Shown: positions 1 through 64,000 of the stretch, piece after piece
Position numbering within the stretch: position 1 is the stretch's first letter
Layout: each line of letters begins with the position of its first letter
Source of the DNA: an uncultured Kiloniellaceae bacterium
Lineage (GTDB): Bacteria > Pseudomonadota > Alphaproteobacteria > Kiloniellales > Kiloniellaceae
Assembly (NCBI GenBank): GCA_947493695.1
Contig: CANLSF010000001.1
Coordinates: forward strand, 744,001-808,000
Reading direction: 5' to 3'
DNA: 64,000 bases
Notes under the pieces: generated by a model
Database searches by the model: none
Seen by the model: only the letters and a program-made list of their open reading frames with translations
What the model was told of the DNA's origin: nothing
Program-made: the position numbers and the translations under genes

Positions 1-594
1 GACGTCGCCGCGCTGCCGCTGCTCACCGGCAGGCCTCACGTGATCGGGCCCTACATCAACCTCTACAATGAATCCACGCTTGCCCGCTTTGCCGTCGATG
101 GTGCTGTCCGTGCGACGTTACCCATTGAGCTTCCCGCCGCTTCCATCGCCAGACTGGCCGAAGACGAGGCAATGGAGATCGAAGTTCAGGTCTTCGGACG
201 CTGGTCGCTCGCCATATCGGCCCGCTGCTACCACGCCCGCGCTTACGGGCGCACCAAGGACGGCTGCCTCTATGCCTGTGGGGCAGACCGGGACGGCTTA
301 TCGGTCGAAACCCTGGATGACGAGGCGTTCCTGGTGGTGAACGGCGTACAGACCCAATCCGCCTCCTACGGCTGCCTTGTGGCAGAACTCGATAGCTTAA
401 GGGCCTTTGGCGTCCGCCGTTTCCGCCTCGCGCCGCAGGACGTGGATATGGTCGAGGTCGCCAAGCTCTTTAAAGAGCGTCTGGATGGCCGGGTCGACAG
501 CGAGGAAGCCACCCGAGCCCTGGCACAGCTCTCAGGAGGCATCGCGCTCTCCAACGGCTTCTTTCATGGCCGCGAGGGGGCGGAGTTCGTCTAG
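1..594 (+). CDS. ubiV: UbiV, U32-family protein for O2-independent ubiquinone synthesis (5' end missing)
   Basis: The reading frame is open from base 1, so the start lies upstream and only about 197 C-terminal residues are present. The protein matches UbiV, a U32 peptidase-family member that works with UbiU in the oxygen-independent hydroxylation steps of ubiquinone synthesis. Supporting segments are GPYINLYNE near the beginning, the cysteine-bearing stretches SARCYHAR and KDGCLYAC, and a later SYGC. The family binds a 4Fe-4S cluster through four cysteines, and these residues fit that set. The partner ubiU would be expected just upstream, outside the window. Presence of this pathway suggests that the organism can make quinone with little oxygen (inference). 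Confidence 0.85.
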   Translation, partial: DVAALPLLTGRPHVIGPYINLYNESTLARFAVDGAVRATLPIELPAASIARLAEDEAMEIEVQVFGRWSLAISARCYHARAYGRTKDGCLYACGADRDGLSVETLDDEAFLVVNGVQTQSASYGCLVAELDSLRAFGVRRFRLAPQDVDMVEVAKLFKERLDGRVDSEEATRALAQLSGGIALSNGFFHGREGAEFV

Positions 595-833
595 ACCAGA
601 CCTGCTCCAAACAGCGGAAAGCCGACTAGACGCATGGACAGCTGATTGACCTTGCTCCGCCGGATCGGGTACTCACAGACATGCGCCTGCCAGAGCCCCC
701 GCGCCGCGCAGAGTCCGCTTGAGTTGCCTCAATCCCCCGCCTCCTGGAACTGGAAAATGACCTTGCGAGCAGAGTTTTATTGGGATTACCGCACCAGAGC
801 GATGAATCTCCGGGCCGGACAAGGTGGAAAGAG

Positions 834-1718
834 GTGAAGGATTCCGATCTCTTCGGTATCTGGTTACGGGTCGGCGCAACGCTCTTCTTCACCCTGATGC
901 TTGTCTGCGTAAAGCTGACGGCTGACGCTGTTCCAACCGGACAGGTGGTGTTTTACCGCAGCGCCGTCGCGCTCATCCCGCTGGTCATCTTCCTCTGGTG
1001 GAGTGGCGATTTTCCGGGGGGCCTGAAGACCCGGCGCCCCTTTCGCCACATCCTGCGCTGTCTGCTGGGCTGCACGGCGATGTTTACGTCCTTCGCCTCA
1101 CTGAAGTACCTGCCGATCGCCGAGGCTACGGTCATCGGCTATCTCACACCTGTTATCACCGTGCTTCTGGCAAAATGGCTGCTGCAGGAGCAGGTCACAC
1201 CGGCCCGTTGGATCAGCGTTGGTATCGGTTTTTCCGGTGTGCTGATCCTGGTTCTGCCCGATTTGCTGGGGATCTCACCGGATAGCGCTTATCTGACCGG
1301 GGTGCTGCTGGGCCTGCTGACCGCCGTCCTCACCGCGGGCGCGAAGATCCAGATACGGTCTTTGGCGCAGACGGAAAATGCCGGCGCGATCGCCTTTTAT
1401 TTCGCCCTGACCTGCGCTGTGGCGGGCGGCGCAACGCTGCTCGGTGGATGGGCAAACGTCACGCCTCTCCAGTTTGCCCTGCTTTGCGGCTCGGGCATTG
1501 CCGGTGGGATCGCTCATATCCTGATGACCCTGGGCTACAAGTACTGCGATGCCTCCAGGCTGGCCGGACTGGAGTATCTCTCCCTGATTTTCGCGGTCAC
1601 GGCAGACGCTGTGCTGTTCGGGATTGTACCCGGTATCGCTTTCTATATCTGCGCAACTATGATCCTCGCCGCTGCCTTCCTGGTTATATTCCGGGATCGG
1701 AGAATGAAACCCTCCTGA
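834..1718 (+). CDS. DMT-superfamily (EamA) transporter
   Basis: Inner-membrane protein of about 294 residues with roughly ten hydrophobic segments in two repeated halves, the arrangement of EamA-type drug/metabolite exporters. Examples are the first helix around VGATLFFTLMLVCVKL and the second-repeat segment GVLLGLLTAVLTAGA. The substrate cannot be told from sequence. The frame is open back to a TTG at 780, but I prefer the GTG at 834 because it follows a GGTGGAAAGAG ribosome-binding stretch and puts the first membrane helix near the N terminus. It stands alone, 240 bases after ubiV. Confidence 0.8.
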   Translation: MKDSDLFGIWLRVGATLFFTLMLVCVKLTADAVPTGQVVFYRSAVALIPLVIFLWWSGDFPGGLKTRRPFRHILRCLLGCTAMFTSFASLKYLPIAEATVIGYLTPVITVLLAKWLLQEQVTPARWISVGIGFSGVLILVLPDLLGISPDSAYLTGVLLGLLTAVLTAGAKIQIRSLAQTENAGAIAFYFALTCAVAGGATLLGGWANVTPLQFALLCGSGIAGGIAHILMTLGYKYCDASRLAGLEYLSLIFAVTADAVLFGIVPGIAFYICATMILAAAFLVIFRDRRMKPS

Positions 1719-1873
1719 GAAAACCAAGACACGAGCGTAACGAACTATGAGGGTTCGAATTCGGTGAGAATTGACTTTATGCTGCACGCTGCAGAGCGCG
1801 GCAGCATTGGAGGAAAGCTCCCAGGACTCTGGGTCAGCTCCTCATTGTACGAACAGATTCATGGACAAAACCT

Positions 1874-2524
1874 GTGCCCTATTCCGCTAAGGTCTTTAAG
1901 CAGTTGGGCGAGCCGGATGGCCTGATTGGGCGTTTGATCCTCAAGTGGCTCAACCGGGTCAATCGCGGCATGAACCGGCTGACCCGACGCCTCCTCGATC
2001 TGCAGGAGGGTGACAGGGTTCTCGAAATCGGGTTTGGCGGCGGCGCACTGATCGCAGAGATCCAGACCCATGACCGCTTTTCTCACCTTGTAGGGATCGA
2101 CATTTCCAGACTTGCGGTCGTGCAGGCCGAAAAGCGGTTTTCCAAAGCGGTGGCACTGGGGTTGCTGGAGTTCAGACAGGCCGGACAAGACGGTCTTCCC
2201 TTTCCCAAAGACAGCTTCTCCAAGGTCTGTTGTGTGAATGTGATCTACTTCTGGCCCGATGTGTCAGCAATGCTCTCTGAGATCTATCGCGTTCTGGAGC
2301 CGGGCGGAAAACTGGTCCTCAGCTATTCCGAAGGATCGCCCGACAGGCAAACCAGATTTCCGAGCAAAAGCGTGGAAACATGGCTTTCGCAGCTTGGCTT
2401 CCTTCACATCAGCTCGACCACTGGAAAAGACCGGGAGAACGGAGTCTATCACGGCACGGTCGCCATAAAGCCGCAGGATTGCCCGCTCAGTCGGACACCA
2501 CCACCACATCAAGTGAGTCGCTGA
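1874..2524 (+). CDS. Class I SAM-dependent methyltransferase
   Basis: A 216-residue protein with the Rossmann motif I VLEIGFGGG near residue 50, the acidic motif II LVGIDIS, and a later DSFSKVCCVNVIYFW segment typical of motif IV in Methyltransf_11 enzymes. The family transfers methyl groups from S-adenosylmethionine; the acceptor is unknown. It starts at a GTG. The final 38 bases overlap the end of the cyclase on the opposite strand, so the two genes converge tail to tail without a terminator between them. No operon partner is visible. Confidence 0.75.
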   Translation: MPYSAKVFKQLGEPDGLIGRLILKWLNRVNRGMNRLTRRLLDLQEGDRVLEIGFGGGALIAEIQTHDRFSHLVGIDISRLAVVQAEKRFSKAVALGLLEFRQAGQDGLPFPKDSFSKVCCVNVIYFWPDVSAMLSEIYRVLEPGGKLVLSYSEGSPDRQTRFPSKSVETWLSQLGFLHISSTTGKDRENGVYHGTVAIKPQDCPLSRTPPPHQVSR

Positions 2525-3827
2525 TACCGTCGACCTCGACCTCGGGAAGGGTTCGTTTCTCAAGGGCCGGCACATAGCCCTGGGCAAGAGCCAGACGGTA
2601 GGTTTCCGAGTCGGCGACAATCCGTGTTCCCGCCTGCTTATTGAATTTCTCCAGCTTGGCAGAGAGGTTCACAGCATCCCCGATTACGGTGTATTCAAGG
2701 CGGGTTTCATCCCCGACGGCTCCGAACAGGATCGGACCCGTCGCTACGGAGCCATTGATTTCTGGGCAATACTCACCCGCGGCGATCCGTTCCGCATGCC
2801 AGCGTTGCGCCGCAGCGCCGACGTCATCCAGCGCCCGCATGGCATCGGCGGCAAAGGTGTCCGATGGACTGGAGGCCCCGAAGGTCGCCATGATGCCATC
2901 GCCCATAAACTTGTCGATGCTGCCGCCGTGTTTCTGGATCAGAGGCACCATGCGCTGCTGGTATTCACCAAGAACGCCCATCACCACGGAAGGTTCCGCC
3001 TGACTGGCCATGCGGGTGAAGCCGCGCATATCGAGATTGACGATGGCCGCCTGACGCATCTCGCCGGTTCCCGCAGCCACGCCCTGGTCCGTCGCCGTGA
3101 TCTTGGCGGCGATCTCGGGCGCGAAAAAGCGCGAGAGTTCCTTGGCCGCCAAACCTTCACTGACGGAGCGGACCAGCAACGCCCTTCCCCGGCGCAGAGC
3201 CACCGCAAGGATGCCCGCGACGACAAGAATGGAGATAATCTTGTCGAACTCGGCCCCCAGCAGGATCGAGTTCGAGGTCATGTACTGAACGTAATCACGG
3301 GTAATCATGGTGTCGGCGGGATCAACCTCGATCACATAGAGGATCAGAATTCCCCAACCGGCAGCCGCCGCAATCCCTGCCAGCATGACGAAGCGGGCCT
3401 CGAAACGCAGAGCCCGCAGGGCAATGAAGATGAAGGCGTAGAGCAGCGTCGGGGCCTTGAGATAGAACGAGGCCGGCTGCTCATACTGCAGATGGAAACT
3501 CCAAATCAGGACCATCAACAGGGTCATGTCGAAAAAGACCGAGACTGCGAGCGACCAGGACGGCAGGCGGGTTTTATGCGCCCAGATGATACGAATGACC
3601 GTCAGCGCAAGGTAAATCGCCAGCGCCCAGGGCACCGGCGCAAAATCCACGTCCTCGGCAAAAACCTTGGGCGAAGCGAAATACAGCACACCAAAGGTGA
3701 CGACGACGGTCAGCTGCACCCAGCCGATCAGCCGCTCGGTCGCGTCTTCCTGATCGCGGATAGCCTTGCTGACCCGTTCGGGCAGAACCGGTTCACCGGA
3801 TTTGCGCAACCATTCGATAATTCTCAA
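2487..3827 (-). CDS. Membrane-bound class III adenylate cyclase
   Basis: A 446-residue protein with about five or six membrane helices in residues 35-215, then a cytoplasmic class III cyclase domain. Visible catalytic features are the metal-binding aspartates D266 (NLDMRGFT) and D310 (KFMGDG), the adenine-selecting pair K306 and D384, and the transition-state asparagine N387. The usual arginine four residues after this asparagine is lysine here (NLSAKLE, K391). The specificity residues suggest cAMP rather than cGMP. The membrane part is of the MASE/unknown-sensor kind and gives no ligand. The start is a TTG preceded by AGGCGGA. The 3' end overlaps the convergent methyltransferase gene. Confidence 0.8.
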   Translation of the reverse strand: MRIIEWLRKSGEPVLPERVSKAIRDQEDATERLIGWVQLTVVVTFGVLYFASPKVFAEDVDFAPVPWALAIYLALTVIRIIWAHKTRLPSWSLAVSVFFDMTLLMVLIWSFHLQYEQPASFYLKAPTLLYAFIFIALRALRFEARFVMLAGIAAAAGWGILILYVIEVDPADTMITRDYVQYMTSNSILLGAEFDKIISILVVAGILAVALRRGRALLVRSVSEGLAAKELSRFFAPEIAAKITATDQGVAAGTGEMRQAAIVNLDMRGFTRMASQAEPSVVMGVLGEYQQRMVPLIQKHGGSIDKFMGDGIMATFGASSPSDTFAADAMRALDDVGAAAQRWHAERIAAGEYCPEINGSVATGPILFGAVGDETRLEYTVIGDAVNLSAKLEKFNKQAGTRIVADSETYRLALAQGYVPALEKRTLPEVEVDGISDSLDVVVVSD

Positions 3828-4157
3828 GTGATCCGCCTGTTTCGCCTGGAGCCTGACCGTTTTTCGCGGAATCGCAAAAACCTGAATCAGCCTCTTCGTC
3901 CTGAAGTTCCTGCAGGTTCGTTCCGGCGTTCGAGATCCCCCGCCAAACGACCCGCCTTCTTCCCAAATGGCCTATGCCGACTTCGAAATTATGCCAACCT
4001 AACACTTGAAAGTTGGTTACACATCATAAGGACAATCTAGAATTGGTTCGATATCAGGGAGATTATAACCCATGACTTGATCACCCCGCGTCAGTTTGTC
4101 GTGACTTTACGTGACCGCCGGATCCTGGATCGCCAAAACACCCGCCGCTCGGCCCCT
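3828..4157. other. Intergenic, cyclase leader and methyltransferase 3' side (330 bp)
   Basis: No coding frame here looks real. The stretch must hold the promoter of the cyclase on the minus strand and any terminator for the methyltransferase gene that ends at 4158. I see a weak inverted repeat, CCAAC with GTTGG twelve bases apart, near 3991-4012, but no clear terminator. Confidence 0.4.
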
Positions 4158-5039
4158 TCAGCCGACGGCATCGCAGGTTTTGCGCAGCCAGAAAGCCGAT
4201 TCAATGGCCTCATCAGGGAGTTCCAGCCCTCCAACCGCCGAAGCAGCAACCTCATCGGCCATTCGGCTGACCGCGAAATGGCAGGCAAAGACAGGCTCCC
4301 AGCCGCCGGTTCCGAGCAGAGGAAGCACCCCGAGCTGCTCATTATATCCACGCCAGTCCCAGGAGGCCGGATAGTCATCGGGCAGGAATACGTCATGGAT
4401 CTGAACCAGCACACCGGCGGGTAGCGCCGGAAGGATCTGACCGAACAACATGTCCACATCGCTGCCGGGCATCAGGATATGGCTGGAATCGATCATCAGG
4501 AAATCGCCTGCCTCAAGCTGCCCGAAGAGGTCACTTCCCGCCTCATGCAGCGTCTTGCGGACCAGAGTCACCGGCAGGCTGCCCAGATCAGCCCGCGGCG
4601 CGGGATCGATCGCGGTGACCTGCGTATCGAGCCCTCCGTCCGCAATGGCACGGGCTACAAATCGCGTCGAATGTCCGGAACCGACCTCAATAATACGTTT
4701 CGGCGCGTGATTTCGCACCAGACTGTAGGCGGTCGCGGCATCCAGGCGCGGAAACCAGGATTGCCGCCAGCGCGGTTGCGGCGGCGCATCGTTTCCAATC
4801 TGCTCAAAGTCTGAGGCATAGCGCGTCATCGACGCAAGAAAATCGGCGAAGACCGGACGCGAGCGCTCCAGAAGCCGCTCAATCGCCCCGTAGGAGGCGC
4901 GCTCACCGGCATCGGGCAGGCTTTCCGCATAGCGATAGGGAATGAAAAAACCGCGCCGGGCGACGTTAAAGAGCGTCAGCAGGCCAAACCATAAGCGCCG
5001 GCGGCGCACACGCCCGGGAAGCTGCTGATTTACTGCCAC
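4158..5039 (-). CDS. Class I SAM-dependent methyltransferase (Methyltransf_24 type)
   Basis: A 293-residue protein whose central part reads like a Methyltransf_24 or cephalosporin-hydroxylase-like fold: motif I IIEVGSGHSTR, motif II VTAIDPAP, the DFLMIDSSH segment and the LVQIHDVFLPDDYP segment. The substrate is unknown. The N terminus is basic with one hydrophobic stretch (LWFGLLTLFNVA), which may associate with the membrane. The start is a GTG with AAGGAT upstream. It lies 73 bases downstream of the metallo-hydrolase gene on the same strand, so the two may share a transcript. Confidence 0.75.
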   Translation of the reverse strand: MAVNQQLPGRVRRRRLWFGLLTLFNVARRGFFIPYRYAESLPDAGERASYGAIERLLERSRPVFADFLASMTRYASDFEQIGNDAPPQPRWRQSWFPRLDAATAYSLVRNHAPKRIIEVGSGHSTRFVARAIADGGLDTQVTAIDPAPRADLGSLPVTLVRKTLHEAGSDLFGQLEAGDFLMIDSSHILMPGSDVDMLFGQILPALPAGVLVQIHDVFLPDDYPASWDWRGYNEQLGVLPLLGTGGWEPVFACHFAVSRMADEVAASAVGGLELPDEAIESAFWLRKTCDAVG

Positions 5040-5112
5040 TGGTGGGATCCTTCACCCATGTGTTTCGGAGAATATGAAAGATCGGGCCGGTGGCCCCAAC
5101 CTATCTGCAATT

Positions 5113-5946
5113 TCACGGATGGAGCACCATGCCCTCTTGGGCGACGACGCTCCCGGGTCGGGTTTCTTCGGCCTCTTTCGCAACCTGGTCCATGAAGCTG
5201 TCGTCATGGCCGGGGTCATGATGAAAGATGACGAGCTGACGAACGCCGGCGGCATCGCAGAGCCGCGTCCCCTCCTGCCAGGTGGAGTGCCCCCAGTTTT
5301 TGAAGCGGGGGAATTCTTCGTCCGTGTAGCTGCTGTCGTAGATCATGATATCGGCATCCTTGACCAACTCCAGGATATTGCGATCAAGCTGGCCTTCGGT
5401 ATGTTCGGTATCCGTCACGTAACAGATTGATTTTCCACCATATTCCACCCGATAACCGGTCGCGCCGTTAGGATGGTTCAATGGTGCGGTCCGGATACGC
5501 ACACCCGGCCGGGGCTCGAGAATGTCTCCGGAGTAAAAGTCATGAAAGGTCACGTTGGCCGCAAAGATCTTAGGTGGAACCGGAAAGAGCGGCGCGGTCA
5601 TGAACTGGCAGAGGACGTCGTGCAAACTGTGTTCCGGCTGCAGGTGACCTGCCCAGTAGCGGATGCGGTTCTGCTTGTTGAAGTTGGGCTTGAAGAAGGG
5701 CAACCCGATGATGTGATCGTGGTGCGTGTGGGTCAGGAAGATATCGGCCTCGACCTGCGACATCCTGCAGAGACTCTCGCCAAACGGCCGCAAGCCTGTG
5801 CCTGCATCAAAGATCAGCACATGCTCACCGCAACGCACCTCCAGACAGGAGGTGTTGCCGCCGTAACGCTTATGGTCGGGTCCCGGACACGCGATCGAGC
5901 CGCGAACCCCCCAGAAGCGGACGTAAAAATCAGAATCTTCGGTCAA
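5113..5946 (-). CDS. MBL-fold metallo-hydrolase
   Basis: A 277-residue metallo-beta-lactamase-fold protein. It opens with the YVRFWGVRGS block seen in RNase Z/PhnP-like members and has the zinc-binding THTHHDH signature, followed by later histidine and aspartate ligands (FHDF, CYVTDTEH, GHST, FHHDPGHDD). Family members cleave phosphodiesters or cyclic phosphates; the exact substrate is not predictable here. It is transcribed away from the response regulator gene that ends 136 bases upstream, and the methyltransferase gene follows it. A link with that regulator is plausible from position only. Confidence 0.8.
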   Translation of the reverse strand: MTEDSDFYVRFWGVRGSIACPGPDHKRYGGNTSCLEVRCGEHVLIFDAGTGLRPFGESLCRMSQVEADIFLTHTHHDHIIGLPFFKPNFNKQNRIRYWAGHLQPEHSLHDVLCQFMTAPLFPVPPKIFAANVTFHDFYSGDILEPRPGVRIRTAPLNHPNGATGYRVEYGGKSICYVTDTEHTEGQLDRNILELVKDADIMIYDSSYTDEEFPRFKNWGHSTWQEGTRLCDAAGVRQLVIFHHDPGHDDSFMDQVAKEAEETRPGSVVAQEGMVLHP

Positions 5947-6082
5947 TGCGACAGTCTTCCTTTCAGCCCTAAGACATATTTAGGCGAGAGGAAGACGCAT
6001 CCCAAGACAAATCTGGCGAAAATATGGCAATTGCCGAATCAATTCACCTGTGACCCTCAGTTTCCGGGGTTCAGACTATGAC

Positions 6083-6778
6083 CTAAGGCACCAGTCGATA
6101 GCCGCCCGGTTCCGTGACCAGGATCTCCGCATTGGAGGGATCGGCTTCGATTTTCTGGCGCAGGCGATAGACGTGTGTCTCCAGCGTGTGGGTGGTCACA
6201 CCGGCGTTATAGCCCCATACCTCGTTCAGCAGGACATCGCGACCGACGACCTTGCTGCCGTTCCGATAGAGGTATTTCAGGATCGAGGTTTCTTTCTCGG
6301 TCAGCCTGACCTTGCGCTGAGTCTCGCCGTGGATCAGTACCTTGGCGCTCGGACGGAAGGTGTAGGGACCGATCGTGAAGACCGCATCTTCACTCTGCTC
6401 GTGCTGTCGCAACTGAGCCCGCAGGCGCGCCAGCAGTACACCCAGGCGGAAGGGCTTGGTGACGTAATCGTTTGCACCGGCGTCGAGCCCGAGGATGGTA
6501 TCCGCATCGGATTCAGCGGCTGTCAGCATGATCACCGGCGACTTCACGCCGTTGCGGCGCAGCAGGCGACAGACCTCACGCCCATCCATATCCGGCAGTC
6601 CGACATCCAGAAGGATCGCATCAAAGTGATCGGTTTTGGTGATATCGATCGCTGCGGCACCGTTATCGACCTCAATGGTCTCAAACTCTTCATGCAGGCG
6701 CAGCTGTTCGCCCAATGACTGACGGAGTGGATCATCATCATCCACCAGGAGAATCTTTTTACCGACCGCGGCCACCAT
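6083..6778 (-). CDS. OmpR-family two-component response regulator
   Basis: A 231-residue DNA-binding response regulator. The receiver domain has the acidic pair in ILLVDDDD, the phospho-acceptor aspartate in AILLDVGLPDMDG, the conserved threonine/serine position (MLTAAE) and the lysine in YVTKPF. A winged-helix output domain follows, including TEKETSILKYLYRN and ETHVYRLRQKIE. I chose the ATG at 6778 rather than the GTG at 6817 because GAGGGG sits about nine bases before it and the receiver domain begins soon after. No histidine kinase is adjacent, so this is an orphan in the window and the signal is unknown. Confidence 0.88.
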   Translation of the reverse strand: MVAAVGKKILLVDDDDPLRQSLGEQLRLHEEFETIEVDNGAAAIDITKTDHFDAILLDVGLPDMDGREVCRLLRRNGVKSPVIMLTAAESDADTILGLDAGANDYVTKPFRLGVLLARLRAQLRQHEQSEDAVFTIGPYTFRPSAKVLIHGETQRKVRLTEKETSILKYLYRNGSKVVGRDVLLNEVWGYNAGVTTHTLETHVYRLRQKIEADPSNAEILVTEPGGYRLVP

Positions 6779-6992
6779 AGATGACGCCCCTCTGTATTCT
6801 TTTTCCTGAGATAACACTGCGCGAGACCCTATTCAAGCAAGCGACGCAGTCAATTCCCATGAATCGACGATCTTTATTCCGGATTACGGCTTCAATGTTG
6901 TGGATTTGAAAGTCGAAACTGCGGAAAGCATGAGATTATAGCGTGATTCACGGTGATTGCGTCGGGTTAATTAGGGTCACCACACCAGGGAT

Positions 6993-7889
6993 TCAAAATG
7001 TACTGCCAGAAGAAATCATAGCGAGGACCGCCAGATACAAGGGGTGGTCTCTCTCCGCGAGCCTGTCGGCGGCGGAGAAATGATTGTCTCCAGGCAGATC
7101 GACGACCTGACACTTCAGACCTTTTTGGTTCCAGGCATCGACATAAGCCCCCTGCTGACGGATGAATTCCGCGGTTTCTTCCGAGCCCACCGCGCAAATC
7201 AGCGGGGCCGCCGCAGCCGGCAAATTCGTAACCGGACTGAAGTCATCAACTATTCGTGGGGCGATCTGTAATTCTTCCTGCTGAAAGCTCAGGGCCACGG
7301 GTGCCAGATCGTAGACACCCGAGACGGAGCAGCCCCCCTTGATCACCTCTGGCGGCAAGTCGTAGGCCGTTGTCCAGGCCGGATTCATTACCATGGCCGC
7401 CAGATGGCCGCCTGCGGAATGGCCGGCTACATAGAGACCGCTTGGATCCAGCGCATAGTCGCCCGCCCGCCGGATCAGCCAGGCAAGACCGCGCTGTACT
7501 TGAGACACCATTTGGCCAATGTCGGCGGTTGGGGACAGATCATAGTTCAAGGATGCGAAAGCGATCCCGCGCTCCAGATAAGCGGGCGCGAGGTAGCTGA
7601 AGTCCTCCTTGTCCAGAGACTTCCAGTATCCGCCGTGGATGAATGCGAGCAGGAGCGTTTTCCCGCCATTCTGCGCAGCCTCCTCGGGCGTGGGCAGAAA
7701 AAGATCCAGTTTCTGGCCCGGCGTGTCGCCGTAAACCAGGTCGCTGTGACAATTGTACGTCTTTCTGACATGCAGGGAGTCCCGCGCCCAGGTGTCAAAA
7801 TATGTCTGATGTTCCGGCCAGCGGCCGCGCAGGTTCATTTCCCGGTCCAACTGGGCCTGGTCGTACTCCAAAAAGACTTTGCCGCTCAT
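6993..7889 (-). CDS. Alpha/beta hydrolase of the arylformamidase type
   Basis: A 298-residue alpha/beta hydrolase. It has the oxyanion-hole HGGYW motif typical of kynurenine formamidases and related esterases, and the nucleophile elbow GHSAGGH. The aspartate and histidine of the triad are likely in the C-terminal third (GDNHFS gives the histidine). N-formylkynurenine hydrolysis is one possible activity, but no other tryptophan-breakdown gene is nearby, so I call the family only. It is monocistronic as far as can be seen and is divergent from ribA. Confidence 0.75.
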   Translation of the reverse strand: MSGKVFLEYDQAQLDREMNLRGRWPEHQTYFDTWARDSLHVRKTYNCHSDLVYGDTPGQKLDLFLPTPEEAAQNGGKTLLLAFIHGGYWKSLDKEDFSYLAPAYLERGIAFASLNYDLSPTADIGQMVSQVQRGLAWLIRRAGDYALDPSGLYVAGHSAGGHLAAMVMNPAWTTAYDLPPEVIKGGCSVSGVYDLAPVALSFQQEELQIAPRIVDDFSPVTNLPAAAAPLICAVGSEETAEFIRQQGAYVDAWNQKGLKCQVVDLPGDNHFSAADRLAERDHPLYLAVLAMISSGSTF

Positions 7890-8077
7890 ACCACCCCTTC
7901 CCTCTTAACTCGATACCACCCGCCAGGCGCCCGACGAACCTGGGCTTTCCCCCTTCGGGTGCGATCCCGGCAATGCTTGTTCCACCGCCGGCGAGCCCCA
8001 TGTTAAAGGCCTGAGGTAAAGCCCGACAATCGATTACCTGAACCAACTGCCTCTTGACCTGAAGGTCGGGGGGTGAG

Positions 8078-9355
8078 ATGACGCCTTTAAAGCCGGTTGT
8101 TTTTTCCCGGCCCAAGAAACCATTCATCAGCTGCCTGCGAACGAAGATGTCTGAATTGGTTGCCAAAAAGCCAGCCCTTGCCGCCAACGCGCTGCAGTCT
8201 GTCGACCGCGCGATCGCTGACCTGCGCCGGGGTGCCTGCGTACTTGTCTATACAAGTGACGGCTTCACGGCATTGGTTCAATCAGCCGAGACTCTTTGCG
8301 ATGAAACGCTCTCGCAGCTCCGCAGCCTGACGTCTGCTTCAACCGGCACAATCGACACTACACCACGCTTGCTCCTGACCGCACGCCGCGCTGCAGCCGT
8401 CGGCTTCGAGGAAGCGCGCAGCCTGATCCCGGTCAGCGGTGTCTTTGCGCTGTCGCTCGACAATGATGCGATTGAGGCCAGCACGATCCAGTCGCTTGCC
8501 GACCCGACCGACGAGCCGGACTACGATGTCGAGGTTCTGCGCCCGCGTGTCACCCCGGCCCCCGCCGCCTTGAGCGAGAGCGCAATCGATCTGACCAAGC
8601 TCGCCCGCCTCCTGCCCGCAGCGATTATCGCGCAGGTCGCTATCGGCACCACTACGGCGGTCAATGATCAGGCTGTGCCTGCCGAATTCATCCGGGATTG
8701 GGCACGTCAACAGGACCTGCTGAGTGTCGCCGTTCAGGATATCGCAGACTACCGCTTCAGCGCAGCAAGAGCCCTGACAAAAGTAGCCGCCGCCAGAATC
8801 CCGCTCGATCATGCCGAAAACACCCGCGTTGTGGCATTCCGGCCCAACGACGGCGGTATCGAACACCTGGCCCTGGTCATTGGCGAACCCGACCCTGCTG
8901 CACCGGTGCTGGTCCGCATGCACTCCGAGTGCTTCACCGGCGATTTGCTGGGTAGCCTGCGCTGTGACTGCGGCGATCAGCTGCGCGGCGCGATCAGGAC
9001 CATGGGCGAAGCCGGATCCGGCATTCTCCTCTATCTCTCCCAGGAAGGCCGGGGCATCGGTCTGATCAACAAACTCCGTGCCTACGAGCTTCAGGATCGG
9101 GGGGCCGATACCGCTGAAGCCAACGAGCAACTGGGCTTCGACGCCGACGAGCGGATTTATCTGCCCGCGGCTGAAATACTGCGCCAGCTTGGTTTCAAGC
9201 GTGTCAAACTGCTGACCAACAACCCGGAGAAGGTCAGTGCGCTGTCACGCTTCGGCATTTCAGTCGAAGACCGGGTCGCGCACCATTTTCCGTCGAATGG
9301 CCATAACCAGTTTTATCTGGAAACCAAAGCCACGCGCTTCGGCCACTACCTTTAG
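8078..9355 (+). CDS. ribA: GTP cyclohydrolase II, with degenerate N-terminal domain
   Basis: Catalyses the first step of riboflavin synthesis, GTP to 2,5-diamino-6-ribosylamino-pyrimidinone phosphate. The C-terminal 200 residues carry the zinc-binding cysteines in SECFTGDLLGSLRCDCGD (about residues 285-302), the catalytic YLSQEGRGIGL segment and the later LLTNNPEK. The N-terminal 200 residues lie where a RibB domain sits in fused RibBA proteins but lack its recognisable acidic motifs, so I read them as a degenerate, non-catalytic half. Two ATG codons are possible: 8078, after a G-rich GGGGGGTGAG, and 8147. The stop overlaps that of the convergent cyclase by three bases. Confidence 0.85.
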   Translation: MTPLKPVVFSRPKKPFISCLRTKMSELVAKKPALAANALQSVDRAIADLRRGACVLVYTSDGFTALVQSAETLCDETLSQLRSLTSASTGTIDTTPRLLLTARRAAAVGFEEARSLIPVSGVFALSLDNDAIEASTIQSLADPTDEPDYDVEVLRPRVTPAPAALSESAIDLTKLARLLPAAIIAQVAIGTTTAVNDQAVPAEFIRDWARQQDLLSVAVQDIADYRFSAARALTKVAAARIPLDHAENTRVVAFRPNDGGIEHLALVIGEPDPAAPVLVRMHSECFTGDLLGSLRCDCGDQLRGAIRTMGEAGSGILLYLSQEGRGIGLINKLRAYELQDRGADTAEANEQLGFDADERIYLPAAEILRQLGFKRVKLLTNNPEKVSALSRFGISVEDRVAHHFPSNGHNQFYLETKATRFGHYL

Positions 9356-10578
9356 GATGCCGGCGGCGGGCCGGGACCTTCGTCCTTAATTCCATAAACC
9401 TCTAGTGCGCCTGAAACGCCTCGGAGCCGATGTGTTCCAAGAGAGGTCAAGGCAGCGGCCTCGGATCCGAGAGCTGCCGCAAACTTTCCCGATATCAAAA
9501 GGTTACGCTCGAGCTGATCGCAAAGCGCCTCAATCCGGCTCGCTTCGTTGACCGCCGCGCCGATCACCGTGAAATCGAGCCGGTCAGCTGCACCCACATT
9601 GCCATACATGACGTCACCAAGATGCAAGGCGATATCGAGGGCCATGATCAATTCACCCCGGGATTCAAGCGCGGCATTCAGATCCTCGACCTCCGATAAC
9701 GCGAGACGCGCAGCCTTAAGAGCCGCACCACAGACTTCCGCCCTGGATTGCCCCTCCTCCAGGGTAAAGGTTGCCAGAAGCCCGTCACCCAGGAACTTCA
9801 GCACCTGGCCGCCTTCTTGCTTTACTGCCTGCACGATACAATCGAAGTAGCCGTTGAGACGCTCCACCACAGTTTCCCTGGGCAGCGCGCCTGTTGTCGC
9901 GGTGAATCCACGCAGATCGGCAATCAGAATCACTGCATCAATGCTCTCGACAGAACCTCGATTAAACTTCCCGCGCAACACCTGATGTCCCGCGTCCTTG
10001 CCGAGATAGGCTTCAACGATGTTGACCGCTACCCCCTGAAGCGAGGCCGACTTGAGAGCCAAAGCGAGGGTCGGCAGGAGCGCCTTAATCCACCTCAGAT
10101 CCTGATCACTGAAGCCACCGGCAGCCTCTGTGGCGCAGGAGAAGAATATCCCCTCCATCGTCTGGAAATCCTGCTCTTGCGCGAAGATAACTGTGGTGGC
10201 GGCATAGTCGGTGTATCCCTGCGCGCGGAGCTCCTCCACCATCGGGAAGGTGACTTTCAAAGGGCGACCGTCCAGCTGACAGCGAACGCTATCGGCGGTA
10301 CCACTGATCAGGTAGTGGATTGGGCTCTCCAGATAGGTTTGGCCCTCGACCTCGTTATGTGGATGCGCAACCTTCGAAAGACTGTCGTTCGACGCATCCC
10401 AGACAAAGCTATGGGCGCCATACTGTGGGTGAAGCGTGCGCAGGCTGATGCTCACCCGGCGCAAGGGGTGTCCTGCATCGCGCAAACGCCTGCAGAAGCC
10501 GATGGTGATCTCGTCGAACGACGCTCCACGCAGGCCCTGGTCGATGATCCAGGCGCCGATGTCTTCCTGGTTCTGCAT
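9352..10578 (-). CDS. Soluble class III adenylate/guanylate cyclase
   Basis: A 408-residue protein without membrane segments. The first 190 residues form an unassigned sensory-like region (possibly GAF-like; not proven). The C-terminal cyclase domain has metal aspartates D221 (IADLRGFT) and D265 (KFLGDG), lysine K261, and transition-state N344 and R348 (VNEASRIE). Where many adenylate cyclases have an aspartate in the VIGDAVN segment, this one has alanine (VIGAAVN), so nucleotide choice is less certain than for the cyclase at 2.5-3.8 kb. It converges with ribA and diverges from the unknown 391-residue gene. Confidence 0.8.
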   Translation of the reverse strand: MQNQEDIGAWIIDQGLRGASFDEITIGFCRRLRDAGHPLRRVSISLRTLHPQYGAHSFVWDASNDSLSKVAHPHNEVEGQTYLESPIHYLISGTADSVRCQLDGRPLKVTFPMVEELRAQGYTDYAATTVIFAQEQDFQTMEGIFFSCATEAAGGFSDQDLRWIKALLPTLALALKSASLQGVAVNIVEAYLGKDAGHQVLRGKFNRGSVESIDAVILIADLRGFTATTGALPRETVVERLNGYFDCIVQAVKQEGGQVLKFLGDGLLATFTLEEGQSRAEVCGAALKAARLALSEVEDLNAALESRGELIMALDIALHLGDVMYGNVGAADRLDFTVIGAAVNEASRIEALCDQLERNLLISGKFAAALGSEAAALTSLGTHRLRGVSGALEVYGIKDEGPGPPPAS

Positions 10579-10822
10579 TGTAAATTGCCGACTCTGATAT
10601 TCTGCCCAAATTCAAGTCTATCGCATTTCCGGTCGCCATTGGACCTGCGGGTACCAATAGCTCCCGATCGGCGGCGAATAGCGGCAAAATCTACCCGGCG
10701 GCTTCTGCCGCAGGTCCGTGTGGTTACATCGAAATCCCTTTAAATCAATTACTTACCTCTGGTCCCGTTCTTGCAAACCCTTTTGCCTGGATCACTAAGA
10801 GTCTTTTTTTGCCGAGACAGAC

Positions 10823-11998
10823 ATGAACCTTGAACGCGCAGACCCTTCGTACACCGCCTGGGACAATGCCATTGTCGCCAAATCCAAAGGCCGGCCGGTA
10901 GCAAAGCCGGGAGAACCGGTATCAAATCAGCAGGGCACACCCACGAGCGAGCACGCCCGGCGGACCGAGAAGGCATTCAACGCGGCACTGTCTCACGCCA
11001 ACGAGCATGAACACGCCTACGATCCATCGCAACGCGGCCAAGACGATGATTCCTTCGGTTTCTGGGACTTTGTCGACATTATCAACCCGCTGCAGCATAT
11101 CCCTGTTGTCTCAACGCTCTATCGCGACCTGACCGGTGACAGCATCTCGGCACCCGCAAGGATCGCCGGTGGCATGCTTTATGGCGGTCCACTTGGCTTT
11201 GCGTCGGCAATCGGCAACGCAATCGTAGAAGAAACCTCTGGGCAGGATGTAGGCGAAATCGCCATGGCAATGGTCTTCGACGAAGAAGCGGCCCCTGAAC
11301 CCGGCGGAACCGCCGTCGCCTCAACGAACGACGCCCCAGCCGGGACAGCTGAGAGCAGCAACAGCTTAACTCAGCAGGTCGCAGCAACGACGGTGAACGA
11401 TGCCGCTCGGCCTCCGGAAAACGCCGGTTCTGCAGCCGTCACGCAGATGCAATCCAACAACGCAGCGCTCCAGGCCCTGCTGAAAGACATGGGGCTCAAT
11501 CAGGCACCCGCACCAACGGCCCCGCCTGGCTCGACCGCGCTGGCAGCAGTCCCTCAAAACCCGGTTGTTGCGACAGCTGCCCCGGCCATTGCCCAGGTAG
11601 CTTCAGCCAAAGCATCACCGGAAGAAAAACCAGCCGTTTCCGACCTACAAGCGCAGCGCCAGACCGAACTGCCGAAACAACGCAAGAGCATTCCGATTGA
11701 TCCGAGCCGATATGTGAACACACGCACTCCAACGGACCCGGTGGCCACCAGTCAGGCGGCTCAAGTAGCTGCAACAAAATCAGTGTTGAGCGATCCCGCA
11801 CTGACTGCGGCACAGGTGGCGCAAACAAGTGACAGTGAACGCGCGGGCAGCAGCCGAAACAAAGACGAGGACCGGGCAGCCATACAGTCGAGCTTTGCAG
11901 ACCGCATGCTCGAAGGACTGGACCGCTACCAGTCTATGACCCAGCAACGCAGCGCCCTGCCCGATGTAGGCACCAACGGGACTCCAGGCGCAATTTAG
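10823..11998 (+). CDS. Unrecognised protein with conserved-looking core and long Ala/Pro/Gln tail
   Basis: I do not recognise the function. The 391 residues divide into a polar N terminus, a compact segment at about 77-152 that looks folded (GFWDFVDIINPLQHIPVV, then ARIAGGMLYGGPLG), and a long tail rich in Ala, Pro, Thr and Gln that is probably disordered. The core has glycine-rich amphipathic character, as in proteins that sit at or in a membrane, but there is no signal peptide and no long hydrophobic helix. I have the impression that similar cores occur in other Rhodospirillales hypothetical proteins, but cannot verify it here. Base usage resembles that of its neighbours. Confidence 0.6.
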   Translation: MNLERADPSYTAWDNAIVAKSKGRPVAKPGEPVSNQQGTPTSEHARRTEKAFNAALSHANEHEHAYDPSQRGQDDDSFGFWDFVDIINPLQHIPVVSTLYRDLTGDSISAPARIAGGMLYGGPLGFASAIGNAIVEETSGQDVGEIAMAMVFDEEAAPEPGGTAVASTNDAPAGTAESSNSLTQQVAATTVNDAARPPENAGSAAVTQMQSNNAALQALLKDMGLNQAPAPTAPPGSTALAAVPQNPVVATAAPAIAQVASAKASPEEKPAVSDLQAQRQTELPKQRKSIPIDPSRYVNTRTPTDPVATSQAAQVAATKSVLSDPALTAAQVAQTSDSERAGSSRNKDEDRAAIQSSFADRMLEGLDRYQSMTQQRSALPDVGTNGTPGAI

Positions 11999-12059
11999 GC
12001 CGGTTAGACTGGTAGGCTGGTGGTTGAACCGGCGCGACCACGTCGGATATAACCTCTGC

Positions 12060-12581
12060 ATGGATCTCATCGTCGAACAGACCGCCTCGGGATGGCGCGC
12101 ACGCTACGGAGCCCGCGCGTTCCGCTGCGCGATAGGTCGGAGCGCCTTGATCGCAGCTGAAGAAAAACAGGAGGGCGACGGCGCAACCCCGATCGGCCGC
12201 TGGTCTATGCTCCGGGTGCTATACCGTCCTGACCGGATTCAGAACATCGAGACAGAATTGCCGCTTACCGAGATTACCGCACACGACGGCTGGTGTGACG
12301 CGCCCGAAGATCCTTCTTACAATCAACAGGTTACCCTGCCCTACGAGGCAAGTCATGAGAAGCTCCTGCGTGACGATCAGCTCTACGATGCGATTGTAGT
12401 CCTGAGCCATAACAGCAACCCCGTCGTGCCGGGCCTTGGCAGCGCCATTTTCCTTCATGTCGCGCGGGAAAACTATGAGCCGACCGAAGGCTGCGTCGCA
12501 CTCCAGCGGGAGGATCTGCTGTATGTATTACAGGATGTAGACTCCAACAGCGCGGTTTTGATTGCTCCGCCAGAGACTTAA
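12060..12581 (+). CDS. L,D-transpeptidase (YkuD-domain) family protein
   Basis: A 173-residue protein with the YkuD fold signature: TPIGRW early, a histidine in FLHVA, and the catalytic-cysteine block TEGCVAL near residue 146. Proteins of this family make 3-3 or lipoprotein crosslinks in peptidoglycan. There is no signal peptide in the chosen frame, which is odd for a cell-wall enzyme, although signal-less family members exist. The frame extends to a TTG at 12024, but the ATG at 12060 gives an N terminus (MDLIVEQ) that fits a compact domain. It converges with the YggS gene. Confidence 0.75.
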   Translation: MDLIVEQTASGWRARYGARAFRCAIGRSALIAAEEKQEGDGATPIGRWSMLRVLYRPDRIQNIETELPLTEITAHDGWCDAPEDPSYNQQVTLPYEASHEKLLRDDQLYDAIVVLSHNSNPVVPGLGSAIFLHVARENYEPTEGCVALQREDLLYVLQDVDSNSAVLIAPPET

Positions 12582-12619
12582 CATCTCGGCCACAGTCCAA
12601 CACCAGATCTGTTCCGGGG

Positions 12620-13312
12620 TCAGCCCGTTGCGAGCACAGGTCGCTTGCCGAAAATCGCGGACCCGACCCGCACATGGGTCGCGCCGAGGCGAACGGCCTG
12701 TTCATAGTCAGCACTCATACCCATGGAAAGCTGAGCGAGATCGGATCTGCGGGCAAGTTCACTCAAAAACGCGAAATGAAGTGCCGGGTTTTCCTCCACA
12801 GGAGGAATGCACATCAGTCCAACCACAGGAAGCGCAAGTTCATCTCGTGCCAAGGCCAGAAAGTCCTTCAGGTCCGCCGGCGCAATTCCGGCTTTTTGCT
12901 CTTCTTCCCCGGTATTGACCTGAACGAAACAGTCGGGCCGCCGGTCGGCCCGCTGCATCTCACGAGCCAGGGAATGCGCCAGCTTGGGGCGGTCGAGCGT
13001 CTGAATTACATCGAACAACGCCACCGCTTCCTTGGTCTTGTTGGTCTGCAACGGACCAATCAAATGGAGCGACAGGTCCGGCCAGGCAACTTTCAGATCA
13101 GGAAACTTCCCCTGCGCCTCCTGGACACGATTTTCACCAAAAACGCGTTGGCCGGCATTCAGAGCAGACTCGATCTCGGGAACGCCATAGGTTTTGCTGA
13201 CGGCCACAAGCGTGACCTCGTCGTTCTGGCGCCTTGAGTCTAAAGCGGACTTCGCGATCCGTTGTTTCACCTCGGCGAGCTTTTCAGGAATGGTGTCGTT
13301 CATATTCAGCAT
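12620..13312 (-). CDS. yggS: YggS/PROSC-family PLP homeostasis protein
   Basis: A 230-residue single-domain PLP-binding protein with the alanine-racemase N-terminal barrel fold. The PLP lysine is in LVAVSKTYG; other family blocks are FGENRVQEA, LHLIGPLQTNK, QVNTGEE, LMCIPP and LSMGMSADYEQAV, with the C-terminal VRVGSAIFG. The family keeps free PLP and amino-acid pools in balance and has no known catalytic turnover. Two nearby ATG codons (13312 and 13303) could start it. It is convergent with the L,D-transpeptidase gene. Confidence 0.9.
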   Translation of the reverse strand: MLNMNDTIPEKLAEVKQRIAKSALDSRRQNDEVTLVAVSKTYGVPEIESALNAGQRVFGENRVQEAQGKFPDLKVAWPDLSLHLIGPLQTNKTKEAVALFDVIQTLDRPKLAHSLAREMQRADRRPDCFVQVNTGEEEQKAGIAPADLKDFLALARDELALPVVGLMCIPPVEENPALHFAFLSELARRSDLAQLSMGMSADYEQAVRLGATHVRVGSAIFGKRPVLATG

Positions 13313-13460
13313 TCATGGATGGTACATCAGATTGGCATTGGCAAGTTTATGGTTTCTCTGACCTTGTCTGAGCGGTTCGATATCCTCGATTTTCCTGATC
13401 CAAGTGTTACCCGGCTTCGCGAATGAAGCCAATCAATAGCAACCGACGGGGCAAATAAAA

Positions 13461-13486
13461 AAGGGGAGCGGAAAACCGCTCCCCTT
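13461..13486 (-). terminator. Rho-independent terminator after porin 1
   Basis: A perfect 11-bp stem (AAGGGGAGCGG) with an AAAA loop lies 20 bases past the porin 1 stop. On the minus strand it is followed by a T-rich run. The same GGGGAGCGG stem core is found after porin 2. Confidence 0.9.
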
Positions 13487-13505
13487 AAATCTAGACGGTC
13501 AACTC

Positions 13506-14573
13506 CTAGAAGTTGAGCTGGATACCGGTCACAACCCAGTAACCGTCGTTGTCGCCGTTTGCGGCGCCAGCGTCATCGTCATCAAAGTCGTTCCAACCAA
13601 CGGAACCGATGACCTTGATGCCCGGGCCAAGCGCGTAGCTGGCAGCAGCTTCGACAGTTTGCAGTTCTTCATCGCCGCTTCCGGCACCGCCTTCAGCTTC
13701 ACCGTAGAAGTAAGTGAGCGAAACGCCCCAAGGACCAGTGCCATAGGATGCACCGACGTCAAAGCCCAATCCTTCGTTTGCCCCGGCTTCTTCCTGCTGG
13801 GCGTAAGAACCACCAACCGTGAATCCGGCGAAGCCGACGTTCAAACCTGCGCCGAAGACTTCAGGATCGTCCCCACCGGTTGAGTCGTTGCTTGCGAAGC
13901 CGTAACGGCCGTATGCAGCAACGTCAAAGCCACCGAAGCTCTCGGTGAAGTTAACACCAACATCGATGCCGTCATGATATTCGGCATTTTCACTCGGTTG
14001 CGTGTTGTCGTCTTCACCAGCGTCTGGGGTGTAGGAAATACCACCCTGGAAACCCGAGAAGCGTGGTGTGAAGTAGGTCAGACGGTTTGCATCGTTAACA
14101 CCCGCATTTTCAACGGAGGTTGAACCAAGCGGTTGCCGGCCGGTGCCTGCATCTGCCTCGAAGGGTACCCAGTCGCCCTGGTCACCGGAGTTGATGCCGA
14201 TACCTACGTTCGGAGCCGTTACGGACATGATGTAACCGGCAGAGTTCTCGGAACCCATCAGCACGCGACCGAAGTCGCCTTCGATGAAGGCATAGGACTC
14301 ATCAATCGTGTCGCTTGAAGTGTTGCCTTCGAGCTGAACGTTCACACCGAACTGGATACCGTTGTCCAGAGTGGTCGAACCCTCGAAGATGATTTCCGAG
14401 TCAGATTTCTGATCGAAGTGATCGCGGTCGTCAGTGTCGGAAGAACCGTAACCGAAGTACTGCTCCATGTAGCCGCCGACGCCCAACTGGATGGGATCTT
14501 CGGCCTGCACTGCAGGTGCCGCCATCATGCCGGCAGCAACAAGTGCAGTGCTTCCAAGAAGGATCTTTTTCAT
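13506..14573 (-). CDS. Porin 1 of a four-gene array
   Basis: A 355-residue outer-membrane general porin (Porin_4/Gram-negative type). A signal peptide of about 24 residues ends AVQA before EDPIQLGV. The mature chain alternates polar and hydrophobic residues as in a 16-strand barrel, and it ends in phenylalanine (GIQLNF), the usual signal for outer-membrane insertion. About nine residues in ten are shared with porin 2 with no length change. The main divergence lies at residues 137-158, just before NRLTYFTPRFSG. The AGGGG ribosome site lies about ten bases before the ATG in a leader shared with porins 2 and 3. Confidence 0.9.
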   Translation of the reverse strand: MKKILLGSTALVAAGMMAAPAVQAEDPIQLGVGGYMEQYFGYGSSDTDDRDHFDQKSDSEIIFEGSTTLDNGIQFGVNVQLEGNTSSDTIDESYAFIEGDFGRVLMGSENSAGYIMSVTAPNVGIGINSGDQGDWVPFEADAGTGRQPLGSTSVENAGVNDANRLTYFTPRFSGFQGGISYTPDAGEDDNTQPSENAEYHDGIDVGVNFTESFGGFDVAAYGRYGFASNDSTGGDDPEVFGAGLNVGFAGFTVGGSYAQQEEAGANEGLGFDVGASYGTGPWGVSLTYFYGEAEGGAGSGDEELQTVEAAASYALGPGIKVIGSVGWNDFDDDDAGAANGDNDGYWVVTGIQLNF

Positions 14574-14597
14574 AGAAAGTTAACCCCTAATTTGAGT

Positions 14598-14612
14598 TAC
14601 CATTTATTGGTA
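14598..14612 (-). promoter_or_regulatory. Leader inverted repeat of porin 1
   Basis: TACCA-TTTAT-TGGTA sits 25-39 bases before the ATG of porin 1. Porins 2 and 3 have inverted repeats at the same place with different stem bases, which suggests that the hairpin, not the exact sequence, is kept. It could protect the 5' end of the mRNA or bind a regulator. Confidence 0.5.
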
Positions 14613-15228
14613 CAGGAAAGCTGTCTTACCTTGCTGGGTTTAAGATCCGAAACATCCCTCACGCGCCCCATGGAAGCAGAGGTATGTCATCGAAGCCGAA
14701 GATTAGAATCACACTTATCCCCCTCAGCGTGGAGAAGACGAGTGGAGATTAATCACCCCCCTAAGGGAGTCTACCTTAAGTTGCTTCATTAAGTTGTATT
14801 TATGTCTATATGTGATTAATTTGCATCAGTTGAATTTCGTAACCGCAAACCACTTTGGCGAAAAATCTACCAAAAATCATTGATAATTAATGTTTATTTC
14901 ACAAAGATCACAGAAACAGAAGAACACACACGGCACCACTTTAACGTGTTTTCAGATAGCTTCAGATTTTCGCGACTTGATTTGAAATAATCGCATAGGT
15001 AATTCTCTCAATTGGCAGCTTTTTTCCTGTCCGTCTTATTGAGAGCTATACAGAATCGTCTTTTCTGAACTGAGTTAAACCGGACTTTCCAGGACAATTA
15101 TGTTTTGGAAAGCGATGCCGGATACACAGTCGGAAAACGTATTACAGAAGATGATCGGCCGCTCACGACCGAGGCATATTCGCCCCCCGGGGCCGGTGCT
15201 CCGATACCAAGGTGGCAACTTGGGAGAA

Positions 15229-15253
15229 GCCGCACAGGATGATCCTTGTGCAG
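15229..15253 (-). terminator. Possible terminator hairpin after the sulfotransferase
   Basis: An imperfect stem, GCCGCACAGGAT against ATCCTTGTGCAGC with one bulge, lies about 30 bases past the sulfotransferase stop. The following T-run is poor (CTTCTCC on the minus strand), so the call is weak. Confidence 0.35.
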
Positions 15254-15283
15254 CCCCGTTCCAGACAATGAGTGAGAGAAATT

Positions 15284-16138
15284 TTACAGGAGTTTCAGAC
15301 GCCCGGAATCATCGAGATACTCAAACCGCGTCAATACTTCCCGATGATCGTCAATGACTCTCTGGATTTCCGCATCGGTAAAGCATGCCAGACCGTCCCC
15401 GACACGGCCTCCTCGGAAAAAACGCTCGGCATTTTTTGATCTCTCGATGAAACCTGAGCTCTCTTCCTGTCTGGACAATTCATCAAAAGAACTGAAGCGG
15501 ATCGCGCGATCCAGTCTTTCTTCCTCAACCTCCATTCCGAGATGCCGGATCGCCTTGGCAAATTCCTGATGAGGATCTCGTTTCATGTCTTCATAGCGCA
15601 AGACCAGCGCCGCGAGCTCTTGGTCGTCGACCCAACTCAGGACATGATCGCTCCAACGTCCGAGGTATTGGGTTACAATCGTCTTCTTGTCGCCGGGCAA
15701 CTTATGCCAGCGGCTATCCAGAGCCTCAATGATCTCGGAAGGATTGCGGCCATAATGGTGCGCGTAAGAAACAGCCACATCCAGCGGGTTCCGAATGACG
15801 TAGATCGATGCCTTGGTAACATCTGCCGTGACGGTCCAGGCTGACTTGCGCTGTATCACCGCCTGGTGGGTCTTCACCAGCATGACATCAGCCTTTTGAG
15901 CGGCGAGCGCCCGGTGCACCCTCGGTCGGAGAGCATCGATCGTGTCATCATCCAGCGCGGACAAAGGTTTTCCGGAAAGTTTCTCGTAAGGCATCCCCAT
16001 CATATCGCCGAAGGTCAGCAGATGCGCCTTGTTGATGGGGAAAGGCTCTTTCACATTCATCAGATAGTTTGCGACGAAGAGCCTGAGCCAGGTGTTGCCT
16101 GATTTCGGAAACGACGCTAGCCAGACAAGATTTGACAT
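15284..16138 (-). CDS. PAPS-dependent sulfotransferase domain protein
   Basis: A 284-residue sulfotransferase. The 5'-phosphosulfate loop SFPKSGNTW lies at residues 9-17, and the 3'-phosphate-binding segment YVIRNPLDVAVSY with R116 and S124 follows. VLRYEDM and a C-terminal FFRGGRVGD (like the RKG(x)xGDW motif) complete the family pattern. It would move a sulfuryl group from PAPS to an unknown acceptor. There is no signal peptide, so it is cytoplasmic. It sits inside the porin array on the same strand but has its own upstream spacing. No PAPS synthesis gene is in the window. Confidence 0.85.
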   Translation of the reverse strand: MSNLVWLASFPKSGNTWLRLFVANYLMNVKEPFPINKAHLLTFGDMMGMPYEKLSGKPLSALDDDTIDALRPRVHRALAAQKADVMLVKTHQAVIQRKSAWTVTADVTKASIYVIRNPLDVAVSYAHHYGRNPSEIIEALDSRWHKLPGDKKTIVTQYLGRWSDHVLSWVDDQELAALVLRYEDMKRDPHQEFAKAIRHLGMEVEEERLDRAIRFSSFDELSRQEESSGFIERSKNAERFFRGGRVGDGLACFTDAEIQRVIDDHREVLTRFEYLDDSGRLKLL

Positions 16139-16372
16139 TTACCGGTCCTGACTCTTGGTCCGAGCACAAGAGTTCAGACCAAGTCTCTTCATCTTAAAAA
16201 AAAAGGAGCTCATTAAGGAGTACCTGGCCATTAAGTGGTGCTTTTCCAACAGAGACAAGCTGAAAAGCAATGTCAGTGTGGACCGACGGTACGTCCGCGA
16301 TCAAATTGGCCTTAAGGTCGGGCTGAATAAAAAAATCGGCCGCACAAGAGATCTCGGCGGCACAAAGAAAAA

Positions 16373-16394
16373 GGGGAGCGGCAAGCCGCTCCCC
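16373..16394 (-). terminator. Rho-independent terminator after porin 2
   Basis: Perfect 10-bp stem GGGGAGCGGC with a two-base apex, 21 bases past the porin 2 stop; on the minus strand it runs into CTTTTTCTTTG. The stem core is the same as in the porin 1 terminator. Confidence 0.9.
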
Positions 16395-16415
16395 CAAATC
16401 CGTAAGGTAAAACTC

Positions 16416-17483
16416 TTAGAAGTTGAGTTTGATACCCGTAACGACCCAGTAGCCGTCGTTGTCGCTGTTGCCAGCGCCGGCATCGTCGTCGTCAAAGTCG
16501 TTCCAACCAACAGAACCGATGACCTTGATCCCCGGGCCAAGCGCATAGCTGGCAGCTGCTTCAATGGTCTGCAGCTCTTCGTCACCGCCTGCAGCGGAAC
16601 CCTCAGCTTCACCATTGAAGTAGGTGAGCGAAACGCCCCAAGGGCCAGTGCCGTAAGAAGCGCCAACGTCGAAGGACTGACCTTCGTTCGCGCCGCCTTC
16701 TTCTTGCTGAGCGTACGAACCGCCAACCGTGAAGCCAGCGAAGCCGACGTTCAAGCCAACACCGAAGACCTCAGGATCGTCGCCGCCAGGTGCGTCGTTG
16801 CTTGCGAAGCCGTAACGACCAAATGCAGCAACATCAAAGCCACCGAAGCTCTCGGTGAAGTTCACACCAAGATCGATACCGTCGTGGTACTCAGCGTTTT
16901 CGCTAGGCTGGGAGTTGTCGTCTTCACCCGAATCAGGAGTGTAAGAGATACCGCCCTGCAGGCCGGAGAAACGCGGCGTGAAGTAGGTCAGACGGTTGGC
17001 GTCGTTCACAGCAGCGTTCTCGAGCGAAGTTGCGCCCAGAGCTGCACGGAACTGACCGGCGTCGGAATCTACAGGTACCCAGTCGCCCTGGTCACCGGAG
17101 TTGATGCCGATACCTACGTTCGGAGCGGAAACGCCCATGATGTAGCCAGCGGAGTTCTCAGAACCCATCAGCACGCGACCGAAGTCGCCTTCGATGAATG
17201 CATAGGACTCATCGATCGTGTCGCCGGAAGTGTTACCTTCGAGCTGAACGTTCACACCGAACTGGATACCGTTGTCCAGAGTGGTCGAACCGGAGAAGAT
17301 GATTTCCGAGTCAGACTTCTGGTCGAAGTGATCACGATCGTCGATGTCGGAAGAACCGTAACCGAAGTACTGCTCCATGTAGCCGCCGACGCCCAACTGG
17401 ATGGGATCTTCAGCGTGCACTGCAGGTGCTACCATCATGCCGGCAGCGACGAGAGCAGTGCTTCCAAGAAGGATCTTTTTCAT
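16416..17483 (-). CDS. Porin 2 of a four-gene array
   Basis: A 355-residue outer-membrane porin, the closest paralogue of porin 1 (about 90% identical by eye, no insertions or deletions). Signal peptide to about residue 24 (AVHA before EDPIQL); ends GIKLNF. Differences from porin 1 concentrate at residues 137-158 (VPVDSDAGQFRAALG here). Leader, ribosome site and terminator stem are also shared with porin 1, so the duplication covered a whole transcription unit. The sulfotransferase gene now separates the two copies. The AGGGG ribosome site precedes the ATG by about ten bases. Confidence 0.9.
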   Translation of the reverse strand: MKKILLGSTALVAAGMMVAPAVHAEDPIQLGVGGYMEQYFGYGSSDIDDRDHFDQKSDSEIIFSGSTTLDNGIQFGVNVQLEGNTSGDTIDESYAFIEGDFGRVLMGSENSAGYIMGVSAPNVGIGINSGDQGDWVPVDSDAGQFRAALGATSLENAAVNDANRLTYFTPRFSGLQGGISYTPDSGEDDNSQPSENAEYHDGIDLGVNFTESFGGFDVAAFGRYGFASNDAPGGDDPEVFGVGLNVGFAGFTVGGSYAQQEEGGANEGQSFDVGASYGTGPWGVSLTYFNGEAEGSAAGGDEELQTIEAAASYALGPGIKVIGSVGWNDFDDDDAGAGNSDNDGYWVVTGIKLNF

Positions 17484-17506
17484 AGAAAGTTAACCCCTAA
17501 TTTGAG

Positions 17507-17521
17507 TTACCAATTTGGTAA
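17507..17521 (-). promoter_or_regulatory. Leader inverted repeat of porin 2
   Basis: TTACCA-ATT-TGGTAA, a perfect 6-3-6 inverted repeat 24-38 bases before the ATG. The outer bases match the porin 1 repeat and the loop differs. Confidence 0.5.
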
Positions 17522-17898
17522 ACATAATTTTGTCTTGCTGAGGTTATGATCCTCATCCCGATACCCAACCTGAGGAAACAACACCAAGCTAATGAATCTA
17601 AGGATCAAAACCACAACAACGACCTCCACCAACCGGCGAAGACGAGCGGAGATTAGCCGAAACGGTTAATTGGTCAACTCGAACTCGTAAGATGACGTGA
17701 CATTTTCGCAATGCTGTGGCGGTTTTGCCACAGGTGATTTTGCCACGATAGAGCTTCAGGCATGAGCCTTAGTCAAAAAAACACGCAGAAACCCTGGAGT
17801 TATCGACCGTCCCAGCGCCTGTTGTTTCAGTGTTGCACAGAAACACTCTCGCAGGAGACACATTGCACAATCCGTCAGATTCAAAGCCTCAGGACGGA

Positions 17899-17926
17899 AA
17901 AAAGGGGCGGCATAAGCCACCCCTTT
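17899..17926 (-). terminator. Rho-independent terminator after porin 3
   Basis: A 12-bp stem (AAAAGGGGCGGC against GCCACCCCTTTT) with loop ATAA. The one non-Watson-Crick position is a G-U pair only in minus-strand RNA, so the direction fits porin 3, which ends 120 bases upstream. A T-run follows on that strand. Confidence 0.85.
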
Positions 17927-18045
17927 TCAGATTTAACACCCAGCTTCAGCAATATCCCCAGAGCAAACTCAATCTAGGTTACCGTCGCTTTCGGTCTTGG
18001 GCTTCGGGCTGAACTCCCAAAGATTTTGTACAGCGCAATTGCGCG

Positions 18046-19113
18046 TTAGAACGACAGCTGGATACCCGAAACGACCCAGTAGCCCTCGTTGCTGGCATCG
18101 GAACCATCGTTATCGTCGTCGAACTCATTGTAGCCGACCGAACCGATCACCTTGATACCCGGCCCCAAAGCATAGCTGGCTGCAACTTCAACCGTGGAGA
18201 TTTCCTCGTCGCCACTTGCCGTCGTGTCACCTTCGGCTTCACCTTCAAAGTAGGTGACAGAGACCGCCCAGGGCCCCGTGCCGTAAGAAGCACCTACATC
18301 GAAGGACTGACCTTCGTTTGCGCCTGCATCATCCTGATTGGCATATGAGCCACCAACCGTGAAGCCTGCATATCCAATACTCAATCCGGTACTGAAGACC
18401 TCCGGATCGTCGCCACCCGGTGCATCGTTTGATGCAATGCCGTAGCGACCGTATGTGGATACGTCAAACCCACCAAAGCTTTCGGTGAAGTTCAGGCCAA
18501 AGTCGATGCCATCATGAAAGGAGGCGTTCTCACTCGGCTGCGTGTTGTCGTCTTCTTCGGCGTCAGGCGTATAGGTGATACCGCCCTGCAGACCCGAGAA
18601 ACGCGGCGTGAAGTACGTCAGACGATTGACATCGTTCACAGCGTTGTTCTCAACGAAGGTCGATCCCAGCGTACCGCGGAAGAAACCCGCCTCATTATCA
18701 ATTGGAACCCAGTCGATCTGGTCGCCGGTGTTGATGCCGATACCGACATTCGGTGCCGCGACAGACATCAGGTAACCGGCCGAGTTCTCGGAACCCAATA
18801 GTACGCGCCCGAAGTCGCCTTCGATGAAGGCATAGGATTCGTCGATCGTGTCACCGGAAGTATTACCTTCGAGCTGAACGTTCACACCGAACTGAATGCC
18901 GTTATCCAGCGTGGTTGACCCGGAGAAGATGATCTCGGAGTCGGACTTTTGATCAAAGTGATCTCTATCATCGATGTCTGACGAAGCGTATCCGAAATAC
19001 TGCTCCATAAAACCACCGACACCCAGCTTAATGGGCTCTTCCGCCTGCACGCCAGGCGCGACCAGCATGCCGGCAGCGACAAGCGCAGTACCGCCAAGAA
19101 GTCTGTTCTTCAT
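18046..19113 (-). CDS. Porin 3 of a four-gene array
   Basis: A 355-residue outer-membrane porin. I start it at the ATG at 19113 (MKNRLLGGTALVAAG), where the signal peptide begins and AGGGG lies upstream, although the frame is open further. Mature chain starts near EEPIKLGVGGF and ends GIQLSF. It is more distant from porins 1 and 2 than these are from each other, and shares features such as YANQDDAGANEG and FEGEAEGD with porin 4. The leader is a diverged copy of the porin 1/2 leader. Confidence 0.9.
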   Translation of the reverse strand: MKNRLLGGTALVAAGMLVAPGVQAEEPIKLGVGGFMEQYFGYASSDIDDRDHFDQKSDSEIIFSGSTTLDNGIQFGVNVQLEGNTSGDTIDESYAFIEGDFGRVLLGSENSAGYLMSVAAPNVGIGINTGDQIDWVPIDNEAGFFRGTLGSTFVENNAVNDVNRLTYFTPRFSGLQGGITYTPDAEEDDNTQPSENASFHDGIDFGLNFTESFGGFDVSTYGRYGIASNDAPGGDDPEVFSTGLSIGYAGFTVGGSYANQDDAGANEGQSFDVGASYGTGPWAVSVTYFEGEAEGDTTASGDEEISTVEVAASYALGPGIKVIGSVGYNEFDDDNDGSDASNEGYWVVSGIQLSF

Positions 19114-19670
19114 AAAATTACCCCTAGATCGAGTTACCGCAACATTGCGTAAAACACTCTGATGATTGGATATTCTTGCCAAAAGCACAGCCATTCCGCC
19201 CCAAGAAGCGTTTCAGCACGCCACGTTCAGCAAAAACCCCGGCAATCACACAAAATGATCACCGTTCTCACCCCAAGTTAATCCGACTCTTGCGATGCGG
19301 ATCAATCAACTCGGTGTGAAGTCAATCACTTAAGTGTGATACGAAGATCTGAGTTCAAGCGTAGATCTGAAAATTCCAATGGCGCCGAAGCCCGAGTTAA
19401 CGCCCTCAAGCGAAGAAAATTCGCGGCTCCATCCGGTGATACCGCCAATTCACGCGCCCACACCCCGGGACCTCGGCATGAATTGTCCCGTAACAAATTG
19501 TCATAGCAGCAAAATTCTGAGATTAACGTCAGAGGAGTTTGCGCCCTTTGATCCAAAGGCAACCGCCTTGTCATAGGGTAGAGGACAGATCCGCAGCGAC
19601 TCCAGAGTTCGCGCATCGCGTGCAATAGCCCCGGTGCACCTGCCGATTACAACAGTCGCCAAAGCCTCGA
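19114..19670. promoter_or_regulatory. Region between porins 3 and 4 (557 bp, no gene)
   Basis: Contains the porin 3 leader with its inverted repeat, then sequence that must hold the porin 3 promoter and the end of the porin 4 transcript. I see neither the GAAGACGAG block of porins 1 and 2 nor a clear terminator for porin 4. Confidence 0.4.
19134..19152 (-). promoter_or_regulatory. Leader inverted repeat of porin 3
   Basis: TTACCGCAA-CA-TTGCGTAA, an inverted repeat with one bulged C, at 21-39 bases before the ATG. Position matches the porin 1 and 2 repeats but the stem uses different bases (GCAA/TTGC), a compensatory change. Confidence 0.45.
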
Positions 19671-20738
19671 TTAGAATGAAAGGGCGATCCCCGACACCAC
19701 CCAGTAGCCCTCATTGCTGGCGTCCGAGCCATCGTCGTCATCGTCGAACTCATTGTAACCGACGGAACCGATCACCTTTATTCCTGGCCCGAGGGCATAA
19801 CTTGCCGCCACCTCGACCGTAGAAACTTCTTCGTCACCCGATGCGCCCGTATCGCCTTCGGCCTCGCCCTCGAAGTAGGTGATAGAAACACCCCAGGGCC
19901 CTGTTTCATAGGATGCGCCGATGTCGAAGGCCTGCCCTTCGTTCGCCCCTGCTTCGTCCTGGTTGGCGTAGGAGCCACCCACGGTAAAACCAGCGTAGCC
20001 GAGGCTCATACCCGTACTTACGACTGAGGGATCATCTCCCCCTGTTGCATCGTTGGAAGCCATCCCGTAACGGCCAAAAGCCCGGACATCGAAATCACCC
20101 AGAATCTCCCTGAATTTGACGGCGACGTCGATACCGTCATGGAACGCGGCATTTTCGCTTGGCTGGGTGTTGTCGTCTTCGCCGGCATCGGGCGTATAGG
20201 ACAGGCCAGCCTGAAAACCGGCAAAAATCGGCGTGAAATACGTTAAACGATTCGCATCGTTGACGGCGGCATTTTCAACAAAGGTCGAGCCCAGAGGCGC
20301 ACGCACAAAAGTCGCATCGCTGGTGATCAGCACCCAATCGGCCTGATCGCCCGTGTTGATGCCGATTCCGACGTTTGGTGCCGCGACGGACATCAGGTAG
20401 CCGGCAGTGTTCTCCGACCCCAGTAACACACGACCAAAATCGCCCTCGATAAAAGCAAAGGACTCATCGATTGTATCGCCTGATGTGTTGCCCTCGAGTT
20501 GAACGTTCACACCAAACTGGATGCCGTTGTCCAGGGTGGTCGATCCGCTGAAAATTATCTCGGAATCCGACTTCTGATCGAAGTGATCGCGATCATCAAT
20601 GTCGGACGCGGCATATCCGAAATACTGCTCCATAAAACCGCCGACACTGAGTTGTATCGGATCCTCTGCCAGCGCAGGCGGTGCCGCGAGCATTCCGGCA
20701 GCGATAAGGGCCGTCGTGTTGAGAAGCCTGTATTTCAT
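19671..20738 (-). CDS. Porin 4 of a four-gene array
   Basis: A 355-residue outer-membrane porin, from the ATG at 20738 (MKYRLLNTTALIAAG). Signal peptide to about residue 24 (ALAEDPIQLSV follows); ends GIALSF. Body sequence groups with porin 3. It differs from the other three in its leader: the ribosome site is GGAGGGAATTCAGG directly before the ATG, and neither the shared AGGGGT leader nor its inverted repeat is present, so its expression is probably controlled differently. The variable patch reads VLITSDATFVRAPLG. Confidence 0.9.
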   Translation of the reverse strand: MKYRLLNTTALIAAGMLAAPPALAEDPIQLSVGGFMEQYFGYAASDIDDRDHFDQKSDSEIIFSGSTTLDNGIQFGVNVQLEGNTSGDTIDESFAFIEGDFGRVLLGSENTAGYLMSVAAPNVGIGINTGDQADWVLITSDATFVRAPLGSTFVENAAVNDANRLTYFTPIFAGFQAGLSYTPDAGEDDNTQPSENAAFHDGIDVAVKFREILGDFDVRAFGRYGMASNDATGGDDPSVVSTGMSLGYAGFTVGGSYANQDEAGANEGQAFDIGASYETGPWGVSITYFEGEAEGDTGASGDEEVSTVEVAASYALGPGIKVIGSVGYNEFDDDDDGSDASNEGYWVVSGIALSF

Positions 20739-21177
20739 CCTGAATTCCCTCCGGAAATTTTCGGCGCCGGCGAATGGCAAACTGCGATTTGGCTTACGTG
20801 GCAGAAGTTTCCCTATAGCGGCCAGAACGTTAGACCTCAGAAGCACCATTCAACGTGAACTACAAAACAATAGCATAAAATTCACGTTTTGCGATCATCT
20901 CTTTTGCTGTGCAAGTGAGGACCCGTCTCTCTAAGTACACCGTGAACCTACTTTTATTTCAAAACCTTAAAGATCGAGCATGCCAGATTCTTCAGGTTGA
21001 TCCGTTGCGCGTTGGGAGCCCTCATATCAGCTCAGCTGGGCAGTTGGGGCCAAAAGAGACGAAACAAACGCGGCGGATAGCTCAACCAAGCTTTCTTGAC
21101 CTTCAATGAGCGCCGTGGTTTAAACGATTCCTTAAGCTCACCAGCTCGAAATTTATTGAAGGACTCAAGGAAAAGTC
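20739..21177. promoter_or_regulatory. Divergent region between porin 4 and the DUF3576 gene (439 bp)
   Basis: Must hold the promoter of porin 4 (minus) and of the DUF3576 lipoprotein gene (plus). Only short frames occur, none credible. I could not fix promoter hexamers. Confidence 0.4.
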
Positions 21178-21735
21178 ATGCCCAAAGCAACTCAAGCACC
21201 CTCCGGCTCTCGGATATTTGCGGCAGTTGCAGCAGGTCTTTTTCTGCTGTCCACGGCAGCTTGCCAATATGCCGATCCGGATACAGCATATCCGCGCAGC
21301 CGAGGTGACAAGGGTGGCGGGACTTATGAACCCCGCGAGAGCGTCTTCGGTGGCGACGGTTTACAGCTCTTCGGGGGCTCCGACGATAGTCCCCAGGGAG
21401 GCGGCGGCAGCGGTATCGGAGTAAACAGCTTCCTCTGGCGTGCTTCGCTCGACACGATTTCCTTCATGCCATTGGCGTCTGCCGATCCTTTCGGTGGTGT
21501 CATCATCACCGACTGGTACTCACCGCCGGAGACCAAGGCTGAACGCATGAAGCTGAATGTCTTTATCCTGGGTAGAGATCTCCGCGCCGACGGGATCCGC
21601 GCCTCCGTCTTCAGGCAGGTCCAGAACGGCAGTGGCGCCTGGGTTGATGCGGATGTGCGTACCGAAACCTCGGCCGATCTCGAAAACGCGATCCTTACCA
21701 GGGCACGCCAACTCCGCATTGCATCCATCCAGTAG
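21178..21735 (+). CDS. DUF3576-domain lipoprotein
   Basis: A 185-residue envelope protein. N-terminal hydrophobic segment and lipobox LSTAAC place a lipidated cysteine at about residue 29. A glycine-rich linker follows (GGGGSGIG), then the DUF3576 domain: GVNSFLWRASLDTISFMPL, the DPFGGVIITDWYSPPE block and a C-terminal AILTRARQLRIA. Function is unknown. In many alphaproteobacteria the gene lies directly upstream of leuS and lptE, as here, which hints at a role in outer-membrane building alongside LptE (inference). Confidence 0.85.
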   Translation: MPKATQAPSGSRIFAAVAAGLFLLSTAACQYADPDTAYPRSRGDKGGGTYEPRESVFGGDGLQLFGGSDDSPQGGGGSGIGVNSFLWRASLDTISFMPLASADPFGGVIITDWYSPPETKAERMKLNVFILGRDLRADGIRASVFRQVQNGSGAWVDADVRTETSADLENAILTRARQLRIASIQ

Positions 21736-21931
21736 CCGCTTACGCGGGTCCGGCCTTTCGATGCCGCGTCCGGTGCATCCGAGAGAGGGCAAAGGCCAGG
21801 CGTTTATCGCCCCGGCCCGTCTCTCAGCAGGAACCGCAAGATTCAAAGCCTTCTCCAAAAGCTGTAGCTTTCGATGCAACCGGTTGCTCAACGGAGCATG
21901 AATTGCAAAAAGCAAACCAACAGATAGATCA

Positions 21932-24508
21932 ATGACCCGCTATAACGCCAAGGAAACCGAGATCAAATGGCAGCGCGCCTGGGATGACGCCGCGTGCTTT
22001 ACCGTCACGGAAGACCGCTCAAAACCCAAATATTATGTCCTTGAAATGTTCCCCTACCCCTCCGGGCGCATTCACATGGGACATGTGCGCAACTACACGA
22101 TTGGCGATGTGATTGCCCGGTACAAGCGCGCCCGCGGCTTCAACGTTCTGCACCCCATGGGTTGGGATGCCTTCGGCTTGCCGGCGGAGAATGCGGCGAT
22201 CGAAAAGAAGGTTCCGCCGGGGGACTGGACCTACGAAAATATCGCGATCATGCGCGACCAGCTGAAGACCATGGGTCTGTCGCTGGACTGGTCTCGTGAA
22301 ATCGCAACCTGCCATCCCGGCTACTACCGTCATGAACAGAAAATGTTCCTGGATTTCCTGAAGGCCGGTCTGGTCTATCGCAAGGAATCCTGGGTCAACT
22401 GGGATCCGGTGGATCACACGGTTCTGGCCAACGAACAGGTTATTGACGGCCGGGGTTGGCGCTCCAACGCTTTGGTCGAAAAACGCAAATTGCCCCAGTG
22501 GGTGTTCAAGATTACAGAGTTCGCCGACGAGCTTCTGGAGGACCTGAATACTCTGGAGCGCTGGCCGGAAAAAGTGCGCGTGATGCAGCATAACTGGATC
22601 GGCCGCTCCGAAGGCGCACGTGTCCGTTTCCTCTTCACAAACGCCGCTGCAACTGGCGCGACAAGCGAAATCGAGGTCTTCACCACCCGTCCCGATACCC
22701 TGTTCGGCGCCTCTTTCTGCGCGCTCTCACCCAATCATCCGCTCGTTACTGATCTTTGCGCCCAGAATGAAGATGCAAAGGCCTTCGTTGCCGAATGCAA
22801 TCGACTGGGCACAAGCGAAGAAGCAATCGAAAAGGCCGAGAAGCTTGGCTACGACACCGGACTAAAGGTCCGGCATCCCCTGGCGCCGGAAATCGAGCTG
22901 CCGGTCTTTATCGCCAATTTCGTTCTGATGGAGTATGGAACCGGCGCGATTTTCGGCTGTCCGGCGCACGATCAGCGCGACCTTGATTTCGCCCGGAAAT
23001 ACAACTTAAGCGTCACACCCGTTGTCTTGCCTCCCTCCGAAGATCCGGCCGATTTTGCGGTTGGAAACGAGGCCTATACCGGTGAAGGCAGCATCTTCAA
23101 CTCACGTTTCCTGGATGGTCTGGGGGTGGAAGATGCCAAGCGGCGTGCGATTGAGGAGCTTGAATCCCTGGAGGCCGGGACCGGTACCGTCCAGTTCCGC
23201 CTGCGCGACTGGGGGGTCTCCCGACAGCGCTATTGGGGCTGCCCGATTCCCGTCATCCACTGCGATGACTGCGGGGTCGTTCCGGTACCGGAATCAAGTT
23301 TGCCGGTCGAGCTTCCAGACGACGTTTCCTTCGATAAGCCCGGCAACCCGCTGGACCATCATCCCAGCTGGAAACACACGAACTGCCCGTCTTGCGGCAA
23401 AGCAGCAGTACGTGAAACCGACACATTCGATACCTTTACTGAATCTTCCTGGTACTTCGCGCGCTTCTGCTCGCCACGCGCCGAAACTGCGATGGATAAA
23501 GACGCCGTCGACTATTGGCTGCCCGTCGATCAGTACATCGGTGGTGTAGAGCATGCTGTCTTGCATCTGCTCTATTCCCGCTTCTTTACGAGAGCATTGA
23601 AGCGCTGCGGCTACCTGGACCTTGATGAGCCCTTCGAAGGCCTGTTTACCCAGGGCATGGTCTGCCATGAAACCTACCAGGATCAGGCAGGCAACTGGCT
23701 GCAGCCGACAGAATTGCGCCGGGATGACGCGGGAAAACCGGTCACCGCCTCCGGCAGCCCGATTTCCATCGGCCGCTCCATCAAAATGAGCAAGTCGAAG
23801 AAGAACACGATCGATCCTGCCGAAATTATCAGTACTTACGGCGCCGACACGGCCCGCTGGTTCATGCTGTCAGATAGTCCGCCCGAGAGAGATATGGAAT
23901 GGACGGAAGCAGGTGTTGAAGGTGCCTGGCGCTTTGTGCAGCGCCTGTGGAGGTTGATTACCGAGGACGTAGACGCCCTGCCGGCGAAAACCGCGGCGTC
24001 GCCGTCGGAACTGAACGCCAAGGCAGTCGAGCTGCGACGCGCAACACATAAAACCATCACCGATGTGACTGACGCGATTGAACAGTTCAGGTTTAACCGG
24101 GCCGTCGCAAAGCTCTATGAACTGACCAACAGCCTGACGAACAACCAGAATCGCGACGCGGACATGCTTTGGGCACGGCGGGAAGCTTTTGAAGTGCTTG
24201 TCAGGCTCTTCGGGCCAATGATGCCACACCTGGCGGAAGAACTCTGGCAACGTCTCGGTCATGAGTCTCTGCTCGTCGATCAGGCCTGGCCCATCGCAGA
24301 CGACACGCTTACGAAGGAAGAAAGCCTGACACTGCCGGTTCAGGTTAACGGTAAGCTGCGCGCCACCATTTCCGTTGCGGTAGACGAATCCGAAGATGTG
24401 ATCCGTACTGCTGCGCTGTCAGAAGCAGGCGTCCAGCGTGCTATTGCCGACAAGGAAATTCGCAAGTTCATTGTTGTCAAAAACCGGGTGGTAAATATTG
24501 TCGTATAG
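21932..24508 (+). CDS. leuS: Leucyl-tRNA synthetase
   Basis: An 858-residue class Ia synthetase that charges tRNA-Leu. The HIGH-type motif HMGH is at residues 48-51 ([15 protein letters not shown]), the KMSKS motif at about 617-621 and the CP1 editing domain in between, including the threonine-rich [10 protein letters not shown] zinc-ribbon-like segment (CDDCG, CPSCG) is present. Length is typical of bacterial LeuS. The start ATG is at 21932. The lptE gene follows almost directly. Confidence 0.97.
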
Positions 24509-24527
24509 CATAAGGTCGCAGAGCGGC

Positions 24528-25118
24528 ATGACACGGGACAAAATGCTTACATCACACAGCGCTGTTTCGCAGGCGAAACGAAAGTTAGGGCCCTCGGCCG
24601 TGATCATTCTCGGCCTGAGTCTTGCTGGATGCGGCTTTCAGCCTCTGAACAGTTCAAACACAAACCCTGCGGCGGGCGCCAGCGGCGCTCAGATCAGCTC
24701 AAATTCAACCCTGAGTGAGCTTTCGGCCATTCGCATAGCACCCCTGTCCGATCGACCGGGTCAGGAAATGCACAATCTGCTCCGGGATCGCCTTAATCCC
24801 TCCGGACAACCATCGGCACCAAAATATCAACTCGAGTTGCGCCTCACGGAGTCGATCCGTGAGCTGGCTTTCGAAAGCGATGAAACCGCCACGCGGGCAG
24901 ATTTGTCGATCACAGCAAACTACCGGCTGCGCCGTGTCGACACGGAAAAGGTTCTGCATACCGGCCGATCGCGCTCGGTCAGCAGCTACAACATCCTGGA
25001 GCGGCAGTTCGCATCAACGATTTCAGAATCCGATGCGCGTAGCCGGACCCTGCGCGACATCGCGGATGACATCAGAATACGTCTAGGGGCCTATTTCAGC
25101 TCCACAAAAGGGTCGTAA
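24528..25118 (+). CDS. lptE: LPS assembly lipoprotein LptE
   Basis: A 196-residue outer-membrane lipoprotein that plugs the LptD barrel and helps deliver lipopolysaccharide to the cell surface. Lipobox LAGC puts the lipidated cysteine near residue 35, in the typical LptE start GCGFQPL. Family pattern follows: a short APLSDRPGQ strand, YQLELRLTES and RADLSITANYRL. I chose the ATG at 24528; the open frame begins earlier inside leuS. It is the middle gene of leuS-lptE-holA, a widespread order. Confidence 0.88.
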   Translation: MTRDKMLTSHSAVSQAKRKLGPSAVIILGLSLAGCGFQPLNSSNTNPAAGASGAQISSNSTLSELSAIRIAPLSDRPGQEMHNLLRDRLNPSGQPSAPKYQLELRLTESIRELAFESDETATRADLSITANYRLRRVDTEKVLHTGRSRSVSSYNILERQFASTISESDARSRTLRDIADDIRIRLGAYFSSTKGS

Positions 25119-25197
25119 AGACCATCGGCATCGAACCAGACCTGCGGCCCGGGAGAGTTGACGACGCCAGCAGGCTCAAAAGGCTAGAGGAACCCAG

Positions 25198-26235
25198 GTG
25201 AAGATTGCGCCTGCACAAGCCGATAGATTTCTCTCTCAACCCGATCCGGCGGTCCGCGCTGTTCTGATCTTTGGTCAGGATGGTGGAATGGTGCGCGAAC
25301 GCGCAGAAACCCTCGCAAAAACCGTTGTCGACGATCTGAAAGACCCCTTCCGGCTGGCCGACTTGACCGCTGGCGATCTCAAAGACGATCCCGCACGCCT
25401 GAGCGATGAATCGGCGGCAATTTCGATGATGGGCGGTCGCCGCGTTGTCCGCGTGCGCGACGTAAGCGACGCAATCACACCGGTTTGTAAGGATTTTCTG
25501 GCGACTCTGGCAGGCGATGCCCTGTTGGTGTTTGAAGCTGGCGACCTTCCCGCACGTTCAAGCTTACGAAAGCTCTTCGAGGCAGACAAAGCCGCGGCAG
25601 CAATCGCCTGTTACCGGGATGATCAGCGTTCCCTGCCGGGGGTCATTCAGGCAGGGCTGCGCGAATACGGGCATGGGGTCACACCCGACGCTCTTGGATT
25701 TCTCAGTGCAAACCTGGGGGGTGACCGACAGGTGACCCGGCGCGAGCTCGATAAGCTGGCACTCTATAAGGGTCTGGAACCCGGCACGATCGAACTTTCC
25801 GATGCAACGGCCTGTATAGGTGATACCGCAGAACTGACCCTGGATGACCTCGCGTTCAGCGTGGCGTCAGGCAAGTTGGCGATGGTCGAACGCATGCTCA
25901 GCCGCAGTTTTCTGGAAGGCAGCCATGCCGTCACCATCTTACGGGCGGTCGCGCGGCATTTTCATAAGCTGCAGTTTGTCTCGGGCATGATGGGTCAGGG
26001 CCTTCCCCTTGACGACGCCGCCAAAAAACTGCGCCCTCCCCTATTTTGGAAGACAGCAGCAGAATTCAAAAGTCAGGCGAATGCCTGGCCGCAAAGCAAG
26101 CTAGCTCGCGCAACAGCGAAGCTTCTGGAGACCGAACGGGAATGCAAGAAAACCGGCGCCCCTGCCCAAACCCTTTGTTCCCGCGCGCTGTTTGAAATTT
26201 CCACAGCGAGTCCGCTCAGGCGCCGTAAAAGATAA
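25198..26235 (+). CDS. holA: DNA polymerase III delta subunit
   Basis: A 345-residue clamp-loader delta subunit, which opens the beta sliding clamp. The N terminus (YLFG-like VRAVLIFGQDGGMVRERAE) and the C-terminal helical segment with YKGLEPGTIEL, CIGDTAELTLDDLAFSV and FHKLQFV match HolA. The start is a GTG after AGAGGAACCCAG. It is the last gene in the leuS run and is followed by 270 bases with no gene before parB on the other strand. Confidence 0.92.
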   Translation: MKIAPAQADRFLSQPDPAVRAVLIFGQDGGMVRERAETLAKTVVDDLKDPFRLADLTAGDLKDDPARLSDESAAISMMGGRRVVRVRDVSDAITPVCKDFLATLAGDALLVFEAGDLPARSSLRKLFEADKAAAAIACYRDDQRSLPGVIQAGLREYGHGVTPDALGFLSANLGGDRQVTRRELDKLALYKGLEPGTIELSDATACIGDTAELTLDDLAFSVASGKLAMVERMLSRSFLEGSHAVTILRAVARHFHKLQFVSGMMGQGLPLDDAAKKLRPPLFWKTAAEFKSQANAWPQSKLARATAKLLETERECKKTGAPAQTLCSRALFEISTASPLRRRKR

Positions 26236-26507
26236 TGACTTCCTGAAAAGACAATTTAATTGTTTAATTTCAAAATGTTAGAATAAGCGCGTCGGTATGA
26301 CATCCCTACGACCAACGCTACCAAACAACAGTTTGCTCTGGATCCTGATGCCCGCTGTCCCGGCCATTGCACCGCTAAAATCAATTAACTGCGCGGTGTT
26401 TAGCCATAGAGAGCCGTTACACTAGATCGAATTCACAGGTACGATAGATCGTCTTCGGCGAGTCTATCTAAACTTGATCTGATCTAAGTATCTGAAAGAT
26501 CCAGAAA

Positions 26508-27494
26508 TCAGTTCACCGGAACCTGATTTAAGCGGTGAAGCACATCGTCCAGCTGCTCGAGGGTTTCGTAACGGATTGTCAGCGAGCCGCCCTTGCCATA
26601 AAACTCGATTGCCACTTCCAGTCCCAGCATGTTCGACAGATCACGCTCGAGCGCGATGGTATCCGCATCCTTTTCAAAAGGTACCGGCCGTGACTCAGCA
26701 TTCTTGCCGTCGGGACTTGCAACCACGACCTGCTCAACTGACTTTTTCGGCTGATCCGTCTCGCCTGACTTTGACTTTTTAATCAGCCGCTCAGTCTCAC
26801 GCACACTCAAACCATCGGCAAAAATGCGTTTTGCCAGGGATGTCGGATTGTCAGCACCAATCAAGGCACGTGCATGACCGGCACTCAGTTGGCCGGCGTC
26901 GAGAAAGGACTTAACCTCATCCGGGAGCGTGAGAAGCCGAAGAGTGTTGGCAATATGACTTCTGCTTTTACCGACAACACGGCCCAGATCTTCCTGCGTA
27001 TGGCTAAATTCATCCATAAGCCGCCGATAACCCTCCGCTTCTTCAAGCGGCGAAAGATCCTGGCGCTGCACATTCTCAACGATGGCCACTTCCAGGGCCT
27101 GAGAGTCCGTGAAGTCCCTGATAACCACGGGCACTTCGTGCAGAAGCGCTTTCTGGGAAGCACGCCAGCGCCGTTCGCCAGCGATAATCTCATATTCGCT
27201 CGCCCGATCAGGATGACGGCGGACAATAATGGGCTGAAGAACACCGTTTTCCCGAATTGAATCCGTGAGCGAGGCCAGCGCTTCATCATCAAAATACTGT
27301 CTGGGCTGAAAGCGGTTCGGGTGCAGATGCTCAATCGGGACTTCTTTGGTCGAGCGCACCTTGTCAAGCGAGGCGTAATCCTCATTTTCGTCGCCGAATA
27401 ACGCTGCAAGCCCACGACCAAGGTTGGTGCGCTTTTCACTGTCCTGTTGATTTTCCTCTGAATTTTCCGCTTCAGAAGGATCTTGGTTGCTCAT
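26508..27494 (-). CDS. parB: Chromosome-partition protein ParB
   Basis: A 328-residue CTP-dependent DNA clamp that loads at parS and spreads. The start is basic (RTNLGRGLAALFG, the ParA-stimulating tail). The CTP-binding domain contains GERRWRAS, followed by the helix-turn-helix region (LGRVVGKSRSHIANTLRLL) and a C-terminal dimer domain after a charged linker. Three parS-like sites lie 2 to 11 kb away. Gene order is parA then parB, but 171 bases separate them instead of the usual few, so parB may have its own promoter. Confidence 0.96.
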   Translation of the reverse strand: MSNQDPSEAENSEENQQDSEKRTNLGRGLAALFGDENEDYASLDKVRSTKEVPIEHLHPNRFQPRQYFDDEALASLTDSIRENGVLQPIIVRRHPDRASEYEIIAGERRWRASQKALLHEVPVVIRDFTDSQALEVAIVENVQRQDLSPLEEAEGYRRLMDEFSHTQEDLGRVVGKSRSHIANTLRLLTLPDEVKSFLDAGQLSAGHARALIGADNPTSLAKRIFADGLSVRETERLIKKSKSGETDQPKKSVEQVVVASPDGKNAESRPVPFEKDADTIALERDLSNMLGLEVAIEFYGKGGSLTIRYETLEQLDDVLHRLNQVPVN

Positions 27495-27665
27495 GATAGG
27501 CCGACCTATGAATTTAAGTGTAACAGCGGCGCCGGAGTGCCGAATTCGTTTCCAGGTACAAGATACAATTCTGCTGCTTTAGCGCTCCGCGGACTTCCCT
27601 CCTCCGCATTGCCACCAACTGCCGCGACATCCCCGCACGACTGCAGGATTATAGATACATATATG

Positions 27666-28736
27666 TCAGCGCGGCGGAACTTCCGCTCTCGCGGCACCCA
27701 TACCGGACGCAAGCGCAGTGCCAAGCCTCTTACTGTTGGCAATCGCAGTTGCCACGGGGTCCTTGACGCCCTGTCCGACGGGAACCACTGGCTTCGGGGT
27801 TAGGGTTTTAGGAACCGATATCGCGCCAAGTGAAGCAGCGCTTTCGGGACGAGACATTCTTGCCCCGGATATCACAGAAGAATGCGGCAACCCCGAGCCA
27901 GACACGCCGGAGCCCTTCTCACGACGCAGGATTTCGCCTGCTAAACGAATGTAGGATTGAGATCCCGCACACTTCATATCGTACAGCAACACGGGCTTAC
28001 CGTGTGAAGGCGCTTCTGAAACCCGGACATTACGCGGGATCATTGTCTCATAAACCACATCGCCCAGATGTTTACGCACATCCTCGGCAACCATGTCACA
28101 CAAGTTGTTGCGGCGATCGAACATCGTCAACACAATACCTTGTATTTCCAGTTTCGGGTTTAGACCACGTTTTACGCGTTCGACGGTGCGCAGAAGATGC
28201 GACAATCCTTCGAGGGCGTAAAACTCCGCCTGAAGCGGAACCAGCACAGCATCCGATGCCACGAACGCATTCAACGTCAGTAAGCCCAAAGCCGGCGGGC
28301 AATCTATCAAGACATAATCATAGGAGCCAAACAGACTCTCGAGACCATCGCGCAGGCGATACTCACGCCGATCAGCATTGACTAGTTCAAGTTCTGCGCC
28401 AGAGAGATCGACACCCGAAGCCACGACCGCCATACCCGGGACCGCAGTATCGATGATCACATCTTTAACGGGCGTCCCATCCATAAGGACATGATAGATG
28501 CTGCGTGCACGGCGATCCGGCGCGACACCCAATCCGGTGCTCGCATTGCCCTGCGGGTCCATATCGATAATGAGAACGCGCTTCTTGCAGGCCGCGAGTG
28601 CGGTGGCCAAATTGACGGCTGTCGTCGTCTTCCCGACGCCACCCTTTTGGTTTGCAATTGCCAAGACCCTAGGGCCGCTGGATGCCTTTTGATTGGAGGC
28701 GTCGTCGTCCGAATTGGCAAGATGTTGTGGCTGCAC
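27666..28736 (-). CDS. parA: Chromosome-partition ATPase ParA with long C-terminal extension
   Basis: A deviant-Walker ATPase that pulls ParB-parS complexes apart. The Walker A motif is QKGGVGKTTT, followed by the IDMDPQGNAS segment and the LIDCPPALGLLTLNA signature. Chromosomal ParA proteins are usually about 260-290 residues; this one has 356. The extra ~85 residues follow AGEILRREK and are rich in Ser, Ala, Pro and Val with no recognised fold. The start is a GTG four bases after the rsmG stop, with GGGGACTAG upstream, so rsmG and parA are translationally coupled. Confidence 0.95.
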   Translation of the reverse strand: MQPQHLANSDDDASNQKASSGPRVLAIANQKGGVGKTTTAVNLATALAACKKRVLIIDMDPQGNASTGLGVAPDRRARSIYHVLMDGTPVKDVIIDTAVPGMAVVASGVDLSGAELELVNADRREYRLRDGLESLFGSYDYVLIDCPPALGLLTLNAFVASDAVLVPLQAEFYALEGLSHLLRTVERVKRGLNPKLEIQGIVLTMFDRRNNLCDMVAEDVRKHLGDVVYETMIPRNVRVSEAPSHGKPVLLYDMKCAGSQSYIRLAGEILRREKGSGVSGSGLPHSSVISGARMSRPESAASLGAISVPKTLTPKPVVPVGQGVKDPVATAIANSKRLGTALASGMGAARAEVPPR

Positions 28737-28740
28737 CTGT

Positions 28741-29427
28741 CTAGTCCCCTAATTGTAGGGCATCCAACCGCAAAATTTGACCTTCGCTACTAGAGCGGCT
28801 GGAGAACCTCTCGACCTGCATACTCCACCTTTTGCCTGCCTGGGTCAATTCTTGTTCGGCGTTTTTCCCCTTGAGCAACAGAAGTTGGCCAGTGGGAAAA
28901 GCATCTGAACCAGGTGGTGGGCGCTCAAGACACGTCTGACAGGTAAGAAATGGCCAGGCATAATCGAGCAGATTCTCCAGGGGTGCGAAGGCGCGGGCCG
29001 TTATCAGATCAGCTCTAAAAGGCTCTACGTCTTCAATTCTCTTATTATGAACAGTCACTTGGCAATTTGTTGCACGTGCCACTTCTCGCAAGAAAATGCA
29101 CTTACGCTGATCCGATTCGATGAAGTGAAGCCTCTTTACCCCGAGGATCGCAAGAACCATCCCTGGAAACCCTGCCCCGCTACCAAAATCGACGACAACA
29201 GGATCAGCGCCATCGAATGTCGGAGGGATATGTGCAAAAAGTTGCGCGGAATCAAGGAAATGCCGGCGCCATAAATCCTGTAAACTATCGCGACTGACCA
29301 GGTTAATGGACCTATTCCACTTCCCCAGCAGTTCAGCGTAGCGCTCCAATCTTGCCAATGTTTCACGTGAAACATCGTCGAAATCCTCGATGAAGGACGC
29401 CATTCCATAGGTCACATCAGGCGGCAT
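28741..29427 (-). CDS. rsmG: 16S rRNA (guanine-527-N7) methyltransferase RsmG
   Basis: Methylates G527 of 16S rRNA. SAM-binding motif I is [12 protein letters not shown] and a later [14 protein letters not shown] is typical of the family. The N-terminal [12 protein letters not shown] is encoded by a perfect parS site, a well-known overlap in gidB genes. Three starts are possible: GTG 29442, ATG 29427 and ATG 29403; the first two overlap the mnmG stop. It lies between mnmG and parA in a typical partition-locus operon. Confidence 0.93.
29359..29374. promoter_or_regulatory. parS site within rsmG
   Basis: TGTTTCACGTGAAACA, the exact 16-bp palindromic ParB-binding sequence, is embedded in the rsmG coding region (codons for V-S-R-E-T). 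It lies about 1.9 kb from the parB gene. Confidence 0.95.
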
Positions 29428-31378
29428 CTTCAGAAGACTCACCAGGCTTCACATGATTTTCCTTGTTTCGCGACACATCAACGGGCTCAGCCTTTGACAC
29501 GCCGCGTTTGACATAGCGCAGGAGAGCAACCAAGGCTGCGGGCGTAACCCCAGGCAAACGTCCTGCCGCGCCAAGGGTGGCCGGTTTACTCTTTGCAAGA
29601 ATCTGGACAACCTCATTGGAGAGACTTGGAACGAGTGCATAGTCCAGAGAGTCACCTAACAAGAGTGCTTCGTCACGTCGGAAGGCTCGTATATCTGCGT
29701 CCTGCCGCTCGATGTACCCTGCGTAACGTGCTTCTATTTCAAGCTGCGTTGCAATATCAGGCGAAATAGTCTCGTCAAGTTCAGGCCATACTCGGGAAAG
29801 CACCTGCAGATCCACGTTCGGATAACGCAAGAGGTCAAAGGCTGAGCGACGCACGCCATCCATGTTCACCTTGATCCCTTCTTTTGCCAAAAGGTTCGGC
29901 GTCGCCGTTCGCTCACTCAGTGCGTTCTGCCCCAAAGCCAAGGCTGCGATTTTCTCTTCGAACGCAGCGGTCCGTACTTTTCCAACACAACCAAGTCCAA
30001 TACCGATTGCCGTCAGTCTCTGGTCTGCGTTGTCGGCTCGCAGACGCAGCCGATACTCTGCCCTTGATGTGAACATGCGATATGGCTCATTAACACCACG
30101 GGTGACCAAATCATCGATCATAACCCCAATATATGCGTCTGCCCTGTCAAAGAAGATCTCGTCATCTTCAGAAGCTGCCTGCGCAGCTGAACCAATTTGA
30201 CCCGCTTTCCTGGCCGCATTTAATCCTGCAACAAGCCCCTGCGCAGCCGCTTCCTCGTATCCAGTCGTGCCGTTTATCTGCCCGGCAAGATAGAGTCCTG
30301 GCATCTTTCGCGTTTCGAGCGACCGCCGCAGTTCTCTCGGGTCGATGTAGTCGTACTCGATGGCGTATCCGGCCTGAAGCATCTTCGCCTGCTCTAAGCC
30401 GGGAATTGTCGTCAGCAATGCCAACTGAACTTCGGTAGGGAGGGAGGTGGAAATTCCATTAGGATAAACCGTCGGATCGTCCAGGCCCTCGGGCTCCAAA
30501 AAGATCTGGTGCCGGTCTCTATCGGCAAAGCGTACCACCTTGTCCTCTATGGAAGGACAATAACGAGGGCCTGTGGACTCAATCTGGCCGGAATAGATCG
30601 GCGCGCGATCCAGGTTGGCGCGGATCAGATCATGACCTGCAGGCGAGGTGTAGGTGATGTGGCACTCAACCTGTGCCTGAGAGATTTGACGTGTCAATGT
30701 CGAAAAGGCTTCTGGTGGGCTATCACCAGGTTGGGCCTGCAGGCCGCTGTAATCAATTGTCCGTCCATCCAATCGAGGCGGCGTGCCGGTTTTTAAACGG
30801 CCCAGTGCAAATCCACAGCGATCGAGGGTTTCGGACAATCCCATAGATGGCGCGTCGCCTACCCTTCCAGCGGGCTCAATCGTCTCACCCCGGTGTATAA
30901 GTCCGCGCAAAAACGTGCCGGTCGTCAGGATGACGGCGGACGCTTTGATTTCGCGCCCTTCACCCGTCACGACACCGACACAACGACCTGCCTCGTCCGT
31001 GATGAGATCCTCGACGGCCGACGCCATGAGTTCGAGGTTAGCCTGCTCCTGCAACAGCCTGAATATGTTTTCACGGTATAAACGCCGATCGGCTTGCGCT
31101 CTTGGTCCGCGTACTGCGGGCCCCTTACTCCTGTTCAAAACGCGAAACTGGATTCCCGCGCGATCAATGGCACGCGCCATAATCCCATCAAGGGCATCAA
31201 TTTCTCGGACCAGATGTCCTTTTCCCAAGCCGCCAATTGCCGGATTGCAGGACATGACGCCTATTGTCTCAAGCTTATGAGTGACAAGAAGCGTGGTCGC
31301 ACCCATGCGCGCGGACGCAGCAGCAGCCTCGCAACCAGCGTGCCCGCCCCCGACAACAATGACGTCATACTTTGCCAT
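29417..31378 (-). CDS. mnmG: tRNA uridine-34 modification enzyme MnmG (GidA)
   Basis: A 653-residue FAD enzyme that acts with MnmE to add the carboxymethylaminomethyl group to wobble uridine. The N terminus [15 protein letters not shown] is the FAD-binding loop. Family blocks [35 protein letters not shown] and FTSRAEYRL are present. I start it at the ATG at 31378 because [11 protein letters not shown] begins the fold there, although the frame runs open for a further 19 codons. Its partner mnmE lies 2.6 kb upstream, with a TPR lipoprotein gene between. Confidence 0.96.
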
Positions 31379-32026
31379 TACGCAATTCCTCAAGGATTCT
31401 GCAAAAGACCGGCCCTTGATCCGCAGGACAGTCACAGTCTAACAGACACCTCACAGGTATCCAGGCCGCTTCAGAGAGCAAATATCATCAAAAAATGAAA
31501 GTCGCCTCAAGAGATCGATGACCAGCCGAAGACATATCCGCTGCGTGGCCTCTGGCGACAATTCAAGCTTGGTTTAAAACTCTCCGGAAACCAAGCATAC
31601 ACACCCTTCCGTGTGAGATACACAAACCCTGCCCCATGAGCAAGACGACTCTCAGTCTGTTTCTAAATCAAAGCTCTCACACCCTCCTGCCAAAGGCAAA
31701 CCTACCATTCACAGGGTGCAGAAAACGTCAGAAACCCCGACTTTTGGGGCATTTTTGCTGCCGCATGTTTCACGTGAAACAATTCAGATTCGTCTGACAT
31801 TACCGGTCATTCCACAGCCATGGCGAGGCACAAGCTGACATAAAATAGCTTTTGAAACAGAGCAGCAGTTTAATAAAATGCGTCGGAACAAACTCTGTTT
31901 TTTCACTTTAAATCAATGACTTCTTAAACGTTCACACCTTAACATCAGCTATCTTTTTCGCATCGTAAGGCCTATGAGGACGCACCAGTCCCAACTGAGC
32001 GATGTAAATCACGGCGGACAGGACGT
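31379..32026. promoter_or_regulatory. Divergent region between mnmG and the TPR lipoprotein gene (648 bp) carrying parS
   Basis: No credible coding frame. It holds a perfect parS at 31766-31781, the promoter of mnmG-rsmG-parA on the minus strand and the promoter of the TPR lipoprotein on the plus strand. The part from 31840 to 31950 is AT-rich. I could not fix promoter hexamers. Confidence 0.5.
31766..31781. promoter_or_regulatory. Intergenic parS site
   Basis: A second perfect TGTTTCACGTGAAACA, about 390 bases upstream of the mnmG start. ParB bound here could also affect transcription of mnmG or of the TPR gene. Confidence 0.95.
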
Positions 32027-32032
32027 TTGACG

Positions 32033-33790
32033 ATGATTACCTACACATTCAATACCGTGTCTAAGTTTCTGCTGATCTTGGCGCCTTTGATTATCGTATC
32101 AGGCTGCGCAACGATCGCAGACCCGAGCAACCCTTCATCGCAGGCAGCTGCCAAGATCCAGGCTGAGCCTGCTCCCGAACGCCTGGTTCGTTACTGCCGG
32201 CGAATGGCGGAAACCAAAAACCTCCGGATTGCGATCGGGATTTGCGAGCGCGCACTTGCGGCGGCGCCCGAAAATCCAGAACCGGTGATCATCCTGGCTG
32301 AAGCGTACCTCGAGGCAGAACATCGCGCCGAGGCGGCAGAGGCATATCGCTTCGCCCTTTCTATTGACGATCAGAGCGGCGAGGCACACTTCGGCCTTGG
32401 AAAGCTCTACCTCAGGGATTCGCGGCTTGAAGAAGCCAGACCTCATTTGGAAGCTGTGCTGCGCAATGGAAAGCAGGATCCGGCAATCTTCAACGCCCTG
32501 GGTGTTCTCGAAGACCAGTCCGGCAATCATGACTCTGCACAGGCTTTCTATGAAGCTGGTCTGGAGCTGGATCCAAACAACACAGCGCTCGCAAACAACT
32601 ACGGTGTTTCGGTTCTCCTCAGCAAATCCACTGAAATCGGAGACAACAGTTTTGGTCAATCTCTTCTTCCGGAGCAAAACCTGAGTGAATCGCGGTCTCG
32701 CACGGAGCTGCCACAAAAATCTATCTCTGTTGCGGAGAAGAGAATTCTACCGCTACGTCAGCCCACCCAGCCGACCATCTCAAGTATCGCAAGGGCTGAA
32801 GTACAAACAGCAGCGACTGTTCCGGCGTTGATGCAGACACCGGACGAGACCCTGTTCAGCTTTTTCGTGGATTCACATTCGAGTGATCCAAGTATGATGG
32901 ATCCTGTCATTACCCCAGCGCCCGTTCAAATCGTGGATTTTAAGGCACTAGAGACACTCCCCGTCCCTGTCGTGGCTCAAGCGTCAGGAAAAGTTGAAAC
33001 TGGTGCGCTTCTTGCCCGCGCTTTGTTGGACTACAATCCGCTGCACTCACCTAAGTCTGTAGAACTGAACCACGTGGCCAGCTCTGTTCCTGATGCGGTC
33101 GCGCCAAGCAGCAGCAGCGATGTACCTTCAGTTGATCTCGCAACCCTGTATCCCGTTCGTAACCCTTTCTTCCAGTCTAAGACCCAATTGGCGGGAAACC
33201 TGAAGAGCAGAAGCGTTCCGAACGATGCAGCACCAACGTCACCTGCCACAAAGGTCCAAATCGCCGAAATTCCACACCTCCCCATTGAGGGGCCGCGTTT
33301 CGACCAGATCCCGCAGACAGATACTCAGAATGGAGCTATGCCTTCCGACCTTGTGCCCGAGGAAAGCTTTGAAGGACTGCCGGTTCAAGCAGACTTTCTG
33401 ATATTTGATGCTCACGACCCAGTTCTGGCTGCGATGATGGCGAATGAGCCCATACCCGGATACATCGTCACTGATGCAAACTTCATCACTGTTGAGACGG
33501 GACTGTCGCTTCTTCATTACAACCAGGAGACCGAAAGCAGCTTCGTACACTACAATGTAAGTAAGAGCCACGTCGCGATACATCACGACGGCATAACTGC
33601 GCCCGGCGGATCTGAAGTTCAAGAAGATGTGCAGCCAGGCTCGAGAGATCCGGAAACCGAGCCTCTACTCTGGCCCAGCAGTCTTGCGGACCTACATTTG
33701 CCGCTCAAAAGACTACCGTCACCTGATCAATCAGGAGAAGCGGTGCTCGCAATGATGCTGTTAAACCGAAGTGTTCTCTCAACGGTTTAG
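32033..33790 (+). CDS. TPR-repeat lipoprotein with long disordered tail
   Basis: A 585-residue protein of unknown role. N-terminal hydrophobic stretch and lipobox IVSGC give a lipidated cysteine near residue 25. Residues about 50-200 form four or so tetratricopeptide repeats (for example AEAYRFALSIDDQSGEAHFGLGKLY and ALGVLEDQSGNHDSAQAFY; only short parts match the consensus). The rest, about 380 residues, is polar and low in recognisable domains. The TPR part resembles TadD-type pilus lipoproteins, but no tad gene is near. The start is the ATG at 32033. It divides mnmG from mnmE, which are neighbours in many relatives. Confidence 0.75.
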   Translation: MITYTFNTVSKFLLILAPLIIVSGCATIADPSNPSSQAAAKIQAEPAPERLVRYCRRMAETKNLRIAIGICERALAAAPENPEPVIILAEAYLEAEHRAEAAEAYRFALSIDDQSGEAHFGLGKLYLRDSRLEEARPHLEAVLRNGKQDPAIFNALGVLEDQSGNHDSAQAFYEAGLELDPNNTALANNYGVSVLLSKSTEIGDNSFGQSLLPEQNLSESRSRTELPQKSISVAEKRILPLRQPTQPTISSIARAEVQTAATVPALMQTPDETLFSFFVDSHSSDPSMMDPVITPAPVQIVDFKALETLPVPVVAQASGKVETGALLARALLDYNPLHSPKSVELNHVASSVPDAVAPSSSSDVPSVDLATLYPVRNPFFQSKTQLAGNLKSRSVPNDAAPTSPATKVQIAEIPHLPIEGPRFDQIPQTDTQNGAMPSDLVPEESFEGLPVQADFLIFDAHDPVLAAMMANEPIPGYIVTDANFITVETGLSLLHYNQETESSFVHYNVSKSHVAIHHDGITAPGGSEVQEDVQPGSRDPETEPLLWPSSLADLHLPLKRLPSPDQSGEAVLAMMLLNRSVLSTV

Positions 33791-33947
33791 AGCGCTTCGA
33801 ATATACAGGATCCCAGCGTACGCCCACGCTGGACCTCAATCAAAGATCGGCCGACGAGGACATCCCTGCGTGAATGAACGACCGCCATTGATGCAGATTT
33901 CCACCCTATGGCAGCGCAACCTCTACGTCGTTCACACCAAGGGTGGT

Positions 33948-35318
33948 TTATTTTCCGATACAGAAGTCGCGAAAGACAACGTCCAGAAGATCTTCCACAT
34001 CGACTCTTCCGGCAATACGGCCGAGCGCGCGCATTGCCAACCTCAAGTCTTCCGCGAGCAACTCCGCATCCTCAGCAATGTCGCCGGTCTGAGCACGACG
34101 CAGTGCGGCGAGACAATCCTCGAAGGCGGCTCGGTGTCGGCTTCGGGTGATCACAGCTGCTTCCCCTGCCCCGGCGAGTAAGGTTTCCGCCTTGGATTTC
34201 AGAATCGCCGTCAGATCGTCCAGGCCTGATCGTTCAAGCGCGGAGGCAGCGACAATGTCTGCTGCAGCTGCAAAGCGTCCGACCTTGAGATCAGCCATCT
34301 CAGGCACGCGGTAGATATCAGATTTATTTAAGACCACTATTGTTGAGCGATCTACCAGATTTAGTGTTTCCGCACCCAGTTCAGGCCATTCCTTGAGATC
34401 AAATACCGCCAGTTTTAGATCCGCAGCCTGCGCTCTCGCATGCGCGCGGCGGATTCCTTCAGCTTCAATCGCCGCCTGGGCATCCTCACCGAGCTCCCGA
34501 AGACCTGCCGTGTCAGCGAGCGTCATGGGATAGCCGCCAAGGTCCAGATGCACCTCGACCACGTCGCGGGTTGTTCCGGCTGTCTCTGACACAATGGCTG
34601 CGTCACGCTTCGCCAAGGCATTTAAAAGGCTCGACTTTCCGGCATTTGGTGCGCCGACAATCGCCACACTCAGGCCATCCCGTAGGCGCTCCCCGATGCC
34701 TGCGTCGTCCAGATATTGCGCGAGTTCCGATGCAAGCCCCGAGATATCGGCTTCCAGTTGATCTGCGACGCTCTCCGGAAGATCTTCATCAGGAAAGTCG
34801 ATCACAGCTTCGATGTGCGCCAATATCTGAACCAGCCGTTGTTTCCAGCTTTCACTCAGGTCGGAGAGTGCACCATCCATCTGACGCAGCGCCTGACGTC
34901 GCTGCGCCTCTGTCTCAGCAGCGATCAAATCAGCAAGACCCTCAACCTCCGACAGGTCGAGTTTATCGTTATCAAACGCCCGCCGCGTGAACTCGCCCGC
35001 CTCTGCCGGACGAAGTCCTTCCAAACCGCCGAGGGCCTTGACGATACCTGCGACCACTGACCGACCCCCATGCACATGGAGCTCGGCAACATCTTCGCCT
35101 GTGAAACTGCCGGGACTGGGAAACCAGAGGACCAGGGCGCGATCGATTTCCGCGCCATCGCCGGGATCATGCAACGACATCAGCCGTGCCATGCGGGGCA
35201 CGGGCAGCTTTCCCGCCAAAGCCTTAACTGCAGCATCGGCCCGCGGTCCGGATATCCGGAAGACCGCAACGCCCGCAACGCCCGCAGCTGTGGAAAGCGC
35301 GAAGATGGTATCGTTCAT
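33948..35318 (-). CDS. mnmE: tRNA modification GTPase MnmE
   Basis: A 456-residue GTPase that works with MnmG on the tRNA wobble uridine. The N-terminal folate-binding region starts DTIFALSTAAGVAGVAVFRISGP (family start; partial). The G domain has the P-loop VGAPNAGKSSL, the DTAGLRE switch and NKSD. The C terminus CIGK carries the invariant cysteine. Length is normal. Its stop lies 157 bases beyond the convergent TPR lipoprotein gene. Confidence 0.96.
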   Translation of the reverse strand: MNDTIFALSTAAGVAGVAVFRISGPRADAAVKALAGKLPVPRMARLMSLHDPGDGAEIDRALVLWFPSPGSFTGEDVAELHVHGGRSVVAGIVKALGGLEGLRPAEAGEFTRRAFDNDKLDLSEVEGLADLIAAETEAQRRQALRQMDGALSDLSESWKQRLVQILAHIEAVIDFPDEDLPESVADQLEADISGLASELAQYLDDAGIGERLRDGLSVAIVGAPNAGKSSLLNALAKRDAAIVSETAGTTRDVVEVHLDLGGYPMTLADTAGLRELGEDAQAAIEAEGIRRAHARAQAADLKLAVFDLKEWPELGAETLNLVDRSTIVVLNKSDIYRVPEMADLKVGRFAAAADIVAASALERSGLDDLTAILKSKAETLLAGAGEAAVITRSRHRAAFEDCLAALRRAQTGDIAEDAELLAEDLRLAMRALGRIAGRVDVEDLLDVVFRDFCIGK

Positions 35319-35532
35319 GTTCGAATGTCCTGAGCGTCAAAGGACGAACTTCAGTACCTGGTGTCCGAAGTCCTCCTGACGATATGTTCCTTATCAGCCG
35401 CTGTCAGCGTGTCCACCGCCGTCTGGCATCCATATAGCCTGGCCGAGGTTGCAGGCGCAAAGCGCCAGTTTACCAGGTCGATAACTCTAATCCGGCATGT
35501 ACCTGGTGTGTCGGAACTGAAGTTTCTCCGCA

Positions 35533-35778
35533 CTAATCCTTAGGCTTGGTACCTGCAGTCATCTGCGACCAGAACATCTTCTGCATCTGCTCAAATCCCT
35601 GCATCCCCGCAGGAATCCAGGTCGAAATGAGAGTTTCAGGATCCATTGCGGAAAGATTGTCCATGACGCGTTTCTGCACATCTTCCATCACGGCCTTCTG
35701 CAAGGGTGCAACATCCGGCAATCCCAGAAACGCACGGGCCTCTTCAGGCGTACAATCGATATCAACCGAGATCTTCAT
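35533..35778 (-). CDS. DUF6489-family small protein
   Basis: A protein of about 81 residues from the ATG at 35778 (MKISVDIDCTPEEARAFLG). The frame is open 12 codons further. The sequence, with TPEEARAFLGLPDV and a C-terminal GFEQMQKMFWSQM, matches the small alphaproteobacterial family DUF6489, which has no known function. It often lies near mnmE and rho, as here. Confidence 0.75.
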   Translation of the reverse strand: MKISVDIDCTPEEARAFLGLPDVAPLQKAVMEDVQKRVMDNLSAMDPETLISTWIPAGMQGFEQMQKMFWSQMTAGTKPKD

Positions 35779-36100
35779 TCTGCTCAACCTTTCCGACTTT
35801 AAATCTCTCAGCAACCTCGCGCGAATCTATCAGACTCCACAAGATATAGTTAGAGCCTCGGGTCTGACCCACAGCAAATCCACCAAAGACAATCACATAT
35901 AAGCCCCACAAAGTTATGACCCCACGGGTCCAATCTCCTATAGCTTTTCCGCGGTTCCATGGCCATCTTCACCTAAGGACCGGCACCCTCCACGGCTATG
36001 AGGTGTTCCTGCACCCTTCTTATGCCCTCAAGGAAGAGTGGCGCCAACTCCGTCCGCGCGCATCAATCGCCGGATAAATACCTGAGAGAACGGGACAAAA
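35779..36100. other. Divergent gap upstream of DUF6489 and the thioredoxin-domain gene (322 bp)
   Basis: No gene is visible. It probably holds the promoter of the DUF6489 gene (minus) and of the thioredoxin-domain gene (plus). No clear hexamers, hairpin or repeat seen. Confidence 0.4.
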
Positions 36101-38149
36101 ATGACTGCAAATCGCCTGGCAAATGAAACCAGTCCGTATCTTTTGCAACATCAGGATAATCCGGTCCACTGGAAGCCATGGGATAAGGAAGCCCTGGAGG
36201 AAGCGCAGAGGGAAAACAAACCGATCCTGCTTTCCGTCGGCTATGCAGCCTGCCACTGGTGCCACGTGATGGCTCATGAATCCTTCGAAAACGAGAATAT
36301 CGCGGCCTTGATGAATCAACACTTCGTCAACATCAAAGTCGATCGCGAAGAACGACCGGATCTCGATAGCATCTATCAGTCCGCGTTGGCTTTACTGGGA
36401 GAACACGGCGGCTGGCCCCTGACAATGTTTCTGACTCCAAACGGTGAGCCCTTCTGGGGCGGTACCTATTTCCCGCCGGAGCCACGCTACGGTCGTCCGG
36501 GTTTTCCTCAGATCCTGAGTGGCATCGCCGAGGTCTATTCGAAAGAGCCGGACAAGGTTGAGAAAAACGTCGCCGGTTTGGGCAGCGCGCTGGCAAAACT
36601 CTCAGATAATCTGAAGGGTGGCCGGGTCTCCCTGACGCAAATAGATGAAATGGCGGAACGGCTCGTGCGGGAATGCGATCCCGTCAACGGCGGTATTGGT
36701 CAGGCCCCCAAGTTTCCGCAACCCTCAATCCTCAAGCTATTCTGGCGCGCATGGAAGCGCAGCGGCCAACCCGTCTTCCGGCAGGCGGTGGAACGCGCCC
36801 TGACCCGTATGTCCCAGGGTGGTATCTACGATCATCTCGGCGGCGGCTTCGCGCGCTACACAGTCGATGAACGCTGGCTGATCCCACACTTCGAAAAGAT
36901 GCTCTATGACAACGCCCAACTGATCGATGTTTTGACCTGGGTTTGGCAAGAGTCCGCCCATCCTCTGTTCGAGCAGCGCGTCCGTGAGACTGTCGATTGG
37001 CTCTTGCGGGATATGCTGGCCCAGGAAAGCGAGACCAGCGACGGAAAAATCGATGCCTTCGCCTCCACTCTGGATGCCGACAGCGAGGGAGAAGAAGGCA
37101 AATTTTATGTCTGGAGCGAAGCCGAGGTCGACGAGGTTTTGCAAGAAGACTCCGCTCCCTTCAAGACGGCCTATGACGTCAGCAGAGGTGGAAACTGGGA
37201 AGGCAAAAACATCCTGAACCGGCTCCATGACACTGAATTCCTGTCGGACGCGCAGGAAGCGGACCTGAAGAAAGCCAGAGCCAAGCTTTTCGAACGGCGT
37301 AAAGGCCGGATACATCCAGGCTGGGATGACAAGGTCCTGGCCGACTGGAACGGGCTCATGATTGGCGCCCTCGCCCGCGCCGGAGCCGCATTCAAGGAAC
37401 CCACCTGGACCGCGGCGGCTCAAAAAGCCTTTACGTTCATCTGCGATCACATGATGCCGGAGGGACGCCTGCATCACAGCTGGCGGCGCGGCCATCTGAA
37501 ACATGCCGCTACGCTGGATGACTATGCCAACCTGAGCGAAGCCGCCCTCGCCCTTTATCAGGTAACCGGGCAATCCGAATACCTGACGCAGGCGGAAAAC
37601 TGGTGCCAGACGCTCGATCGACACTACTGGGATACGTCCGGAGGCGGCTACTTCTTTACGGCAGACGACGCCAGGGACCTGATTGTCCGGAGTAAATCCG
37701 CACATGATAATGCAGTCCCCGCAGGCAACGGCACCATGGTGGCTGTCTTGACCCAGCTTTTTCATCTGACCGGCTCGGATCATTACCGCGAACGTGCGGA
37801 TCATCTGATCACTTCCTTCACAGGGGAGCTGGATCGAAACTTCTTCCCGCTCTCGACCTTGCTGAACGGCGCCGAGTTCCTGCAATCCGCCCAGCAGATC
37901 GTCATTGTGAAGGATCCGGAAAGTGACGAGGGTGAGGCCTTCATTAATGTTCTCCGGAGCCTTTCACTGCCGAATGCAATCCTTCAAATCGTTGGTAGCG
38001 GTGATACACTGCCCGAGACCCACCCAGCCCACGGTAAAGGTCTGGTTGACGGCAAACCGGCGGTTTATCTATGCCAAAATCAGAGTTGTTCACTTCCCAT
38101 GACTGACGCAAACACACTTCGAGCTGCCCTGACAGGCTCCGGCGCATGA
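36101..38149 (+). CDS. YyaL/SPATA20-type thioredoxin-domain protein
   Basis: A 682-residue protein. The N-terminal DUF255/thioredoxin-like domain opens with [19 protein letters not shown] and has the CHWCHVM active-site-like motif near residue 50. The middle and C-terminal parts form an alpha/alpha barrel as in glycan-processing enzymes ([25 protein letters not shown]). The family is widespread but its substrate is not settled. It overlaps ogt by four bases (ATGA), so the two are translationally coupled. Confidence 0.9.
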
Positions 38150-38697
38150 GCCAGGAGAGTTCAGACGCGCATGTGCTTGACGAGCTGGAGGTCACCCTTC
38201 CCTCTCCCTTTGGGCCCCTGCTCCTGAGGGCCAACGACAATGCCGTCACGCGCTTGACCTGGATAATGGACGACGGTGACGCAGATGACGGTCATCCGAG
38301 GATAACTGCGCCTGATAAGAGCGCAAACAGCCCGAGCCAAAAGCTCCTCGCGGGGGCCGTTCAACAGCTTGAAGACTACTTTGACGGCAAGCTCCGGGAT
38401 TTTGACCTTCCTCTTGCGCCCGCCGGAACGCCTTTCCAACAGCGTGTCTGGCATGAAATGGCGAAGATCCCTTTCGGTGAAACCATGACCTACGGCCAGC
38501 TGGCGGATAAATCTGAATCCGTTGCCCGTGCGGTCGGCGGCGCCTGTGGGGCCAACCCCATTCCCATTATCATTCCCTGCCATCGGGTGTTGGGTGGTGG
38601 TGGAAAACTTGGTGGTTTTTCAGGTGGCCTTGGCCCGGACAGCAAACGCGCACTGCTGGAACACGAAGGTGTACTGACACCCGGTTTTGCATTCTAG
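38146..38697 (+). CDS. ogt: Methylated-DNA-protein-cysteine methyltransferase
   Basis: A 183-residue suicide DNA-repair protein that takes the methyl or alkyl group from O6-alkylguanine. The acceptor cysteine is in [10 protein letters not shown]. The [21 protein letters not shown] helix-turn-helix region and the [13 protein letters not shown] arginine finger are typical (short parts only). The start ATG overlaps the previous stop (ATGA). Directly after its stop lies a parS-like sequence. Confidence 0.93.
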
Positions 38698-38699
38698 AT

Positions 38700-38715
38700 C
38701 GTTCCACGTGAAACA
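38700..38715. promoter_or_regulatory. parS-like site after ogt
   Basis: CGTTCCACGTGAAACA differs from the perfect parS at two of 16 positions (first and fifth), keeping the CACGTG centre and one full half-site. Such variants can bind ParB more weakly. It lies 3 bases after the ogt stop codon. Confidence 0.75.
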
Positions 38716-38791
38716 TTCCTAGCCGACGACAGATGCCGGTCCGGCGAAACAAGAGCAATAAACACTGTGAGATTTAGGGAGATCAAAAGTT

Positions 38792-39487
38792 ATGCCTGAA
38801 ATCAACATAAAGAGCTCAGATGGTACATTCAGCGCATATCTAGCGGTGCCGGATGTTCTACCCGCCCCTGCAGTTGTCGTGGCGCAAGAAATTTTCGGCG
38901 TCAACCAGGTGATGCGCGACGTCTGTGACTGGCTTGCAGAACTTGGATATCTTGCCTGCTGCCCAGACATCTTCTGGCGCATTGAGCCCGGCATCCAGAT
39001 CACCGACAAGACCCAGGAGGAATGGAAACGCGCCTTTGAACTCTTCGGACTTTTCGACCCGGACAAGGGGATCGAAGATCTCGGCGCCGTGATCGAACAC
39101 CTGCGCGCGCATGAAGATTGCACCGGCAAGGTCGGCTCTGTCGGCTTCTGTCTGGGCGGGAAGCTGGCCTATCTCATGGCCTGCCGGACCGATAGTGACT
39201 GTAACGTCAGCTACTATGGCGTCGGCCTTGACGAGCTCTTGAACGAAGCCGCCGCAATCTCGAACCCGGTGCTGATGCATATGGCATCACTCGATAAGTT
39301 CGTCCCGCCGGAAGCCCAGGCTAAAATCAAAGATGGTCTCATGGAGCATCCACTTGTCGATCTTCATGTCTATGACGACTGTGATCATGCCTTTGCGCGC
39401 ATTGACGGTGAACACTACGATGCGGCCGCAGCCAAACTGGCCAACGACAGAACAATCGGCTTTCTCAAGGAGAACCTGAGCACATGA
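38792..39487 (+). CDS. Dienelactone hydrolase family protein
   Basis: A 231-residue alpha/beta hydrolase. The nucleophile is the cysteine in GSVGFCLGGK, characteristic of dienelactone hydrolases; the aspartate and histidine follow in the last third (DHAFAR gives the histidine). It may cleave dienelactone or another small ester. No aromatic ring-cleavage genes are near. AGGGAGA is the ribosome site. The stop overlaps the quinone oxidoreductase start (ATGA), so the two are an operon. Confidence 0.88.
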   Translation: MPEINIKSSDGTFSAYLAVPDVLPAPAVVVAQEIFGVNQVMRDVCDWLAELGYLACCPDIFWRIEPGIQITDKTQEEWKRAFELFGLFDPDKGIEDLGAVIEHLRAHEDCTGKVGSVGFCLGGKLAYLMACRTDSDCNVSYYGVGLDELLNEAAAISNPVLMHMASLDKFVPPEAQAKIKDGLMEHPLVDLHVYDDCDHAFARIDGEHYDAAAAKLANDRTIGFLKENLST

Positions 39488-40461
39488 CCAAGGCAATTCG
39501 CATCCATACCCCCGGTGGGCCCGAGGCATTATCTTACGACGACATCGAACTTGCCGCGCCGGGCGAAGGTGAGGTTCAACTCAGGCAGACCGCTATCGGA
39601 TTGAACTTCATCGATGTCTATCACAGGACAGGGCTCTACCCGATCCCTGACATGCCCGCCGTTATCGGTCTCGAGGCAGCAGGTGTGGTTGAATCAGTCG
39701 GTCCTGGTGTCACCGATCTTGTCGCAGGTGACCGGGTCGCTTACGCTAATCCCCCTCTTGGCGCCTACGCTGAAGCCCGGAATATGCCCGCGGATCGGCT
39801 GATCAAGGTTCCCGAAGGGATCTCCGACGAGCAGGCGGCCGCGATTATGCTGCAAGGCATGACCGTCGAGTATCTGATCCGCAGAACTTACAACGTAAAG
39901 GCCGGAGATACGGTCCTGTTCCATGCCGCCGCAGGCGGTGTCGGCCTCATGGCCTGTCAGTGGCTCAAGCATCTGGGCGCTACCGTCATCGGTACCGTCG
40001 GCTCTGATGAAAAAGCAGATTTGGCGAAGGCCAATGGTTGCGACCACACGATCTTGTATAACAAAGAGGATATTGCGGCACGGGTCCGTGAAATCACCGA
40101 GGGTGCCGGCGTTCCAGTGGTCTACGATTCCGTCGGTAAGGACACCTTCGATGCTTCCATCAACTCGCTCAGTCCTTTGGGGCTCTTCGTGACTTTCGGT
40201 AACGCCTCAGGTCCGGTGCCACCGGTCGATCCGGGATTCCTCGCACAAAAGGGCTCCCTCTTCATGACCCGGCCTACACTGATGACCTATACCGCAAAGC
40301 GCGACGATATGGTGAAATCTGCCGAGGCCCTGTTCGATGTGGTTGGTTCCGGCGCGGTGAAAATCGCCATCAACCAGCGTTATCCCCTGGCCGAAGCGGC
40401 GCAGGCGCACAGCGATCTAGAGGCCAGAAAAACAACAGGTTCGACAATCCTGCTGCCGTAA
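39484..40461 (+). CDS. Zinc-free NADPH:quinone oxidoreductase
   Basis: A 325-residue medium-chain oxidoreductase of the quinone reductase subgroup: NFIDVYHRTGLYP, GLEAAGVVE, the FHAAAGGVGLMACQ dinucleotide-binding loop and VYDSVGKDTFD. The zinc-binding residues of alcohol dehydrogenases are absent. It likely reduces quinones or enones with NADPH. It is translationally coupled to the dienelactone hydrolase gene and converges with rho across a shared hairpin terminator. Confidence 0.9.
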   Translation: MTKAIRIHTPGGPEALSYDDIELAAPGEGEVQLRQTAIGLNFIDVYHRTGLYPIPDMPAVIGLEAAGVVESVGPGVTDLVAGDRVAYANPPLGAYAEARNMPADRLIKVPEGISDEQAAAIMLQGMTVEYLIRRTYNVKAGDTVLFHAAAGGVGLMACQWLKHLGATVIGTVGSDEKADLAKANGCDHTILYNKEDIAARVREITEGAGVPVVYDSVGKDTFDASINSLSPLGLFVTFGNASGPVPPVDPGFLAQKGSLFMTRPTLMTYTAKRDDMVKSAEALFDVVGSGAVKIAINQRYPLAEAAQAHSDLEARKTTGSTILLP

Positions 40462-40482
40462 CAGCGAACAACAGGCAAAGAG

Positions 40483-40514
40483 AAAGGGCGCTACACTCAG
40501 GTATAGCGCCCTTT
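40483..40514. terminator. Bidirectional terminator between quinone oxidoreductase and rho
   Basis: Perfect 11-bp stem AAAGGGCGCTA with a ten-base loop. It is followed on the plus strand by TTTTCATTTT and on the minus strand by TTTCTCTTT, so it can serve both convergent genes. Confidence 0.85.
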
Positions 40515-40628
40515 TCATTTTCTTGGGTACGTTCATGCTCTGCGGCTTAACGTACGGCTGTACGTCCAATCCATCAGCAGATCGTTCCGTTTCCAAAACG
40601 TTCCTAAAACATGATTTAAACCAATATC

Positions 40629-41885
40629 TTACTGGTTCATGGAGTCGAAGAAGTCGGAATTCGACTTGGTCTGCTTGAGCTTGTCGACCAGGAAGTCGAT
40701 TGAGTCGGTGACACCCATCGGCATCAGGATCCGGCGCAGAACCCACATCTTCGAGAGGGTTCCCTTGTCGACCAGAAGCTCTTCCTTGCGGGTACCGGAC
40801 TTGCCGATATCGATCGCCGGGAAGGTCCGCTTGTCGGCCAGTTTCCGATCCAGCACGATTTCCGAGTTACCCGTACCCTTGAATTCTTCAAAGATCACTT
40901 CGTCCATACGACTGCCGGTATCGATCAGCGCCGTGGAGATAATCGTCAGGCTACCGCCTTCCTCGATATTCCGCGCGGCACCGAAGAAACGCTTGGGGCG
41001 CTGCAGCGCGTTGGCATCGACACCACCAGTCAGAACCTTACCGGAACTGGGCACCACGGTGTTGTAGGCACGAGCCAGTCGCGTGATGGAATCAAGCAGA
41101 ATCACAACGTCTTTCTTGTGCTCGACAAGACGTTTGGCCTTCTCGATTACCATCTCGGTTACTTGAACGTGGCGGTTGGCCGGCTCATCAAAAGTCGAAC
41201 TTACGACTTCGCCGTTGACCGAACGCGCCATATCCGTGACTTCCTCAGGCCGCTCATCAATCAGCAGCACAATCAGATAGACCTCAGGGTGATTCGAGGC
41301 AATCGCATGAGCGATATTCTGCAAAATCATGGTCTTACCGGTGCGCGGCGGGGCGACAATCAAGGCGCGCTGCCCCTTACCAAGCGGAGTCACCAGATCG
41401 ATGATCCGGGTGGTCATGTCCTTTTTGGTCGGATCGGCGAGCTCCAGGGTCAGCTTTTCGTCCGGATAAAGTGGCGTCAGATTGTCGAAATTGATTCTGT
41501 GGCGCGAGTTCTCCGGCGGATCGAAGTTGATCTGATTGACCTTTAGCAGGGCAAAATAACGCTCACCTTCCTTCGGGGAGCGGATCTGTCCTTCAACAGT
41601 ATCACCGGTGCGCAGGCCAAAACGGCGGACCTGGCTTGGACTTACGTAGATATCGTCGGGCCCCGGCAGATAGTTGGATTCCGGCGCGCGTAGAAAGCCG
41701 AAACCGTCCTGCAGCACTTCGAGCACACCGGATCCGTAGATCGGCACGTCGTTTTCAGCCATCTGCTTGAGGATCGCAAACATCATATCCTGCTTACGCA
41801 GGTTGCTTGCGTTTTCGATTTCCAGTTCTTCTGCAAAAGCCAGCAGGTCTGCCGGACTTTTGGCTTTCAAATCTTGAAGGTTCAT
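40629..41885 (-). CDS. rho: Transcription termination factor Rho
   Basis: A 418-residue hexameric RNA helicase. The start [20 protein letters not shown] is the Rho N-terminal domain, followed by the RNA-binding [17 protein letters not shown] region. Walker A is [11 protein letters not shown], Walker [10 protein letters not shown], and the Q/R loops [16 protein letters not shown]. The frame is open for 19 more codons, but the ATG at 41885 is the family start. It lies upstream of the hem genes, as in many alphaproteobacteria, though a Gfo/Idh gene has been placed between. Confidence 0.97.
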
Positions 41886-42186
41886 GGGCGTTGAGCCTGA
41901 TACGAGATAAAGATTAAGGAGGGAACGCGCGACGCGCGGCATTGAGGTGACCCTTAGTCATCTCTCCATGCCGCTGCAGTTCGTCGTCTTGAACAGAGTC
42001 AGCCTAATGCGGGGCGATTACTAATTCATGAATTGGGAACGACCCGAACGAATGTCCAGGGCCTAACTTCCGCATTCGATACTGGATGCTCTCAATGAAG
42101 TCAAGCGCATGAAGAATAAAATTGCAGAAAATCGAAACCGCTACAGAAAAGCCACAAGGACAGAGTCTCTGAGCTTCAACAACTAT
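41886..42186 (-). promoter_or_regulatory. rho leader region (301 bp)
   Basis: No gene. The promoter and 5' leader of rho on the minus strand lie here. At 41944-41964 an imperfect 8-bp stem (GAGGTGAC against GTCATCTC) sits 60-80 bases before the start. The E. coli rho leader is known to be attenuated by Rho itself; whether this leader is so used is not shown. Confidence 0.4.
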
Positions 42187-43185
42187 TTAGGGTTCTTGCC
42201 AGGAACCGCTCTCAACTGATTGGAAGATTGCGTCAATAATACGCATGTTTACAACAGCATCCTCAATCCCACTGGGGGCTTCCCGTCCATTTTTTACGGC
42301 ATCGACAAAAGCATCCGCCTGCTCGGCATACTGATCAGCTTCCGGAATCGTCTCCAGCTCGGCATCACTGCCGTCGAGCACCGAGCCATCGTACAGGAAT
42401 AGCCTGCTGGAAGCCCCCTGAGGGGCATTGAAGGGGATTTCGATCTCCAGACGTCCCTGAGTGCCTAAAATCTGGACTCGCTGATAGGGGACCGTCTGTG
42501 TCGAAACTGTAAATGCCAGTTGCCGACCCTCCCCGAAGTCCAGAAGCCCGGATGTCAGGCGATCCGTCGCGAAATTAGGGTCTTTATCGATCATCCCGAC
42601 GACGCGCTCCGGCTCGGCCTCAAAGAAAAAGCGGCCTGCCACAATCGCGTAGCACCCGATATCCATCAGCGCTCCGCCACCGGTTTCGGGTTTGTTGCGG
42701 ATGTTCTGCGGATCATCGTTGAAATAGGAAAAGGCTACCTGGATCGCTTTGGGTTGACCGATTTTGCCGGACCGCAAGATCTCGCGGCAGCGTAACCATT
42801 GGGGATGAAAGCGGACCATAAAAGCTTCCATCACCCGGATACCGTCAGGAATTTCAGATAAACGCGCCGCATCTTCAGCTGTCAGACCGATCGGTTTTTC
42901 ACAGAGAACATGTTTGCCGGCACGGGCCGCCGCAAGCGTCATCTCAACATGCTGATCGTTCGGCAGGGGATTGTAGATGAACTCGATATTCGGATCCGCA
43001 AGCAGGTCTTCATAAGAACCGTAGGCCTGGTCGATCCCAAGCTCGGACGCAGCCGCCCTGGCCTTCGCCAGATCTCGCGAAGCAATCGCGGCGACCCGGC
43101 CCAGGCGCGAGGCCTGAATCGCAGGAATAACCTTTTCAACGCCGATTTTTGCGGTGCTCAAGACACCCCAACGCGCTTTTTCCAT
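42187..43185 (-). CDS. Gfo/Idh/MocA-family oxidoreductase
   Basis: A 332-residue NAD(P)-dependent sugar or polyol dehydrogenase-like enzyme. The Rossmann start reads WGVLSTAKIGVEKVIPAI, and the EKP motif is in HVLCEKPIGL. The C-terminal domain follows with GGGALMDIGCYAI. Substrate unknown. I start at the ATG at 43185 after GGGAGGTATTGAG; the frame is open 13 more codons. It stands between rho and hemJ, which are usually adjacent or near. Confidence 0.88.
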   Translation of the reverse strand: MEKARWGVLSTAKIGVEKVIPAIQASRLGRVAAIASRDLAKARAAASELGIDQAYGSYEDLLADPNIEFIYNPLPNDQHVEMTLAAARAGKHVLCEKPIGLTAEDAARLSEIPDGIRVMEAFMVRFHPQWLRCREILRSGKIGQPKAIQVAFSYFNDDPQNIRNKPETGGGALMDIGCYAIVAGRFFFEAEPERVVGMIDKDPNFATDRLTSGLLDFGEGRQLAFTVSTQTVPYQRVQILGTQGRLEIEIPFNAPQGASSRLFLYDGSVLDGSDAELETIPEADQYAEQADAFVDAVKNGREAPSGIEDAVVNMRIIDAIFQSVESGSWQEP

Positions 43186-43261
43186 CTCAATACCTCCCGG
43201 GAACAGGACTTTTGTGGCGTGCACCAGTCTTCAGCACGCCGGGATGCTTAGTCTGAATCGT

Positions 43262-43705
43262 TCAGAATGGTTTCACGACAACGAAAACGACAATGCCGAT
43301 CATCAAGAGGGTGGGGACCTCGTTCATGTAGCGATAGTAGGTCTCGCTGTGGCGGTTTTCGTCCTTTTCGAACTGTTTCCGCCAGCGCGCCAAAGCCGCA
43401 TGAATGATCTGCATACCGATCAGAAGGGTCAGTTTGGCGTGAAACCAGGGCTCCGTCCATGCTTCAAGATGAAGAACCAGCAAAATCCCGAACAACCAAC
43501 TCGAGATCATGGCTGGATTGGTGATCGCCCGTAGAAGGCGGCGTTCCATGACCTTGAAGGTTTCCGACTGGGTAGAACCAGGCTCGGCTGTGCAGTGATA
43601 GACGTACAGGCGGGGCAGATAGAGCATGCCCGCCATCCAGGCGATGACACTGATGATATGCAGTGCTTTTACCCAGCCGTAGGCATCGCCCAGAAATCCA
43701 GACAT
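43262..43705 (-). CDS. hemJ: HemJ, protoporphyrinogen oxidase
   Basis: A 147-residue inner-membrane protein with four helices. It oxidises protoporphyrinogen IX to protoporphyrin IX in bacteria that lack HemG and HemY. Family features are KALHIISVIAWMAGMLYLPRLYVYH with its histidine near residue 16 (short parts match), and WFHAKLTLL. It precedes hemH and hemE, so three late haem steps are clustered here, on the same strand. Confidence 0.9.
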   Translation of the reverse strand: MSGFLGDAYGWVKALHIISVIAWMAGMLYLPRLYVYHCTAEPGSTQSETFKVMERRLLRAITNPAMISSWLFGILLVLHLEAWTEPWFHAKLTLLIGMQIIHAALARWRKQFEKDENRHSETYYRYMNEVPTLLMIGIVVFVVVKPF

Positions 43706-43811
43706 TTTGTGTCCCCGATCAGAAAATACCGCTCAATCGACTGTTTTTTCTCACCTCCGGTCAAAACCGGAAATCCAGAATCCACAGGCTGATCCGCGTG
43801 TCTCCCTGACC

Positions 43812-44855
43812 TTAAACCCTGTTCCAACTGGTGGGGCAAGGATCATCCTCGCGACCGGGACAAAGTGAAGCCGATCCATCGAGCGCACCGATCACCCGGC
43901 GGGCCAGTCCGTCGATATAGGCCGGTCCGTCATCGACGGTCGGCACGCGGATATAGGCCGGAACCCCTTGATGTTCCGCCAGTTCCCGATATTCGATATC
44001 GAGTTCGACCAGGGTTTCCGAATGTTCAGACACAAAAGCAATCGGCACGACAACCAGCGGAACCTTGTCCGCCCCTGCCCGTTCAATCTCGCTATCCGTC
44101 GAGGGGCCGATCCATTCCAGCGGCCCGACCCGGCTCTGGTAACAAATCACCCAATCAAGATCGGGTTCGCCCAGCGCCGCAACCACCGCGGCAGCCGACT
44201 GTTCAACCTGTTCCTGGTAGGGATCGCCGGCTTCGACAATTTTTTTCGGCAGGCCGTGCGCGGAAAAGAGAACACGGGGTTTTCCAGTCTCCTTGGCGGT
44301 CTCCAGCCCTTTTTTCAGAAGCGATACGACTTCTGAGACAAAGCCCGGATCCTCCGGATAGCAACAAACGGTTTTGGTCGGCACCTGCAAGCTAATCTTG
44401 GCGGCTGCGCGATCCCAATCCGTGACCGATGATCCGGTTGTCGTCGTGGAAAACTGCGGATAGAGCGGTAACAGCAGAATTTGGTCCGGCCCGTAGTCCT
44501 TGACCTGGCGCGCCGCTTCATCACTGAAGGGATGCCAGTAGCGCATCGCGATGAAGACTTTGAAGTCATCATCCGCGCCGGTATTTGCGGATCCACCGGG
44601 TTTCAGCGCCGCCTCCAAAGCCTGCGCCTGCACCTTCGTGTTTGGCAGCAACGGCGAACCTCCGCCGAGATTTTCATAAATCTCACGCGCAATCGGCGCC
44701 CGGCGCTTCGATATCACCTTGGCCAGTCCCCATCGAAAAGGATTCGGCAGGCGAATAATCGCTGGGTCATTGAAAAGATTGAACAAAAAGGGCTGAACCG
44801 CCGCCGGGGTATCAGGCCCTCCAAGATTGAATAGAACGATCGCTGTTTTAGTCAT
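43812..44855 (-). CDS. hemH: Ferrochelatase
   Basis: A 347-residue enzyme that inserts Fe2+ into protoporphyrin IX. The N terminus AIVLFNLGGPD and the AMRYWHPF segment are typical; the metal-site histidine is in LFSAHGLPKK and the glutamate in FVSEHSETL. It lies in the rho-hemJ-hemH-hemE run, transcribed towards rho. The last residues of the protein are polar and probably disordered. Confidence 0.95.
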   Translation of the reverse strand: MTKTAIVLFNLGGPDTPAAVQPFLFNLFNDPAIIRLPNPFRWGLAKVISKRRAPIAREIYENLGGGSPLLPNTKVQAQALEAALKPGGSANTGADDDFKVFIAMRYWHPFSDEAARQVKDYGPDQILLLPLYPQFSTTTTGSSVTDWDRAAAKISLQVPTKTVCCYPEDPGFVSEVVSLLKKGLETAKETGKPRVLFSAHGLPKKIVEAGDPYQEQVEQSAAAVVAALGEPDLDWVICYQSRVGPLEWIGPSTDSEIERAGADKVPLVVVPIAFVSEHSETLVELDIEYRELAEHQGVPAYIRVPTVDDGPAYIDGLARRVIGALDGSASLCPGREDDPCPTSWNRV

Positions 44856-44938
44856 GCTGTGTAAGCTGGCTATTCCACCAGCTTTTGTCTATCCCCGCGC
44901 CGCGCAAAGGTTCCGCGGCAATTAGCAGCAGATCTACA

Positions 44939-45982
44939 TCAGCCACGGATCAGCTTCATAAGCTGTTCAACATGCTCTGGCGGTGTTTGCGGAACGATAC
45001 CATGGCCCAGATTGAACACGAAGGGGCCGCCGGAGAGCGATTCCAGGATGTCCGCGACAGCCTGTTCGAGTGCCTCGCCACCGGCAACCAGCTTGATGGG
45101 GTCGAGATTTCCCTGAACCGTGATCTTTGGCTGCAGATGATCGCGTGCCCAACCCAAGGGCACCGTCGTATCCAATCCTAAGCCTTTCGCACCGCTCTCT
45201 AAGGCAAAATCCGGATAGGCGAGACCAACACCCCTTGGAAACAAAATCACCGGAATGTCCGGATGAACGGCATTGACTTTGGCGATGATCTTTTTACAGG
45301 GCTCAAGGCACCAGCGGCGCAGATCTTTTTCCGGCCAGACACCGGCCCAGGAGTCGAAAAGCTGCAAAACCTCTGCACCGGCTTCGACCTGGCGGATCAG
45401 ATAGCTTGATGTTGCTTCAACCAAAAGTTCGATCACACGGGCAAAGAGCTCAGGCTGGCTGTAGGCCCAGGTTTTTGCTGTGCTGAAGTCCTTGCTCGAA
45501 CCGCCTTCCAGCATGTAGCTGGCAACAGTCCAGGGCGCACCGGCAAATCCAATGAGCGCGGTTTCTGCCGGCAGTTCCTGACGCAAACGCCCGATGGTGT
45601 CGTAAACTGGTGCTAAATGCTCATGAAAGCCTTCAAGCCCGAGACGATCGAGATCGGCTTCGGATTTTAAGGCCTCCAGTTTTGGGCCAACTCCTTCTTC
45701 AAACCAGACTTTTTGGCCTAAAGCATGGGGAACCACCAGGATGTCTGAAAAGAGGATTGAAGCGTCAAACCCGTAGCGCCGGATTGGCTGCAAGGTCACC
45801 TCGACCGCAAGATCCGGTGTATAACAAAGATCGAGGAAGCCGTTCGCCTCTCCCCGGGTCTTCATGTATTCCGGCAGATAACGCCCTGCCTGTCGCATGA
45901 GCCAAATAGGTGGTTTCGGGAGAGTCTCGCCTCTCAGGGCACGAAGAAGGAGCTTATTTTCGGATTTCACGCTTTTTGCCAC
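44939..45982 (-). CDS. hemE: Uroporphyrinogen decarboxylase
   Basis: A 347-residue enzyme that converts uroporphyrinogen III to coproporphyrinogen III. PPIWLMRQAGRYLPEY is the signature. The FSDILVVPHALG catalytic aspartate region, GFAGAPWTVASYM and a C-terminal FNLGHGIVP are also present. The start is a GTG. In Caulobacter and relatives hemE sits next to oriC; here its upstream side faces a 527-bp gap with origin-like features. Confidence 0.96.
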   Translation of the reverse strand: MAKSVKSENKLLLRALRGETLPKPPIWLMRQAGRYLPEYMKTRGEANGFLDLCYTPDLAVEVTLQPIRRYGFDASILFSDILVVPHALGQKVWFEEGVGPKLEALKSEADLDRLGLEGFHEHLAPVYDTIGRLRQELPAETALIGFAGAPWTVASYMLEGGSSKDFSTAKTWAYSQPELFARVIELLVEATSSYLIRQVEAGAEVLQLFDSWAGVWPEKDLRRWCLEPCKKIIAKVNAVHPDIPVILFPRGVGLAYPDFALESGAKGLGLDTTVPLGWARDHLQPKITVQGNLDPIKLVAGGEALEQAVADILESLSGGPFVFNLGHGIVPQTPPEHVEQLMKLIRG

Positions 45983-46509
45983 TCAGGTCGGCTTCGGATT
46001 TCCCCACCCTACTTACAAAGAATCTTATTTAAATAAGAATATTGTAGTTGTTTGTTGGTGGGATGAATCATGGGGATTATTTAGTTATGCAAAAACTGTC
46101 CACCGCCGTCATGAGCAGATCAAAACCGACCGCATCGATGTGACTGAATTTTCTGACAACTTTTGCGACTCGGCGGAATCATAGGACGGGGATAAAGCTG
46201 TGAACAGCGTGAATTAGGTGCATAACTCTGTCACACGCAGGTGTGATTGCCCTCTTATCCCGCTTGTGGAAATTTGACTCAATCCTCGGATAGGCGGTGG
46301 GAGGATTTTAGGCTCTACGATAACCGAATTTTAACCCTTCTGATTAAAAGCCAGTTATCCACAATTTCATGCAGATTGATCCACCGACTTGCTCAGAACC
46401 GGGTCTTCGGCCTTGACGTCGGTAATCCGCGCAAAGCGTCAGAACTGGCGGCAGGTTCAAAGCTCATGTAAGAGAGGAACGCACCACCCGAACGAGGGAT
46501 TGAGAGTAT
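45983..46509. other. Candidate chromosomal replication origin (oriC)
   Basis: A 527-bp gene-free gap between divergent hemE and the PEP synthase regulator gene, the place where oriC is found in Caulobacter and other alphaproteobacteria. Directly visible: one perfect DnaA box TTATCCACA at 46355-46363; TTATGCAAA at 46085-46093 (one mismatch); TGTGGAAAT at 46266-46273 region (two mismatches); an AT-rich stretch at 46010-46060 centred on a 16-bp palindrome; and GANTC (CcrM) sites at 46020, 46065, 46167, 46176 and 46276. A single perfect box is fewer than in E. coli, but weak boxes are usual in Caulobacter. Confidence 0.65.
46023..46038. repeat. 16-bp AT-rich perfect palindrome in the candidate origin
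   Basis: TCTTATTTAAATAAGA is a perfect palindrome in the most AT-rich part of the gap. It may be in the DNA-unwinding element or may be a protein-binding site. Confidence 0.6.
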
Positions 46510-47331
46510 ATGACCATCATCCATTTACATTTGGTTTCAGATGCGACCGGCGAAACCATCAATTCCGTCGCCAGGGCCTGCCTCGTCCAGTTCGATGTCG
46601 CCGAACCGATTGAGCATGTCTGGAGCCTGATCCGCACACAGGGGCAGATGGACCGGGTGATTCAGGGGATCGAAGCCAATCCCGGCCCCGTTCTCTTCAC
46701 CATGGTCAACGGCAAGCTCAGACAACCTCTTGTGGATGCCGCGCGCCGGATCGGCGTGCCCTGCATACCGGTGCTGGATCCCGTGATCCATTCTCTGGCG
46801 GCCTATTTCGGGGTGGAAATGTCCGGCCAGCCGGGGCTGCAGCATGCGCTGGACGCCGAGTATTTCGACCGGATCGCAGCTATGGATTATGCCCTGGCCC
46901 ATGATGACGGTCAGCTCTACAGCGATCTGGAAGGGGCTGACATTGTTCTGGTCGGTGTATCCCGCACCTCGAAAACACCAACCTGTATCTATCTCGCCAA
47001 TCGGGGCATCAAGGCTGCCAACGTTCCGGTTGTGCCGGGGTGTGCGATGCCGAGCGAACTTCTCAGCACCAAGAAGCCGCTGGTGGTCGGTCTGACCAAG
47101 GATCCGGAAAGTCTGGTTCAGGTCCGCCGCAATCGCCTGCGCATGATTGCCGAAGGCGAAGATGAAACCGATTATGTGGATATTGAGTCGGTTCGGGCCG
47201 AAGTAACAGAAGCACGCCGGCTCTGCAGCCGCCACGGCTGGCCGGTGATCGATGTCACACGCCGCTCCATCGAGGAAACCGCCGCCCAGATCATGAGCCA
47301 CTATGCGCGGCATTGTGAGCTTGCAGGCTGA
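46510..47331 (+). CDS. Pyruvate, phosphate/water dikinase regulatory protein (DUF299)
   Basis: A 273-residue bifunctional kinase/pyrophosphorylase that switches PEP synthase or PPDK off and on. The DUF299 signature includes HLHLVSDATGETI and the P-loop VGVSRTSKTPT, with DYVDIESVRAEV and a C-terminal WPVIDVTRRSIEETAA. The ribosome site is in GAGGGATTGAGAG. It is the first gene after the candidate oriC on this side, followed by maf, aroE, coaE and dnaQ with short gaps or overlaps, so the run is likely one transcription unit. Confidence 0.93.
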   Translation: MTIIHLHLVSDATGETINSVARACLVQFDVAEPIEHVWSLIRTQGQMDRVIQGIEANPGPVLFTMVNGKLRQPLVDAARRIGVPCIPVLDPVIHSLAAYFGVEMSGQPGLQHALDAEYFDRIAAMDYALAHDDGQLYSDLEGADIVLVGVSRTSKTPTCIYLANRGIKAANVPVVPGCAMPSELLSTKKPLVVGLTKDPESLVQVRRNRLRMIAEGEDETDYVDIESVRAEVTEARRLCSRHGWPVIDVTRRSIEETAAQIMSHYARHCELAG

Positions 47332-47359
47332 AGGACTCCCGAATTTCCGGCACAAAAAA

Positions 47360-48013
47360 ATGATCACAAATACCGAAAAATCCGACCAGACCTCAGATGT
47401 TTCCAACGGAGAAGCGCCTGTACCCCTCATTCTTGCGTCGGGGAGCGTTTCCCGGCGCAGTCTTCTGAATAACGCGGGCGTGGCCTTCGAAGTCGAGGCG
47501 GCGCACGTCGATGAAGACGAGATAAAACTGGCGCTTCGCGCCGAAGGCGCCTCCGCTGCACAAACCGCTGAAACTCTGGCCGAATTGAAGGCGCAGCGCG
47601 TTTCCCGCCGTTATCCGGGCGTTCTTGTAATAGGCGCGGATCAGATGCTGGATTGCAACGGCGTCTGGTTCGACAAACCTGAAGATCTGGACCACGCCGC
47701 GGGACATCTGACGGCTCTGCGGGGCAAGGATCATCAGCTTTTGAGCGCGGTCTGCGTGATGCGCGACGGTGTCCGCATGTGGCATCACAACGAGCTGGCC
47801 ACGCTGACTATGCGGGACCTGAGTGATACTTTCATCCGTGAATATCTGGAAGCTGCTGGCGACGATGTGCTGTCATCGGTGGGGGCTTATCAGTTGGAAG
47901 GCCTGGGGATTCAGCTCTTTGCGCGGATAAAGGGGGATTATTTCTCCATTCTCGGTCTGCCGCTTTTGCCGCTCCTGGATTTCCTCCGGGGGCATGGAGT
48001 GATTGCGAAATGA
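47360..48013 (+). CDS. maf: Maf/YhdE-family nucleotide pyrophosphatase
   Basis: About 217 residues from the ATG at 47360; an alternative ATG at 47303 would overlap the preceding gene. The Maf start LILASGSVSRRSLL, VIGADQML and the AYQLEGLGIQLF C-terminal part match the family, which hydrolyses non-canonical or pyrimidine nucleoside triphosphates. The usual DT(V) near VIGAD is replaced (VIGADQMLDCNG), as in the Maf-like group next to oriC in alphaproteobacteria. It overlaps aroE by four bases. Confidence 0.88.
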   Translation: MITNTEKSDQTSDVSNGEAPVPLILASGSVSRRSLLNNAGVAFEVEAAHVDEDEIKLALRAEGASAAQTAETLAELKAQRVSRRYPGVLVIGADQMLDCNGVWFDKPEDLDHAAGHLTALRGKDHQLLSAVCVMRDGVRMWHHNELATLTMRDLSDTFIREYLEAAGDDVLSSVGAYQLEGLGIQLFARIKGDYFSILGLPLLPLLDFLRGHGVIAK

Positions 48014-48858
48014 GCCATAGCGGAAAAACGCGGGTTGCCGGCGTCATGGGATGGCCGATCGGGCACAGCCGTTCCCCCCGGCTGCACGGTTACTGGCTCG
48101 ATCATTACGGCATCGATGGGGCTTACATCCCCCTCCCCGTCCGTCCGGAAGACTTCGAAGCAGCTGTTCGAGGCCTGGCTGCCGCTGGATTTCAGGGCGT
48201 AAACGTGACGGTCCCTCACAAAGAGGCTGCCCTCAGGATTTGCGATCAGGTTGAGCCTTTTGCGGCAAAAATCGGTGCCGTGAACACTCTGACGTTCAAT
48301 GAAAAGGGTATATCCGGCTCCAATACGGACGCATTCGGCTTTTTGGAGAACCTGCGGAACAGTCCGGCGGGCTATAAGGCAGATGCCGGGCCTGCGATGG
48401 TTATCGGGGCCGGTGGTGCGGGGCGTGGAATTGTCGCTGCGTTGCTCCATGACGGTGTCCCCGAAGTGCGCATAAGTAACCGAACTCACAGCCGGGCAGG
48501 CCAGGTTGCAGCCGAACTTGCCTCAAATTTTGAGGGAAAAATTGCGGTTGTTCCCTGGGACCAAAGAGCTGATGCCCTCGACGATATTTCACTGCTGATC
48601 AACAGCAGCAGCCTGGGAATGAGTGGACAACCGGGCCTGGAGCTTGATCTTGATAAGCTATCGCCGGGCGCTCTCGTGAACGACATCGTCTATACCCCGC
48701 TTGAAACACCCTTGCTCGCGGATGCCCGACAGCGTGGCAATCCGATTGTGGACGGTCTGGGAATGCTGCTGCATCAGGCCCGTCCCGGCTTTCATGCTTG
48801 GTTCGGAACCAATCCCGAAGTGACGGACAGCCTTCGCAACAGGATGCTTGAGCCTTGA
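48010..48858 (+). CDS. aroE: Shikimate dehydrogenase
   Basis: A 282-residue NADPH enzyme that reduces 3-dehydroshikimate. The shikimate-binding SRSPRLHGYW, the catalytic lysine in NVTVPHKEAAL, NTLTF and the NADP loop VIGAGGAGRGI are all present. It overlaps maf by the ATGA junction and is followed by coaE. Length is normal. Confidence 0.95.
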   Translation: MSHSGKTRVAGVMGWPIGHSRSPRLHGYWLDHYGIDGAYIPLPVRPEDFEAAVRGLAAAGFQGVNVTVPHKEAALRICDQVEPFAAKIGAVNTLTFNEKGISGSNTDAFGFLENLRNSPAGYKADAGPAMVIGAGGAGRGIVAALLHDGVPEVRISNRTHSRAGQVAAELASNFEGKIAVVPWDQRADALDDISLLINSSSLGMSGQPGLELDLDKLSPGALVNDIVYTPLETPLLADARQRGNPIVDGLGMLLHQARPGFHAWFGTNPEVTDSLRNRMLEP

Positions 48859-48917
48859 AAAAGGCATCAAATACATACACTTATCACGGTTCGGCCCGAT
48901 CCCGGCGGCTGCCGAAT

Positions 48918-49505
48918 ATGACCATCCTCGGGCTAACCGGTTCGGTGGGGATGGGAAAATCCACGGCCTGTAAAATGCTGAAGCGTCTTGGTCTGCCCAT
49001 TCATGACTCGGATGCCGCCGTCCATCGACTTCTCGGGCTGAACGGTGGCGCGGTTGAGGAAATCGAAGCGGCTTTCCCGGGCGTCGTGATTGATGGAGCG
49101 GTGGACAGAGGCAAACTGGGCGCCAGGGTTTTCGGCGATCCTCCGGCCTTAAGACAGCTTGAAGGTATCATCCATCCAAAGGTGCGAAAGACAACGCTCC
49201 AGTTTCTGCAATGCCATGCGCGTCGCAGGACGCCTCTCGTCGTGCTGGATATTCCCTTACTGTTCGAAACCGGGGGCGAAACGCTCTGTGACGCCATCGC
49301 AGTCGTCACCGCGCCGCGCTTTGTGCAGACTAGTCGGGTGATGTTGCGGCCGGGAATGACTCTGGAACGACTGGAGAAAATCCGGGCGCAGCAGATGCCC
49401 GACCGGGAGAAATGTCGACGGGCGGACTTCATTATCCGCACGGGGCTTGGAAAAGCCGACAGTTTGCGCCAGGTTAGGTCAATGCTGGCACGCCTTCGAA
49501 AATAG
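48918..49505 (+). CDS. coaE: Dephospho-CoA kinase
   Basis: A 195-residue P-loop kinase for the last step of CoA synthesis. P-loop GLTGSVGMGKSTA at the N terminus, DSDAAVHRLLG, and the LDIPLLFETGGE segment. I chose the ATG at 48918; a TTG at 48855 that overlaps the aroE stop would add 21 residues not typical of the family. It lies 8 bases before dnaQ. Confidence 0.92.
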   Translation: MTILGLTGSVGMGKSTACKMLKRLGLPIHDSDAAVHRLLGLNGGAVEEIEAAFPGVVIDGAVDRGKLGARVFGDPPALRQLEGIIHPKVRKTTLQFLQCHARRRTPLVVLDIPLLFETGGETLCDAIAVVTAPRFVQTSRVMLRPGMTLERLEKIRAQQMPDREKCRRADFIIRTGLGKADSLRQVRSMLARLRK

Positions 49506-49513
49506 GAACCTCA

Positions 49514-50191
49514 ATGCGAGAAATCGTCCTCGATACCGAAACCACCGGCCTGGATCCCTTTGCCGGGCACCGTATTGTCGAAATTGCCTGTCTGGAAGTC
49601 TTCAGCCATGTTCCGACCGGGGAAACCTTCCGGCGTTACATCAATCCTGAGCGCGATATGCCTGAGGAGGCGGAGCGCATTCATGGTCTTTCTGCCGAGT
49701 TTCTGGCTGATAAACCGCTCTTTTCCGATGTTGCCCAGGAGTTTCTGGATTTTATCGGCGAGGATCAACTGGTTATCCACAACGCCCAGTTCGATCTGAA
49801 GTTCCTGAATGCCGAACTGGATACATGTGGCCTGCCCAAGATCGACATGTCGCGGGCCATCGACACGGTCGCCATCGCGCGGCAGCGTTTTCCGGGAGCC
49901 CAGGTCAATCTGGACGCACTCTGCCGCAGGTTCGAGATCGACAACTCCTCGCGTACCTTTCACGGGGCCCTGCTGGACTGCGAACTTCTGGCGGATGTCT
50001 ATCTGGAACTGAGCGGCGGTCGCCAGCCCGGCTTTGACCTGAATGCGGCGTCTTCGAAGCAGGAAAAAACCGTCCAGAGCAGCGCCAAACGCACACTGCG
50101 TCCGGCACGGGCGCACAGTCCGTCAGCCGAGGAAATCGAAGCCCACACAGCCATGCTGAAAAAGCTTAAAGAACCGCTTTGGCGGCAGTAA
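49514..50191 (+). CDS. dnaQ: DNA polymerase III epsilon subunit
   Basis: A 225-residue 3'-5' proofreading exonuclease. Exo I is LDTETTGLD at the N terminus, Exo II QLVIHNAQFDLKFLN and Exo III HGALLDCELLADVY. The C-terminal 40 residues are linker and the alpha-subunit-binding tail. Last gene of the run that starts at 46.5 kb; it converges with secB. With holA (25.2 kb) it is the second replisome gene in the window. Confidence 0.94.
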   Translation: MREIVLDTETTGLDPFAGHRIVEIACLEVFSHVPTGETFRRYINPERDMPEEAERIHGLSAEFLADKPLFSDVAQEFLDFIGEDQLVIHNAQFDLKFLNAELDTCGLPKIDMSRAIDTVAIARQRFPGAQVNLDALCRRFEIDNSSRTFHGALLDCELLADVYLELSGGRQPGFDLNAASSKQEKTVQSSAKRTLRPARAHSPSAEEIEAHTAMLKKLKEPLWRQ

Positions 50192-50194
50192 ACA

Positions 50195-50247
50195 GGCGCT
50201 TCGGCATCAAGTTCGTGACTGAATCACAAGCTCTTAACTGAAGCGCC
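50195..50247. repeat. Inverted repeat between dnaQ and secB
   Basis: GGCGCTTC (50195-50202) and GAAGCGCC (50240-50247) are perfect complements with 37 bases between. They lie in the gap between the two convergent genes. They might form a long-loop terminator, but no T-run follows, so the role is unclear. Confidence 0.35.
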
Positions 50248-50258
50248 AATTCGCTGAT

Positions 50259-50777
50259 TTAAGCTTCGGCTGATTCGGACTTCGAGGCCGCATCACCGTC
50301 CGCCGTATCATCAGCTTTCGCCGAGGCTTCGGCAAAGGCTGCCATGCGCTGCTGGTAAAGGCTGAGGAAATCGACCGGATTGATCACCAAGGGCGGGAAA
50401 CCGCCGTTGCGGGTGGCTTCGGCCAGGATCTGACGGGCGAAGGGGAAGAGATGGCGCGGGGCGTCGACCATGATCAGAAACTGAACGTCTTCCGGTTTCG
50501 TGACCTGCTCGCCGATCGTGACGACGCCCGCATAGTCCAGTTCGACCAGAAAAGCCGTTTTGTCGCCCGTCATGGCTTTTGCCTGAAGGTTCAGGACAAC
50601 CTCAAAGGTTCTGTCCTGCAGCTTGCCCGGCCGGACATCGATATCGATGCTCAGATCCGGTGAACCCTTGGCAATTTCCCCGTACACCATGGGGGCGTTC
50701 GGGTTCTCGAAGGACATATCCTTCGTGTATTGCATGTTGATGACGAGGGGTGGTTGTTCGTTTTCCTGTTCGGCCAT
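50259..50777 (-). CDS. secB: Protein-export chaperone SecB
   Basis: A 172-residue tetrameric chaperone that keeps preproteins unfolded for SecA. Family segments are SFENPNAP, VVLNLQAKA, FLVELDYAGV and FPFARQILAEATRNGGFPP. The C-terminal tail is Ala/Asp/Ser rich. Ribosome site AAGGAGATTGCGGC before the ATG. The position between dnaQ and the fxsA/timA pair is usual in alphaproteobacteria. It could chaperone the porins encoded at 13-21 kb (inference). Confidence 0.95.
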   Translation of the reverse strand: MAEQENEQPPLVINMQYTKDMSFENPNAPMVYGEIAKGSPDLSIDIDVRPGKLQDRTFEVVLNLQAKAMTGDKTAFLVELDYAGVVTIGEQVTKPEDVQFLIMVDAPRHLFPFARQILAEATRNGGFPPLVINPVDFLSLYQQRMAAFAEASAKADDTADGDAASKSESAEA

Positions 50778-50896
50778 GCCGCAATCTCCTTAATCAGGCC
50801 GCTTCGCTATCATGTATCGGGCATGCAAACAAGGCGCTCACGCGGCGGTGATCCATGAAAAGCACGGCTGTGGCAAATAGCTTCGCCGAGCGGTCT

Positions 50897-51421
50897 TCAG
50901 GCAGTGGGATCGAAGGAGAGAACTTCGCCGTTTTTGGCTTCGTGACCGGTTAAACCCCGTATGAAACCCCAATGGCTGACCACCAGAACTTCGCGCCAGT
51001 CGTTGCTGTCCGCCATTCTGCGATGAAAACTCAGACACCTGGCGCGGACGTCATCCTCGGTCTCAGGATCGCTGGGCCACCAGGATTCCGAAAGAGCGTC
51101 AAAATCGAGATGTGGCCAGTCCTGCGACAGGGTTGAGCGGGGTGTGCCGATATCGCAGGAGAAAAAGGCATGTTCCCGGATCAGGCTGTCGATGCTTATG
51201 GGCAGCTTCAGGATGCCGGCGATGATATCTGCCGTTTGCAGTGTCCGTGTGTAGGGGCTGGCAATAATTCGGGTGAGGCCCTTGTCGACAAGGCTCTGAC
51301 CGGCAATCTCCGCCTGGCGGTGCCCCTCTTCGGTCAATTTCGGATCGACGATGCCCGGATCTTCGCGGGTTTTGCCGAAAATAACGTTGAATTCGGATTG
51401 TCCGTGGCGAACCAGTATCAT
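50897..51421 (-). CDS. Histidine phosphatase family protein
   Basis: A 174-residue phosphoglycerate-mutase-fold protein. The catalytic histidine is in LVRHGQSEFN, with the RTLQTA and VSHWGFIR (second histidine) segments. Substrate unknown. Its ATG shares one base with the stop of fxsA (TAATG), so translation is coupled to fxsA. Confidence 0.88.
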   Translation of the reverse strand: MILVRHGQSEFNVIFGKTREDPGIVDPKLTEEGHRQAEIAGQSLVDKGLTRIIASPYTRTLQTADIIAGILKLPISIDSLIREHAFFSCDIGTPRSTLSQDWPHLDFDALSESWWPSDPETEDDVRARCLSFHRRMADSNDWREVLVVSHWGFIRGLTGHEAKNGEVLSFDPTA

Positions 51422-51990
51422 TATGTCAGGCGTCCAGTTGGCGGTTTTGGGCCATCATCATTTGAATCTCGTGATTCAGCACGATCTTTCTCGGTCATAT
51501 CCTCGAATTCGCCATCGATGATATCACCGTTTCCACGCGCACCGCCGTAGCGATTTCCGGCACTCTCGTTTCTAGCATCGGGTCGATGGCCCATCCCCTC
51601 GCCTGGACGCTGTCCCATGGTCGTCGAGGTCATGGAAAGTTCCAGCTTGCGGCCAATCCAATGTCTCAGAATACCGCGCACCTGTGGAATAAAGAGGGCA
51701 AAGCCAAAGGTATCGGTCACAAATCCTGGTGTGAGCAACAGCGCACCGGCAAAGAGCAGGCAGAGACCGTCGAAGAGCTCCCGGGTCGGCAGAGCGCCTT
51801 GATTGATCTGGCTGCGCACCCGCGCGAGCGTGGCAAGTCCTTGGATTCTAAGCAACCATGTCCCCATGATTGCGGTCAGAATGACAACTGCGAGTGTATT
51901 CCACAGGCCGAGCCTGTCACCCACTTGGATGAAAACTGCAATTTCCAGAAGCGGCACGCCGATAAATGCAGCGAGTAATAGGATAGCCAT
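51421..51990 (-). CDS. fxsA: FxsA-family membrane protein
   Basis: A 189-residue inner-membrane protein with about three or four helices in the first 110 residues, starting LLAAFIGVPLLEIAVFIQVG. The rest is polar. Family name comes from E. coli FxsA, whose overproduction lets phage T7 grow in F+ cells; its true job is unknown. It is divergent from timA and followed, with a one-base overlap, by a histidine phosphatase. Confidence 0.85.
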   Translation of the reverse strand: MAILLLAAFIGVPLLEIAVFIQVGDRLGLWNTLAVVILTAIMGTWLLRIQGLATLARVRSQINQGALPTRELFDGLCLLFAGALLLTPGFVTDTFGFALFIPQVRGILRHWIGRKLELSMTSTTMGQRPGEGMGHRPDARNESAGNRYGGARGNGDIIDGEFEDMTEKDRAESRDSNDDGPKPPTGRLT

Positions 51991-52217
51991 ACTTGCTCTT
52001 TCCTCAACTATTCCCTATTTACAATGCATTGGAGTTCGTCGTCGACCGCCTGTTTTGGACTTGCTGAAGATTCTCAGACTTTCAAGAGGTACAATTCGTC
52101 GTTCGACGTGGATAACGGCTGAAAAAGATGTTTTTTTAGTGGTGGAAACTCCAGTGTGATTTGTTCCGGCGCGGTTCGTCAAATTAAAGGCACGCCGCGG
52201 AACTTTTGGTTGGGTAT

Positions 52218-52946
52218 ATGGGCGACGGATTCGGTTTAGACATCATTTTACTCGCGGCACTCGCGATTTTCTGTGTGGTACGGCTGCGTAATGCGCTGGG
52301 CAAACGCACAGGACATGAAGAACCGCCTAAATATGATCCCTTTAAAGAAGATCAGAGCGACGACAAGGTTGTCCAGCTCCCCAATCGGCAACGAGACGAC
52401 AGGTCGTCGTCGAATTCGCCCGACATAGAAAACGTGCTTCCCGATATCGAAGCTTGGGATCAGTCTGACGATTCATCGAAAGATGAGACGGGCTCGACTG
52501 CGCCGGGCATCCGGGCGATCAAGCGGGCTGATGCGAGTTTTGACGAAAAATCCTTTGCCGGCGGTGCCTCTGCGGCCTTCGAAATGATTATTGGTGCCTT
52601 CGCGCAGGGAGACACCGATGCATTGAGACCCCTGCTTGCAAACGATGTCTATAGTGACTTCGCCGGGGCGATCGAAAACCGGGAAAAACAGAATCATAGC
52701 CTCGAGACGACTCTGATCGGCGTTGAAACCTGCGAGATTATCGAGGCCGAAATGCAAGGCCGGACAGCCTTTGTGACAATTAAGTTCGTCTCGGAACAGG
52801 TTAACGTGACCCGGGATGAAAGTGGCGAAACGGTTGAGGGTGACCCCAATCACGTCACAAAGATCACGGATATCTGGACATTTGCACGCAACACCGGCAG
52901 CCGTGATCCCAACTGGGCGTTGGTCGCAACCCGAAGCCCAAATTGA
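52218..52946 (+). CDS. timA: Tim44/TimA-family putative adaptor protein
   Basis: A 242-residue protein with an N-terminal membrane helix (LDIILLAALAIFCVVRL) and, after a charged linker, a C-terminal Tim44-like domain (SFAGGASAAFEMIIGAFAQG and then the NTF2-like fold ending DIWTFARNTGSRDPNW). In Caulobacter and mitochondria relatives recruit proteins to or across membranes. I start at ATG 52218. It is divergent from fxsA and followed by mltA. Confidence 0.85.
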   Translation: MGDGFGLDIILLAALAIFCVVRLRNALGKRTGHEEPPKYDPFKEDQSDDKVVQLPNRQRDDRSSSNSPDIENVLPDIEAWDQSDDSSKDETGSTAPGIRAIKRADASFDEKSFAGGASAAFEMIIGAFAQGDTDALRPLLANDVYSDFAGAIENREKQNHSLETTLIGVETCEIIEAEMQGRTAFVTIKFVSEQVNVTRDESGETVEGDPNHVTKITDIWTFARNTGSRDPNWALVATRSPN

Positions 52947-53067
52947 GTTCTCCAAAGGGGGCGGGCCTGTTGAAGCAATGAAGGCATTGTCCGAAGGGCC
53001 GGCCACACGCGCCGACGCAGAATCCGATTTTTCCCGACCAGCAACCCGGTGCAACGCTTTTGCTTTG

Positions 53068-54312
53068 ATGTCTCTCCCGGTTCAGTTCCGCTGGACGGCT
53101 GCGGCTGGCCTGCTTTTGCTCGGCCTGGCGGCCTGTGAACCACGTGCGCCGGAAGCTCCTCCCAAGCTCGAACCCGAAGCGCCTCAATTCCTATTGGAAA
53201 CAACCGACTACGATCAGCTCCCCGGTTGGCGCGAGGACAAGGTTGCTGAGGCCCTGCCCGCATTGATGCGATCTTGCGACAGATTGCTTCGCGGACCCGA
53301 TGATCGTCAGGTCGGACGCCAGGCGATTGGAGGTACCATTGCGGACTGGCGTGCGCCCTGTGCTGCGATCTCCGGAGTCTCAGATGCGGCTGCGGGTTCG
53401 CCAGCAGATGATGGCGCGGTTCGCAGTCTTATTGAACAGCTTTTCGTTCCCTTCAAAGTCAGCTTTGGCGGCGAGGAGAATGGCCTTTTCACAGGCTATT
53501 ACGAAGCCGAGTTGCGGGGGGCGCTCTTTCCGGGTGGTGGCTACAACGCACCTCTTTACAAGCGGCCGAGTGACCTGGTGACCGTAGACCTGCGCCACTT
53601 CGACGAGGATCTGGCAGGTAAAAGAGTCACCGGTCGCGTCAAGGACGGTCGCCTGGTCCCCTACCATGCCCGCGATGAAATCGATGCCGGGGTGATCGAC
53701 AGCGCAAATCTCGAGCTTCTGTGGGCGGAAGACCCGATTGATGTGTTTTTCCTGCACATTCAAGGCTCGGGACGCGTGCTTTTGCCAGATGGTTCCACGA
53801 TGCGCGTCGGCTTTGACGGTTCCAACGGTCTGCCCTTTGTTGCCATCGGACGCCTGCTGATCGATGAAGGTTACGTATCGCGCGCCAATGCCTCGATGCA
53901 GTCGATCCGTGAGTGGCTGCGGAACAATCCCGAGCAGGCAACCGAACTGATGCAGCGGAATCCGCGTTACATCTTTTTCCGCAAAATCGAGGGTGAAGGC
54001 CCGATCGGCGCGCAGGGCGTTGCCCTGACTCCGCGGCGCAGCCTCGCAGTAGACCCTTCTTTCATACCGCTCGGCGCACCGATTTTTCTCGATACGACCT
54101 GGCCGGGAAGCTCGGCAGCCAATCCCAGACCTCTGCGGCGTCTGATGGTGGCGCAGGATACGGGCAGTGCAATCAAGGGCGCTGTTCGGGGAGACTTCTT
54201 CTGGGGCGCCGGTGACCCTGCCCTCGCGGAAGCCGGTCGCATGAAACAACGTGGCAGTTATTACCTGCTGTTGCCCCAGGCTGTTGCAGCACGCCGTGCA
54301 ACTGGCAGCTAA
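53068..54312 (+). CDS. mltA: Membrane-bound lytic murein transglycosylase A
   Basis: A lipoprotein that cleaves peptidoglycan to 1,6-anhydro-muropeptides. From the ATG at 53068 it has 414 residues with lipobox GLAAC (C23). MltA domain: GLFTGYYEAELRGA, the barrel VFFLHIQGSGRVLLPDG, ending in the 3D domain with catalytic LMVAQDTGSAIKGAVRGDFFWG (short parts). The frame is open to 52816; ATG 52978 is another possible start, but it would put the signal peptide 30 residues inside. It overlaps the end of timA only if the long form is used. Confidence 0.88.
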   Translation: MSLPVQFRWTAAAGLLLLGLAACEPRAPEAPPKLEPEAPQFLLETTDYDQLPGWREDKVAEALPALMRSCDRLLRGPDDRQVGRQAIGGTIADWRAPCAAISGVSDAAAGSPADDGAVRSLIEQLFVPFKVSFGGEENGLFTGYYEAELRGALFPGGGYNAPLYKRPSDLVTVDLRHFDEDLAGKRVTGRVKDGRLVPYHARDEIDAGVIDSANLELLWAEDPIDVFFLHIQGSGRVLLPDGSTMRVGFDGSNGLPFVAIGRLLIDEGYVSRANASMQSIREWLRNNPEQATELMQRNPRYIFFRKIEGEGPIGAQGVALTPRRSLAVDPSFIPLGAPIFLDTTWPGSSAANPRPLRRLMVAQDTGSAIKGAVRGDFFWGAGDPALAEAGRMKQRGSYYLLLPQAVAARRATGS

Positions 54313-54342
54313 CCTCCAAAACACCGTGACGTCCGGTCGATA

Positions 54343-54361
54343 AAAGTGGTAATACCACTTT
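54343..54361. promoter_or_regulatory. GntR (FadR-type) operator-like palindrome upstream of lutABC
   Basis: AAAGTGGTAATACCACTTT is a perfect 9-1-9 inverted repeat. Its centre TGGTAATACCA fits the FadR-subfamily GntR consensus TNGTNNNACNA, bound by lactate regulators of the LldR type. It lies about 200 bases before lutA and just past mltA. A TATAAT at 54471-54476 may be the -10 of lutA, but no good -35 is seen. Confidence 0.65.
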
Positions 54362-54559
54362 GCTGAGCCGGCGATCCCGACACTCAGCACTGGCGGGTAA
54401 CGGGATCATTGCCGCTTGAGTCTGATCGTTTTACCTTGAATCACGGCGAAACGTGAATCAGCCTCGCATCTATAATTTGTCGAGCGAGTCACGCTCAAAG
54501 GCGTAAAAAGCGCAAGAATTTGCCGGACAACGCTTGGATTTTGGGAGGACTTGAAGAGC

Positions 54560-55348
54560 ATGCCGAAACCCGAACCGAAAGTCGGTTTGTTCGTTACCTG
54601 TCTGGTGGATCTCTTCCGGCCAAGTGTTGGGTTTGCTGCGGTCAAGCTGATGGAGGCCGCCGGGTGCCGCGTCGAAGTACCGGAGTTGCAGACCTGCTGT
54701 GGACAGCCGGCTTATAACTCGGGAGATAGAGCTGATACGCGCGCCATTGCGCTACAGGTTATCGATGCTTTTCAGAGCTTTGACTACGTCGTCGCCCCCT
54801 CAGGTTCCTGTGCGGCTATGCTCAAGAGCCATTATCCCGAGCTCTTTGATAAGGAGCCTGACCTGCGGGCAAAGGCGGAAGAACTTTCGTCGCGCACCTT
54901 TGAGCTGGTTTCCTTTTTGACCGATATCATGCAGGTTTCAGGTGTTGAAGCCGCCTTCCCTGAGAAGGTCACCTACCACGATTCCTGCTCGGGATTGCGC
55001 GAACTCGGTGTTCGGGATCAGCCCCGAAAGTTGCTCTCTAGTGTCAACGAGCTATCTCTTGTTGAACTTCCGGATGCCGACATCTGTTGCGGTTTCGGCG
55101 GCACCTTTTGCGTCAAGTATCCGGACATTTCCAACACCATGGTCAGCAGCAAGACCGAGAGTATTGAAAATACAGGGGCCGGGACGCTTCTGGCGGGCGA
55201 CCTGGGGTGTCTGATGAACATGGCAGGGAAGCTGCAGCGCAGTGGGTCAGACATCGAGGTCCGTCATGTGGCTGAGGTTCTGGCGGATATGACCGATACC
55301 CCGGCGATCGGTGTTGCTGACGGTGACGTCCAGAGCAGAGGGAACTGA
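54560..55348 (+). CDS. lutA: LutA, L-lactate oxidation iron-sulfur protein
   Basis: A 262-residue CCG-domain protein, one of three subunits of the FAD-independent L-lactate dehydrogenase complex LutABC. Both cysteine-rich CCG motifs are present: the ELQTCCGQPAYN and DICCGFGGTF segments, each probably helping bind an iron-sulfur cluster. The ATG at 54560 follows GGAGGACTTGAAGAGC. First gene of a three-gene operon. Confidence 0.9.
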   Translation: MPKPEPKVGLFVTCLVDLFRPSVGFAAVKLMEAAGCRVEVPELQTCCGQPAYNSGDRADTRAIALQVIDAFQSFDYVVAPSGSCAAMLKSHYPELFDKEPDLRAKAEELSSRTFELVSFLTDIMQVSGVEAAFPEKVTYHDSCSGLRELGVRDQPRKLLSSVNELSLVELPDADICCGFGGTFCVKYPDISNTMVSSKTESIENTGAGTLLAGDLGCLMNMAGKLQRSGSDIEVRHVAEVLADMTDTPAIGVADGDVQSRGN

Positions 55349-55353
55349 ACGCA

Positions 55354-56787
55354 ATGCAATCAAGGTCCCATAGGTTCAAGGAAAACGCCCGCGAAGCGAT
55401 TGCCGATCCCCACATCCAGGCCGCCATGGCAAAGATGAAGGTTGGCTTTACCGGTAAACGCCTTGCCGCTGCCGCCCGCCTGCCGGAATTTGAAGCGCTT
55501 CGCGACGCGGCCCGGGATATCAAGAACCATAGCCTCGCCAATCTGGATTTCTATCTTGAGCGCTACGAGGAAAAGGTGACCGAATGCGGTGGCCAGGTCC
55601 ATTGGGCGCCAACCGCCGAAGACGCGCGAAAGGCGATTCTGGACATCTGTCAGCGGGTTGGCGCGAAGACGGTAACCAAGGGCAAATCCATGATCTCCGA
55701 GGAGATTGCCCTGAATGAACACCTTGAAAATGCCGGTATTGCTGCCGTTGAGACGGATCTGGGCGAATACATCATCCAGCTTCGCAAGGAACCGCCCAGT
55801 CACATCATTGCGCCGGCGGTGCATGTCAGCAAGGAACAGGTCGAGGCAGATTTCCGGGCCCAGCATCAGCATCTTCCGGCTGACCGTTCGCTCAGCGAGC
55901 CAACCGACCTGGTGAACGAGGCCCGGCAGATCCTGCGCCAACGTTATCTGGATGCGGATGTAGGGATTACCGGGGCCAACTTCCTGATTGCCGAGACCGG
56001 CACATCGATCATCGTGACCAACGAGGGCAACGGCGATCTGACTCAGTCTCTGCCCAAGGTCCATATCGTTATTGCCAGCATCGAAAAGGTCGTCCCCAAC
56101 CTGGAGGATGCCTCGACAATCCTGCGGGTCCTGGCGCGCTCGGCCACCGGCCAGGAGTTTTCGGCCTATACTACGCTTTCGACAGGTCCCCGACGCGCCG
56201 AGGATCCGGACGGGCCGGAGGAGTATCATGTCATCCTGCTGGACAATGGCCGTTCCTCCATGCTCGGCAGCGAGTTCCAGGAGATGTTGCGCTGTATCCG
56301 TTGCGGCGCCTGCATGAACCACTGCCCCGTCTACCATGCTGTGGGGGGCCACTCCTACGGCTGGGTCTATCCCGGCCCGATGGGGGCCGTCCTGACGCCC
56401 AATCTGATCGGGGTCGAGGAAGCCGGCCACCTGCCCAATGCCTCGACCTTTTGTGGACGCTGCGAGAGTGTCTGCCCAGTGCGCATACCCTTGCCCAAAA
56501 TGATGCGGCACTGGCGTGAGCGCGAGTTTGAAAAGCACCTGACTCCTACGTCGTTCCGCAGTGGCTTGGGAATATGGGCGTTTCTGGCCCGCCGTCCCGC
56601 CCTCTATCGCCGCCTGACCGGTCTTGGAATCAGGGCTCTTGGGGCCCTGGGACGCCGCCGGGGACGCTTTAGGTCGCTGCCTCTTGCGGGAGGCTGGACC
56701 AAGTATCGCGACCTTCCTGCGCCGCAAGGAAAGACCTTCCAGCAGCTTTGGGCCGAAAAGCAGAAAAACGGAGGATCCTCGAAATGA
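55354..56787 (+). CDS. lutB: LutB, L-lactate oxidation iron-sulfur protein
   Basis: A 477-residue protein with an N-terminal LUD domain and a C-terminal pair of 4Fe-4S motifs (CIRCGACMNHCPVY and CGRCESVCPV). It passes electrons from lactate oxidation. TETGTSIIVTNEGNGDL is part of the LUD fold (short parts). Lies five bases after lutA; its stop overlaps lutC (ATGA). Confidence 0.92.
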   Translation: MQSRSHRFKENAREAIADPHIQAAMAKMKVGFTGKRLAAAARLPEFEALRDAARDIKNHSLANLDFYLERYEEKVTECGGQVHWAPTAEDARKAILDICQRVGAKTVTKGKSMISEEIALNEHLENAGIAAVETDLGEYIIQLRKEPPSHIIAPAVHVSKEQVEADFRAQHQHLPADRSLSEPTDLVNEARQILRQRYLDADVGITGANFLIAETGTSIIVTNEGNGDLTQSLPKVHIVIASIEKVVPNLEDASTILRVLARSATGQEFSAYTTLSTGPRRAEDPDGPEEYHVILLDNGRSSMLGSEFQEMLRCIRCGACMNHCPVYHAVGGHSYGWVYPGPMGAVLTPNLIGVEEAGHLPNASTFCGRCESVCPVRIPLPKMMRHWREREFEKHLTPTSFRSGLGIWAFLARRPALYRRLTGLGIRALGALGRRRGRFRSLPLAGGWTKYRDLPAPQGKTFQQLWAEKQKNGGSSK

Positions 56788-57476
56788 CCTCTGCCCGTGA
56801 ACAAATCCTTGGGGCCGTAAAGACATCGCTGAAGCGCAACGGCCCTACGGAAAGCACTCCGGAAATGCTGGCGGAACGCCTTTCCGACCCCAAACCGGGC
56901 CTGATTCCCGAGCGTGCGCAGCTGCCCCACCCGGCACAGGTCGATCTGATGGAATCCATGCTGATTGAGCTCTCGGCCACGGTCCAGCGCGTGACCAACG
57001 TCGATCAGGTACCTGACGCTGTGGTTGATTACCTGAAAGCCCGCAATCTGCCTCAGGAGATCCGCCTGGCGCCGTCCAGGGAGCTTCTTGAGCTCCCTTG
57101 GGAAGGCCAGAGCCTGTTGAAGACCTCCAGCGGCCCTGCCCGTGAACCGGACCAGGTCTCAGTGACCGGCGCCTTCGCCGGGGTCGCTGAAACGGGCACC
57201 TTGATGCTACATTCCGGGGCGGATAGCCCGACGACTCTGAATTTTCTGCCGGAAAACCATGTCGTGGTTCTGCGCAGCTCGCAGGTTGTCGGGGCTTACG
57301 AAGAAGGTTGGGCCAGACTGCGCAGAGCCTTCGGCAACGGCACCATGCCCCGTACGCTCAATATGATCTCCGGACCCTCTAGGACTGGCGATATCGAGCA
57401 GAAGATCGAATTGGGTGCTCATGGACCGCGGCGCCTGCATGTCATTATCGTCGAGGACGGTGACGCAAGCGCGTAA
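56784..57476 (+). CDS. lutC: LutC, L-lactate oxidation subunit
   Basis: A 230-residue LUD-domain protein, third subunit of the LutABC complex. The GVAETGTLMLHSG and LNFLPENHVVVL segments are the family pattern. It starts at the ATG overlapping the lutB stop. No LldP-type lactate permease or GntR regulator gene accompanies it in the window. Confidence 0.9.
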   Translation: MTSAREQILGAVKTSLKRNGPTESTPEMLAERLSDPKPGLIPERAQLPHPAQVDLMESMLIELSATVQRVTNVDQVPDAVVDYLKARNLPQEIRLAPSRELLELPWEGQSLLKTSSGPAREPDQVSVTGAFAGVAETGTLMLHSGADSPTTLNFLPENHVVVLRSSQVVGAYEEGWARLRRAFGNGTMPRTLNMISGPSRTGDIEQKIELGAHGPRRLHVIIVEDGDASA

Positions 57477-57577
57477 AAGTGCGGAGATTGGTGACAGCGT
57501 GGCCTGAAGCGGCTATTTGAGGGTCGACCGGCAGCAGATGGCTCCATAAACCAGACTCAAGACTCGCCCCAGGTAAC

Positions 57578-58207
57578 ATGAACGATCGGCGCAAACCCAA
57601 AGCGAAGCGGTCTGGCGGCCTCTCAACTGAGGACCGCGACCTTTGGCGTCACGTCAATCGGGACACTGTTCCCCTCAAGGGGCGCGACTACGGCGCCGGT
57701 GCCTTTGCCGAGATGATGCGCGAAGAAGAGGAAGCGCATTCCTCGAAACGCCGCGATATACCCAAGCCTCAAAAGCCACAACCGGATCCTCGGCTTCTGC
57801 TGCGCGCGCAGACTCCGACCCCTGCCCCGCGCGGCCGCGCTGAACTTCTGGCGCATGGCTCTTCCGCCGGTTTGGACCGGCGAAATGCCGAACGCCTGAA
57901 ACGCGGAAAGATGAACATCGAGGCAACGCTCGATCTTCATGGTATGACCCAGGCTCAGGCTCATGGCGCACTCAGCCGCTTTGTTCAGCGCTCCGAGGCC
58001 GCCGGCCTGCGCTGTGTTCTGGTCATCACCGGTAAGGGGATCGCCAAGGAATCCGGCGGTGTATTGCGCAACCAGGTGCCCAATTGGTTGAACGAGCCGG
58101 GTAACCGCGAGCGTATTATTGCGTTTAACTATGCCCAGCAAGGCCACGGCGGAACCGGGGCGCTTTATGTGCTGCTCAAGCGCCGACGGGACAACAAGCG
58201 CGGATAG
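57578..58207 (+). CDS. Smr/MutS2-C-domain protein
   Basis: A 209-residue protein with a basic, disordered N-terminal half and a C-terminal Smr domain (LDLHGMTQAQAHGAL and the VLVITGKGIAKESGGVLRNQVP segment; short parts). Smr domains bind or nick nucleic acid. The LDLHGM motif with its histidine is the hallmark. Ribosome site AGGTAAC. Its position near mltA and hslU is usual in alphaproteobacteria. Confidence 0.88.
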   Translation: MNDRRKPKAKRSGGLSTEDRDLWRHVNRDTVPLKGRDYGAGAFAEMMREEEEAHSSKRRDIPKPQKPQPDPRLLLRAQTPTPAPRGRAELLAHGSSAGLDRRNAERLKRGKMNIEATLDLHGMTQAQAHGALSRFVQRSEAAGLRCVLVITGKGIAKESGGVLRNQVPNWLNEPGNRERIIAFNYAQQGHGGTGALYVLLKRRRDNKRG

Positions 58208-58233
58208 CGTTCCCGGTGCAATTCAGCCCAAGC

Positions 58234-58263
58234 TTGATTCTAAGGGTAAAAAATCTCTATAAA
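58234..58263 (+). promoter_or_regulatory. Promoter of the XRE regulator gene
   Basis: TTGATT (58234-58239) and TATAAA (58258-58263) are 18 bases apart, a good sigma-70 pair. The operator palindrome overlaps the -10, and the transcript would begin near 58270. Confidence 0.6.
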
Positions 58264-58276
58264 CCGGTATCCGGTT
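58262..58276. promoter_or_regulatory. Operator-like inverted repeat overlapping the XRE gene promoter
   Basis: AACCGG-TAT-CCGGTT, a perfect 6-3-6 repeat overlapping the -10 box and start point. A repressor bound here would block the polymerase, which fits self-repression by the XRE protein encoded 20 bases downstream. Confidence 0.65.
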
Positions 58277-58296
58277 AATTCATTTCGAGGCCCGCT

Positions 58297-58659
58297 TTGA
58301 CGCCTTTTGGAGAAAAACTCCGCGATTTGCGGGCGGCACGCAATTTGAGTCTCAAGCAGATGGCGGAAGGCCTCGGGGTTTCTTCCGCGTACCTCTCGGC
58401 TGTCGAACATGGTCATCGCAGCCGTCCGAACCGGCGCTTTGTCCATCGGGTTTGCCAATATCTCAACATCATCTGGGACGACGCGGAAGAGCTTCAAAGC
58501 CTTGCGGATCTCTCCCATCCGCGTGTCACCGTGGATACCGCGGGGCTGTCGCCGCAAGCGACCGTTCTGGCAAACCGCATGTCCGACGAGATAAGTCGTT
58601 TCGATATCGAAACGATTGATCGCCTGCTTGCGGTTATGGACGAAGCCTCCTCTACCTGA
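58297..58659 (+). CDS. XRE-family helix-turn-helix regulator
   Basis: A 120-residue protein with an N-terminal XRE/Cro helix-turn-helix (LRAARNLSLKQMAEGLGVSS then AYLSAVEHGHRSRP) and a short helical C-terminal region. The start is TTG at 58297, with CGAGG eight bases before it. Gene lies between smr and the convergent hslU. The target genes are unknown apart from likely itself (see the operator). Similar regulators are common at this place in Rhodospirillales. Confidence 0.8.
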   Translation: MTPFGEKLRDLRAARNLSLKQMAEGLGVSSAYLSAVEHGHRSRPNRRFVHRVCQYLNIIWDDAEELQSLADLSHPRVTVDTAGLSPQATVLANRMSDEISRFDIETIDRLLAVMDEASST

Positions 58660-58673
58660 AGGACAGCTATAGT

Positions 58674-60014
58674 CTAGAGAATAAACTTCGAAAGATCGGT
58701 GTTCTTGGCCAGTTCGGAGACCTTCTCGCGGACATAGTCTGCTGTGATCGTGATGGTTTCGCCACCCCGGTCGGTCGCGGTAAAGGAAATCTCGTCGAGC
58801 AGCTTCTCCAGCACCGTATGCAGGCGCCGGGCACCGATGTTTTCCACCGTGCTGTTGATTTCCGCTGCCAGATCCGCGAGTTCGTCGATTGCTGATTCCT
58901 CGAATTCCAGCGTGACGTCTTCGGTTCCGATCAAGGCCTTGTACTGGATGATCAGGCTGTTTTCCGGCTCTGTGAGGATCAGCTTGAAGTCGTCACGGGT
59001 CAGCGGGTTGAGCTCCACGCGGATTGGCAGGCGACCCTGGAGTTCAGGCAGCATATCCGAGGGCTTGGACAGGTGGAATGCTCCCGAAGCCACGAAGAGA
59101 ATATGGTCGGTTTTCACCGCGCCGTGTTTGGTGGCGACGGTTGTTCCCTCGATCAGAGGCAGTAGGTCGCGCTGGACGCCTTCCCGGCTGACATCGGCGC
59201 CTTGTCTTTCAGAGCGCGCGGTGATTTTGTCGATCTCATCCAGAAAGACGATGCCGTGCTGTTCGACATTGTTGACTGCGTCCGTGACGACGGATTCCTC
59301 GTCCAGCAGCTTATCGCTCTCCTCCGCGATCAGAATATCGTAGCTCTCGGAGACCTTCATACGGCGTTTCTTGGTGCGTCCGCCCATGGCCTTGCCGAAG
59401 ATATCGTTGAGATTGAGCATACCCATGCTCGCGCCCGGCATGCCGGGAATGTCCATGGTCGGCAGCTGCATACCGCCGCTGTCACTCACGTCGACTTCGA
59501 TCTCCTTGTCGTCGAGATCGCCTTCACGCAGCATCTTGCGGAATTTCGCGCGTGTATCGGCGCTTGAATTGTCACCGACCAATGCATCCAGGACCCGCTC
59601 TTCGGCGTGCAGTTCCGCCTGCGCCTTGACCTCGGTGCGCAGTTTTTCGCGGGTTGTGTGGATCGAGGCTTCGACGAGATCACGGATGATCTGCTCGACA
59701 TCGCGCCCGACATAGCCGACTTCCGTGAACTTGGTGGCTTCGACCTTGAGGAAGGGGGCCTGCGCCAGTTTCGCCAGCCGGCGGGCGATTTCGGTCTTGC
59801 CGACGCCGGTCGGGCCGATCATGAGAATATTCTTGGGCAACACTTCCTCGCGCAGCTCCGCAGGCAGCTGCTGGCGGCGCCAGCGGTTGCGCAGGGCGAT
59901 GGCGACCGCCCGCTTGGCGTCGTTCTGGCCGACGATATAGCGATCGAGCTCAGAGACGATCTCGCGCGGCGAAAAGGCGCTGGCATAGGATTGTGAAGAT
60001 TTGGAACTGCTCAT
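58674..60014 (-). CDS. hslU: ATPase subunit HslU of the HslUV protease
   Basis: A 446-residue AAA+ unfoldase. N-terminal [16 protein letters not shown], Walker [10 protein letters not shown], Walker [12 protein letters not shown] and the sensor segment are present. The I domain (residues ~110-240) carries a [10 protein letters not shown] segment. The C-terminal DLSKFIL is the tail that inserts into HslV. The gene lies downstream of hslV, 82 bases apart. Confidence 0.96.
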
Positions 60015-60096
60015 TTTGGCTTGGCCTTACAGGGACTTAGAAACTCTGATCGGGTCGTGTGGATCGTATTGAGCTGACCGCGGTGCGGTGACAGCG

Positions 60097-60654
60097 TCAC
60101 TTGGACGGCAGACTTTCGACCAGAATGTTGTTGTTGGTGTAGATGCAGATGTCTGCAGCAACGGACATTGACTTGCGCGCAATCGCTTCGGCATCGAAAC
60201 CCTCGACGTCAATCAGCGCCCGCGCGGCGGAAAGCGCATAGTTGCCGCCCGACCCGATCCCGATCAGCCCGTCTTCCGGCTCCAGCACATCGCCCGTACC
60301 TGTCAGCACTAGGGAGGTCTCGGAATCCGCCACGGCCATCATGGCTTCCAGCCGGCGCAGATAGCGGTCGGTCCGCCAATCCTTGGCCAGTTCCACACAA
60401 GCCCGTGTCAGTTGGCCCGGATAACTCTCCAGCTTGGCTTCCAGCCGTTCGAAGAGGGTGAAGGCGTCAGCGGTTGCACCGGCGAAACCTGCGATAACCT
60501 GGTCTTTGCCAAGACGTCGCAGCTTACGGGCGTTGGATTTGATGACGGTGTTGCCCAGGCTGACCTGACCATCACCGGCGATAACCACTTTGTCGCCCTT
60601 GCGCACGGACAAAATTGTGGTGCCTCGCCATTGAGGAATTTGACTCTGTGACAT
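60097..60654 (-). CDS. hslV: Peptidase subunit HslV
   Basis: A 185-residue threonine peptidase from the ATG at 60654; the frame is open 12 more codons. The nucleophile threonine is in [12 protein letters not shown], exposed after removal of the propeptide. [23 protein letters not shown] and [16 protein letters not shown] are family blocks. First of the hslVU pair; divergent from hisB. Confidence 0.95.
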
Positions 60655-60975
60655 GGCAACAGAAATGGTCCAACTTCGCCGCACGTTCAAGAAGAAGCTG
60701 CATGTTTCGCGTTATTGGTGAACGCGGGCGCGAGAAAACACGCTCCGGAGTTATGGAGCGCAATGCGCTGGGGCCTTATCCTCCCTGCCCTGTGGCAAAT
60801 ATCTGGCTTTTCGTCGCGGATTTCCGCTGTTCTTTGTTGGCGGCAGGGGTGGCTTCCTGATAAAAGAGCGCGGCTTCCGGCTCGATCACGAGCCCGTTCG
60901 GTCGTGAATTGACCAGGAAGCAAGGAAGGCGTGTGCGACATACGCCATAGCAGCACCCGATGGAAGGACCAGCCG
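60655..60975. promoter_or_regulatory. Divergent region between hslV and hisB (321 bp)
   Basis: No credible gene. On the minus strand CTTGAA (60686-60691) and CCATTT (60663-60668), 17 bases apart, resemble a heat-shock sigma-32 promoter for hslVU. But the -10 would lie only 9 bases before the ATG, making the mRNA almost leaderless, so I treat it as tentative. The hisB side has GGAAGGACC as ribosome site at about 60962-60970. Confidence 0.4.
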
Positions 60976-61563
60976 ATGCGCCAAGCGAGCGTCGAGCGAA
61001 ACACGCAGGAAACCCAGATTTCCGCCACTATCAATCTTGATGGCAGCGGTGTTTACGATATCGAGACCGGGATCGGGTTTCTCGACCATATGCTTGAACA
61101 GCTTTCACGCCATAGCCTGATTGACATCACGCTGCGGGCGAAAGGCGATCTGCACATCGACTTCCATCACACGACCGAAGATACCGGGATCGCCCTGGGA
61201 CAGGCTTTCTCGCAGGCTCTGGGCGACCGTAAAGGCATCTGGCGCTATGGTTCTGCACTGATTCCAATGGATGAGACTCTCACTCGGGTCGCGCTTGATG
61301 CCTCGAACCGGCCTTATCTGATCTGGAAAGTTGATTTCAGCCGCGACAAGCTGGGTGAAATGGACACTGAGCTGTTCAAGGAGTGGTTCCAGGCTTTCGC
61401 TCAGAACGCCGGCCTGACGCTTCATGTCGAGAACCTCTACGGTACCAACAACCATCATATTGTTGAGTCCAGTTACAAGGCTCTTGCCCGGGCACTCCGT
61501 GAGGCGATTGCAATCGATCCCCGCAAGGCTGATGCAGTCCCGTCCACCAAGGGCAGCCTATAG
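60976..61563 (+). CDS. hisB: Imidazoleglycerol-phosphate dehydratase
   Basis: A 195-residue enzyme of histidine synthesis. The two metal-binding histidine blocks are [14 protein letters not shown] and [15 protein letters not shown], then the later [18 protein letters not shown] start at ATG 60976 after AAGGA. It leads a his run (hisB-hisH-GNAT-hisA-hisF), the usual order in alphaproteobacteria apart from the GNAT gene. Confidence 0.96.
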
Positions 61564-61689
61564 TTCAAGGCCCCTGCTGGGGCGCAAGAACCGTCAGATC
61601 GTGATGCTGCCGTTTGATCAAGGCCTGCAGTCTGCCTTGAAATCCGCAGTGTCCGGCGTTTGGCGGTTTCGACAGGAGATATTTTGACC

Positions 61690-62334
61690 ATGACCGTTGC
61701 CCTTATCGATTACGGCTCGGGCAATCTGCGCTCTGCAGCGAAATCGCTGGAACGTGCGGCCTCAGAGGTTGGCCTATCAACCCGGATTATGGTGACCTCC
61801 GATCCGGACGTTGTCCGTCTGGCTGACCGCATCGTGTTGCCGGGCGTCGGCGCATTTGCCGATTGCCGCAAGGGTCTTGGCGCCCTGCCGGGTATGATCG
61901 AGGTTCTGGAAGAACGGGTCGTCCGGGCTGCGCGGCCCTTTTTGGGGATATGCGTCGGCATGCAGTTGATGGCCAGCGTGGGCCGGGAGCATGAGGATTG
62001 CGAGGGTCTCGGATGGATTCCGGGCGAAGTCGTTGCCATGAAGCCAGGGGATCCTGCGCTCAAGGTGCCGCACATGGGCTGGAACCAACTGGAATTTACC
62101 GCGCAGAAGCATCCTGTGCTGGCGGGAATGGGGCAAAATCCCCATGTGTACTTCGTTCACAGCTATCACTTGGTGCCTGCCGACCTTGATCAGGTGCTCG
62201 CGACTGTCGATTACGGCGGTCGCGTGAATGCGGTCGTTGGTCGCGATAATCTGGTCGGCACCCAGTTTCACCCCGAAAAAAGCCAGACAGCCGGTCTTCA
62301 GCTGCTGGGAAATTTTTTGAAATGGACTCCGTAA
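61690..62334 (+). CDS. hisH: Imidazole glycerol phosphate synthase, glutamine amidotransferase subunit
   Basis: A 214-residue class I amidotransferase that feeds ammonia to HisF. It starts [15 protein letters not shown]. The catalytic cysteine is in [10 protein letters not shown], and the histidine and glutamate are in [13 protein letters not shown] 61690 follows AGGAGA. It overlaps the GNAT gene by a few bases and lies 126 bases after hisB. Confidence 0.96.
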
Positions 62335-62903
62335 TGTCAGTGTCAGGCGTCAATTCCCAATCAAGCACAGGGCGTTCACCAAGCGTTGTGGTCGATCGTC
62401 TCGAGGCCTTCGAAGGGCCTGATATGCATGATCTCTGCGATGCGGCGGAGGCGGCTATTCTTGATGGCGGCGGGTTTGGCTGGCTGACGCCGCCGCCCCG
62501 GCATGTGATGGAGACTTACTGGCGCGGTGTCCTGCTGGTGCCGGAGCGGCAGCTTTTTGTTGCGCGGCTCGATGGCACCATTGCCGGGTCCGCGCAGCTT
62601 GTCCGCCCGCCCCGTAACAACGAAGCCCAGGGATTTGGAGGGCAGCTGACCACTTTCTTCCTGGCCCCCTGGGCGCGTGGTCACGGCCTGGCGCGGATGA
62701 TGGTTGAACGGGTTGAGGTTGCAGCGCGGGACACTGGGCTCAAGGTGCTTAATCTGGATGTGCGTGCCACGCAGGACAGGGCAATCCAGATCTATGACCA
62801 GCTCGGGTTTCGCCGATGGGGCGAGCACCCTCAGTATGCGCAGGTCGATGGTGATTGGGTGACCGGCTATTTTTACACCAAGGACCTGACGGATAATCCT
62901 TAG
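62322..62903 (+). CDS. GNAT-family N-acetyltransferase within the his operon
   Basis: A 193-residue protein. The GNAT fold is recognisable from [16 protein letters not shown], the acetyl-CoA loop [16 protein letters not shown] and the strand [21 protein letters not shown] (short parts). Substrate unknown. It starts within the end of hisH (ATG 62322) or at ATG 62334 in a TAATG junction, so translation is coupled to hisH. A gene of this type is not a usual his-pathway enzyme. Confidence 0.8.
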
Positions 62904-62971
62904 TTTCACGGCCCAGGCGCGCGGGCGCTGCGGGTCCGATGCAATGCCAATCTAGAGAAAAGCTCGAGAGT

Positions 62972-63703
62972 ATGATCGTATTTCCGGCCATTGATTTGAA
63001 AGACGGAGCGGCTGTTCGTTTGCGCCAGGGGGAAATGGAGAGCGCAACAGTCTTCAATAGTGATCCTGCGGATCAGGCGCGCCTTTTCCGGACCGCAGGT
63101 TTCGAGTGGCTTCATGTTGTGGACCTGAACGGCGCGTTTGAGGGATATCCCGTCAATCGGGATACTGTTGCCGAGATCATTTCGTCTGTTGACCTCAAAA
63201 TCCAGCTGGGGGGCGGTATTCGTGACTTGAAGACCGTCGAAACCTGGCTGTCGGCTGGTATTGAACGCGTTATTCTGGGGACTGTGGCTGTCAAGGACCC
63301 TGGCCTCGTGAAAGAAGCCTGCCGCAGTTTCCCGGGTCGGGTCGTGGTCGGTATCGATGCCCGTGGCGGCCGCGTGGCGGTTGAGGGTTGGGCTGAGGTG
63401 AGTGAAATGCAGGCGACGGATCTTGCGCGCAGCTTCGAGGATGCCGGTGTTGCCGCAATCGTTTACACGGATATCGACCGGGATGGCTTGCTGCAGGGCG
63501 CCAACGTGGCGGCTACGGCTGCGCTCGCCGACGCGATCTCTATTCCTGTCATTGCCTCCGGCGGCGTGGCGTCGATCGAAGATATTACTGCGCTCAAGGC
63601 GGTTGAAACGAGTGGCATTGAGGGCGTGATCTGCGGGCGCGCGCTTTATGATGGCCGAATTGACCCGGCGGCGGCGCTGCGCGCTGCCCAGGCAACGAAC
63701 TGA
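62972..63703 (+). CDS. hisA: Phosphoribosylformimino-AICAR-ribotide isomerase
   Basis: A 243-residue beta/alpha-barrel enzyme. It begins [16 protein letters not shown], with the catalytic aspartate in AIDLKDG, the second in [10 protein letters not shown], and phosphate-binding GGIRD and SGGVAS loops. ATG 62972 is the family start, although the frame runs open upstream. Ten bases separate it from hisF. Confidence 0.96.
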
Positions 63704-63713
63704 GGATGGGTTT

Positions 63714-64000
63714 ATGTTGAAAGCGCGCGTCATACCCTGCCTCGACGTCAAAGACGGGCGCGTTGTCAAGGGCGTCAACTTTGTCGGTCTGCGGGATGCG
63801 GGGGATCCGGTTGAACAGGCGCGGGTGTACGATGCCGCCGGCGCTGACGAGCTCTGTTTCCTCGACATTACGGCCAGTCATGAGAAGCGCGACACGATGC
63901 TCGATGTAGTTTCGCGCACCGCAGAGGCCTGTTTTATGCCGCTGACCGTCGGTGGCGGGGTCCGGGAAGTCGAGGATATCCGCCGTCTGCTGCTCGCCGG
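63714..64000 (+). CDS. hisF: Imidazole glycerol phosphate synthase cyclase subunit HisF (3' end missing)
   Basis: The first 95 codons are present before the window ends. Translation begins [20 protein letters not shown], the HisF start with the first catalytic aspartate, and continues with [15 protein letters not shown] and LTVGGGVR, the first phosphate-binding loop. It forms the IGP synthase with HisH. It is likely cotranscribed with hisA. Confidence 0.96.

Follow-up and report, generated by a model that had tools for sequence, protein, structure and literature searches.

The origin of replication of Caulobacter crescentus, which has been identified experimentally, lies between hemE and a gene of COG1806, and the same gene pair is found at the origin of Rickettsia prowazekii (PMC1914354; this and the other papers are cited by PMC number, for statements in the available part of their text). 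The DnaA boxes of the Caulobacter origin ('Cori') include a G-box, TGATCCACA, and a weak W-box that contains TCCCCA (PMC4285127). For Bacillus subtilis, the origin of which is inactivated by reversal of its boxes (PMC6669920), the BUS, a combination of DnaA boxes and DnaA-trios, has been reduced to a rule: a DnaA box with at most 2 mismatches, a second box with at most 4, a spacer of at most 16 and at least three NAN 'trios' (PMC8287927). The middle adenine of the trio is contacted by Asn187 of B. subtilis DnaA, and a thymine at that position lowers unwinding and initiation; Asn187 and related DnaA residues are not universal (PMC10721633). The DnaA of Escherichia coli takes up, from the upper strand of the DUE, motifs of the form TT[A/G]T(T) (PMC10380432).

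The 64,000-nucleotide stretch of DNA analysed here (termed 'the window'; C1:744001-808000) contains a gap of 527 bp, at 45983-46509, between hemE and a DUF299/COG1806 gene, which diverge around it in the arrangement of the hemE-COG1806 origins (Table 1). The gap sequence has a single match in its own genome (6.46 Mb, 20 contigs), exceeds that genome in A+T content (GC 0.47 versus 0.52-0.60 across 52 samples) and is overlapped by none of the listed open reading frames of at least 100 amino acids; scans of the window found no tRNA and, at the gathering score, no Rfam family. The nearest named records, judged by the DUF299 protein (98-100% identity), belong to Pelagibius sp. Alg239-R121, Denitrobaculum tricleocarpae and uncultured Kiloniellaceae. 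Among the 67 genomes of the class that were searched, 44 have COG1806, and in 38 of those (a hand count) hemE diverges from it within 2 kb on one contig. Because the hemE-COG1806 pair marks the Caulobacter and Rickettsia origin, the locus belongs to a known kind of origin. On the computed evidence, the gap is almost certainly the chromosomal replication origin (oriC) of this bacterium, and it is very probable that the explanation holds as a whole, namely that this is a hemE-COG1806-type origin of a Pelagibius/Denitrobaculum-type bacterium, working as proposed below. As an origin the locus is ordinary: oriC is filled in for one more lineage.

Table 1. Features of the proposed origin and its neighbourhood (positions in the window)
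Feature	Position	Strand	Basis or remark
holA	25198-26235		NCBIfam match; no Pfam match
parB	26508-27494	-	PF02195, PF17762, PF23552
parA	27666-28736	-	PF13614
perfect parS	29359-29374	+	motif search
perfect parS	31766-31781	+	motif search
hemE, uroporphyrinogen decarboxylase (URO-D), left flank, GTG start	44939-45982	-	PF01208, E=4e-120
whole gap, proposed chromosomal oriC	45983-46509		single genome match; skew minimum at 46016
W-box core TCCCCA	46001-46006	+	kept in 4/4 genus members
AT-rich melting stretch, candidate DUE	46009-46068		third least stable non-overlapping 60-bp window of the 64 kb; holds skew minimum 46016
GANTC (CcrM-type) sites	46020-46024; others start at 46065, 46167, 46176, 46276		
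16-bp palindrome TCTTATTTAAATAAGA	46023-46038		identical in L028 and L029; one change in L027
tract TTG TAG TTG (T) TTG TTG, candidate single-strand DnaA-binding site, DnaA-trio-like	46042-46057	+	alignment, profile, run counts
weak DnaA box TGATTCATC	46062-46070	-	4 mismatches (hand count); module alignment
weak DnaA box TAATCCCCA, holds W-box core TCCCCA	46071-46079	-	2 mismatches; core kept in 4/4 genus members
weak DnaA box TTATGCAAA	46085-46093	+	two mismatches
weak DnaA-box-like TGTCCACCG	46097-46105	+	same in 4/4 genus members
weak DnaA box TTATCCCCG	46187-46195	-	not conserved in genus
weak DnaA box TTATGCACC	46217-46225	-	box search
weak DnaA box ATTTCCACA	46265-46273	-	kept in 4/4 genus members
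perfect DnaA box TTATCCACA	46355-46363	+	identical in 4/4 genus members
TGATCCACC, one change from Caulobacter G-box TGATCCACA	46377-46385	+	G-box from PMC4285127 (available part)
DUF299/COG1806 kinase-PPPase (PEP synthase regulator), right flank	46510-47331	+	PF03618, E=2.1e-91
dnaQ	49514-50191		NCBIfam match

The cumulative GC skew of the window reaches its minimum at 46016, inside the gap, and the best single change point is the same base. The remainder of the genome was sampled along with it (52 stretches, amounting to 1.02 of 6.46 Mb): on the gap's own contig, C1, all 8 of the 20-kb samples to the left of the gap are negative and all 7 to its right are positive, and this is the sole minus-to-plus switch among the 52. 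Thirty-seven samples came from C2-C10 (C10 being represented by one sample, and C11-C20 lying outside the skew sample). In the samples taken, C2, C3 and C5-C9 each keep one sign throughout; the one change of sign within these contigs, from plus to minus inside C4, is placed as a terminus would be. The unknown order of the contigs is harmless, since a skew minimum remains a minimum in either contig orientation.

Comparable switches were seen in other genomes. In a relative represented by a single contig (G051), the skew turns from minus to plus between samples at 353-373 kb and 374-394 kb, with the gap at about 373 kb, and returns to minus between 2.4 and 2.6 Mb, not far from the antipode. At 4.0 Mb, contrary to expectation, the sample has a positive skew. 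In another (G022), the skew is still -0.002 at 600-620 kb and has become +0.017 at 670-690 kb, which places the switch roughly 10-80 kb from the gap at 691 kb. Local skew was also followed through flanks of about 6 kb in 12 of the 15 loci of the closest named records, with minus values on the left and plus values on the right in 8 of the 12 and some other pattern in 4; the local minimum lies at most 1 kb from the gap in 7 of the 12, and the value on the right exceeds that on the left in all 12.

A preliminary description of the window had offered this gap beside hemE, devoid of genes, as a candidate oriC with ParAB, two perfect parS sites, holA and dnaQ nearby, a proposal that a skew minimum far from the locus would have contradicted. 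Its account of the locus is borne out by the hemE and DUF299/COG1806 borders, by the scans for reading frames, tRNAs and Rfam families, and by the domain matches and the parS search (for which the expectation in shuffled sequence is 0.01 sites, even at two mismatches); the candidate itself is supported by the position of the skew minimum, the sole minus-to-plus flip, the flanking genes, parABS and conservation. Two minor sites may be recorded alongside: a third parS-like sequence, with two mismatches, at 38700-38715 of the window, and the window's second perfect DnaA box, at 49773-49781, which falls within the dnaQ reading frame.

The gap shares with Caulobacter Cori and the R. prowazekii oriC its flanking genes, its AT-richness and a combination of few strong and several weak DnaA sites, and with Cori, as compared via the published box types (PMC4285127, available part), its G-box-like and W-box (TCCCCA) sequences. 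It differs from Caulobacter in that its strong box is TTATCCACA, not TGATCCACA, and in that the gap has no match to the IHF consensus (WATCAN5WTR or WATCAN4TTR); it differs from both Caulobacter and Rickettsia in that the gap has no exact TTAA-N7-TTAA CtrA site. CtrA and IHF sites were not treated as defining, and CtrA sites are absent from some other predicted origins. Two loose CtrA-like sites (TTWW-N7-TTWW) are poorly kept in the genus (of three genus mates, none has the one at 46344 and one has that at 46320), and CtrA control of the gap is not claimed. GANTC sites are modestly enriched in the gap, with 5 found versus 2.0 expected (at least 5 occur in 28 of 2539 sliding windows of 527 nt, the gap's own counted among them), and the genome encodes GcrA together with a RAMA-domain gene that is presumably of the CcrM type.

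Perfect DnaA boxes are rare in this genome: there are 34 in 6.46 Mb, giving an expectation of about 0.003 per 527 bp. The set in the gap is sparse, consisting at up to 2 mismatches of the perfect box and six others. At up to one mismatch the window holds no excess of boxes (6 found versus 7.0 expected); box density alone is therefore no evidence for an origin, and counting of boxes was dropped as an argument. Of the weaker sites, the box at 46062-46070 varies among genus mates (TGATTCACC, TGATTCAGC and GGTTTCACC) and reads TGATTCACA in several g4 relatives, and the plus-strand block at 46217-46225 (GCATAAC or GGATAAC) is kept in the genus and recurs in g4 and g5 gaps.

At the hemE end of the gap lies a conserved module of 100 bp (46008-46107), missed by the preliminary description, in which AT-rich sequence, a TTG/TAG tract and four weak DnaA boxes are combined. 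From left to right it runs through the AT-rich sequence with its palindrome, the tract (46042-46057), four bases, two back-to-back boxes on the minus strand and two boxes on the plus strand. Among four members of the genus, 87% of the columns of the module are identical, as are 100% of those of the perfect box; the corresponding values are 71% for 46206-46280, 39% for 46108-46205 and 38% for 46364-46450, and the best 100-nt block of the genus alignment starts at 46000 (88% identical). A profile of the module, built from 17 family sequences and applied at a threshold of 10 bits, matches 51 of 64 distinct gaps at or above that score on the plus strand, while reversed gaps reach 3.8 bits at best; outside the seed it matches 33 of 46 gaps, or 29 of 42 when four near-copies of seed gaps are removed. 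In the Inquilinus-type gaps (L014-L018), a perfect TTATCCACA on the minus strand lies beside the tract and is directly followed by CGGGGATT on the plus strand, a far stronger version of the window's weak pair.

The preliminary description had leaned most on the perfect box at 46355-46363, and the module is judged the more telling. That box is nonetheless present as described (TTATCCACA, in 4 of 4 genus members), as are the weaker boxes (the six at up to 2 mismatches) and the AT-rich patch with its 16-bp palindrome (TCTTATTTAAATAAGA, at 46023-46038). The assignment to a sparse, weak-box type likewise fits a gap with one perfect box, degenerate boxes and two W-box cores shared by all 4 genus members, and the comparison across related genomes that had been suggested yielded the 87% identity and the 51 profile matches given above.

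At the trinucleotide tract of the module, columns 46041-46057 are 94% identical in the four genus members; the window's tract is interrupted by one base. In-phase runs of at least three T[A/T]G units occur in 33 of the 64 distinct gaps on the plus strand and in 0 of 64 on the minus strand, versus 0.9 gaps on average (maximum 4) in dinucleotide shuffles of the plus strand; they also occur in 7 of 36 gaps from across the class. When the pattern is widened to T[A/T/G]G, 59 of 100 alphaproteobacterial gaps have runs on the hemE-to-COG1806 (plus) strand, and none of the 100 has one on the minus strand. The hundred comprise the 64 distinct gaps and the 36 class gaps. Since gaps of relatives are not independent (nine similar ones come from g4 alone), the figures tally sequences and should not be taken as numbers of events. 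The 36 class gaps come from 38 adjacent pairs, the remaining two being the window and G026, which were counted already; the removal of 95 bases from either end makes their borders approximate. In the order set, L046 and L136 had no hemE match; the genome of the former was re-entered as L155, and the latter lies at a contig end.

The phase of the tract is also apparent relative to the boxes. In the 86 of 100 gaps where a box pair could be anchored, the in-phase NNG run beside it has a mean of 4.0, versus 1.4 when the 45 bases upstream are simply shuffled; single anchors are soft, in that 63 of 100 gaps also reach the threshold (11 of 17 letters) at some point on the other strand. The box pair of the window is degenerate, and there the automatic anchor chose gap position 215, a choice that was rejected; the core of the window was placed by alignment and profile. 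The middle bases of the 16 class gaps with runs of at least three units are G (29), T (23), A (22) and C (4). In the window's own genus and in g4 the tract is mostly TTG, and some relatives (L128) have plain TAGTAGTAG, which is the published trio 3'-GAT-5' (PMC8287927, available part).

Compared with the BUS of B. subtilis, the module has the same tandem co-oriented boxes, short spacer, trinucleotide tract and AT-rich stretch beyond, and the same G at the box-facing position of the trinucleotide. The boxes and spacer lie within the limits of the rule (TAATCCCCA with 2 mismatches, TGATTCATC with 4, and four bases from the nearer box to the tract). The difference lies in the middle base, which is mostly T in the window and varies among G, T and A in the class sample, with no conserved A, and in the DnaA protein, where Asn187 is replaced by Tyr. 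The window fails the three-NAN rule: in our own rewrite of it, the strict form with at least three middle-A trios finds nothing on either strand of the window gap. Applied to the first 330 nt of the plus strand, this form is passed by 22 of 100 gaps versus 36 of 500 simple shuffles. The orientation of the boxes in the rewrite was taken from these gaps, and also from what we take to be the E. coli orientation.

The E. coli DUE offers a second likeness, in the TTGT repeats, which lie beside the melting stretch and whose strand runs into a TGTGGATAA-like box; the upper DUE strand of E. coli reads into box R1, as in the window. It differs in that the tract of the window keeps a three-base phase, with TAG, and in that the gap lacks an IHF consensus match.

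The residue of DnaA aligned to Asn187 was read in all 50 genomes of the order (G026 among them), where it is Tyr in 48, Phe in 1 and Thr in 1, and in the 29 of 66 other class genomes for which loci were returned, where it is Tyr in 24, Phe in 4, His in 1 and Asn in 0; the residue aligned to Arg202 is Lys in 50 of the 50 order genomes. Chain 2z4r, which we take to be from T. maritima, has Asn at the position equivalent to 187, and the A. aeolicus chain (1l8q/3r8f) has Gln. Thus, with Gln in that chain and Tyr in the order, Asn187 is not universal. The alignment to chain 8btg, presumably B. subtilis DnaA, is ungapped at this residue. Residues 187, 190, 193, 202 and 228 agree with those described (PMC10721633, available part).

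Taken together, the tract and the changed DnaA residue suggest a variant unwinding code. The tract may be read either as a Bacillus trio or as the E. coli TTGT motif, and a relaxed trio code accounts for these sequences most simply. Tyr alone does not explain the preference of the family for TTG, since the residue change extends over the class sample and the richness in TTG is strongest in the family. It may be proposed, tentatively and at somewhat less than even confidence, that alphaproteobacterial origins open at a relaxed 5'-T[A/T/G]G-3' tract, not at a middle-A TAG, matched by a DnaA with the changes Asn187 to Tyr and Arg202 to Lys. If so, the mostly-TTG lineage would form a natural intermediate between the trio of Bacillus and the TTGT motif of E. 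coli, and the Bacillus and E. coli unwinding models would be variants of one code. No mention of a T-centred trio tract in alphaproteobacteria turned up in a search of the open PMC literature, a result that does not prove absence.

For the locus itself, it is rather probable that DnaA is loaded on the TTG/TAG tract. DnaA would nucleate on the perfect box at 46355 and on the weaker boxes through the gap; the back-to-back weak minus-strand boxes at 46062-46079 would guide it onto the plus single strand of the tract (46042-46057), which lies within and beside the easily melted stretch at 46009-46068; the duplex would open there, toward hemE; and helicase would then be loaded in both directions. 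Binding of DnaA, unwinding and the start of replication would thereby all take place at the gap.

Alternatively, the gap could be oriC and the tract a bendable or easily melted sequence, or the product of skewed composition, with no part in binding DnaA as a single strand. The failure of the strict trio rule in the window would fit, as would the lowering of strand separation and initiation by a middle thymine in B. subtilis (PMC10721633, available part), but this reading is unlikely, if far from negligible: the three-base phase is kept (NNG runs of 4.0 versus 1.4, while 33 of 64 gaps have T[A/T]G runs, versus 0.9 after shuffling), the tract lies only a few bases from the box pair, and it contains TTGT, of the TT[A/G]T(T) type that E. 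coli DnaA takes up from the upper DUE strand (PMC10380432, available part). The tract, as a candidate site of DnaA loading, is the useful part of the locus: its three-base phase is kept in many gaps across the class, the base that confers specificity in Bacillus is not kept, and the DnaA residue that reads this base has changed as well. It offers a handle on the recognition of single-stranded origin DNA by DnaA. It also gives a rule by which origins overlooked in counts of boxes might be searched for, namely T[A/T/G]G runs beside a TGTGGATNN-NGGGGATTN pair, on the hemE side.

To see in the gap merely a shared promoter or leader of the divergent hemE and COG1806 genes, with the conserved block as a regulatory leader of hemE, is highly improbable, even though a divergent gap is expected to contain promoters and the module of the window occupies the interval 26-125 bp from the start of hemE. 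Such a reading sits poorly with a skew minimum inside the gap, with a block that combines DnaA-box-like sequences and a one-stranded trinucleotide tract (59 of 100 gaps on the plus strand, 0 of 100 on the minus), and with the same gene pair being the experimentally known site of the Caulobacter origin (PMC1914354, available part). Promoter and origin functions may both be present in the gap.

The gene dnaA, which adjoins oriC in many bacteria, lies here at C1:944651-945133, 154 kb from the hemE gap; there is no skew switch at that point, the values on its two sides being positive (+0.023 at 900 kb and +0.031 at 1000 kb). The distance from dnaA to the gap is 129 kb in G022, 125 kb in G051 and 54 kb in G026, and the separation of the two may be old. 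It is barely credible that the true origin is another site, be it dnaA (C1:944651) or one of the pairs of perfect boxes, at C2:1011024 and C7:420005: the two perfect boxes 12 bp apart at C2:1011024-1011044 are denser than those of the gap, and in G022, with dnaA at 562 kb and the gap at 691 kb, the switch lies in the interval and coincides exactly with neither, but positive samples flank the genome's own dnaA on both sides, C2 is negative at 0.91, 1.01 and 1.16 Mb, C7 is negative in 4 of 4 samples, and dnaA of G051 (498 kb) lies 125 kb from the switch. The double box on C2 (6025-6045 of L064), which has no skew switch nearby, is perhaps a DnaA-regulated promoter or a titration site, not an origin; on C7, the two perfect boxes (C7:420005-420093, about 6006-6094 of L065) stand 80 bp apart.
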